Assembly: GCA_013140455.1 (NCBI GenBank)
Contig: JABFSU010000003.1
Location: 1-35,013, forward strand
Source of the DNA: Nitrospira sp.
GTDB taxonomy: Bacteria; Nitrospirota; Nitrospiria; Nitrospirales; Nitrospiraceae
Length of the DNA stretch: 35,013 nt
Reading direction: 5' to 3'
Shown here piece by piece: positions 1 through 35,013 of the stretch. Position 1 is the first letter of the stretch; each line of letters opens with the position of its first letter. The position numbers and the translations under genes were made by a program. Below the pieces are notes generated by a model. The model worked only from the letters and a program-made list of their open reading frames with translations, searched no databases and was not told the origin of the DNA.

Positions 1-27
1 GAATCAAAATAGTAGTATGGCATCCTG

Positions 28-297
28 TCACACCCTCCCCTTCATGATCAGGGCGGCCAGGGGCCCCTGGAGTTTTGAGAGTCGATCCTGCAGCTCGTCC
101 AGCGGCACTTCCTCATACCCCTGCTTGCGCAACGTATCGGCCAGGTTGCCTTGATTGAACGACGCGGTGTCGTCCTTCAGCCGATCGCCCAGCTTGCGCT
201 TGGCCAACCGGCTCGACAGTTTCCGTCCGGGCTTCGTCAGCCCGCGTCCGCGGCTCCGTGGGGCGCGGCCCATCGATTTCTCTGTAGACTGTGTCAC
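28..297 (-). CDS. Small basic protein of unknown function, last gene of the lipoprotein operon
   Basis: This 89-residue protein is not recognised. The first ~35 residues are rich in Arg and Lys (PRSRGRG, SSRLAKRKLGDRLK). The C-terminal half looks like an amphipathic helix (TLRKQGYEEVPLDELQDRL). No signal peptide or membrane segment is visible, so it is probably cytoplasmic. I chose the GTG at 297 because a strong GAGGAGG (309-315 on the complementary strand) precedes it by 11 bases; an ORF read further upstream would run into the preceding gene. It starts 19 bases after the preceding lipoprotein gene ends, so it is probably the last member of that operon. The function cannot be inferred; the basic N-terminus would suit nucleic acid or membrane-surface contact, but that is speculation. 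Confidence 0.6.
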   Translation of the reverse strand: MTQSTEKSMGRAPRSRGRGLTKPGRKLSSRLAKRKLGDRLKDDTASFNQGNLADTLRKQGYEEVPLDELQDRLSKLQGPLAALIMKGRV

Positions 298-316
298 AGT
301 GCTGGTGTCCTCCTCG

Positions 317-1462
317 TTAAAATGGGCGTGGGCTCGATAATGCCGGATTCGCCGGTGTGGATTCTCTCGGGCACCCGGCCGGTGATGACGCCTGGGCCGG
401 CAATGACGCCTCTCCAAATACATGAGATGCGATCGCTTTGGCAAGGTCTGACGAAAATTCCTGTTGAATAACCCGTAGGGCTTTCGCAGTGGCTTCGCGA
501 TCGGACAGATGCCCTTCCTTCCCGCCACGCGATACCGCGCCGACCACACGCTGCGTCGAGGACTCCACCACATCGAAGTCACTGCACCACCGCACATACT
601 TAAATTGCGGATCGCGCACATCGATCGGCCAGATACGCACGGTGCCACGCACCAGCAATTCGCTGCCGGCGTGTTGGGTGGTCACGTGCAATCCCTCACG
701 AATGAGCCCTTCCGTGAGCGAACCTTGGATCGGCTCAGCATGATCCCCGGTCACCTCGACCGCGAGCACCAGGTTCGTCGAAAGAAATTGATCCAGTTCA
801 TTCGACAATTCATTCACACGATACGCTGCCGGAGTCCCCTGGCCGGAGGAACGGATGACGCGTAGATCCGCGTTGTACGCGTCACGCATCACAAGATTCC
901 TTGTGGCACGCCGGAGATCCCGCACTTTCGTCAACTTGTCGGTGGTCTGCCTCGCTTCGAGCAGATCGGTTTCAATCGTCCGATCCAGCTCGCGCATCTT
1001 GTCCATCATCGCCGCTTCGCCCTGACCGCGATGCATCCCCGCTAAGACATAATGCATCCCCTGATGCCGGTCGTACCAGGTATCGAGAACCTTTACGTTC
1101 TCGAGTACCTTGTCGGTTGAAACATTCGTCACCTGATCAAGCGTCAACCGTCGTTCGGTATTCGTCGATCCCCGGTTTTCGACGAGGAGATACGACTCCC
1201 AATCCTTCGCCTGCGCCGCGACCTCGGCCTTAAAAATTCTGGAGACGGCGGCGTAAGCCTGATCGGTCGCCGCACTCTTGTTCGTGGCCTGGCCCTGCCC
1301 CAGCAGATATTGGCTTGAAGAAAATTCGGCCGCCGCTCCATCCACCCACGCCGGCTTCGATTTCCCCCCAAACCACGTGCAACCCGAGAGGGCCATTCCT
1401 GCAATGAACAGCAAGCCCAGCGGCAACACGACCTCACGCCTCAGACTGGCCAGTGCCCTCAT
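317..1462 (-). CDS. LPP20-family lipoprotein with extended C-terminal domain
   Basis: Predicted outer-membrane lipoprotein of 381 residues. The N-terminus is a lipoprotein signal with lipobox ALSGC (Cys28). Residues ~35-130 resemble the LPP20 domain: PAWVDG, then a segment with GQGQA and an alanine-rich helix holding AYAAVSRIFKAEVAAQ. A second exported domain of ~200 residues follows (LVLAVEVTGD..., LLVRGTVRIWPIDV), possibly another small alpha/beta fold typical of assembly lipoproteins. The ATG at 1462 overlaps the upstream stop codon as ATGA, so translation is probably coupled. It belongs to the same operon as LpoB-like and COG3014-like genes. LPP20 relatives include FlgP-type envelope proteins, but no flagellar gene is nearby, so the exact role is open. 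Family assignment is moderately sure; function is not. Confidence 0.72.
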   Translation of the reverse strand: MRALASLRREVVLPLGLLFIAGMALSGCTWFGGKSKPAWVDGAAAEFSSSQYLLGQGQATNKSAATDQAYAAVSRIFKAEVAAQAKDWESYLLVENRGSTNTERRLTLDQVTNVSTDKVLENVKVLDTWYDRHQGMHYVLAGMHRGQGEAAMMDKMRELDRTIETDLLEARQTTDKLTKVRDLRRATRNLVMRDAYNADLRVIRSSGQGTPAAYRVNELSNELDQFLSTNLVLAVEVTGDHAEPIQGSLTEGLIREGLHVTTQHAGSELLVRGTVRIWPIDVRDPQFKYVRWCSDFDVVESSTQRVVGAVSRGGKEGHLSDREATAKALRVIQQEFSSDLAKAIASHVFGEASLPAQASSPAGCPRESTPANPALSSPRPF

Positions 1463-2949
1463 TGAATTACCCGTTGGATCATGACCGTCGTTTGTCCCGG
1501 AGCCAGAGTGAGCGCGCGCCCGCTCTCCGTCGCCGGATTGTTTCCCCGCCCAACCAGCTGCACCGACGCGGCATACTGCCCGGGATCCACCCATGCTCGC
1601 GCGATGTGAATTTCGTCAGGAAGAGTCTGCCAGCTCCGCTTGTCGGCCTCTTCCGAAGCCACCGCCCATCCCTTCGTCAACAGGCTGACGATGAGTCCCA
1701 CCCAAGGGGCGGCATCTTTGCCGGCCGCCTGCTGGGCCCCGCGTGTGGCTCCTTCGGCCAGCGCAAACTTGACCGCTGCACGAGCCAATGCCTTGACCGT
1801 GATGCCGGGCAAACGATCGGAGAGACTCTTATCTGCCAGCGCGGAGATGTTCTGCCCCAACTCTGAGGAAACCCTCACCTGCCGACCGGTCTCGCCAACC
1901 AGCGTCAACTGCTCCACAGGCACCTGCGTTTTCTGCGTCACCAATCGAGGCAACGCCACGCGCACGACTCGACCATTGAGGCCATACAAGACACTATCAA
2001 CACCCCGGTTCTGATGCCGGGGCGACTGAGAAAACCCACGATTCAACAACACGAGCTGCAAGGCATCCAAACTGATTGGCAAGTCAAGAAAGCGGTCCTC
2101 CTTACGAGGGGCGCGGCCATTATAACTGATCAACACCACTTGAGCGAGGCCTCGCTGCGCCGCACTGGCCTGCCACACCGTGTCAGGGAAGAGCCGCCGG
2201 TACTCCTCAAACTCATTCGTCAAATTGAGCGCGTCAGCGGTCCGCAAGAGATCGGCACGGAGTTGTGTCGGGACCGGCGTGCGCGCCCAGCCTCGGTTGG
2301 CTTCATACGCGTCATAGGCCTTCCGGTAGGCAATGAACGCGTTATTCACGTCATCCGTTGCCTCATAGAGAATGCCCGTCAGATATCGGGCAAACCCGTC
2401 CTCCCGATAGCTCGCCTTGTCCTTGGCCTTATCCGTGAGCACGTTGAGTCGGTGATCGATCCGGCGGGCTTCCACCAAAGCTTCCTGAAGCTGCCCCTGC
2501 GCGGCGTAGTTCAGCGCCTTGACGACATTGATCATCACATGTTCGTAGGGATCGCCTTCATAAAATAAGGCATTGTCATTGGTGAGAAAAGCAGCGGCTT
2601 CGGAGCGGACCGTCCTGGTATAGAGCCGTTCCACTTCCTCCTCGGCCTGCTCCAAGACGGCGCTGCTCTGCTGGTAGTCGCCGGCCAATTGCAGCGTCAT
2701 CCCGCGATCCATGCCGTACAACAGGCGACTCTTCTCTCCGTAGGATTTTTCAGCTTGTTGAACAATCGCGTCTGCCTGCTTGGCATCGCCTGCAGCCAGA
2801 CTCTGCTCAATCAACAGATAGCGATTAACGGAAGGACCACAGGCGGTCAACAGCAGCAGCCCGGCTAGGACAGCAAATCGAAGGGATGAACGGGCAGCGC
2901 GCCACGGCGCCAGAGGACTGTGGGCAACACGTGAGAAGAGAGGGCTCAA
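1459..2949 (-). CDS. COG3014-like TPR-type lipoprotein
   Basis: Exported lipoprotein of 496 residues; lipobox LLTAC with Cys37. The first ~200 residues are alpha-helical repeats (SLAAGDAKQADAIVQQAEK, LAGDYQQSSAVLEQAEEEVE, ALNYAAQGQLQEALVEARRI), typical of the COG3014 family. The C-terminal part (~240-496) contains ALPRLVTQKTQVPVEQLTL and a Trp-rich end (RSWQTLPDEIHIARAWVDPGQY). In gammaproteobacteria, relatives sit beside lpoB-like genes, and the same arrangement appears here, which supports the call. The start chosen is a TTG at 2949, 14 bases after the LpoB-like gene; an AGGA lies 6 bases upstream, and no ATG gives a complete signal peptide. The product probably resides at the outer membrane. 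Molecular function is unknown. Confidence 0.72.
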   Translation of the reverse strand: MSPLFSRVAHSPLAPWRAARSSLRFAVLAGLLLLTACGPSVNRYLLIEQSLAAGDAKQADAIVQQAEKSYGEKSRLLYGMDRGMTLQLAGDYQQSSAVLEQAEEEVERLYTRTVRSEAAAFLTNDNALFYEGDPYEHVMINVVKALNYAAQGQLQEALVEARRIDHRLNVLTDKAKDKASYREDGFARYLTGILYEATDDVNNAFIAYRKAYDAYEANRGWARTPVPTQLRADLLRTADALNLTNEFEEYRRLFPDTVWQASAAQRGLAQVVLISYNGRAPRKEDRFLDLPISLDALQLVLLNRGFSQSPRHQNRGVDSVLYGLNGRVVRVALPRLVTQKTQVPVEQLTLVGETGRQVRVSSELGQNISALADKSLSDRLPGITVKALARAAVKFALAEGATRGAQQAAGKDAAPWVGLIVSLLTKGWAVASEEADKRSWQTLPDEIHIARAWVDPGQYAASVQLVGRGNNPATESGRALTLAPGQTTVMIQRVIQ

Positions 2950-2963
2950 CAGAGTCCTGGAGC

Positions 2964-3572
2964 CTAGAAAATGGTTCGCTTCTTTTCGATGACCTTCTTA
3001 ATCTTCTTCTGCCCGTACCACACCTTGGCATTGCTCTCCAGATCGATCATCTGGAGATCCACTTGATAGAACACGGCTTTGGTCGCGTCCGCTTCGTCGA
3101 GGATCGTCGAAATCGTGCCCTTCATCATATAGTCGGCGCCGATTTCTTTTCCGGGAGCCTTTTGCGTATCCTCACGGGAATACATCGCCTGTTCCTTGCG
3201 CTCGGTGCGCAGTTCGTCGCGCTCGCCCTTGCCGGCAACGAAGGTGACTTTCTGCGAATTCGTCAGCTCACGCTCAAGGTCGGTCACAAACGTCTGGACG
3301 CTGATGTGTTCGTGGCTGCTGTTCAGAATCGTGCCGACCACCACAACAGGCTGGCGATGCTTCGCTTGGGTGAAGTTGCCAAGCCATGGGTAACTGAGTG
3401 ATTCCTTCACCATGGTCTCGGCCACCATCCGTGAGTCAGTATCGTTCCAGCGCCCGCTCAGGTCAGTGACCACACCGGCATCGATACGCGTCACTTTCGT
3501 TTCATGCCCGCACCCCGCCAGAGTCAACACCGCCACCGCTCCCAGCGCCAGCAATCCAGACTTCATCACCAT
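2964..3572 (-). CDS. LpoB-like penicillin-binding-protein activator lipoprotein
   Basis: Lipoprotein of 202 residues with lipobox LTLAGC (Cys21). The body matches the LpoB/COG3417 pattern: a short linker, TDLSGRWNDTDSRMVAETMV, then PVVVVGTILNSSHEHISVQTFVTDLERELTNS, GADYMMKGTI and a final strand with YQVDLQMIDLESNAKVWYGQ. In Escherichia coli, LpoB reaches from the outer membrane through the peptidoglycan and activates the synthase PBP1b; the family is also related to FlgO. Here the LPP20 and COG3014 neighbours point to an envelope module rather than to one proven PBP partner. The ATG at 3572 follows GGAGGG (3582-3587) by 9 bases; an ATG two codons later (3566) is a weaker alternative. Confidence in the family is good; confidence in the PBP role is modest. 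Confidence 0.78.
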   Translation of the reverse strand: MVMKSGLLALGAVAVLTLAGCGHETKVTRIDAGVVTDLSGRWNDTDSRMVAETMVKESLSYPWLGNFTQAKHRQPVVVVGTILNSSHEHISVQTFVTDLERELTNSQKVTFVAGKGERDELRTERKEQAMYSREDTQKAPGKEIGADYMMKGTISTILDEADATKAVFYQVDLQMIDLESNAKVWYGQKKIKKVIEKKRTIF

Positions 3573-3627
3573 CACACCAGTCCCTCCACTGAAAATCTTC
3601 ATAGAAAGAGACCGCCAAACCGGCGGG

Positions 3628-4194
3628 TTATCGCGCCAACCGCTTGTCTTCTTCTTTCTCCAGCCGATCAAACATCTTATCGGCATTCTTCCGGACAAAG
3701 TCGCGCACCTGGGCATTCAGCTCTTTCGCCTGCTCCAGATTGTTCTTCATTTCTTCGAGGTTCAGCTTGGTGAGGACGTAATAGGTATTGGTCTTGTCGT
3801 CTTTATACCGATCAATCGGACGCACGCCGCTCAGCGTCGCCGTCGTGACCGTCTTGATCGCCCGCTCGACATTCTGCTCTTCCGTGTTTCTGGTGAAGTC
3901 GCCGGCTGTCGTCGACGCCGCGTAATCTCTCATCAGATAACCGGTGTACGTTTCAAAGGTCTTGGCAATTTCAGCGCGCGCGCGATTCTCTGCCGTATCC
4001 CAGGCCAGAGGCTCGTTCCGCACACCGACCACCGCCCCCACGCCATAGAACGCCTTGCTATCTTTCTCGTTGAACGCTCCCGACCCCTTCTGCACCCACT
4101 TTGGAGGGCCACCGCAAGCGGCAAGTCCGACCAAGAGAACAATGGCAAGCCCGGTGCCGGCCAGTCTCGTAAAACGCGCCTGCGATGTAGCCAT
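3628..4194 (-). CDS. LPP20-family lipoprotein, first gene of the operon
   Basis: Lipoprotein of 188 residues; lipobox VGLAAC with Cys27. After GGPPKWVQKG it carries the LPP20 signature: GVGAVVG, then an N/A/R-rich helix (WDTAENRARAEIAKTFETY) and the end strand KTNTYYVLTKLNLEEMKNN. The C-terminal ~40 residues form a charged helix (QAKELNAQVRDFVRKNADKMFDRLEKEEDKR). ATG 4194 was chosen because AAGGAGG sits 6 bases upstream; the upstream in-frame ATG (4209) overlaps that ribosome binding site. This gene leads the minus-strand operon and has a plausible sigma70 promoter at 4263-4291. It is a smaller paralogue of the lipoprotein at 317-1462. Location is probably the outer membrane; function is unproven. 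Confidence 0.75.
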   Translation of the reverse strand: MATSQARFTRLAGTGLAIVLLVGLAACGGPPKWVQKGSGAFNEKDSKAFYGVGAVVGVRNEPLAWDTAENRARAEIAKTFETYTGYLMRDYAASTTAGDFTRNTEEQNVERAIKTVTTATLSGVRPIDRYKDDKTNTYYVLTKLNLEEMKNNLEQAKELNAQVRDFVRKNADKMFDRLEKEEDKRLAR

Positions 4195-4262
4195 GCGATC
4201 CTCCTTCATAACGGGAATTGATGACGTGGAGCCTCAAACGGTTCGAAAATTCGCGTGAATTC

Positions 4263-4291
4263 ATGCTAACATGCGTCTCTAGTTCAGTCAA
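4263..4291 (-). promoter_or_regulatory. Sigma70-type promoter for the lipoprotein operon
   Basis: Reading the minus strand, TTGACT (plus 4286-4291) is followed after exactly 17 bases by TAGCAT (plus 4263-4268). The first matches the -35 consensus in 5 of 6 positions and the second matches TATAAT in 4 of 6. It lies 69 bases upstream of the LPP20 gene start, in the divergent gap of 176 bases. No other promoter of similar quality was seen in this gap. Confidence 0.5.
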
Positions 4292-4370
4292 CGCAACGGC
4301 ATGTGAACGGTTGACGAGACTGCACGTATTCAATCCACTCCGTGATGAATTTGTAGAGGAGACACACACT

Positions 4371-4541
4371 GTGGCCGACGTTCAAATAGAAGACGGCATC
4401 ATTAAGATTGGCAGCCTAGACATTCAGGATCCCAAGGCCGCCGCGGTTCTCGCGGAATACCCGCAAGTACGCTGGCCTGAAATCACCAGACGCGCGTTGA
4501 AGATCGGACTGGGCTATCTCAAGGGTGGGGGAAAAGACTAG
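4371..4541 (+). CDS. 56-residue conserved-looking protein of unknown function
   Basis: Small soluble protein (GTG start, 56 residues) beginning MADVQIEDGIIKIGSLDIQD and ending in a cationic helix with ALKIGLGYLKGGGKD. A strong AGAGGAG (4355-4361) lies 9 bases before the GTG, so I prefer this start to the in-frame upstream ATGs, which would add a non-conserved-looking, poorly composed leader. No motif, signal peptide or membrane segment is visible. It diverges from the lipoprotein operon. Its stop overlaps the stop of the opposite caspase-fold gene by a few bases, so the two transcripts converge and would overlap. Family unknown. Confidence 0.6.
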   Translation: MADVQIEDGIIKIGSLDIQDPKAAAVLAEYPQVRWPEITRRALKIGLGYLKGGGKD

Positions 4542-5932
4542 GGTCTTGAGGGGCCATCGGCCTGACTCACCGCTGTCCGGGCTCGGGAGTCGGTTCCGCC
4601 CAACTCCAGATAACGGCGAAACGCTTCGACGGACTTCGCCCGATCCTTTAGATGATCGGCGTAGAGCGTACCGAGCGAGAAATAGACATCCTGATATCCG
4701 GCATTGACCTTCAGCGCCTGCAAGAGCGCCTGTTCGGCCTCCTGGAAACTTCCCCGTTTTTCATAGATCAACCCCAGTGTGTAGTACGAGTCAGGGTTCG
4801 TGGGCGCGTGCTTGACGGCCAACTGGCCGGCGGTCAATGCCTCTTCAAGATTGGGCAGGATCTCCAACCGGAGATAACTTTTCAGCACATAGGCATCACC
4901 GAATTCTGGATTGAATTCAATCGAGCGATTCAGTCGTTCCAAAGCTTCCTCTACGCGCTTCCCCTCCTGGAGCAATGCAAACGCCTGATCGTATTGCGCC
5001 CTCGCCGCCTGTTGCCGTTCAGCCGGCGTCTGAGGCCCCGCGCCGAGCACAAACGCTGCTTTGCGCCCTTCGATGAGAATGATATCGCCATCCCCGTCCA
5101 GCCTGGCGGATATCGGATGTTGCTGCCCCTGCGTGACGCCGGGAAGTTCTTTCTCAAGATACGCTCCCAACTCGGACGCCATCAGCCAACCATTTTTGTT
5201 CAGATCCGCCGCACCCTGTAACCCAGTCAAAAGCGCTTTGACGAACAGACTGGCATCCCCGACACGCTTGGACACTTCTCCCTTATCCCCGGCAGTAATC
5301 ACCTGCATCGCACGCCGTTCTGTGTCGTCCTCCGGTGACAACCGGCCTTCGAGAGACAATTGCTGAGGTGCCGTGGCTTCCCAGCCCCGGACCGCGGTAT
5401 CGAGAATGAGCAGGGTGTGTTTCGCCGCCAGGCGTCGGGTAAATTCCTTGAGCTGGTCGAATGTGATGGACTTGGCAACATTATTGATCTGCGCGTCCGA
5501 CGGAACCAGGTAGCCGAGATCCTTCCCATCGGCATCTTGCGTCATTCCGGAATGCCCCACGTAGAAGAGCACCAGACGATCCATCCGCCCAACCTTGCGC
5601 GGCAACATGTCCGACAAGAGCTGCTGCAGATGGCGAAAGCTGGCATCCTTGTCATAGACCTCAACCACTTCGTCGAAGCCCATCTGACGAAAGGCCTGGG
5701 CCACAGTCTTGGCGTCCGCCAATGCCCCGGGAATCGATGGGGCCAGCAGATAGTGCTCTACCCCAACGACGACCGCCCATGACTTATAGTAGAGCCCCTC
5801 AGGTTTCCCTAACTGAGCGGAGGCGGGAGACGATCCACTCAAACAGGCAAGCAAAAACAGCCCGAGACCAAAACTCACGGCACACAAGTTTCTAGTGAAC
5901 ATAGTTGTGATAGATCGAAGAAATATTCGCAT
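4538..5932 (-). CDS. Exported caspase-fold (peptidase C14) protein with C-terminal TPRs, catalytic Cys apparently lost
   Basis: Protein of 464 residues with a signal peptide (~1-40, ending PASAQ). Residues ~50-290 form a caspase/metacaspase p20-like domain: KSWAVVVGVEHY, GALADAKTVAQAF, then DRLVLFYVGHSG with the expected catalytic His127. The following strand reads TLLILDTAVRG; active relatives have D-x-C here, but this protein has D178-T179-A180, so the nucleophile seems to be replaced by Ala. Residues ~300-455 contain about four TPRs (VEEALERLNRSIEFNPEFGDA, PNLEEALTAGQLAVKHAPTN, FQEAEQALLQALKVNAGY). The start at 5932 follows GGAG by 5 bases; ATG 5902 is an alternative. It is probably a periplasmic scaffold rather than a protease. 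The fold call is fairly sure; loss of activity is inferred from one aligned motif. Confidence 0.8.
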   Translation of the reverse strand: MRIFLRSITTMFTRNLCAVSFGLGLFLLACLSGSSPASAQLGKPEGLYYKSWAVVVGVEHYLLAPSIPGALADAKTVAQAFRQMGFDEVVEVYDKDASFRHLQQLLSDMLPRKVGRMDRLVLFYVGHSGMTQDADGKDLGYLVPSDAQINNVAKSITFDQLKEFTRRLAAKHTLLILDTAVRGWEATAPQQLSLEGRLSPEDDTERRAMQVITAGDKGEVSKRVGDASLFVKALLTGLQGAADLNKNGWLMASELGAYLEKELPGVTQGQQHPISARLDGDGDIILIEGRKAAFVLGAGPQTPAERQQAARAQYDQAFALLQEGKRVEEALERLNRSIEFNPEFGDAYVLKSYLRLEILPNLEEALTAGQLAVKHAPTNPDSYYTLGLIYEKRGSFQEAEQALLQALKVNAGYQDVYFSLGTLYADHLKDRAKSVEAFRRYLELGGTDSRARTAVSQADGPSRP

Positions 5933-6127
5933 GCCGGCTCCAAGTGAGCCTACCCTCGGGCTGTGACGGCTGTCAAGGAAGCGGCCCGGCCAACCCGTTC
6001 ATTTCAAAGACTCATTCGCCACAGGATAGATCCCCGTACAAATGTATGGGTTGCAGGGGGAGGCCCCTTTCTCCATAATCATCATATCCGTGCCGAGACG
6101 GCTATCGACCGAGGAGGTGTGTGCGTC

Positions 6128-8017
6128 ATGAGTGAGAAGATCGAGACTCTATTGAAGGAAAGCCGAACCTACCAGCCAAGCGCCAAGACCAAAGCCGCCG
6201 CCCATATTCAGGATTACGAAACCGAGTATAAGAAATCGATTGCCGACCCCGAGGCCTTTTGGAGCGGAGTCGCCAAGGAACTCGAATGGTTTACACCGTG
6301 GAACAAAGTGCTGGAGTGGAACTACCCCTTCGCGAAATGGTTTGTAGGGGCCACCTGTAACATCTCCTATAACTGTCTCGATCGGCACGTCAAAAACGGC
6401 CGGAAGAACAAAGTAGCGGTCATCTGGGTCGGCGAGAACGATACCGAGCGCGTCTTCACCTACGGGCAACTCTATCGCCAGGTCAACCGCTGCGCCAACG
6501 CTCTCAAGAAGCTGGGCCTGAAGAAGGGCGACCGCGTCACCATTTATCTTCCCAAGGTTCCTGAACAGATCGTGGCCATGCTGGCTTGTGCCCGCATCGG
6601 TGTAATCCATAGCGTGGTCTATTCCGGTTTCAGCGCTCCGGCACTGGCCAATCGCATCCACGATGCCGAATCCCATCTGGTCATTACGGCCGATGTCGGT
6701 TACGACCGCGGAAAAGTCATTCCCCTCAAGTCGGTCGTGGACGAAGCCCTGAAGACCTGCCCGACGGTCGAGCACGTCATCGTCGTGCGTCGGCAGAAGC
6801 CGGAAGTCTCGCTTGCAGCTCCCAAAGAGATTGATTGGCACGAATGGCTGAAAGGCGAATCCACTGAATGTGAAGCGGTCAAGCTGGATGCTGAAGACCC
6901 GTTGTATATCTTGTATACCTCCGGCACCACCGGCAAACCGAAGGGCGTCGTGCATGTCCACGGCGGCTACATGGTCGGCACCTACATCACGTCGAAATAT
7001 GTGTTCGACCTGAAAGACGACGATGTGTATTTCTGCGTGGCCGATCCCGGTTGGGTCACCGGCCACAGTTACATCGTCTACGGCCCGCTCCTGAACGGCG
7101 CGACGATCCTCACCGCCGAGGGCAAGCCGGATTATCCCAATCCCGGCCGCTGGTGGGACTTGATCGAACGCTATGGCGTCTCGATTTTCTACACGACGCC
7201 GACGGCGATTCGCCTACTCATGCGCTATGGAGAAGACTGGCCCAAGAAGTACGATCTCTCAACCTTACGCATCCTCGGCAGCGTCGGCGAACCGATCAAT
7301 CCGGAAGCCTGGGAGTGGTTCCATCGCGTCACCGGCGGCGACAAGCCGATCATGGACACCTGGTGGCAGACCGAAACCGGCTCGATCCTGATTACGCCCC
7401 TGCCGACCGTGCCGCTCAAACCCGGATCCGCAACGAGGCCGTTCCTCGGCATCGAAGCCGATGTGGTCGATCGCGAAGGCAACAGCCTTCCCGCCAATGC
7501 CGGAGGATTTGCCGTCATCAAGAAGCCCTGGCCCTCCATGATGCGCACGATCTACAAAGATCCGGAACGCTACAAGACCTACTGGAATACCATCCCGAAC
7601 TGCTATACGGCGGGCGACGTGTGCCACAAAGACGCCGACGGCTACATGTGGTTCATGGGCCGCGCCGACGACGTGATCAAGGTTGCGGGCAACCGGCTCG
7701 GCACCGCCGAAGTCGAGAGCGCATTGGTGAGTCATCACGCCGTCGCTGAGGCGGCCGTCATCGGCAAACCCCACAAAACCGTGGGCGAATCTATCAAGGC
7801 CTTCATCATTCTCAAGCAGGGAGAAAAGGAAAGCCCCGAGCTCATTCAATCGATCAAAGATCAGGTCCTGAAGGAACTCGGTAAGATCGGAGTTCCCTCG
7901 GAAATCGACATCGTACCCTCGCTGCCTAAAACCCGGTCAGGAAAAATCATGCGCCGTGTATTGAAGGCCAAGGAACTCGGACAGGACCCGGGGGATATTT
8001 CGACGATCGAGGAATAG
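6128..8017 (+). CDS. acs: Acetyl-CoA synthetase, AMP-forming
   Basis: Cytoplasmic enzyme of 629 residues that converts acetate, ATP and CoA to acetyl-CoA, AMP and PPi. The ANL-superfamily motifs are in order: N-terminal NISYNCLDRH typical of Acs, the P-loop YTSGTTGKPKG at 263-273, DTWWQTETG at 410-418 (its Trp pair limits the acyl pocket to acetate or propionate), GRADDVIKVAGNRLGTAE hinge region, and PKTRSGKIMRR with Lys606, the residue acetylated to silence the enzyme in relatives. ATG 6128 has GAGGAGGT (6111-6118) 9 bases upstream; the ORF is open further upstream but without a comparable site. The hinge reads AGNRLGT where many Acs proteins have SGHRLGT. No acetylase or deacetylase gene is adjacent. 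It appears to be monocistronic. Confidence 0.95.
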   Translation: MSEKIETLLKESRTYQPSAKTKAAAHIQDYETEYKKSIADPEAFWSGVAKELEWFTPWNKVLEWNYPFAKWFVGATCNISYNCLDRHVKNGRKNKVAVIWVGENDTERVFTYGQLYRQVNRCANALKKLGLKKGDRVTIYLPKVPEQIVAMLACARIGVIHSVVYSGFSAPALANRIHDAESHLVITADVGYDRGKVIPLKSVVDEALKTCPTVEHVIVVRRQKPEVSLAAPKEIDWHEWLKGESTECEAVKLDAEDPLYILYTSGTTGKPKGVVHVHGGYMVGTYITSKYVFDLKDDDVYFCVADPGWVTGHSYIVYGPLLNGATILTAEGKPDYPNPGRWWDLIERYGVSIFYTTPTAIRLLMRYGEDWPKKYDLSTLRILGSVGEPINPEAWEWFHRVTGGDKPIMDTWWQTETGSILITPLPTVPLKPGSATRPFLGIEADVVDREGNSLPANAGGFAVIKKPWPSMMRTIYKDPERYKTYWNTIPNCYTAGDVCHKDADGYMWFMGRADDVIKVAGNRLGTAEVESALVSHHAVAEAAVIGKPHKTVGESIKAFIILKQGEKESPELIQSIKDQVLKELGKIGVPSEIDIVPSLPKTRSGKIMRRVLKAKELGQDPGDISTIEE

Positions 8018-8153
8018 CATCGGCAAGAACACGCCTCGGAGGCCCTAAATCACCAGAATGGAAGAAAACTGAACATCCAGCCAGACCACTAAACAACAAG
8101 CCGTTCCGATCCGCCGCCATAAACGCGGCCGCAGTTCACCATGCACACCGATG

Positions 8154-8170
8154 GCTCACCCCCGGTGAGC
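8154..8170. other. Short perfect hairpin before the TIG-domain gene
   Basis: GCTCACC (8154-8160) and GGTGAGC (8164-8170) form a perfect 7-bp stem with a CCC loop, ending 10 bases before the ribosome binding site of the next gene. It has no T-tract. It could end acs transcription or be part of the leader of the next gene; it could also be chance. Confidence 0.3.
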
Positions 8171-8192
8171 TCTCATACACAAGGAGACCGTC

Positions 8193-8663
8193 ATGCGAAA
8201 TCGAAGTCTATTGGGAGGAGTGTTTCTATCGGCTGTACTAAGTCTGGGGATCGCCCTTAGCGGACCAAGCCATTCGACGGAACCTGAAAAAGCAACCGCC
8301 AAATCCAAGCCCTCAGCTGCCATCAAGCCAGCAGCGAAAAAAGTGACTGCCACCCCCGCGAAATACCAGAGCGCCGAAACCGCCGGAAAGGCTCCTGCCT
8401 GCTTCGGCATGGCACCCAGCATCGACAAAGTGAGTCCGGATGAGGGCAAGGCCGGCGACAAAGTGACGATTACCGGAACGAGCTTTGGAAACAGCGACTG
8501 CTTGCGCAGTATTTCTTTCGGACCGGGTCACGCCGCCACATTCAAAATCGAGAGCGACAGTAAGATTTCCGCAACCGTCCCGAGCGGCGGACGCAAAGGC
8601 TTGGCGATACTCACCGTCACAACCGCATCGGGCGAAGTCTCAAAAGCATTTTTGGTGAAATAA
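8193..8663 (+). CDS. Secreted IPT/TIG-domain protein
   Basis: Protein of 156 residues with a signal peptide (~1-29, hydrophobic LLGGVFLSAVLSLGIALSG). A Lys/Ala/Pro-rich linker (~30-66, AIKPAAKKVTATPAK) follows, then one Ig-like IPT/TIG domain (~70-156): PSIDKVSPDEGKAGDKVTI, TGTSFGNSDC, ISFGPGHAATF, KISATVPSGGRKGLAILTV. Such domains are extracellular beta-sandwiches used for adhesion or as spacers. The only two cysteines in the mature protein (ACFGM and SDCLRS) could form a disulfide. AAGGAG lies 6 bases before ATG 8193. It stands alone between acs and a stem-loop. No enzymatic role can be assigned. Confidence 0.8.
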   Translation: MRNRSLLGGVFLSAVLSLGIALSGPSHSTEPEKATAKSKPSAAIKPAAKKVTATPAKYQSAETAGKAPACFGMAPSIDKVSPDEGKAGDKVTITGTSFGNSDCLRSISFGPGHAATFKIESDSKISATVPSGGRKGLAILTVTTASGEVSKAFLVK

Positions 8664-8680
8664 CTGCTTAAGACTGGATC

Positions 8681-8716
8681 CCCGTTCTTGACCGGACGCA
8701 AGGTTGAGAACGGGGC
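8681..8716 (+). terminator. Stem-loop after the TIG-domain gene
   Basis: CCCCGTTCTTGACC (8681-8694) and GGTTGAGAACGGGG (8703-8716) form a stem of 14 positions with two mismatches and an 8-base loop, 18 bases after the stop codon. There is no U-tract, so it is a transcript-end or mRNA-stabilising hairpin rather than a classical intrinsic terminator. The rest of 8664-8868 shows no gene. Confidence 0.5.
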
Positions 8717-8868
8717 ACGAGGTTGCACTAGTCCACGCCTTCCTGCCAGCCCTTGGGTTCGATCGCGATGAGTGGTTCAACGGGCATACCCACCCAGGCA
8801 AACACCCAGAATATTTAGAATGTCCCCGTTTCTCCGTCCCTCGATGGTCGAACAGCGCTGCTCGCCTG

Positions 8869-9666
8869 TCACGTCTTGGAACCTCCCTGCGTCTTGAGTG
8901 CTTGTTCAGACGGTGGCTTGTTGACGAACTTGAATCGGCCAGCCCTCTCGGCGTCCCAGAGTTTCTGTGCTGCAGGACCTACGTCACGGTATCTGTCCTC
9001 ACGACACAGGATGCCTCCGAACAGGTCCGGCAGAAGCAGCAACGGCTCATCCTCCTCGCGCTTCCACTCGAATTGTCCTATGTGGATGCCGCCTTTGCCG
9101 CAAATCCGACGAATCTCGCTAACAAACCGGTGCTGCTGGAACTCGTCGAGCCCCTTGGTATCAATAACGAAGTCCACAAACGATGGTATCGCATGATTGT
9201 GAGCGGAGTAGACTTCGAGGCAGGCAAAGATCGCTTGGGACAGGAAGCTCAGATAGTGGAGGTCGTGCGACTTGATCTCTGGGTGCAGGCTCTTGCCCTG
9301 CTCGGTACCCTCTACGTCTCTCGCAATAGCCCGACGATCGTTGGCGAGCTTGGCCAGTCTGTTTGCAAGCGCTATGTTCTCGGCTGCCCCAGTGTCAACG
9401 AGGAAGGCTCCAACCTCGGCCTTTGACCGAATTAGTCCGTCGGCAAAGGCTACGGCCAACGAATTGTTGAAATCCCTGTGCGATGCTTTGAGGAGGTCGC
9501 CCGCCGCGTTGCGAGGGATGATCTGAAGAAGCCCACGGAAGGCAATAGTAGGGACCGCAACCGCACACACCGCAAAAGCCCTCTTGCGTTCGCCCATCGC
9601 CGGCTCTCGAAAGTCCGCTGAACCAGCCTCGTCGACGAGGACTGCAAGTGGCGCTGTCAGGTTCAT
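8869..9666 (-). CDS. DUF3800-family protein
   Basis: Soluble protein of 265 residues. The N-terminus LAVLVDEAGSADF matches the opening strand of DUF3800, where a D-E-(S/A)-G motif near the start is characteristic. The middle contains FVDFVIDTKGLDE, and the C-terminal part contains EEDEPLLLLPDLFGGIL, comparable to the conserved acidic helix near the end of the family. DUF3800 is thought to have an RNase H-like fold with acidic residues, often in mobile or defence contexts; its biochemical role is not established. The start is uncertain: ATG 9666 puts the DEAG motif at the usual distance from the N-terminus, while a GTG at 9687 would add seven residues. It is the leftmost gene of the cassette-like array, just past the attC-like site at 9700-9763. 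Confidence 0.65.
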   Translation of the reverse strand: MNLTAPLAVLVDEAGSADFREPAMGERKRAFAVCAVAVPTIAFRGLLQIIPRNAAGDLLKASHRDFNNSLAVAFADGLIRSKAEVGAFLVDTGAAENIALANRLAKLANDRRAIARDVEGTEQGKSLHPEIKSHDLHYLSFLSQAIFACLEVYSAHNHAIPSFVDFVIDTKGLDEFQQHRFVSEIRRICGKGGIHIGQFEWKREEDEPLLLLPDLFGGILCREDRYRDVGPAAQKLWDAERAGRFKFVNKPPSEQALKTQGGSKT

Positions 9667-9699
9667 GCGGTTAGTCCATTCGATCACGCTTTATTACCG

Positions 9700-9763
9700 G
9701 CCCGACGTCAAAGCTCAGGGGCGCGCTGCTTACGGCGCGTCCCACGGGAGCGCGGTATTAGGC
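9700..9763 (-). repeat. attC-like recombination site (64 bp)
   Basis: On the plus strand the site begins GCCCGAC and ends ATTAGGC, each one mismatch from the integron core consensus RYYYAAC and GTTRRRY. Between them lies a bulged hairpin: outer GCTC (9713-9716) with GAGC (9748-9751), and inner GGGGCGCGC with GCGCGTCCC around a TGCTTACG loop. That geometry and length are typical of an attC site. It lies right after the stop codon of the small membrane protein gene, where an attC belongs for a minus-strand cassette. The two core mismatches leave doubt. Confidence 0.5.
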
Positions 9764-9777
9764 GCTTGGTCTTCTCA

Positions 9778-10017
9778 TTACTCCGTCCCACCTAGGTTTT
9801 CTATCTTCCTTTTTTCTTCGAGGGCTTTTCGCTTGAAATAGAGCCCTAGCCAACTTTCGCCACCCTTCAGCGATAAAGCCACCAAACTAGATATAGGGGC
9901 CGCGAATAGAACGGCTACGAGAAAGAATTCATCGTTTCCTGGAGCGCCTTTATCGGCGAACAGATAAACCACCATCACAATCAACAGCAGGTTCAAACCA
10001 ATTGCGATCCATTTCAT
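9778..10017 (-). CDS. Small two-span membrane protein (cassette-borne)
   Basis: Predicted inner-membrane protein of 79 residues. Segment 1 (~3-20, AIGLNLLLIVMVVYLF) and segment 2 (~32-50, FLVAVLFAAPISSLVALSL) are separated by a short acidic loop, and a charged C-terminal tail follows (FKRKALEEKRKIENLGG). AGGAGA lies 4 bases before ATG 10017, and GTTAGGC lies 14 bases before the start codon, as in integron cassettes. Its stop is 14 bases from an attC-like hairpin. No family is recognised. It could be a toxin-like or superinfection-type peptide, as is frequent in cassettes, but nothing in the sequence shows that. Confidence 0.6.
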   Translation of the reverse strand: MKWIAIGLNLLLIVMVVYLFADKGAPGNDEFFLVAVLFAAPISSLVALSLKGGESWLGLYFKRKALEEKRKIENLGGTE

Positions 10018-10031
10018 ATTCTCTCCTGAGC

Positions 10032-10100
10032 GCCTAACAATGTTTAGGCCGATCCGCGTAAGAGCCGGGTCTGCCTATTTCTGCCCGTATAACACGCCAT
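10032..10100 (-). repeat. Conserved ~60-bp array repeat, copy A
   Basis: First of three copies of the same sequence, beginning GCCTAACAATGTTTAGGCC (plus strand) and continuing through GATCCGCGTAAGAGC and CTGCCTATTTCTG to a GTATAA. It lies between the small membrane protein gene and the DUF2971 gene. The first 18 bases are themselves an inverted repeat (GCCTAA/TTAGGC). Beyond about 10100 this copy diverges from the others. Confidence 0.85.
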
Positions 10101-10256
10101 CGACCAACGAAATTGTTCTCTGACCTCAATTTCTTTCGAGCTTTGCTGGCATCATTATCACAGGCCTGACTCCCTGTCCCTCAACCACGAGCTGCACCCT
10201 TTGTCACTCCGAATCAGCTCCGGCCTGCCGCTCCGCTCGTTGACTGCAGCAGCCCG

Positions 10257-10874
10257 TTAGATGCGAACTGAGACACCATCGTGGTCCAGCGTCGCCCTCA
10301 TTACCTTAACGGTTGGTGCGAGCTTATGAAGTACAGCTTCTAGGTCCTCAGTAGCTCGAGCGCCGAGTAGAATTCTCCGAATACGGCCCACGATGGGAAA
10401 GTACGGTTTGTCACTGAATACGCGATGCTCACACTCGTACTGCCACTGCTGAGTCTTGCAAGATAAGACCTCTTCGGGTCTGGCACCACCTAGAATAGTC
10501 GTACCCCACTCTCGCAGGCTCTCAACATACGAGACCTTTCGCACGTTTTCCTCGATTCCGTGAAAATCTATCTCCACAGCCACGCCTCTGTGGCCACCCG
10601 CGTAGAGCGACCACATCCTGATATCCGAGGAGGTATCGGACAAACTACAGATGCGTTTGTTTCCCGTCCAAGCAGCTAAGTCTTCAACGCTACTTAGCCT
10701 CTTCTCATCTGGTGAATTAAAGGCGAGCCACAACGGCCTCGGCACGGTCGAATAAAACTGTCCCTCGAACGGATCATTAAGCTCGCCGTATTCGGCGCAG
10801 TACAGACGCTCATGCATGACGATATCTATTAAGTATTCCAACGGTGACGGAGGTTTGTATTTATATAGAAGCAC
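10257..10874 (-). CDS. DUF2971-family protein (cassette-borne)
   Basis: Soluble protein of 205 residues (GTG start). DUF2971 hallmarks in order: YKYKPP near the N-terminus, a Y-x-x-LNDPFEG motif at ~31-38, KRICSLSDTSSDIRMWSLYAGGHRGVAVEID in the middle, and QQWQYECEHRVFSDK toward the end. The family's function is not established; members occur in defence islands and integron cassettes. GTTAGGC (minus) lies 17 bases upstream of the GTG. The stop codon TAA is part of an ATCTAAC core site (10256-10262). These two placements are what a cassette gene would show. A near-complete family length argues that it is intact. Confidence 0.78.
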   Translation of the reverse strand: MLLYKYKPPSPLEYLIDIVMHERLYCAEYGELNDPFEGQFYSTVPRPLWLAFNSPDEKRLSSVEDLAAWTGNKRICSLSDTSSDIRMWSLYAGGHRGVAVEIDFHGIEENVRKVSYVESLREWGTTILGGARPEEVLSCKTQQWQYECEHRVFSDKPYFPIVGRIRRILLGARATEDLEAVLHKLAPTVKVMRATLDHDGVSVRI

Positions 10875-10890
10875 GGTACCCCTATTCTGA

Positions 10891-11092
10891 GCCTAACAAT
10901 GTTTAGGCCGATCCGCGTAAGAGCCGGGTCTGCCTATTTCTGTCCGTATAATATGCCACTACTGTTCGTAAACCATACGCCATGACCATTGCTGCTTCAA
11001 TGAGTTGCGACTGTGGAACCATTAATCACGGCTTCTTATGCAGATCCACATAAGACCATCTCCTCACAAGGGTTCACATCCCGTCCAGTGGA
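10891..11092 (-). repeat. Array repeat, copy B (extended, ~200 bp); gene-free stretch to 11277
   Basis: Bases 10891-10951 repeat copy A almost exactly. Similarity to copy C then continues, weaker, to a shared CACATCCC at 11076-11083. An imperfect inverted repeat links GATCCGCGTAAGAGCC (10910-10925) with GGCTTCTTATGCAGATC (11030-11046). The remaining interval 11093-11277 has no credible gene and ends in the GTTAGGC core (11277-11283) that overlaps the higA stop codon. This accounts for the 403-base gap between the DUF2971 and higA genes. Confidence 0.8.
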
Positions 11093-11277
11093 CTGCAAAC
11101 GCCTGCCGGCCCACGGTTGAGGACATGCGTATAGATCATTGTCGTCCTCATAAAGGGTGGGTGGAATGGTCCCAACTGCGCACGTCCAATGAGAGGGGTT
11201 CTCGACCGCGCGTTGTGCGGCCAAGAGCGTAAAAGGAACCTCCTGGACGTTTCGCTGGGTCCGCCTCGAAGCGCCTG

Positions 11278-11571
11278 TTAGGCCGCTGTGAGCCGGACTT
11301 TCCCGACCTTGCCGAGCTTCACGTGCTGCTTGGCTTGCCAGAGATCATGGTTGTACTGCATGGCCAGCCAACTCTCCGGAGAACGACCAAGAGCCTTCGA
11401 AAGGCGTAGCGCCATTTCAGGGCTGATGCGGCTAGTGCCCGTAAGAATGCGATTCAGCGTTGAAGCAGCCACGCCGAGCTTCCCGGCCAGCTCGCGGCCA
11501 CTCAGATTGTTGGGCTCCAGATAGACCTGGATAATGAATTCGCCGGGATGGGGAGGATTGTGCATAGCCAT
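11278..11571 (-). CDS. higA: HigA-type antitoxin, XRE-family DNA-binding protein
   Basis: Protein of 97 residues with the standard HigA opening MHNPPHPGEFI and a helix-turn-helix at ~27-60 (LSGRELAGKLGVAASTLNRILTGTSRISPEMALRLSKALG), then the SPESWLAMQYNHDLWQA segment. In known systems HigA neutralises HigB and represses the operon. The start at 11571 is an ATG that lies two bases past the higB stop codon; ATG 11589 overlaps higB and ATG 11565 is also possible. The toxin-first order is normal for higBA. Its stop codon TAA is embedded in the array core site GCCTAAC. Integrons commonly carry such modules as array stabilisers. Confidence 0.88.
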   Translation of the reverse strand: MAMHNPPHPGEFIIQVYLEPNNLSGRELAGKLGVAASTLNRILTGTSRISPEMALRLSKALGRSPESWLAMQYNHDLWQAKQHVKLGKVGKVRLTAA

Positions 11572-11572
11572 T

Positions 11573-11758
11573 TTAGTGGTAGTCCTCATAATCCAAGACG
11601 TAGGCGTGTCCGGCTTTGAATTTGAACGTTACGCGCCAGTTTCCATTTACCCACACAGACCATCGTCCGCGCTGCGATCCCTTCAAAGTATGCAGTCGAA
11701 ACCCTGGAATGCTCATGTCCTCAATGGACAGAGCCGTTTGGTGAGCGGCGCGGGTCAC
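11573..11758 (-). CDS. higB: HigB-type toxin, N-terminally short (possibly truncated)
   Basis: Ribosome-dependent mRNA interferase family of the RelE/HigB fold. The 61-residue reading frame contains the conserved C-terminal two thirds: IEDMSIPGFRLHTLKG, GRWSVWVNGNWRVTF and the end YVLDYEDYH. Full HigB proteins are about 90 residues; the N-terminal helix region (typically FxHKGLxxFY) is missing. Upstream, the same frame has a stop codon, and the frame with SEAAARFLTS runs into it, suggesting a frameshift or a recombined 5' end. The upstream hairpin (11745-11752 with 11773-11780) and core site overlap that 5' region. The GTG at 11758 has no clear ribosome binding site. It may be inactive. Confidence 0.65.
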   Translation of the reverse strand: MTRAAHQTALSIEDMSIPGFRLHTLKGSQRGRWSVWVNGNWRVTFKFKAGHAYVLDYEDYH

Positions 11759-11815
11759 GAGATGTCAGGAAACGCGCCGCCGCTTCACTGTGTCCGCTCG
11801 ACCTAAATGTTAGAT
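11745..11815 (-). repeat. Degenerate attC-like site between the BamE-like gene and higB
   Basis: GTTAGAT (11809-11815) matches the GTTRRRY core. A perfect 8-bp stem GCGGCGCG (11745-11752) with CGCGCCGC (11773-11780) lies to its left. The matching left-hand core is not evident and would fall inside higB, so the site is incomplete. Confidence 0.35.
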
Positions 11816-11829
11816 GCGCTTGTTTCGAC

Positions 11830-12138
11830 TCAGTAACGGTTAAGGTTCTTCTCATCGTATTGCTCGCCCCACTTTACGACTTTCCCGTTTCTGAGCGTCA
11901 CTTGGTATGTTCGCGGCCATTCTGAGATGGCGTGTTTCATTTTCTTATAAACAAGATATTCCTCACCTTTGTCTCCATCCGCGCCAACAGAGGTGGGACT
12001 ACCCAAAATTCCAATTACTTGTTCTTTCGACATGTCGAGGGACAATTTTTCGAATTCCGATGCAGTGCCATAGATCATGGCTTGGCAACCAACTAAGAAG
12101 AAAAATCCAACACAGAGAGCCAAGCGCATTACTTTCAT
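11830..12138 (-). CDS. BamE/SmpA-like small lipoprotein (cassette-borne)
   Basis: Lipoprotein of 102 residues; lipobox FLVGC with Cys18. The mature part follows the BamE/OmlA pattern: LSLDMSKEQVIGILGSPTSVG (helix-turn with a G-x-P), then EEYLVYK and a beta-hairpin ending TYQVTLRNGKVVKWGE. BamE proper helps the outer-membrane protein assembly machine, but isolated SmpA/OmlA-domain lipoproteins are widespread and their roles differ, so I give no symbol. GGAGAGG lies about 5 bases before ATG 12138. A degenerate core (GGTAGAGGC on the minus strand) precedes it, as for the other array genes. Its AT content is higher than that of flanking chromosomal genes, suggesting acquisition. Confidence 0.72.
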   Translation of the reverse strand: MKVMRLALCVGFFFLVGCQAMIYGTASEFEKLSLDMSKEQVIGILGSPTSVGADGDKGEEYLVYKKMKHAISEWPRTYQVTLRNGKVVKWGEQYDEKNLNRY

Positions 12139-12159
12139 TTTTCCTCTCCAATTGATAAG

Positions 12160-12362
12160 CCTCTACCAATGTTTAGGCCGATCCGCATAAGAGCGGGGTC
12201 TGCCTATTTCTGTCCGTATAACGCGCCATCGGATTTTCTAAAAATACCGACATTATCATTGTCACTTCAAAGAGCTACGCCCTATCGGCCACTTGGAACG
12301 GGTTCTTATGCGGATTAGCGGATAACACCATCCGCTGAATACGGTCACATCCCATCTAGCGG
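12160..12362 (-). repeat. Array repeat, copy C (extended, ~200 bp)
   Basis: Bases 12160-12222 match copies A and B apart from an altered core (GCCTCTACC in place of GCCTAAC). The extension matches copy B loosely up to CACATCCC (12346-12353). An inverted repeat pairs GATCCGCATAAGAGC (12180-12194) with GTTCTTATGCGGATT (12302-12316). The far end overlaps the last bases of the PIG-L-family gene, including its TAG stop. Confidence 0.8.
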
Positions 12363-13264
12363 GCCTCGTACTGCCGCAGCAACCAGAGGTGATAGAAATC
12401 GTCGAACGGGGGGCGATCATTAATCAGGTCATCATGCTCGGCATAGGTCTGAAACACCCGCTCCTTCTCCAAGAAAGCTGAGTCTGAGACGTTGGGCGGC
12501 TCAAGTGCGCTGTTATACCCGCGATAGCTTTGGAACTGATGCGGCCGTTGATACGCCCCATGAGCTTCCCGCGCAAACAAGGCCGAGTAGTAATGATCCG
12601 AATGATCCGACAGATACGCCCGGCCGGTCGCGGGATAATACACGCGACAGACCGCCGGATTTCCAGACCTACAGGGCACCGGGTTCCGGCCCGTTCCGTC
12701 CAGGGCATTCACTCGGTCCGGCCGAAATATTCTCAGCACCTTCGTCAGTTCATCGACCAGCCCATGTTTGGTATACGTCACGCGAGGGTCGTCCAGGGGT
12801 GACAGTTCGGCGATGCTCCCGGTCCACAGCTTCTCCAGCGTCGTACCGTGCGGACAGCTCGTCCCATCCTCCTTCGCCGGCGACGGCAGCCGAAAAAAAA
12901 CGAGGCTGACTTCCGGCCGCTGCAGCAGCCGCACTTCCTTTGGCCTGACCGCGACGTCGACCCACCGATCCTCGACGCCGGCCATCTGCGCATACGCAGC
13001 TCTGACCCCTGCTTCACGTTGCGCACGCCAATACTGCTCTGATCGGCACCCATCGCCCGCAGTCAGATACACCGTCTGCACCCGATGGCCCCGTGTGATC
13101 GAACGCTGAATGTCGGGATTCATGAAGAGGAGATCGTCGTCTTCATGCGCGACGACGAAGAGGTCGCCGAACCCTTCCCCACGGGTGAGGGTCTGACATC
13201 CGGCCATTCCGGCCAACATCGAAAGAACCAGCAGACTGCCACCAATTCGAAGACCTGCCTCCAT
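12356..13264 (-). CDS. PIG-L (LmbE)-family deacetylase-like lipoprotein
   Basis: Exported protein of 302 residues; lipobox LAGMAGC (Cys23). The PIG-L motif reads FVVAHEDDDLLF (His40, Asp42, Asp43), equivalent to the A-H-x-D-D zinc site. The third ligand region YLSDHSDHYYS supplies H-x-D-H. The family are zinc-dependent N-deacetylases of amino sugars or related substrates; the lipid anchor implies an envelope substrate here. GGAGG lies only 4 bases before ATG 13264, somewhat close; an earlier in-frame ATG (13315) would bury the signal peptide. Its 3' end overlaps repeat copy C, so it marks the right border of the array or is its first cassette. Family call is firm, substrate unknown. Confidence 0.82.
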   Translation of the reverse strand: MEAGLRIGGSLLVLSMLAGMAGCQTLTRGEGFGDLFVVAHEDDDLLFMNPDIQRSITRGHRVQTVYLTAGDGCRSEQYWRAQREAGVRAAYAQMAGVEDRWVDVAVRPKEVRLLQRPEVSLVFFRLPSPAKEDGTSCPHGTTLEKLWTGSIAELSPLDDPRVTYTKHGLVDELTKVLRIFRPDRVNALDGTGRNPVPCRSGNPAVCRVYYPATGRAYLSDHSDHYYSALFAREAHGAYQRPHQFQSYRGYNSALEPPNVSDSAFLEKERVFQTYAEHDDLINDRPPFDDFYHLWLLRQYEAR

Positions 13265-13402
13265 AGCACCTCCGCGAATGGATCGCACCCTCAAAGTGCA
13301 GGGCGATGATCGCAACCAGCCCGGAACCTATGTATGGCCGAAGTAGAATATCCCTCTGATGTCACATTCGGTCTGCCTGTCACCCGCGTTCACCGTCTGT
13401 CT

Positions 13403-14059
13403 CTAGAGGAGTCCCCGCTTCTGGAGATAGTCTTTATCGATGACTGGGGTCGGTTTAGACGCAACGTGGCCCCGCTCTTGGAGCAGGCGTTCGACATATT
13501 TGCCGATGAGGTCGGACTCGAGATTGACGGGATCGTTCACCTGCTTGAGGCCTAACGTCGTCATTTTGGCGGTATGCGGAATGATGGCGATGGAGAATCC
13601 ATGATTCGTCACATCGTTAATCGTGAGGCTGATGCCATCGACGGTGATCGAGCCTTTCACGACACAGTAGCGCAGAATGTCTTGCGGCGCTTCGATGGTA
13701 AAGATCACGGCATTCCCGTCTTGCTGCCGGCTGCGAATCGTACCCACCCCATCGACGTGCCCGGCGACCAGATGCCCGCCGATGCGCTCGCTCAGCTTCA
13801 TGGCCCGTTCAAGATTCACGGGCGTTCCTGCCGTGAGCAGGCCCAGCGTGGTGACGGAGAGCGTCTCAGGGGAAACTTCCACCGTAAAGCTGCTGTCGCT
13901 CTTAGAAATCGCCGTCAGACAAATTCCGTTCACACTCACACTGTCGCCGATCTTGAGATCGCCCATGACGGTCGAGGCCAGCAGCGTCATCCTCGTTCCT
14001 GCCAGCGTCTTCTCTAACGAAATCACTGCGCCCATTTCTTCGACAATGCCGGTGAACAT
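13403..14059 (-). CDS. ribE: Riboflavin synthase alpha chain
   Basis: Enzyme of 218 residues that dismutates two 6,7-dimethyl-8-ribityllumazine molecules to riboflavin and the pyrimidinedione. It has the diagnostic N-terminus MFTGIVEEMG and two lumazine-binding barrels: ~1-97 (with SVSVNGICLTA) and ~98-195 (GGHLVAGHVDGVG, GSITVDGISLTI). Length is normal. AGGA lies about 8 bases before ATG 14059. The gene follows the MFS permease gene by about 60 bases. The more usual ribBA and ribH neighbours are not next to it; instead the PIG-L gene and the cassette-like array lie downstream, so the rib operon may have been interrupted. ribD is upstream, three genes away. Confidence 0.95.
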   Translation of the reverse strand: MFTGIVEEMGAVISLEKTLAGTRMTLLASTVMGDLKIGDSVSVNGICLTAISKSDSSFTVEVSPETLSVTTLGLLTAGTPVNLERAMKLSERIGGHLVAGHVDGVGTIRSRQQDGNAVIFTIEAPQDILRYCVVKGSITVDGISLTINDVTNHGFSIAIIPHTAKMTTLGLKQVNDPVNLESDLIGKYVERLLQERGHVASKPTPVIDKDYLQKRGLL

Positions 14060-14117
14060 CAGCTATTCCTCATGAAGTCTGTGCAATCGCCGTTTGCGGC
14101 GCCATTATAGCACCGGC

Positions 14118-15287
14118 TTATCGATTCCTCATCGTCAGCCAAAATATCACGGCTGCGGCGACTTGCAGGCTCGCGATGATCGTGAACGCCCCGGCATAAC
14201 TCATATTGGCGATCAGGATACCTGCCAGCAACGGCCCGCTCGCGTGGCCGATGTCGCCGATGGTGCCCTGCATGCCCATTCCGGCCCCCAGCGTCTTGAA
14301 CTCCGAACTGTCTGCCACGAAGGCGGAAGAGGAGGACGACACGACAGCTTCGCCGAAGCCGAATCCGGCCGAAAGCAGCAGCAACACAGCAAAGATCGAG
14401 ACATGCGGCATACAGACGAACGTAGCAGCGCAAATCAAGAGACCGATGATGATCAGAGGCTGCCGCCCCATCCGGTCGGACACGCGCCCCATGATCGGCT
14501 TGGAGAAGAAGGACGTGCCGGCCTGCACACTGAACAACAGCCCGACCTCGCCGGGATTCAATCCAACCGTGAGTCCGTAGAGTGGAAGAAACGCCATAAG
14601 CGCGCCATTGGCAATCATCTTGGCGCCGTCGGTGGCGCTGGTGATCAGCACCTTGCGGTTCCGCGCCACAATCGCGAATCCCTTCCACATCTCCGCCAGC
14701 AGCGGTCGCATCCCTTTCTGATGCACTCGCGGCGTCGCCACGTCCAGGTGCAAACTGTAAAACAACACGATCGCGATACAGCCACAGACGCCGGCTGTCA
14801 CGAACGCAAGATCAAAGCCTGCAACATGGGCGAGATACCCGCCGATAAACGGCCCGAGCAGCGCTCCCGACTGTGTGCAAGCCGTGTAGGTTCCCAGCGC
14901 CGCCCCCCGGCGTTCACGATAGAGTTCCGCGACGGTCGCCAGCGCGCTCGGGGCAAAGATGGCCGTCGCCAAACCATGCACGAATCGCAAGGCGGTCAGG
15001 CTGTTCAGGTCCGTGATGAAGAGATAAAGAAACGGCGGCAGACCGAAGGCCACAACTCCGATGCGCAGCAGAAATCGACGGCCGTAGATATCCGACAAGG
15101 CCCCGGAGGGCAACTTCAGCAGGACGCCGGTCAAGGTCGACACGGACACGATCAGCCCGATCCGCTCGGGACCTGCCCCGAGATGCTCGGCGAACAAGGC
15201 CAGCACGGGCATCCGCACCATGTTGTAGCTGATGAAGCAGAAGATTCCGACGGTGCAGATGAGGAGAAAGCTGCGTGACGACGTCAT
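14118..15287 (-). CDS. Major facilitator superfamily transporter
   Basis: Inner-membrane protein of 389 residues with about 12 hydrophobic segments. The first half has the A-like motif after TM2 (GALSDIYGRRFLLR) and the second half repeats it (GRVSDRMGRQPLIII), as in drug/metabolite MFS exporters of the MFS_1 type. It probably exports a small molecule by proton antiport; the substrate cannot be told. ATG 15287 overlaps the stop codon of the upstream exported-protein gene (ATGA), so translation is coupled and the two are one operon with the esterase-like gene. A riboflavin link through ribE is possible by position only. Confidence 0.88.
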   Translation of the reverse strand: MTSSRSFLLICTVGIFCFISYNMVRMPVLALFAEHLGAGPERIGLIVSVSTLTGVLLKLPSGALSDIYGRRFLLRIGVVAFGLPPFLYLFITDLNSLTALRFVHGLATAIFAPSALATVAELYRERRGAALGTYTACTQSGALLGPFIGGYLAHVAGFDLAFVTAGVCGCIAIVLFYSLHLDVATPRVHQKGMRPLLAEMWKGFAIVARNRKVLITSATDGAKMIANGALMAFLPLYGLTVGLNPGEVGLLFSVQAGTSFFSKPIMGRVSDRMGRQPLIIIGLLICAATFVCMPHVSIFAVLLLLSAGFGFGEAVVSSSSSAFVADSSEFKTLGAGMGMQGTIGDIGHASGPLLAGILIANMSYAGAFTIIASLQVAAAVIFWLTMRNR

Positions 15288-16087
15288 CGAGAAACCGATC
15301 CCTTTTCATGAGTGCCGGCCCGGGGCATACTCGCGAGCGCCTGTTTCAAGAAGGCGACGTCTTCTGGCCCCAATGGCGGTGGATCGGTCGCCTCGAAAAG
15401 GACACGATCGGGATGCCGCCGCATTTCCAGCCCTAACCGATTCACGGCATCCACCCCCTTCATCAGTTTGCGCGAGACCGTACGCCCGACCAGCGGGCGC
15501 AGTAACGAGACGAGTCCGGCCAAAACGCGATTGTCCAGCCTGGTATAGGACACCAGCGTCGTCTCAACGGCCTCCTGACCCGCCTCATCTTTCACCGTCG
15601 CCATACTGAGCATCACGACGGCCTTGCCGGTCAAGTGCGGCAGCAGCGTACTATGGTGCGACCCTTCCAGATAGTACAGGCGATGACGCGGGTCTTGATA
15701 GACCAGTTCGACCAATCCCACGGTCCCTTCGCCGTCGTCTCCCCAATAGCGACCGGGCCCCCGCGTCTCGGCTTTATACAGCCCTAGCTCAAGACGGTTC
15801 ACAAGCGCGGCAGCGACAGGCGGACGATCCAACAAATATACATAGACCGATTCCTGCAGCGGCGTCCGAACCGGCCCGACTTTATTGGCGGTTGTAAACT
15901 CATCGATGATCGGCTGGAGACGGCAGGCCCACGCCGCATCGATACGCTCGACAGGAAAGATGACGCCTGCATGTTGCGGAGCGATGTGGCAGGATTCTGC
16001 CTGTGCGCGCACTGTCAGCGATGCCACAAGTAATACCGCGACGCCGATTGTGCCCGAGCAGACCCGGATGGCAGCCGCCCTGCTCAT
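15284..16087 (-). CDS. Exported protein of unknown function
   Basis: Protein of 267 residues with a signal peptide (~1-31, GVAVLLVASLTVRAQA). The mature part begins CHIAPQHAGVIF. It contains YYLEGSHHSTLLPHLTGKAVVMLSMATVKDEAG followed by VETTLVSYTRLDNRVLAGLVSLLRPLVG, a pattern of strands and a long C-terminal helix that recalls a START/SRPBCC-like or lipid-binding fold, but I do not recognise a defined family. ATG 16087 overlaps the esterase-like gene's stop by four bases, and its own stop overlaps the MFS start, so it is the middle gene of a tight three-gene operon. It is probably periplasmic. Confidence 0.7.
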   Translation of the reverse strand: MSRAAAIRVCSGTIGVAVLLVASLTVRAQAESCHIAPQHAGVIFPVERIDAAWACRLQPIIDEFTTANKVGPVRTPLQESVYVYLLDRPPVAAALVNRLELGLYKAETRGPGRYWGDDGEGTVGLVELVYQDPRHRLYYLEGSHHSTLLPHLTGKAVVMLSMATVKDEAGQEAVETTLVSYTRLDNRVLAGLVSLLRPLVGRTVSRKLMKGVDAVNRLGLEMRRHPDRVLFEATDPPPLGPEDVAFLKQALASMPRAGTHEKGSVSR

Positions 16088-17400
16088 GGCGCAGGCTTCG
16101 ACACCTGAATGGGCAACTGCACCGTAAAGAGCTGCAGGGGATCTTTGCGCGTACGCGCCTGCCGCAGGAGCGTCTCAACCGTCGGCGTGACCAGCCCCTC
16201 GAATGAGACTTGGTTGTTCGTCACGACCGTGACCGGCTTAGAGACATCCACCAGTTGATCGTTCAGAAACAGCGTGTAGCGTTGGACCAGCCCCGCTTCG
16301 ACGTCGATACGATTGGGCGCGGTCACTGAGGCATCCAGCCGGGCATAGCGCTTCTTCCTGGTCAGCTCATCGCGTTTTGAAACCAGATCGTCTGCAAAGG
16401 CAGCGATCGGATCGGTGACATCGATCCGCACCCAGCCGAACGATTGAAAGTGACTGGCCTCACGGACCACCGTCAGCGCTGTCGGCAACGGGTTCCGATG
16501 TTGTGCATTGAACCAGGTCACCAGGTCGGGCAACTCTTCGCGAGGGAAAAAGTGCCCGCCGGCCATGGGATGTTCGCGCTCATGTTCACGATAGATGTGC
16601 GGATAGCCGAGCACCGCCAGCTCGCGCGAGATCGTCCGGCTCAATTCCACCGGCATCACCTGGTCCTTGGCCCCATGAATGATGTAGACCGGCGTAGTCC
16701 GCAGATTGGCAAGAAACGGCATGAACACGCCGTCGAGGCCGCTCGCCATCGGAGCAAGACCGGCGAAGCGCTGGGCATGATGCATCCCGATCAGCCAGGT
16801 CCCGATCCCGCCGTTGGACATGCCGGTGAGAAACACCCGGTCCGGATCGACGTGATACTGCGCCTGTACCCGCTCGATAACGGCAAGCACGAGATCTTCC
16901 GCCTGTCTGGTAAACCAGGCCCCGGACGGATAGGTCGGACAGACCAGAATGTAATCATCGCCCAAGCGATTCTGCCATCGCTCAAGGTAGGCCTCACCGG
17001 AAAACCCCGCCCCGTGCAGACAGACCACCAGCCCATATCCCTTGCCGGGCTGATACGTCAGCGGAACCGAGAGCGCATAGTGATACGTGCGCTCACGCAC
17101 CACTATTTGTTCCTCCGCCATCGTCCCGACCGGCATGGCCCGATAGGTTCGTCCGGTCTGGATGGCTTGGCTGACCCAGTCAATCGTAACGTCCGGATTG
17201 GCGAGCAGTGCTTGTAGCACGGCCTCTGCCTTCGTGCCATCCGGTTCGTCGAGATAGGACAACACGTCGCCGGGGAGATCAGGAATCGCAGGCAGAGGCT
17301 CAGCCGGCCATGCCGACTCTCCCGCTGCGGCAAGACAACACCAGACCAGCAAAGAACACACGCGCCGCACCGCTTGCCTGATCGTGAAAAGATTCCTCAT
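16084..17400 (-). CDS. Secreted alpha/beta-hydrolase, esterase/PHB-depolymerase-like
   Basis: Exported protein of 438 residues with a signal peptide (~1-33). The hydrolase domain (~95-310) contains LVVCLHGAGFSGEAY (oxyanion turn), VFLTGMSNGGIGTW with nucleophile Ser195, VYIIHGAKDQVMP with Asp246, and EHPMAGGHFFP with His277 or His283, giving a full catalytic triad as in secreted feruloyl esterases and PHB depolymerase-like enzymes. Residues ~320-438 form a beta-rich accessory domain of unknown type. ATG 17400 has no strong ribosome binding site; longer starts would read through the repeat element at 17454-17694. The substrate is unknown. The downstream exported protein and MFS permease suggest a linked hydrolysis and transport task. 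Confidence 0.82.
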   Translation of the reverse strand: MRNLFTIRQAVRRVCSLLVWCCLAAAGESAWPAEPLPAIPDLPGDVLSYLDEPDGTKAEAVLQALLANPDVTIDWVSQAIQTGRTYRAMPVGTMAEEQIVVRERTYHYALSVPLTYQPGKGYGLVVCLHGAGFSGEAYLERWQNRLGDDYILVCPTYPSGAWFTRQAEDLVLAVIERVQAQYHVDPDRVFLTGMSNGGIGTWLIGMHHAQRFAGLAPMASGLDGVFMPFLANLRTTPVYIIHGAKDQVMPVELSRTISRELAVLGYPHIYREHEREHPMAGGHFFPREELPDLVTWFNAQHRNPLPTALTVVREASHFQSFGWVRIDVTDPIAAFADDLVSKRDELTRKKRYARLDASVTAPNRIDVEAGLVQRYTLFLNDQLVDVSKPVTVVTNNQVSFEGLVTPTVETLLRQARTRKDPLQLFTVQLPIQVSKPAP

Positions 17401-17453
17401 GGCTCTACAAATATGGTTACGGTCTTCAAGATAGGGCCGAGCCCAGAACCACC

Positions 17454-17694
17454 GCAGGATGCTCAAAAAGGCCTCCGATCTCACCCGCCCAACCCCGGTG
17501 CGCCAAGACGCACCATTCCGCGGGCAAGGCCGCGCAAGCGAAGAGGCGAGGAGGTACATACCAAGCTCCGCTTGACCCGCTCGCTTCGATCACATGCGAG
17601 CGGATAGGTACTTCGCCACATGGAGGCTCTCCCGTACGTGGAGCCTCTGAGCGCCGTGAGAACGCCGCTGGCGGACTTTTTCAGCATCCTGCTA
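17454..17694. repeat. MITE/REP-like inverted-repeat element, copy 1 (long)
   Basis: Element of about 240 bp with imperfect terminal inverted repeats: GCAGGATGCTCAAAAAGGCC (17454-17473) and GGACTTTTTCAGCATCCTGC (17673-17692). Its right end is nearly identical to copy 2 over the ~35 bases containing GAACGCCGCTGGCGGACTTT. The middle carries further palindromes. There is no ORF of note. The ribD stop codon TAG is formed by the element edge (CTA at 17692-17694). It fills most of the gap between ribD and the esterase-like gene; the remaining ~50 bases show nothing. Confidence 0.82.
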
Positions 17695-18810
17695 TACGTC
17701 GCCTTCGACGACGACATCCGTCCCAAGCACCCTGGTGCGCACCTGTCTCAATTTCCAGGCATCGGCCAGCCGACGCGGACTCACGCCTCCGATGACACCT
17801 TTTGATTGCGTCCCGCCAAGGAGGGTCGGCGCGACATACAACCGAACATGGTTCACCAGCTTGGACTTGAGGAACGCGGCATTCAGCTCTCCGCCCCCCT
17901 CGACCATCACCGACATCATCCCGCGTTGGCCCAAGACGGTGAGAAACTGTTTCAGCGACACACGTTTCCCCGGGCCCGGCAGCACCAGCACTTCGATACC
18001 CTGTCGCTCGAGCGCCCGACGTCGCGCCGACGGAGCATACTTGGTCGTGGCAATAATCGTCTTCGCGCTGGACTGTTGCGTGAGGATTTTCGCCGAGCGA
18101 GCGATGCGCAAACCGCTATCGACCACGATCCTCGTCGGCTGGATCGAGGCCAGGACCGTGAGACCCGGCAATCTGCGCGCCGTCAACGACGGATTATCTT
18201 TCAGTACCGTCCCGATCCCCGTAATCACGGCATCCATCGAACTGCGCAGCCGGTGAACTTCCTGCCGTGATTGCAACCCCGTAATCCATTTGGACTCCCC
18301 ACGGGCCGTCGCAATCTGCCCATCCAAGGTCATCCCCGCTTTGAGCATCACGTAGGGACGCTTGGTGGTGATCCAATGAGAGTAGGCCTGGTTCAACACC
18401 TCAGCTTCTTCTCGGGCCACGCCGACGGTAACGGAGAGCCCTGCGCGGCGCAGTTGCGCAAGGCCTTTTCCACTGACCGCTGGATTGGGGTCGCGCATGG
18501 CGACCACAACGCGATGCACGCCGGATTGAATCACCGCTGGCACGCAGGGTGGAGTCCGTTTTTTCAGATGGCTGCAGGGTTCGAGCGTCACATAGAGCGT
18601 GGCGCCGCGCGCCAGACGTCCGGCCTGGCGAAGCGCAAGTACTTCGGCATGGGGTTGGCCGGCGGCGTGATGATAGGCTTGGCCGACGATGCTGTCTTTG
18701 GAGACGACAACGGCCCCAACCATCGGGTTGGGGCTGGTTTTGCCGTAGCCCTTCGCAGCAAGGCGAAGAGCCGACATCATATAGTGGAGATCGTGCGTGC
18801 GGACGGTCAC
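17692..18810 (-). CDS. ribD: Bifunctional riboflavin biosynthesis deaminase/reductase
   Basis: Protein of 372 residues carrying out deamination of the diaminopyrimidine from GTP and NADPH reduction of its ribosyl side chain. N-terminal deaminase domain (~1-145): zinc site HAE at 54-56 and PCSH...TPPC with Cys79 and Cys89. C-terminal reductase domain (~150-372): RPYVMLKAGMTLDGQIA, SKWITG, and MVEGGGELNAAFL. The GTG start at 18810 overlaps the ppdK stop codon (GTGA). The stop codon TAG is supplied by the edge of the MITE-like element, so the last residues (VVVEGDV) may have been set by its insertion. The reading frame is otherwise intact and of normal length. Confidence 0.95.
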   Translation of the reverse strand: MTVRTHDLHYMMSALRLAAKGYGKTSPNPMVGAVVVSKDSIVGQAYHHAAGQPHAEVLALRQAGRLARGATLYVTLEPCSHLKKRTPPCVPAVIQSGVHRVVVAMRDPNPAVSGKGLAQLRRAGLSVTVGVAREEAEVLNQAYSHWITTKRPYVMLKAGMTLDGQIATARGESKWITGLQSRQEVHRLRSSMDAVITGIGTVLKDNPSLTARRLPGLTVLASIQPTRIVVDSGLRIARSAKILTQQSSAKTIIATTKYAPSARRRALERQGIEVLVLPGPGKRVSLKQFLTVLGQRGMMSVMVEGGGELNAAFLKSKLVNHVRLYVAPTLLGGTQSKGVIGGVSPRRLADAWKLRQVRTRVLGTDVVVEGDV

Positions 18811-21662
18811 CGTTTCTTGCGAGTGGTTGAGGACGAACGGCGCGACGCCTTCGTGACCTTGACCGCCTTCGTCGGTTGGGTCGTCTTGGCACGACGCGCG
18901 GTCTTCACGACTTTGGCGGCCTTTGCCCGCGCCGGGGCGGCTTTCTTCGCCGTCGTTTTGGCATCGCCTTCGGCAATCGCCGCCTGAGCAGCCGCCAACC
19001 GCGCGATGGCCACGCGGAACGGCGAACAGCTCACATAGTCCAACCCGAGCTGATGGCAGAACTCAACGGAACTCGGATCGCCGCCGTGTTCGCCGCAGAT
19101 GCCGAGCTTGATCCCCGGCCGTGCTTTGCGCCCGCCGACAATTGCCGTCTTCATCAACGACCCCACGCCCTCACGGTCGAGGGTGGCGAATGGATCCGCA
19201 TCCATGATCTTCACCGTTCGATAGTGGTCGATGAACTTCGCGGCATCGTCGCGGGAGAATCCGAAGGTCGTCTGGGTGAGATCGTTCGTCCCGAACGAGA
19301 AGAACTCAGCCTCTTCCGCAATCCGTTCAGCGGTCACGGCGGCGCGGGGCAATTCGATCATGGTCCCGACGAGATACGACAGCTTCACGTTGTAGCGCTT
19401 CATGGTCTCTTGCGCGACTTCGCGAATGAGATCCTTCTGCGACTTCATTTCCGCCACCATGCCCACCAGCGGAATCATGATCTCCGGAACGATCTTCTTA
19501 CCTTCCTTCGCCAGCTCACAGGCCGCCTCGATAATGGCGCGCGCCTGCATGCGCGTGATCTCCGGCATCGTAATGCCCAGCCGGCAGCCGCGCAGTCCCA
19601 GCATCGGATTGAATTCATGCAATTCTTCGACACGAGCGAGCAACCGGCGCTGTTCCTCCAGCTTCACTCCGTCCTTGCCGGTCAACTCCAGCTGGGCGAT
19701 TTCCACCATCAGCTCTTCACGCTTCGGCAGAAACTCATGCAGCGGCGGATCGAGCAAACGAATGGTGACGGGGAATCCCTCCATCTCGCGATAGAGCCCG
19801 ATGAAATCCTGCTTTTGCAGCGGCAACAACTGCTCCAGATACTTTTCCCGATCTTCTTTCGTCCGGGCCAGAATCATCTTCTGCATGATCGGAATGCGGT
19901 CTTCCGCAAAGAACATGTGTTCCGTGCGGCAGAGCCCGATCCCCTCGGCTCCGAACCCCCGGGCGATCTTGGCCTGGTCCGGCACATCGGCATTCGCCCG
20001 CACCTTCATCGTCCGCACACTGTCCGCCCATGAGAGGATGGTCGAGAAGAGCTGATATTTTTGCGACTGCTTCGCATCCAGCTTCCCCTGCACCACTTGA
20101 ATGATCTCGGATTCCATGACGGGAATGTCGCCGTCGTATACGTTGCCGGTCGATCCGTTCACGGACAGATAGTCACCTTCACGAAACACTTTCGAGCCGA
20201 TCCGCACCGATTGATTGTCAATGACTTCGACGGCTTCGCATCCGGCCACGCACACTTTGCCCATCTGTCGCGCCACGACCGCCGCATGCGAGGTCATCCC
20301 GCCGCGCGCCGTCACAAACCCTGTCGCGGCATTCATGCCATGAATATCGTCCGGGCTGGTTTCATCACGGACCAGCACAACCCGCTGCCCGGCCGCCTTC
20401 ATCTCGACTGCGCGATCCGGCGTCAAGGCAATCTTTCCCGCCGCCGCTCCGGGTCCGGCCGGCAGGCCCTTGCCCAACGGAGTTGAACCCGCTTCAGACT
20501 GGGTGTCGAAGATCGGATAGAGATACTGCGCGAGCTGATCAGGACCCACCCGCTGCACGGCTTCGCGCTTGGTGATCAACCCTTCTTTGACCATCTCAAC
20601 GGCGATGCGCACGGCGGAAATGCCTGTACGTTTTCCGACACGCGTTTGCAACATATACAACTTGCCCTCCTGGATCGTAAATTCCAGGTCGAGCATGTCG
20701 CGGTAATGCTTCTCCAATCGCTTGTAGGTATGTTCCAATTCTTTATAGGCGGGAGGCACGGTCCTGCCGAGTTCCGTCACAGGCAGCGGCGTGCGGATTC
20801 CGGCCACGACATCCTCGCCTTGCGCATTCATCAAACATTCGCCGAAGAACTTCCGTTCACCGGTATTGGGATCGCGGGTGAAAGCCACGCCGGTGCCGCT
20901 GGTGTCGCCCATGTTGCCGAACACCATGGCCACAACGTTGATGGCCGTGCCCCAGTGATCCGGAATCCCGTTCAGCCGGCGGTAGGTGATGGCGCGGGCG
21001 CCGTTCCAGGAGGAAAACACCGCATCGATCGCCAGCTTCAGCTGCTCATTGGGATCGTCCGGGAACCCTTTGCCCGTTTCTTCCTTGACCAGCGATTTAA
21101 AGCGCTCCACGAGATCGCGTAAGGCGCGCGCATCGAGCTGCGTCTCATGCTTCACGCCCATTTCTTCTTTTTTGTGATTCAGAATCGCTTCGAAGTGTTC
21201 GCGCGGCACCCCCATGACGATACTGCCGAACATTGTGATGAACCGGCGATAGCTGTCCTGCGCGAACCGTTCGTTCTTCGTCTTGGCCGCCAGACCTTCG
21301 ACCGTCTTGAGCGTCAAGCCGACATTGAGCACCGTGTCCATCATGCCCGGCATCGACGCGCGCGCGCCGGAACGCACGGAGACCAGCAAGGGTCGCTCCG
21401 GGTCGCCGAATCCCATGCCCATCGACCGTTCCACCCGTTTGAGCGACGCCAACGCCGTCTCCCACATCCCGGGCGGATACTTCTTCCCGAGTTTGTAGTA
21501 CTCGACACAGGCTTCTGTGGTGATGGTAAACCCGGGAGGCACGGAGATGCCCAGGTTGGTCATCTCGGCCAGACCCGCGCCTTTGCCGCCCAGCAACTCC
21601 TTCATGTTGGACGTGCCTTCTGCCTTGCCGTCTCCGAAGTAGTACACGTATTTCTTTGCCAC
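18807..21662 (-). CDS. ppdK: Pyruvate, phosphate dikinase with extra basic C-terminal tail
   Basis: Enzyme of 951 residues interconverting pyruvate, ATP and Pi with PEP, AMP and PPi. The nucleotide-binding domain has LLGGKGAGLAEM and VSVRSGARASMPGMMDTVLN. The phosphohistidine motif GGMTSHAAVVAR places the carrier His near residue 459. The PEP/pyruvate barrel ends in CGEHGGDPSSVEFC. The C-terminus exceeds the family norm by ~50 residues (about 901-951), all Lys/Ala/Thr/Arg-rich (TTAKKAAPARAKAAK, SSSTTRKKR), like a histone H1 or HU tail. GTG 21662 was chosen because AAAGGAG stands 8 bases upstream. ribD is translationally coupled behind it. This enzyme fits an autotroph that builds PEP from pyruvate; no PPDK regulatory protein gene is adjacent. 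Confidence 0.95.
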   Translation of the reverse strand: MAKKYVYYFGDGKAEGTSNMKELLGGKGAGLAEMTNLGISVPPGFTITTEACVEYYKLGKKYPPGMWETALASLKRVERSMGMGFGDPERPLLVSVRSGARASMPGMMDTVLNVGLTLKTVEGLAAKTKNERFAQDSYRRFITMFGSIVMGVPREHFEAILNHKKEEMGVKHETQLDARALRDLVERFKSLVKEETGKGFPDDPNEQLKLAIDAVFSSWNGARAITYRRLNGIPDHWGTAINVVAMVFGNMGDTSGTGVAFTRDPNTGERKFFGECLMNAQGEDVVAGIRTPLPVTELGRTVPPAYKELEHTYKRLEKHYRDMLDLEFTIQEGKLYMLQTRVGKRTGISAVRIAVEMVKEGLITKREAVQRVGPDQLAQYLYPIFDTQSEAGSTPLGKGLPAGPGAAAGKIALTPDRAVEMKAAGQRVVLVRDETSPDDIHGMNAATGFVTARGGMTSHAAVVARQMGKVCVAGCEAVEVIDNQSVRIGSKVFREGDYLSVNGSTGNVYDGDIPVMESEIIQVVQGKLDAKQSQKYQLFSTILSWADSVRTMKVRANADVPDQAKIARGFGAEGIGLCRTEHMFFAEDRIPIMQKMILARTKEDREKYLEQLLPLQKQDFIGLYREMEGFPVTIRLLDPPLHEFLPKREELMVEIAQLELTGKDGVKLEEQRRLLARVEELHEFNPMLGLRGCRLGITMPEITRMQARAIIEAACELAKEGKKIVPEIMIPLVGMVAEMKSQKDLIREVAQETMKRYNVKLSYLVGTMIELPRAAVTAERIAEEAEFFSFGTNDLTQTTFGFSRDDAAKFIDHYRTVKIMDADPFATLDREGVGSLMKTAIVGGRKARPGIKLGICGEHGGDPSSVEFCHQLGLDYVSCSPFRVAIARLAAAQAAIAEGDAKTTAKKAAPARAKAAKVVKTARRAKTTQPTKAVKVTKASRRSSSTTRKKR

Positions 21663-21694
21663 GCCTGCTTCTCCTTTGCGATCGACCACTGAAC

Positions 21695-22204
21695 CTAGAC
21701 GACCGGTCTGCTTGCGGCCAATTCAAGTTGCAGCCGGTACCGATTGACCAGATACCGCCGCGTCAGCATCCCGAAGACGATGACCGCCGCGACAAATCCG
21801 ACAAATCCCACCAGGCGATAGTCGGCCTTGATGCCATGATCCACGTAATAGCGCCCATCGGAACCCTGCCGTACTTTGGTGTTTTTGTCCAGCACATGAG
21901 GCCTGCCTGTCGGATCCGAGAGATTGATCCATTCGGAGCAGAGGCGGATAGGCTCAGTCGATCCGGCGAGACGCTGCCAACTGAGACGAAGGCACACGTC
22001 ATTTTGAGGACTAAACTGATCCTGTGTGTTGACCAACTCATCCAGGTTGACGCCGCTCGCCCATATGCCGAACAGGAAAATCCCGTTGCATAGTACGATC
22101 AGGACAATCGTGATGACCCGCGCATACCGCTGAACACGGGTGGAACGCAGCGCATCATTCCCCGGTTCTGCCAGGCCAACCTGCGATGGGAAATCCTGCA
22201 CCAT
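21695..22204 (-). CDS. Membrane protein with periplasmic domain, unknown family
   Basis: Protein of 169 residues. Membrane segment 1 (~30-50, VITIVLIVLCNGIFLFGIW), a periplasmic-type domain (~52-128, with two Cys in NDVCLRLSW and IRLCSEWINL that could pair, then DGRYYVDHG), membrane segment 2 (~132-150, GFVGFVAAVIVFGML) and a short basic cytoplasmic end (RRYLVNRYRLQLELAA). It resembles no family I know. It lies between glyS and ppdK, separated from glyS by the second MITE-like element, which also lies just upstream of its start. ATG 22204 has only a weak ribosome binding site, so the start is uncertain. Confidence 0.65.
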   Translation of the reverse strand: MVQDFPSQVGLAEPGNDALRSTRVQRYARVITIVLIVLCNGIFLFGIWASGVNLDELVNTQDQFSPQNDVCLRLSWQRLAGSTEPIRLCSEWINLSDPTGRPHVLDKNTKVRQGSDGRYYVDHGIKADYRLVGFVGFVAAVIVFGMLTRRYLVNRYRLQLELAASRPVV

Positions 22205-22222
22205 AAGGCCATACCCCGACTC

Positions 22223-22347
22223 GCAGGCTGTTCAGAAAGGCCGTCCAGCAAGGCCGCAGCGAGCACAGAGGCGAGGCGTACGCTTCGGTACGTTGAGTCT
22301 CTGGGCGAGGCGAGAACGCCGCTGGCGGACTTTCTCAACACCTGCTA
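22223..22347. repeat. MITE/REP-like inverted-repeat element, copy 2 (short)
   Basis: A 125-bp element with ends GCAGGCTGTTCAGAAAGGCC (22223-22242) and GGACTTTCTCAACACCTGC (22327-22345), imperfect inverted repeats of each other and related to copy 1. Inner bases contain the palindromic GCGTACG...CGGTACG region. As with copy 1, its edge provides the TAG stop codon (CTA at 22345-22347) of the gene on that side, here glyS. It occupies the glyS to membrane-protein gap. Confidence 0.85.
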
Positions 22348-24546
22348 GCTCCCTTGTACCACAATCTGGGAAAAGTCCGCGAATGACATGAAGAATTCAT
22401 CCACATCCTTCAAGAGCGAGAGCCGATTACTGCGCACCGCTTTGTCGTCGGCATTCACCATCACTGCGGCAAAGAAGGCGTCGATGGCCGGCTTGAGACA
22501 GACGAGAGACTCCAGCGCCTTGCCGTAGTCGCTCGCCTGCATCGACGTTCCCATCCGCTCCCGTTCCTCTGATACCGCCTTATGCAGCGCGGATTCGGTA
22601 GGGTCCAGAAAGACTGCTGAGGCGACCGGTTGACGATCCCACTGCTCTTTTTCAACCAGCCGATGGGCGCGCTTGAATCCCACGATTAACGGATCGAACT
22701 CCGGCCGGCTGGTCACTGCCTGCAATGCCTGCATCTTGGCCAGGAGATCTCGCAGATCGAATGACTGACGGTCGGTCACACTCACCACGGCATTCACGAC
22801 ATCATCCCGCAATCCATGGACGGTGCGGGCGTAGTGGCGGACGCGTTCAAACGCGAAGTCGACCAGCCGCTGCTGGCCGTCGCCTTGAGTTGAACCAGCC
22901 TTGATTCCTGCCGCCCCCACAATGGTACGCGCTTCACTGATGGCACGGCCCAGGTTCAGCCGGACGTCACCTTCCAGGAGAATACGCACGACAGCGGTTG
23001 CATGGCGGCGCAGCGCGAAGGGATCTTCTGAACCCGTCGGCACCATGCCAACATGAAAGAAGGATGCGAGGCTATCCAAACGATCGGCTAGCGACAAGAC
23101 CTGCCCTTCGGTCGATTCGGGAATCGCTCCCTCCATCGACTGCGGCCGATAATGCTGGAGAATGGCCTGGCACACTGCCGGCGCTTCCCCATCGTGCCGC
23201 GCATAGTAGCCACCCATCACGCCCTGCAATTCAGGAAACTCTCCGACAATGCCGCTCAGCAGATCCGCCTTGCACAACGCGCCCGCCCGCTCACAGCTTT
23301 TCACAACGGATTCGTTCAGGCCGGCCAGGCGAGCGAGCGAAGCGGCCAGCACGGCGATACGCGCCTGCTTCTGTCCCATCGTCCCGATTTTCTGGTGAAA
23401 GGTCACTCCGTCGAGCTTAGCGACCCTATCCTGTAGCGCGGTCGTCCGGTCATTGTCATAGAAGAACTTGGCATCGGCCAATCGTGCAGCCAGCACCCGT
23501 TCATTGCCTTCACGGATGAGGCCCATGTCCTTGACTCGATTGTTCGCCACCGCAATGAAATGCGCCACCAGTTTCCCGGTCGTCTTATGACGAAGCGAAA
23601 AGAAGCCCTGGTGCTCTTTCATCGAGGTGATCAGGATTTCTTCAGGGACATCAAGATACATGTCCTTGAACGACCCGATGATCGCGTAGGGCCATTCCGT
23701 CGTATAGACCGCCTGGTCGAGCAAGGCGTCGTCCTGGTTGAGCACAAATCCCGTCTTCTTACACAAGGTCGCAATCTGCTCGGAGATGATCGCCCGGCGG
23801 CGTTCAGGGTCAGGAATGACCCCGTCTTTCTCAAGCGCCTTCAGGTACGTCGCACAGTCCCGAACCACCATCCCTTGCTTCGCGCCAAGCACCCGGTGCC
23901 CGCGCGTCCGATTCCCCGCCTTGATCCCGGCCGTCTCGATCGGAAGGACCGTACCGCCGAACAGAACAACCAGCCATCGCACCGGCCGGGCAAACCGTAC
24001 GCCCGCTTCGTTCCATTTCATCGCTTTCGGGAAGGACAGTTTGGCCACGAGCTGCGGCAAGAGATCCGTCAATACGGCTTTGGATGGACGACCTTCCTCA
24101 CGCTTCACCGCAAAGAGATACTCGCCTTTCGGCGTCTGCCGAACTTGCAGGTCCTGCACGGCCACGCCTTGCCCGGCTGCAAAGCCGACTGCGGCTCTGG
24201 TCGGCTGTCCCGCCTGATCGAACGCCACCGTCTTTGACGGCCCCATGGCTTCCTTCATGACGGACGCCTGTTGCGTGACCAAGCCCTCAACCACAAGCGT
24301 CAGCCGTCGTGGGGTCCCGAGTGTGCGGACCGCCTGGAACGTCAGTCGTTGTTCGGCGAGAAGCTGCTCGGCGGACTCTTTCAAGCGAGCCAGCGCGGGG
24401 CTGATAAACTGATAGGGCAGTTCTTCGACCCCGATCTCCAGCAGCAGTTCTGCGGTCGCCGGAGCCGAGCGCCCGCCGTTTTTCTTCGTAGACACCGCGG
24501 CACGAGATGGTTTCTGAGCTTTCGGCATAGACAATTTCTTAGACAA
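22345..24546 (-). CDS. glyS: Glycyl-tRNA synthetase beta subunit
   Basis: Subunit of 733 residues of the alpha2-beta2 bacterial glycyl-tRNA synthetase. It has the family opening ATAELLLEIGVEELPYQFISPALARL (~29-53), the HD-like region with GALCKADLLSGIVGEFPELQGVMGGYYA, and a C-terminal anticodon-binding domain (DFAFERVRHYART, ..FFAAVMVNADDKAVRSNRLSLL). An N-terminal extension of ~28 residues is basic (MSKKLSMPKAQKPSRAAVSTKKNGGR). The start at 24546 directly abuts the glyQ stop; the ATG at 24528 is an alternative. The frame ends in the element at 22223-22347, so the stop TAG and the last residue (VVQGS) sit at an insertion edge. Confidence 0.95.
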   Translation of the reverse strand: MSKKLSMPKAQKPSRAAVSTKKNGGRSAPATAELLLEIGVEELPYQFISPALARLKESAEQLLAEQRLTFQAVRTLGTPRRLTLVVEGLVTQQASVMKEAMGPSKTVAFDQAGQPTRAAVGFAAGQGVAVQDLQVRQTPKGEYLFAVKREEGRPSKAVLTDLLPQLVAKLSFPKAMKWNEAGVRFARPVRWLVVLFGGTVLPIETAGIKAGNRTRGHRVLGAKQGMVVRDCATYLKALEKDGVIPDPERRRAIISEQIATLCKKTGFVLNQDDALLDQAVYTTEWPYAIIGSFKDMYLDVPEEILITSMKEHQGFFSLRHKTTGKLVAHFIAVANNRVKDMGLIREGNERVLAARLADAKFFYDNDRTTALQDRVAKLDGVTFHQKIGTMGQKQARIAVLAASLARLAGLNESVVKSCERAGALCKADLLSGIVGEFPELQGVMGGYYARHDGEAPAVCQAILQHYRPQSMEGAIPESTEGQVLSLADRLDSLASFFHVGMVPTGSEDPFALRRHATAVVRILLEGDVRLNLGRAISEARTIVGAAGIKAGSTQGDGQQRLVDFAFERVRHYARTVHGLRDDVVNAVVSVTDRQSFDLRDLLAKMQALQAVTSRPEFDPLIVGFKRAHRLVEKEQWDRQPVASAVFLDPTESALHKAVSEERERMGTSMQASDYGKALESLVCLKPAIDAFFAAVMVNADDKAVRSNRLSLLKDVDEFFMSFADFSQIVVQGS

Positions 24547-25488
24547 TTAAGACCGCTTGCTTGCAGCGGTCGATCGTGTGCGGCCGGTGTGTTGGGTTCC
24601 CTGCTTTGTCGCACGAGCCATGAGCGGATGCCCCATGGCAGCCCGCTCTTCGATGTACCGTTCCGCGCATTGCCGGGCCAGCGCGCGAACCCGTGCAATG
24701 TAGCCGGTGCGCTCCGCCACACTGATGGCGCCACGCGCGTCAAGCATGTTGAATACGTGCGAGGATTTGATGCAGTAGTCGTAGGCCGGCAACGTCAAGC
24801 GCTTCTCGGTCTGCGCGAGCAACCGCTTACATTCGGCCTCGTGCGATTGAAAGGCCTGCATCAGCATCGCCACATCGCCTTCTTCGAAGTTGTAGCGTGA
24901 TCCCTGCACTTCAGTTTCGTGATGGATATCGCCGTACTTGATCTGATCGGTCCAGGCCAGGTCATACACATTATTGACCTGCTGCAAATACATGGCGATG
25001 CGTTCTGTGCCGTAGGTGATCTCGCCGGTGATGGGCGCCAGCTCGATCCCGCCGATTTCCTGGAAATAGGTGAACTGGGTAATCTCCATTCCATCGAGCC
25101 GGACTTCCAACCCCAACCCCCAGGCCCCGAGCGTGGGAGACTCCCAGTCATCTTGAATAAATCGGATGTCGTGCTGTTTGGGATTGATCCCCAATTGCGC
25201 GAGGCTTTCGAGATAGAGTTCCTGGATATTGTCAGGGGCCGGCTTCAGCACCACCTGGTACTGATAGTAATGCTGCATGCGATTCGGGTTTTCCCCGTAG
25301 CGGCCGTCCGTGGGACGACGGCAGGGTTGCGGATAGGCGGCTCGCCAGGGTTCGGGACCAAGGGAACGAAGGAAGGTGGCCGGGTGAAATGTCCCCGCCC
25401 CCATTTCCATGTCGTACGGCTGCTGAATGACGCAGCCTCGATCCGCCCAAAACCTGCTCAACGTAAGAATGAGGTCCTGATAATTCAC
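24547..25488 (-). CDS. glyQ: Glycyl-tRNA synthetase alpha subunit
   Basis: Catalytic subunit of 313 residues that activates glycine and charges tRNA(Gly) with GlyS. Typical sequence: [92 protein letters not shown] chose the GTG at 25488, where the protein starts in the family's usual position and GGA sits about 6 bases upstream; the frame is open to a TTG at 25554, which would add 22 residues. The C-terminal tail ([21 protein letters not shown]) exceeds the usual length by ~20 basic residues. It is directly followed by glyS, so the two are co-translated. Confidence 0.95.
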
Positions 25489-25731
25489 GAATGGTCCAAT
25501 GATTGATTCAAGAGAAGACTCATTAGTTGCCGCCGGAGAAAAACAGCGTGCCAAGCTAACAAGAATGCTTTCATACTGTCAAGCAACATTCCCTCATGGA
25601 TCAAAGAGTTGCATCACGTTTTCGAGAGAGAAACGAATCGGGGTATCGAGCCGACATCTGAATGACTTTTCACGAGCAATAGGAATCAGGACCTTGACGA
25701 ATCTGATCAGCCTCGATTACTGTGTCGAAAC

Positions 25732-25744
25732 TTGACTAAGTCAA
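25732..25744 (+). promoter_or_regulatory. Candidate operator of the Rrf2 gene
   Basis: TTGAC-TAA-GTCAA is a perfect 5-bp inverted repeat with a 3-base centre, 22 bases before the Rrf2 start codon. TTGACT could also be a -35 element, but no -10 lies at a proper distance. Rrf2 proteins often repress their own operon through such short palindromes. The gap 25489-25765 is AT-rich and otherwise gene-free. Confidence 0.4.
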
Positions 25745-25765
25745 TTCATTTTAGAAAGACAAGGC

Positions 25766-26200
25766 GTGAAGCTTTCCAAGAAAAGCGAATACGGACTCCG
25801 GGCGCTCATTGAACTCACGCTCGCCTACGAACAAGCGACGCTACAGCGCCATCAAATTGCGAAGCGCCAGCATATCCCCATCGAGTTTCTCGAACAAATT
25901 CTTCTGGCCCTGAAACGGGCGGGACTACTGGCCAGCCGACGAGGCCTCAAGGGAGGCTATACCCTCATCAAGCCCCCCGGGGAGATCACCGTCGGTCAAG
26001 TGATCCGCATATTGGATGGCCCGCTTGCCCCCATCGGCTGTGTGAGCAAGACCGCCTACCAAAAGTGTCGGGACTGCCCCTACGCAGACAAGGCTGAGTG
26101 CCCCGTCCAGCATGTGATGGGCCCGGTCCGCGATGCCATAGCCGGCATCCTCGATAATTGTACGCTCAACGATTTTGCATCAAGTCATCGCAAGGGATAA
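25766..26200 (+). CDS. Rrf2-family transcriptional regulator with Cys cluster
   Basis: DNA-binding protein of 144 residues. The winged helix-turn-helix (~1-70) has MKLSKKSEYGLRALIELTL, HQIAKRQHIPIEFLEQILLALKRAGLL and RRGLKGGYTLIKP. A dimerisation helix follows. The regulatory loop carries Cys92, Cys101, Cys104 and Cys112 (C-x8-C-x2-C-x7-C), a spacing unlike that of IscR or NsrR; an iron-sulfur or metal site is likely. The GTG start at 25766 has little ribosome binding site. The TauE/SafE gene starts 14 bases after its stop, so it probably controls that permease; cysteine or sulfite could be the signal. Family call is firm, ligand is inference. Confidence 0.9.
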   Translation: MKLSKKSEYGLRALIELTLAYEQATLQRHQIAKRQHIPIEFLEQILLALKRAGLLASRRGLKGGYTLIKPPGEITVGQVIRILDGPLAPIGCVSKTAYQKCRDCPYADKAECPVQHVMGPVRDAIAGILDNCTLNDFASSHRKG

Positions 26201-26214
26201 CCCAAGGGATACCC

Positions 26215-27048
26215 ATGGATCAGATCGTCCTCGTCCTCATTACCTTCGTCGCCGCAACCGTCAATGGCGCGCTGGGCTACGGCTTCTCTTCGATTACGAT
26301 GCCGGTGGCCCTGCTCTTTTACACGAATCGCATCTTGAATCCCGCCATGGTGCTCGTGGAGCTGGTCCTGAATAGTTATGTTCTCTTTCTGAACCGCCAA
26401 AACATACCCAATATTTTCCGGCGCGTGGTGCCGATCTTGATCGGACTGGCCGTCGGCGTCGCCATCGGCAGCTACATCCTTTCGATGGTGCAACCGGCCT
26501 GGGTGAAATTCGTCACCTACTTCATGTTGCTCCCCTTGATCCTGCTTCAGGCGGCCGGTATCCGCAAACCGATCAAAGCTGAACAAGCCATCGGGGTCCC
26601 GTTCGGTGTCGGCATCGGCACCCTCTATTCCGTTACGACCATCTCCGGGCCGCCGCTGGCGTTACTGTTCAATAATCAAGGATATGAAAAGCAGGATTTT
26701 CGCGCGGCGCTGGGCGTGATTCGGGTTGCGGAAGCGACGCTGACGGCCATCGCTTACGGCATCATCGGATTTTACAGCGTTGCGAGCATGGAGGTTATGC
26801 CGTACATCGTGCCGAGCGTCTTACTGGGTATTCCGCTCGGCGCGTTCTTGATCCGCTGGATGGATCCGGAAACCTTCCGGCGGCTCTGCATGAGCTTTGA
26901 TGCCGTCGTCGTCGGATTTGGACTTTCAAGGGTTCTTGTCGAGCTGAAACTCGCAAGCACCTTCACTACCTACAGCATTCTTTCAATCGTCGTCCTGCTC
27001 AACGCGTTTCTCCTGTACCGGTATTTTCAAGGCCGCGCCGCACCGTAA
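26215..27048 (+). CDS. TauE/SafE (TSUP) family membrane permease
   Basis: Inner-membrane protein of 277 residues with about eight hydrophobic segments, the typical length. The opening VLVLITFVAATVNGALGYGFSSITMPVAL and the second-half SVTTISGPPLALLFNNQGYEKQDFRAAL are the two repeated TSUP motifs. The family carries sulfite, sulfoacetate and related organosulfonates out of or into the cell. ATG 26215 follows AAGGGA by 5 bases. The Rrf2 regulator ends 14 bases upstream, and the pair looks like an operon devoted to a sulfur compound. Nothing in the protein tells the substrate. Confidence 0.9.
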   Translation: MDQIVLVLITFVAATVNGALGYGFSSITMPVALLFYTNRILNPAMVLVELVLNSYVLFLNRQNIPNIFRRVVPILIGLAVGVAIGSYILSMVQPAWVKFVTYFMLLPLILLQAAGIRKPIKAEQAIGVPFGVGIGTLYSVTTISGPPLALLFNNQGYEKQDFRAALGVIRVAEATLTAIAYGIIGFYSVASMEVMPYIVPSVLLGIPLGAFLIRWMDPETFRRLCMSFDAVVVGFGLSRVLVELKLASTFTTYSILSIVVLLNAFLLYRYFQGRAAP

Positions 27049-27358
27049 TTCAGAATCTAGTCTCCTCCAACAATCCGCTAAGCCCCCCCCCTTGCCGTCC
27101 GGCCTCGATTACGCCCTGACGCCCCTATTCGAAAAAACATGTGTAGGGAGTGAAGGCATATCCCTACATCATCAGAATGAGAGATCTTAGTAAAATCGCT
27201 CTGAATATTCGCCAACCTGAAGGTCAAAACATTCAGACCTTGCGATACAGGCAAAAATTTCCATTCAAAATCTCAATAGGCACCTGGGACAGAGACTTAT
27301 TTATCCTTGGCCTATGTTTTGCTAGACATACCTCCCATAAACAAGGGAGCGGGAAGTC
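27049..27358. other. Gene-free AT-richer stretch with two small hairpins
   Basis: No credible gene is seen. There is a run of nine to ten C at about 27086-27095. TGTAGGGA (27142-27149) pairs with TCCCTACA (27161-27168), and AAGGTC (27220-27225) with GACCTT (27236-27241). Base composition is clearly AT-richer than in the flanking genes. Confidence 0.5.
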
Positions 27359-27451
27359 ATGATCCTCTTCATATTACTCATCATGGCAGCTGTTGCGCTG
27401 AGCGCCAGCTCAACGCCGTTAACGAACAGCCCTTGCCGTTCGACATTTTAA
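27359..27451 (+). CDS. Possible 30-residue hydrophobic peptide
   Basis: ATG 27359 opens a 30-codon frame with an N-terminal hydrophobic stretch (MILFILLIMAAVALSASS) and a short polar tail. GGGAGCGGGAAG lies immediately upstream and could serve as ribosome binding site. It might be a small membrane peptide or a leader. It is too short for firm support. Confidence 0.3.
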   Translation: MILFILLIMAAVALSASSTPLTNSPCRSTF

Positions 27452-27523
27452 GGTTGTAGCTCCAGCCTCCAATCAAGTAGAAGGAAACCCCCTTACATGA
27501 GAGATGAATCGAGGAACCGATCC

Positions 27524-27889
27524 ATGCGTACTTTGTCCACATGCATTTTGTTGACCGCCTGCACACTGCTAACCGGCTGTGGCGGCGGCGGGGAAGGAGC
27601 GCCTGCCGTCTCCACGTCCTCAAGCTCAGCACTCCCGACTGCCTCACTCGCATGGAACCCGATACCGGATTCGTCGATTATCGGATACTATGTCCACTAC
27701 GGGCGGCAATCTCCCGGGCAGCCGGGCTCCTGCTCATATGAAGCGGCTCAATTCGTCGAGTCTCCGAACGCCACACTCTCCGACCTCCAACCCGACACCC
27801 GCTATTACTTTACGGTCAGCGCCTACAATGGCCTCGAGAGCGCCTGCTCAAGCGAAGTCTCGACCGTCACGCCCTCGTCTCAGGCCTAG
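27524..27889 (+). CDS. Fibronectin type III domain lipoprotein
   Basis: Lipoprotein of 121 residues; lipobox LLTGC (Cys19) followed by a Gly/Ser/Pro linker (GGGGEGAPAVSTSSSS). One FN3 domain (~36-121): SLAWNPIPDSSIIGYYVHYGRQ, SYEAAQFVESPNATLSDLQPDTRYYFTVSAYNGLESACSSEVST. The Cys pair GSCSY and SACSSE could form a disulfide. GAGGAA lies 7 bases before ATG 27524; the frame is open upstream to 27497 but without a better site. It is a surface or periplasmic spacer-like protein whose partner is unknown. A strong stem-loop follows its stop. Confidence 0.82.
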   Translation: MRTLSTCILLTACTLLTGCGGGGEGAPAVSTSSSSALPTASLAWNPIPDSSIIGYYVHYGRQSPGQPGSCSYEAAQFVESPNATLSDLQPDTRYYFTVSAYNGLESACSSEVSTVTPSSQA

Positions 27890-27912
27890 TCCGAACCATC
27901 CGTCCATTTTCT

Positions 27913-27958
27913 GCGATCTTCTTCCTTGAGGTTTCCGAGACTCAAGCAAGAAGATCGC
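27913..27958 (+). terminator. Strong stem-loop after the FN3 lipoprotein gene
   Basis: GCGATCTTCTTCCTTGAG (27913-27930) and CTCAAGCAAGAAGATCGC (27941-27958) form an 18-bp stem with one mismatch and a 10-base loop, 23 bases after the stop codon. No T-run follows. Confidence 0.6.
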
Positions 27959-28086
27959 AAGTCCCTTCATTGACTCCCTCCCATCGTTTTGTTAGCCTCA
28001 AGCCCCGCCGCGTTTCTGCCGATCTCTGACGTAGAGAAGCATGCGCCGGCAACCTACTGAGTGTTCAATTCCTGAAAGGAGTTCCG

Positions 28087-29952
28087 ATGGCCAGTGCAGC
28101 CCTGTCTCCAGAATTACTCAATACCCTCCACAACAAGGCCACGCAACTCCGTATCGAAAGCGTTCGAGCCACATCTGAAGCGGCCAGCGGCCATCCATCG
28201 AGCTGCTGCTCTGCCGCCGACATCGTGGCGACCCTCTTCTTTTCCGTCATGCGCTACGACCCGAAAAACCCCAAAGCCCCGAACAGCGATCGATTCGTCC
28301 TCTCAAAAGGACATGCCGCCCCCCTGCTCTATGCCGCCTGGGCGGAAGCAGGACTGTTCCCCAAGAGCGACCTCTTGAAGTTGCGGACATTAGCATCAGA
28401 TCTCGAAGGCCACCCGACACCCCGGCTTTCTTTTGTCGATATGGCCACGGGCTCGCTCGGACAAGGTCTCCCTGTTGGAATCGGCATTGCCCTGAACGCG
28501 AAATCCGTCGATAAGCTTGACCACCGGACCTACGTCTTGATGGGCGACGGCGAGTCCGTCGAAGGATCAAACTGGGAAGCGGCTGAAGTGGCCCGGCATC
28601 ACGGCCTGGATAATCTCTGCGCCATCGTCGATGTGAACCGGCTGGGGCAGAGCGATCCCACCATGTTGCAACACAACATGGAGGGCTACCGCGCGCGCTG
28701 GTCGGGATTCGGCTGGCATGCCATCGTGGTCGACGGTCATGACATCGCTGCGCTCGTTGCCGCCTTTGACGAGGCGTCCCGCACAAAAGGGAAACCGACC
28801 GTCTTGCTGGCCAAAACCTTTAAGGGGCACGGCCTTTCATTCATGGCGGACAGCCCCAATTGGCATGGGAAGCCGGTCCCGAAGGGCGAAGAGACGCAAA
28901 AAGCGATCGATGAATTGACCAGGCAACTGAAACCCGGCAACGGAACCGTGCAAGTGAACCGGCCCGCCGCAGTCACACCGGCGCCGGCGACAAAAACTGC
29001 GCTTCCCCCTTCACCCTATAAAGTGGGCGAGGCCGCCGCGACGCGCGAAGCCTTCGGCCTGGCACTCGAAGCCATAGGAAGCGTGAACTCCTCTGTGGTC
29101 GGCTTGGACGCAGACGTCAAGAACTCCACCTACACAGATAAGTTCGGCAAGAAGTTCCCGAATCGGTTCTTCGAAAACTTCATCGCCGAGCAAAACATGC
29201 TGGGCGCGGCCGCCGGCCTCGCCGCCTGCGGAAAAGTTCCGTTCGTCGCCACCTTCGCCGCGTTCTTTACGCGCGCCTACGACTTCATCCGGATGGCCGC
29301 CATCAGTCAATCCAACATCAAGCTGGTCGGCACCCATGTGGGCGTCAGCATCGGCGAGGACGGCCCGTCGCAAATGGGCCTCGAAGATATTGCCATGATG
29401 GCGGCACAGCCCGGCATCATCGTCCTCTATCCGTCGGACGCCACCTGCACCTATCGTCTGGTCGAAGCCGCAGCCAACCACAAGGGGATGGTCTACATCC
29501 GCGCCGGACGCCCGAAATCTCCGGTGCTCTATGGACCGGAAGAGACGTTCCCGATCGGGGGCAGCAAAGTCCTCCGCCAAAGCGCGAACGACGCGCTCAC
29601 GATCGTGGCAGCCGGCGTCACATTATTTGAAGCCCTCAAAGCCCACGATCAATTGAAGGCCGCGGGCATTGCCGTGCGCGTCATCGATCTCTACAGCATC
29701 GCTCCCATCGACCAAGCCACCCTCATCGCCAGCGCACGCGCCACCCACGGCCGTCTCCTCACCGTGGAAGACCACTACGCGCACGGCGGACTCGGCGATG
29801 CCGTCCTGAGCGCGGTCGGGGCAGAAGGCGTGAAGGTCCACAAGCTCGCCGTCCGGACGATTCCCCATAGCGGCAAACCGGATGAACTCGTCGATCATTT
29901 TGGCATCGGAGCGCGATCCATTGTCGAAGCGGCCAAGCAGATCATCAAGTAA
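28087..29952 (+). CDS. tkt: Transketolase (short, animal-type)
   Basis: Thiamine-diphosphate enzyme of 621 residues moving two-carbon ketol units in the pentose phosphate pathway. The pyrophosphate-binding half has SGHPSSCCSAADI, LSKGHAAPLLYAAW, TGSLGQGLPVGIGIAL and MGDGESVEGSNWEA. The pyrimidine-binding half has FFENFIAEQNMLGAAAGLA and THVGVSIGEDGPSQM. A Pro/Ala/Thr-rich linker (~285-315) joins them. The length fits the ~620-residue TKT/TKTL type rather than the ~660-residue E. coli type. AAGGAG lies 6 bases before ATG 28087. The Crp/Fnr gene begins four bases after its stop codon, so co-transcription is plausible, but a long hairpin sits between them. Confidence 0.94.
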   Translation: MASAALSPELLNTLHNKATQLRIESVRATSEAASGHPSSCCSAADIVATLFFSVMRYDPKNPKAPNSDRFVLSKGHAAPLLYAAWAEAGLFPKSDLLKLRTLASDLEGHPTPRLSFVDMATGSLGQGLPVGIGIALNAKSVDKLDHRTYVLMGDGESVEGSNWEAAEVARHHGLDNLCAIVDVNRLGQSDPTMLQHNMEGYRARWSGFGWHAIVVDGHDIAALVAAFDEASRTKGKPTVLLAKTFKGHGLSFMADSPNWHGKPVPKGEETQKAIDELTRQLKPGNGTVQVNRPAAVTPAPATKTALPPSPYKVGEAAATREAFGLALEAIGSVNSSVVGLDADVKNSTYTDKFGKKFPNRFFENFIAEQNMLGAAAGLAACGKVPFVATFAAFFTRAYDFIRMAAISQSNIKLVGTHVGVSIGEDGPSQMGLEDIAMMAAQPGIIVLYPSDATCTYRLVEAAANHKGMVYIRAGRPKSPVLYGPEETFPIGGSKVLRQSANDALTIVAAGVTLFEALKAHDQLKAAGIAVRVIDLYSIAPIDQATLIASARATHGRLLTVEDHYAHGGLGDAVLSAVGAEGVKVHKLAVRTIPHSGKPDELVDHFGIGARSIVEAAKQIIK

Positions 29953-29954
29953 TC

Positions 29955-29987
29955 GGTTGAGCTCATCCCCCACGGATGAGCTCAACC
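29955..29987 (+). promoter_or_regulatory. Perfect 14-bp hairpin at the tkt-Crp/Fnr junction
   Basis: GGTTGAGCTCATCC (29955-29968) and GGATGAGCTCAACC (29974-29987) pair perfectly around a CCCAC loop. It starts two bases after the tkt stop codon, and the best start codon of the next gene (TTG 29957) lies inside the 5' arm. It has no U-tract. It could end tkt transcripts, or gate translation of the regulator, or be an operator. Confidence 0.7.
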
Positions 29988-30649
29988 ATATTCCTCTGCT
30001 CAAGATTCTCTCCAACGCAGACCGCCAACGCGTGCTTCAGGACTTGACCGAACAGCACTACACCAAGCGCGATGTCATTTTCCGGGAAGGCGATCCGACC
30101 GAATACTTCCACATCGTGAAGGAAGGCACGGTCAAATGCGTCAAATCGAGCCCCGAAGGGAAAGAATGCACGCTGAAGATGCTGATGCCCGGCGATCTCT
30201 TTTGCTGCGACGCCGCCGCCTTTGAGGGAGCCCGCCATCCGGGCACGGCGCAACCGATGGGCGATGTCAGCATCTTGCGGATGAACAAGAAGTCCTACTT
30301 CGACATGCTGCGCCGCAATCCCGAAGCCGCCATTGAAGTCATCAAGCATCTCGGGAATCGCCTCAATGAAGCCCAAGAGAAAGCCAAGGTCATGGCCCTC
30401 GACCGCGCTGACCAGCGACTGGCCTCGCTCCTGGTCGATCTGGCGACGAAGAACGGCGTGAAAGACCCGCAAGGCATCAAGCTCCCGATGAGACTGACCC
30501 GCCAGGATATGGCCAACATGGTGGGCACGACGACCGAGACCGCCATTCGCATCATGAGCCGGTTCACACGCGAACGGCTCGTGTCCGGAACGGCGACCCG
30601 TCTCATTATCCGGAATCTCGCCGGCCTCAAAGCCCTCGCCTCTGCGTAA
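29957..30649 (+). CDS. Crp/Fnr-family transcriptional regulator
   Basis: Regulator of 230 residues. The cyclic-nucleotide-type beta-barrel (~15-125) has KRDVIFREGDPTEYFHIVKEGTVKCV and MLMPGDLFCCDAAAFEG. A dimer helix follows (EVIKHLGNRLNEAQEKAK). The DNA-binding domain (~155-228) has the helix-turn-helix RLTRQDMANMVGTTTETAIRIMSRFTRE. There is no N-terminal Fnr-type Cys cluster; Cys residues sit in the barrel instead. TTG 29957 is the only start that gives normal length without deep overlap with tkt, and it lies inside the hairpin at 29955-29987 with no clear ribosome binding site. ATG 29976 is out of frame; ATG 29882 would overlap tkt by 71 bases. The adjacent nirK is its likely target. Confidence 0.88.
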   Translation: MSSSPTDELNHIPLLKILSNADRQRVLQDLTEQHYTKRDVIFREGDPTEYFHIVKEGTVKCVKSSPEGKECTLKMLMPGDLFCCDAAAFEGARHPGTAQPMGDVSILRMNKKSYFDMLRRNPEAAIEVIKHLGNRLNEAQEKAKVMALDRADQRLASLLVDLATKNGVKDPQGIKLPMRLTRQDMANMVGTTTETAIRIMSRFTRERLVSGTATRLIIRNLAGLKALASA

Positions 30650-30687
30650 GACCCTCCGGACCGGTATTTCCAACATATTTCAAAAAC

Positions 30688-30701
30688 ATGATGCGCGTCA
30701 T
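30688..30701 (+). promoter_or_regulatory. Candidate Crp/Fnr-type operator before nirK
   Basis: ATGATGCGCGTCAT contains TGA-N6-TCA, the shared core of Crp and Fnr sites, with flanking AT. Its centre (30694.5) lies 29.5 bases before TATGCT (30724-30729), the best -10 match. That puts the site at -41.5 from a start at 30736, the standard class II activator position. No -35 of quality is at the usual place, as expected of an activated promoter. Experimental proof is lacking. Confidence 0.55.
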
Positions 30702-30723
30702 ATTTTTTTGACAGCGCCCTCCT

Positions 30724-30729
30724 TATGCT
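30724..30729 (+). promoter_or_regulatory. Possible -10 element of the nirK promoter
   Basis: TATGCT matches TATAAT in 4 of 6 positions. The implied transcript would start near 30736 and have a leader of about 93 bases before the nirK start codon. Confidence 0.35.
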
Positions 30730-30828
30730 CGCACGCACAGACGATGTGTCGCTGAAGCCTTCAGAGACAAGAGCCCTCAGCACATTCGCCTGGAGAAGTT
30801 CGACCAACCATACACAGAGGAGCGCGAC

Positions 30829-31794
30829 ATGATGAACAGAGGATCACAACAGGTAGTCGCAATGGCAGGATCGGCTGCCATTGCACTGGCCGGACTGATA
30901 GGACTCCCGTCCTATGCGTCCGCAAAGACCCATGACATTCGCATGACTGCCGTCGAGTCCGACATCATCATTGACGGCGGCGGGGAGAAGTACGCCGCCT
31001 GGACCTTCAACGGCACGATGCCCGGCCCGGTCGTCCGCGTCACCGAAGGCGACACCATCAACTTCACCCTGACCAACCCCGCGACGAACAAGAACCCGCA
31101 CGCGATGGACTTTCATGCGGCAGAGATCGACTTCTTGAAGAACTACAAGGCCATCAACGCCGGCGAAACGATCAGCTATACCTTCGTCGCCAAGAAGCCC
31201 GGGATCTTCTTCTATCACTGCGGTGCACCGCCCATGATTCAACACGTCGCGCGCGGCATGTTCGGCGCCATCATCGTCGATCCGAAAGACGCATCGGTCT
31301 GGCCCAAGGCGGACCGTGAATACGTGCTGGTCCAATCCGAATACTTCAAAAACCCCGGCGACGTGCAAGCGATGTTCGACCGGAAGTTCGACGGCATGAT
31401 GTTCAACGGCGGCATCTTCAAATATCACCCGTTTGTCACGGGCGGCGGCAAGCTCGACGCCAAGCCGGGTGAGCGCGTGCGCGTCTATTTCGTCAACGCC
31501 GGCCCGAACGAGTTCTCCTCGTTCCACCCCATCGGTGAGATCTGGGACAATGTGTATGAAAGCGGCAATCCGGCCAATAAGCTGACCGGCGTGCAGACCT
31601 ATGTGGTCGGACCGGGCAGCGCCGCAACCTTCGACGTCGTCGTGGAATCGGCCGGCGCCTACCCGCTGGTCACCCACTCCCTGACCGGTGCCCTTCGTGG
31701 CGCAATCGCCGTCCTCTTGGCATCCCCCGATGCCAAGCCCTCGACGAACTTGATGCCCATGGTACCGTGGGAACTTCCCGCAAAGACGAAGTAA
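30829..31794 (+). CDS. nirK: Copper-containing nitrite reductase, class II-like
   Basis: Periplasmic enzyme of 321 residues that reduces nitrite to NO. Signal peptide ~1-32 (ending SYASA). Two cupredoxin domains. Type 1 copper ligands: His91, Cys131, His139, Met144. Type 2 ligands: His96, His130, His283. Catalytic residues: Asp94 (in HAMDFH) and His233 (in SSFHPIG). The Cys-to-His spacing of eight (FYHCGAPPMIQHVARGM) is one shorter than in class I enzymes and matches class II (AniA-type). ATG 30829 has AGAGGAG 6 bases upstream; a second ATG follows directly. A Crp/Fnr regulator lies just upstream with a candidate site at -41.5. All key residues are present, so it should be active. Confidence 0.95.
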   Translation: MMNRGSQQVVAMAGSAAIALAGLIGLPSYASAKTHDIRMTAVESDIIIDGGGEKYAAWTFNGTMPGPVVRVTEGDTINFTLTNPATNKNPHAMDFHAAEIDFLKNYKAINAGETISYTFVAKKPGIFFYHCGAPPMIQHVARGMFGAIIVDPKDASVWPKADREYVLVQSEYFKNPGDVQAMFDRKFDGMMFNGGIFKYHPFVTGGGKLDAKPGERVRVYFVNAGPNEFSSFHPIGEIWDNVYESGNPANKLTGVQTYVVGPGSAATFDVVVESAGAYPLVTHSLTGALRGAIAVLLASPDAKPSTNLMPMVPWELPAKTK

Positions 31795-31806
31795 GGTTCG
31801 CTACGA

Positions 31807-31836
31807 GCTCCGGCTGGTCTTTCGACCAGCCGGAGC
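31807..31836 (+). terminator. Stem-loop after nirK
   Basis: GCTCCGGCTGGTC (31807-31819) and GACCAGCCGGAGC (31824-31836) form a perfect 13-bp stem with a TTTC tetraloop, 12 bases after the nirK stop. No U-tract follows, as with the other hairpins in this window. Confidence 0.65.
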
Positions 31837-31871
31837 GTATCATCCCCGTCCGAACCGTTCACGAGAACCAG

Positions 31872-32225
31872 ATGCCGAACAGACGCACGATCCTTCTGAT
31901 CGGTCTGAGCCTCTTCCTCTTAAGAGACGACACCGCTCAAGCTGAGTCGACACACGAGCGTGTCACGCTCATGCTCAGCGGCCCGGACTGCCCATCGATA
32001 CGACAGAGAATAACCACGGCGCTCCATCAGCAACCCGGTGTGCTCAATGTGGATCCGGATCTGATGCCCGACCATGTACTCGTCGATATCGTTCAGTCGA
32101 CGTTGACCGATACGACACTGGCGGCGACGGCACATACCGCGATCGCCGGAGCCCGGTGCCGGGCGGAGATCATGAAATCCTGCATCACGGCAGGGCCGTC
32201 GAGCCACCACACCGATCCGCCGTAA
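31872..32225 (+). CDS. Exported HMA-like small protein
   Basis: Protein of 117 residues with a signal-like N-terminus (RTILLIGLSLFLLRDDTAQA). The remainder looks like a ferredoxin-like heavy-metal-associated domain: RVTLMLSGPDCPSIRQRITTALHQQPGV, then LVDIVQSTLTDTTLAATAHTAIAGARCRAEI. Normal HMA domains have G-M-x-C-x-x-C; here only one Cys (GPDCPS) is present, with two more Cys near the end (RCRAEIMKSC). It might bind copper for the neighbouring NirK or act as a scaffold. The start at ATG 31872 has only a weak ribosome binding site. No established family is certain. Confidence 0.55.
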   Translation: MPNRRTILLIGLSLFLLRDDTAQAESTHERVTLMLSGPDCPSIRQRITTALHQQPGVLNVDPDLMPDHVLVDIVQSTLTDTTLAATAHTAIAGARCRAEIMKSCITAGPSSHHTDPP

Positions 32226-32267
32226 GTGCCGCCGACGGACCGACCCAGTCCCACTGACGGGCAGGCT

Positions 32268-32900
32268 ATGTCGATCAGAAAACGAGAGGCCATATTACGG
32301 AGTCTGTTGGCTCGGCTCTGCCTGTGCGCCATTGCATCGGCGTTTCTCCTGCCCGCTCAGACCCAGGCCCAAGAAGCGCTGCTGGAAATATTGCCCATTC
32401 GGCCGTTCAACTTCGACGTCGCCTTGCGTCAACAATCGTTCGCGCCGAATGATCGGGAAGTGACGCTGCAGGCCGGCATCACGGCGCTGCGATACGGCGA
32501 CGGGGAAGTGCGGGTCGGGTATCAGTATTTCAGTATCCACACCGACGATTTTCGAACCGATCAGCACGCGCTGTTTCTTAACCCGCGCTGGAATAACGTT
32601 CTGGACCTCCTTGAGTTTCCAGCCTCGATGCCGATCGGGCGAATGCTCAAGCATCTCTTTTTCGGCCCGCTCGAAGACCGTGCCGTTCCATATATCGGCG
32701 CGCTGATCGGCACGGTCATTTCAGGACAGGGACGCACCTCGCCGGGCCTGTTATATGGCGGCCAAACCGGCGTGCGCTTTCCCGTGGCGCAGGGCATCTC
32801 GCTCGACCTGAGCCTGCAATTTACGCAGTACGATGTGAACTTTCGCGGGGAATCGGGACAATCGCAACAATGGCTGTTTCTCACCGGATTTCGATATTGA
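32268..32900 (+). CDS. Putative outer-membrane beta-barrel protein
   Basis: Protein of 210 residues with a signal peptide (~1-32, ending TQAQ). Alternating strands with aromatic ends (VTLQAGITALRYGDGEVRVGYQYFSIH, GISLDLSLQFTQYDVNF) and a C-terminal Tyr after FLTGFR are typical of small outer-membrane barrels. ATG 32268 is preceded by GGGCAGG; a GTG at 32226 is possible but would overlap the stop region of the preceding gene. It lies in the cluster after nirK. No enzyme or pore motif is recognised; the barrel call rests on strand pattern and C-terminal aromatic residue. Confidence 0.6.
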   Translation: MSIRKREAILRSLLARLCLCAIASAFLLPAQTQAQEALLEILPIRPFNFDVALRQQSFAPNDREVTLQAGITALRYGDGEVRVGYQYFSIHTDDFRTDQHALFLNPRWNNVLDLLEFPASMPIGRMLKHLFFGPLEDRAVPYIGALIGTVISGQGRTSPGLLYGGQTGVRFPVAQGISLDLSLQFTQYDVNFRGESGQSQQWLFLTGFRY

Positions 32901-32932
32901 GCCGGCTTCTGCGAGCAGATCGGAGCGCCCCG

Positions 32933-33988
32933 ATGACGGACACCCATGCACACCGCACCGCCGCCTCTCGATACCTGAGGCCGTCGATAGTACCGATGAT
33001 CGCCTGGCTGTTCCTCCTCCCGCTGACGCAGGGCTGCGGTCTGATCTTCGATGCCGTGCATCAGGTGTACCCCGTGACGATCAACGAAATGGATAAGATC
33101 TGCCGACGGCAGCAAGTCCAAGTCGGAATGGCCGTCGAACCGTTTCGGCCGTTTGTATTTCCCGCCGTCTGGACCGACGAAGGCGCGCGAGTGACCGGGC
33201 TCGATACCGAGCTGGTCCGGGCAGTGAGTGATGCCCTTACGATCCATTGCGGTACCCCCGTAGTTCCGGCGTTGCACCTGGTTCGTTTCAGAGATTTATT
33301 TCTGCTGCTGAACGAAGGGCAACTGGATTTCTTCGTCTCCGCAGTGGCAGCCGGAACACCGTCGCCCGGCCGGTCCGGATTCGCCTATTCCACGCCCTAC
33401 TTCTCACAGGGAGGCATCGGCGCCATCGCCACCAGGCCGGAGGTCATCGACTTGCTCCAAACTCGCGTCAGAACCGCCGGCAGAAGCACACCCCGCGAAC
33501 AACTCCTGAGCGGCCTGACCGTCGCCGTACAAGACAGCACGGCCGCACACCTCTATGCCGAAGCCAAGATCCATGCAGCCGGAGTGCTCGTGTGCGATTC
33601 GCTTCCCGCAGCCTTCGAGCACGCCGCCGCCGGCCTGTCGCCGCCGATCGATGTGATCATCGGAGCGCACCCGGTCTTGAATTTCATGGTCCACACGACG
33701 CGGCGGGACTGGCAACTCCTGGCGAAGGACGAACACACACCGCTGTGGTTCACGCTCGCCGACTATGCCGTTGTGATGGCGGAAGAAAGCTACACCTTGC
33801 GCTGGTTCATCAACGACGTCATTTTTCACCTGCACGAATCAGGGCGATTGGAACAGATGCGGCATCGCTGGATCGACGAAACCTATGCCTATCCACGCCG
33901 GGCATCGGCGGAAGGGCTCCCGTTCGACGTGCAAAAAATGCCGGCTCACTATGCCCAGGGAACCTGCCGGGCAGCATCGCCACACTGA
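32933..33988 (+). CDS. Family 3 solute-binding lipoprotein (ABC-type, orphan)
   Basis: Lipoprotein of 351 residues; lipobox LTQGC (Cys35). A periplasmic binding fold type II: VQVGMAVEPFRPFVFPAVW (start of lobe 1), GLDTELVRAVSDAL, LFLLLNEGQLDFFVSAVAAGTPSPGRSGFAYSTPYFSQGGIGAIA (hinge), LTVAVQDSTAAHLYA, and the last helices with WFINDVIFHLHESGRLEQMRHRWI. This is the SBP_bac_3 pattern used for amino acids and similar ligands. GGAG lies 7 bases before ATG 32933. No ABC permease or ATPase gene follows, so it may sense rather than import. Ligand unknown. Confidence 0.85.
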   Translation: MTDTHAHRTAASRYLRPSIVPMIAWLFLLPLTQGCGLIFDAVHQVYPVTINEMDKICRRQQVQVGMAVEPFRPFVFPAVWTDEGARVTGLDTELVRAVSDALTIHCGTPVVPALHLVRFRDLFLLLNEGQLDFFVSAVAAGTPSPGRSGFAYSTPYFSQGGIGAIATRPEVIDLLQTRVRTAGRSTPREQLLSGLTVAVQDSTAAHLYAEAKIHAAGVLVCDSLPAAFEHAAAGLSPPIDVIIGAHPVLNFMVHTTRRDWQLLAKDEHTPLWFTLADYAVVMAEESYTLRWFINDVIFHLHESGRLEQMRHRWIDETYAYPRRASAEGLPFDVQKMPAHYAQGTCRAASPH

Positions 33989-34007
33989 CCGAGTCAAAGG
34001 AGGTCGT

Positions 34008-34772
34008 ATGATCTACCGGCCATGGCTTCCACTCATCACCCTGGCAATCGCCATTGGAATCACACCCGTTCAGGCCGTCCCACCTGAACAACAACGCGCC
34101 GAGGCTGAAGAGACCGCGCGGCTCCTGGCAAAACTGCTCCAAGCGGGTCGCCTGGTGATTGAGCAGAATCAGCCCCTGATCGATGATGTCCACAAAGGAG
34201 ACAAAGGCTTTACCCCGGAGATGTTTGAACGGCAGATGTATGAGGTTTTTCGACAACGGACGGGGATCGATCTGAGCGCGCCGGCAACAAAAACGGCGTT
34301 GGCCGTGCCGCCTCTCGCGCGCACGCTCCTGCCGGCCTTGATTGAAGCCGGCAAGGATGTCGTCCGCGATGCGCAGGTCGTCATCAATCAGCGAGGAATC
34401 GGCTACAAGAATTTCATCCCTGCCACCTTCGGCAGCCAAACGGCGACACGCTTCTCCAAACGGTCTCGCGTCCAGCTGAAACAGACCACGATTCAACCGC
34501 GCAATCCCAAGAACGAACCTGATGAGTACGAGGCCTCTGTCCTTCGCTGGCTGGCGGGAAGGCCGAATAGTGAAGCCTATGTCAGCGAGTTGACCGAATC
34601 AGGAAAAACCCTGCGGGTCATGATGCCGATCTACTACCAGCGGGAATGTCTGGTCTGCCACGGCGAGCCGAAAGGGGAATGGGATATTTCAGGCTACCCC
34701 AAAGAGGGTTCCAGAGAAGGAGACCTGGCCGGAGCCATCAGCGTAAAGATCCCCTTACAAGCCGCCGAGTAA
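34008..34772 (+). CDS. DUF3365-type periplasmic monohaem c-type protein
   Basis: Exported protein of 254 residues with a signal peptide (~1-23). Residues ~30-200 match the DUF3365 (Tll0287-like) PAS-type sensor fold: LLQAGRLVIEQNQPLIDDVHKGDKGFTPEMFERQMYEVF, KNFIPATFG, YVSELTESGKTLRVMMPIYYQRECLVCHG. One haem c site CLVCH (214-218) is visible. AGGAGG lies 4 bases before ATG 34008. Family members serve as redox or gas sensors or as electron carriers. It ends the cluster that follows nirK. Haem attachment would need a cytochrome c maturation system elsewhere. Confidence 0.8.
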   Translation: MIYRPWLPLITLAIAIGITPVQAVPPEQQRAEAEETARLLAKLLQAGRLVIEQNQPLIDDVHKGDKGFTPEMFERQMYEVFRQRTGIDLSAPATKTALAVPPLARTLLPALIEAGKDVVRDAQVVINQRGIGYKNFIPATFGSQTATRFSKRSRVQLKQTTIQPRNPKNEPDEYEASVLRWLAGRPNSEAYVSELTESGKTLRVMMPIYYQRECLVCHGEPKGEWDISGYPKEGSREGDLAGAISVKIPLQAAE

Positions 34773-34847
34773 GGGCCGCCGCATCCATTCGCCGCATCTG
34801 GCACCTGTTCGCTCCGACCGGACCGACCCTCCCGCGGCGCGACGCGC

Positions 34848-35013
34848 CTACGGATTCGGCGCGACAAACACCAATACGATAAGGCGCTGCCCACTCTCGT
34901 TCTTCACCCCATGCTCTTCTCCAGCCGGAGCCATCGTCCCCTGCCCCGCCCCAAGCACTTGCTTCTCTGAACCCACCTGAAAAGTCCCCTGCCCCTCAAG
35001 GACGAGATAGACC
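34848..35013 (-). CDS. Cupin-domain protein, 3' fragment cut by the window edge
   Basis: The last 55 codons of a minus-strand gene: VYLVLEGQGTFQVGSEKQ, then GAGQGTMAPAGEEHGVKNES and the end VLVFVAPNP before TAG at 34848-34850. The Gly-rich turn and the P-A-G-x-E-H pattern are typical of a small cupin metal-binding or sugar-binding barrel. The 5' half is outside the window, so ligands, length and start cannot be judged. Confidence 0.72.
   Translation of the reverse strand, partial: VYLVLEGQGTFQVGSEKQVLGAGQGTMAPAGEEHGVKNESGQRLIVLVFVAPNP

Follow-up and report, generated by a model that had tools for sequence, protein, structure and literature searches.

Three genes encoding a predicted outer-membrane barrel, a solute-binding lipoprotein (SBP) and a DUF3365 c-haem protein very probably constitute one inherited envelope module of the Nitrospiraceae, judging from sequence comparisons among relatives. 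The window (the whole stretch of DNA analysed, 35,013 nucleotides) is an entire contig (C101) of a Nitrospira-type genome; it encodes a transketolase (TKT), a CRP/FNR-family regulator and nirK, then four exported products, and ends 241 bases past the DUF3365 haem gene. The features discussed here are as follows.

29882..30649, + strand: CRP/FNR-family regulator upstream of nirK (cNMP_binding and HTH_Crp_2 domains)
30685..30704, no strand assigned: CRP/FNR-type palindrome of the nirK promoter (TGA-N6-TCA; a TANNNT -10-like hexamer begins 29 bases past the centre)
30829..31794, + strand: nirK, divergent copper nitrite reductase (TIGR02376, multicopper oxidase domains)
31807..31836, + strand: hairpin directly 3' of nirK (13-bp perfect stem, 4-base loop, no T-run)
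31872..32225, + strand: exported HMA-like protein, a neighbour and not core (first Cys of CXXC only; H68, C96, M101 and C104 conserved)
32268..32900, + strand: predicted 8-stranded outer-membrane barrel with helical insert, core gene 1 (AlphaFold model, Foldseek)
32933..33988, + strand: orphan family-3 solute-binding lipoprotein, core gene 2 (PF00497, lipobox)
34008..34772, + strand: stand-alone c-haem Cache protein, Tll0287-like/DUF3365, core gene 3 (PF11845, CXXCH)

The HMA-like, barrel, SBP and haem reading frames all lie on the + strand, with intergenic gaps of 42, 32 and 19 bases, and by inspection each product begins with a signal-peptide-like stretch, with a lipobox in the SBP; the first-pass annotation had described four exported, closely packed genes on one strand, and the reading frames and gaps bear this out. 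It had also placed them closely packed after nirK; the order stands, with the amendment that 77 bases containing a perfect 13-bp hairpin separate nirK from the HMA-like gene. As it had stated, an ABC permease or ATPase is missing: none occurs among the 26 main window proteins scanned.

We compared 59 genomes, of which 35 belong to the genus, counting the window's own, and 24 to other genera of the order. Among these the SBP is matched in 26 and the barrel in 24, both confined to the genus, DUF3365 proteins in 45, often in multiple copies, and nirK-like proteins in 54. Named loci were collected by scanning named genomes with the SBP alignment, using patterns built from near relatives, and the best 80 of 89 were kept. 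The record titles name Nitrospira, Nitrospiraceae or Nitrospirota/Nitrospirae, except that those of four loci name Nitrosospira (CAADGJ, CAADGK); several loci share one genome (three in CAADGK and two each in JAOUHJ, CABVSA and DCZN), and the set overlaps the G-numbered genomes. The order and strand of barrel, SBP and haem genes are kept in 78 of these best 80 of 89 loci, the exceptions being L115 and L117, which have no haem gene, so that the earlier expectation of a conserved exported cluster is upheld for these three genes. A barrel model matches 85 of 395 genomes of the phylum, spread over 10 genera and, among the matches listed, all in the window's family (f1); within the family the barrel is present in 120 of 175 genomes and 14 of 22 genera.

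The trio also moves as a unit. In genome G017 the genes TKT-NirK-HMA-f33-f27 stay together and in G009 TKT-HMA-f33-f27 do so, with the trio on another contig in both, which argues that the trio travels as a block and that the HMA-like gene is a neighbour. We therefore reject the four-gene nirK unit proposed in the first-pass annotation, as HMA and nirK do not accompany the trio when it lies elsewhere, and 47 of the best 80 of 89 loci hold it with neither adjoining. Scattering of the genes among relatives, which that annotation had named as fatal to its proposal, is seen for the HMA-like gene and not for the barrel, SBP and haem genes. Some genomes carry second trio copies, and haem-gene fragments, some with SBP fragments, persist at the lgt site in eight genomes without an intact trio there (G001, G010, G012, G016, G018, G024, G030 and G031), G012 having an intact copy elsewhere. 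The trio is not a comammox trait: AMO (PF02461) is absent from the window's clade (G000, G014, G022, G025 and G029), and elsewhere the trio is found both with and without AMO.

The loci fall into two halves according to their nirK neighbourhood. nirK is directly upstream of the trio in 31 of the best 80 of 89 loci, including Ca. N. defluvii (L080) and UBC2 (L070), with the HMA-like gene between them in 28 of the 31 (missing in L069, L088 and L090); counted as linked are L077 and L090, with a stop inside the extracted nirK match, and L088, where the nirK match is a fragment of just 156 bases. A contig end truncates two loci (L059, and L089, which retains HMA), and the other 47 have no nirK beside the trio. 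Unrooted trees of the SBP, barrel and haem protein contain the same single split, with SH-aLRT values of 100, 99 and 100, respectively, one side holding the linked loci, the window and the two cut loci, and the other the 47 remaining loci (45 for the haem protein). Within the best 80 of 89, all 31 named trios of the linked half with enough upstream sequence thus lie behind nirK, and 0 of 47 in the other half.

In much of the linked half the longer stretch TKT-CRP-nirK-trio-f31-f33-f27 is kept, and TKT-CRP-nirK-(HMA)-trio recurs in five further genera of this family (g12, g13, g15, g20 and g21), in line with the nirK association noted earlier. In the unlinked half the trio lies between f9 and YtxH-Lgt-AddA at 23 loci, behind a deaminase gene at 11 and elsewhere at 10, with three cut. 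Barrel and nirK co-occur among the 175 family genomes (116 with both, 4 with the barrel only, 32 with nirK only and 23 with neither; Fisher p 4e-10), and also among genomes with a completeness of 90% or more and a contamination of 5% or less (82, 3, 20 and 9; p 2e-4), in tests that, like the shuffles reported below, ignore kinship. By these comparisons the nirK link is old and lineage-wide, yet not obligatory.

The best model by far for NirK is TIGR02376 (E 9e-57), although its 192.8 bits fall under the cut-off of 296.3, so the protein is divergent; multicopper oxidase domains are matched in Pfam. A CRP/FNR-family gene precedes nirK in the window and in 29 of the 31 named linked loci (from the best 80 of 89), with Cys86, Cys108 and Cys109 invariant in 30 rows and Cys96 present in 28. 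The interval between regulator and nirK contains TGA-N6-TCA in 28 of 30 loci, the window included, with 1.2 expected by shuffling, and all 28 have a TANNNT hexamer whose start lies 29 or 30 bases past the palindrome centre, with 1.6 expected over the three offsets; this spacing, the geometry of class-II CRP/FNR activation, together with the palindrome gives the arrangement of a CRP/FNR-regulated promoter. The palindrome is mostly missing at those nirK genes looked at in the unlinked half and is not enriched upstream of unlinked trios (3 of 42, 2.9 expected). It is near-unique in this genome, with one other site at one mismatch (C64:34021), which lies inside a coding frame, is taken as chance and is rejected as a second regulon member. 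The NnrR/FNR-type palindrome is TTGAT-N4-ATCAA. The loci described here resemble NnrR/FNR-regulated nirK loci in the regulator adjoining nirK, the FNR-family palindrome and the class-II spacing, and differ in a consensus of AAACATGAC-N4-GTCATGTTT that is near-unique to nirK in the genome; NnrR has been proposed for a Nitrospira bin in the accessible text of PMC8510549, and identity of the two regulators is not implied.

An uninterrupted hairpin stem of at least 9 follows nirK in 22 of 31 loci (L077 omitted), varying in sequence between loci, and such stems are found in 0 of 30 cases after HMA, 3 of 34 after the barrel, 0 of 34 after the SBP and 1 of 32 after the haem gene. Reading the window hairpin as a terminator is rejected, as it has no T-run and is not among the 4 matches of a terminator scan (3.6 expected); we infer instead that the hairpin sets nirK apart from the four genes as a processing signal or 3' end.

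The HMA-like protein matches HMA (PF00403) at 22.2 bits, below the cut-off of 24.8, and its CXXC metal site is not intact: the first Cys is present in 30 of 30 rows, and the second position is occupied by Q (11), S (4), F (4), A (4), I (3) and others. C40, H68, C96, M101 and C104 are invariant in the 30 rows. The copper handling suggested in the first-pass annotation is weakened by the loss of the second Cys.

The AlphaFold model of the barrel (pLDDT 80.9) is eight-stranded, with residues 111-135 forming a helical insert between strands 4 and 5. Its nearest solved folds in Foldseek are NspA, OmpX, OmpW, OmpA and PagL, which share the eight-stranded barrel predicted here; identity as a PagL-like deacylase is rejected, PagL being just one of several similar matches. 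The trio barrel differs from these proteins in its insert, in belonging to no Pfam family (a named-family test matched 1 of 26 members, to OMP_b-brl at E 0.003) and in its restriction to family f1 among the matches listed. Direct sequence searches of the PDB with the haem protein or barrel alignment returned no match.

The SBP matches SBP_bac_3 (PF00497) at 34.2 bits, above the cut-off of 26.4, and its predicted structure has the family-3 fold with a pLDDT of 62.5, so poor that no residue-level structural claim is made. Profile and fold are those of family-3 proteins of the HisJ/GlnH type, from which the trio SBP differs by having no ABC partner, unconserved binding positions, four invariant Cys (Cys57, Cys106, Cys221 and Cys345, in 81 rows), a conserved C-terminal tail and a predicted outer-membrane location. 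The positions were located by alignment to the Arg and Asp residues that bind the alpha-amino acid in family 3, and in 20 rows column 146 holds G5 K5 R4 T2 H2 S1 Y1, column 147 P14 R6 and column 245 K6 D6 A5 N2 E1. A lipobox with Gly at +2 is present in 70 of the best 80 of 89 loci, its non-detection in the other 10 being partly an extraction effect; under the E. coli sorting rule Gly at +2 directs a lipoprotein to the outer membrane, which suggests that the SBP is an outer-membrane lipoprotein.

The haem protein (254 aa) matches the Tll0287-like/DUF3365 family (PF11845) at 93.6 bits (cut-off 24.1, E 2e-26), as the first-pass annotation had assigned it, and also matches Tll0287 (PDB 5B82) by profile; it has no signalling domain and one sub-threshold extra Pfam match. 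The haem motif, CLVCH in the window, is conserved as CXXCH in each of the 76 rows extending to the site (of 79, three matches ending before it), and 75 of the 76 have no Cys outside it after residue 33, L072 having one more. Lack of an axial Cys is not peculiar to the trio, being shared by the three other DUF3365 proteins of this genome. The fold is one that the first-pass annotation called PAS-like and that a 2026 preprint (PMC12889525, accessible text) assigns to the Cache superfamily as sCache_heme. As described there, Cluster 1 comprises redox-type proteins with an axial Cys (Tll0287, P. putida) and Cluster 2 NO sensors fused to signalling domains; of the members studied, a stand-alone one carrying the axial Cys has the behaviour of a redox protein, tight binding of NO is seen in a signalling one that lacks this Cys, and removing the Cys from the stand-alone protein did not yield tight NO binding. 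The trio protein shares the Pfam family, the CXXCH, the stand-alone form and the export of DUF3365/Tll0287-like proteins, and differs in its fixed SBP and barrel neighbours; being stand-alone, without a signalling domain, and without the axial Cys, it fits neither published class.

The explanation that best covers all of these observations, which we favour tentatively, is an envelope module that couples the periplasmic NO or redox state to the SBP or the barrel, with a link to nirK; an NO/redox function considered separately is possible though doubtful on sequence evidence. The SBP lipoprotein and the barrel would sit together at the outer membrane, as the barrel model and the E. coli sorting rule suggest, with the haem-Cache protein as their soluble periplasmic partner. 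Because the haem has no fixed Cys ligand of the kind seen in redox-type relatives, NO or redox-dependent ligands may have access to its distal side. The periplasmic NO/redox state (NirK makes NO there) could then be coupled either to the barrel's state or to how the SBP binds its ligand, with no transmembrane kinase or ABC transporter involved. Through the nirK link the supply of the module would be matched to NO production; nirK would be turned on by an activator of the CRP/FNR type, with weaker expression of the four genes from transcripts that run past the 3' hairpin.

Counting for such a coupling module are the conserved order (78 of the best 80 of 89), the congruent trees, the displaced trios of G017 and G009, the lgt-site remnants, the co-occurrence with nirK and the lack of a third Cys, together with the tight NO binding of a signalling DUF3365 protein without the axial Cys (PMC12889525, accessible text) and the presence of nirK without a known NO reductase in Nitrospira, for which NO control is described as not understood in the accessible parts of PMC6478695 and PMC8510549. 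Counting against it are the redox roles assigned to stand-alone DUF3365 proteins and the failure of Cys removal to give tight NO binding (both from the same preprint text), as well as the missing Cys in other DUF3365 proteins, the 47 trios without nirK (of the best 80 of 89), the palindrome being no commoner than expected in the 42 upstream regions examined there, and L115 and L117, which have no haem gene.

Electron transfer is a somewhat unlikely alternative, in which the c-haem protein exchanges electrons with NirK or the nitrite-oxidising chain and the barrel and SBP serve as scaffold or docking site. It would account for the single c-haem site conserved in every row reaching it and for nirK immediately preceding the trio at 31 of the best 80 of 89 loci, and agrees with the redox behaviour of stand-alone relatives in the available text of PMC12889525; however, the Cys/His ligation that marks the studied redox-like stand-alone protein is missing here, the trio persists at 47 of the same loci without nirK nearby, and the SBP is left without a task. 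It is quite unlikely that the module scavenges, the barrel admitting a solute that the SBP passes to an ABC importer encoded elsewhere and the haem protein being an unrelated passenger: the family-3 profile and fold of the SBP and the resemblance of the barrel model to OmpW and others agree with this, but there is no ABC partner among the 26 window proteins, the Gly at +2 points to the outer membrane, the amino-acid-binding Arg and Asp positions are not conserved, and the haem gene is retained in 78 of the best 80 of 89 loci.

A role in copper supply, close to the first-pass annotation, in which the HMA-like protein and the trio load or protect the copper of NirK, is very unlikely; the HMA-like gene does separate nirK from the trio in 28 of the best 80 of 89 loci, and its C40, H68, C96, M101 and C104 could bind metal, but the CXXC is incomplete, the trio persists without adjoining HMA and nirK, and inspection of the trio revealed no copper motif. 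That the genes are neighbours by descent without joint function is likewise highly improbable, since although synteny can persist passively within one family, as the TKT-to-f27 stretch in much of one half might, the intact block occurs in at least three different places, with second copies in some genomes and remnants at a site where it decayed.

The coupling module has a likeness, and no more than that, to YfiBNR-type envelope signalling (accessible text of PMC4655355) in pairing an outer-membrane lipoprotein with a periplasmic partner, and differs in having no inner-membrane cyclase and unrelated protein families. The first-pass annotation knew of no described system with this make-up, and a full-text literature search, with supplementary tables and most subscription papers outside its reach, likewise found no description of the trio; the passages on NirK in PMC6606698 and PMC12342949 make no mention of these genes. 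The parts are thus known folds in an unusual and apparently new combination. That they form a new envelope device, in which an NO/redox-reading haem-Cache protein, an outer-membrane-anchored solute-binding fold and a dedicated barrel, in place of a kinase or transporter, help to keep NirK-derived NO within safe limits in nirK-bearing Nitrospira, is unlikely as a complete account. The module would also be an example of a stand-alone haem-Cache protein with fixed partners, and with it a solute-binding fold of orphan type would be located at the outer membrane. Nitrospira, nitrite oxidisers of wide occurrence, count complete ammonia oxidisers among their members, and a conserved c-haem module behind nirK in half of the family offers three concrete proteins for the question of NO handling; the trio is a candidate for how Nitrospira may sense or buffer nitric oxide.

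Three cysteines of the CRP/FNR-type regulator encoded at window positions 29882-30649, Cys86, Cys108 and Cys109, are invariant in all 30 alignment rows, and a fourth, Cys96, is present in 28 of the 30; this pattern suggests that the signal perceived by the regulator is cysteine-based or metal-based. The palindrome 5' of nirK (window 30685-30704) is strongly conserved together with a -10-like element, and is nearly unique genome-wide. Elsewhere in the window, genes for an LPP20-like lipoprotein, an LpoB-like protein and a caspase-domain/TPR protein lie in a row on the minus strand (317-5932), and a TauE/SafE-type exporter gene adjoins that of an Rrf2-type regulator (25766-27048), both upstream of transketolase.

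Second copies of the barrel and solute-binding lipoprotein (SBP) genes without the DUF3365 c-haem protein gene are found at loci L115 and L117 and on contig C4 of genome G011 (L040), in each case adjoining CRP-type regulator genes. In G000, a genome of the window's own clade, contig C64 carries a tandem of three genes that by inspection are multicopper-oxidase-like (L181, 2281-7588); the product of the final gene in the row also contains several bacterial Ig/cadherin-like repeats.

At loci L046-L052 and L054, fragments of the haem gene lie between the YtxH-Lgt flank and the neighbouring families f9/f10, accompanied at some of them by SBP fragments. From these remnants, the barrel-SBP-haem trio has apparently been lost in part of the genus.
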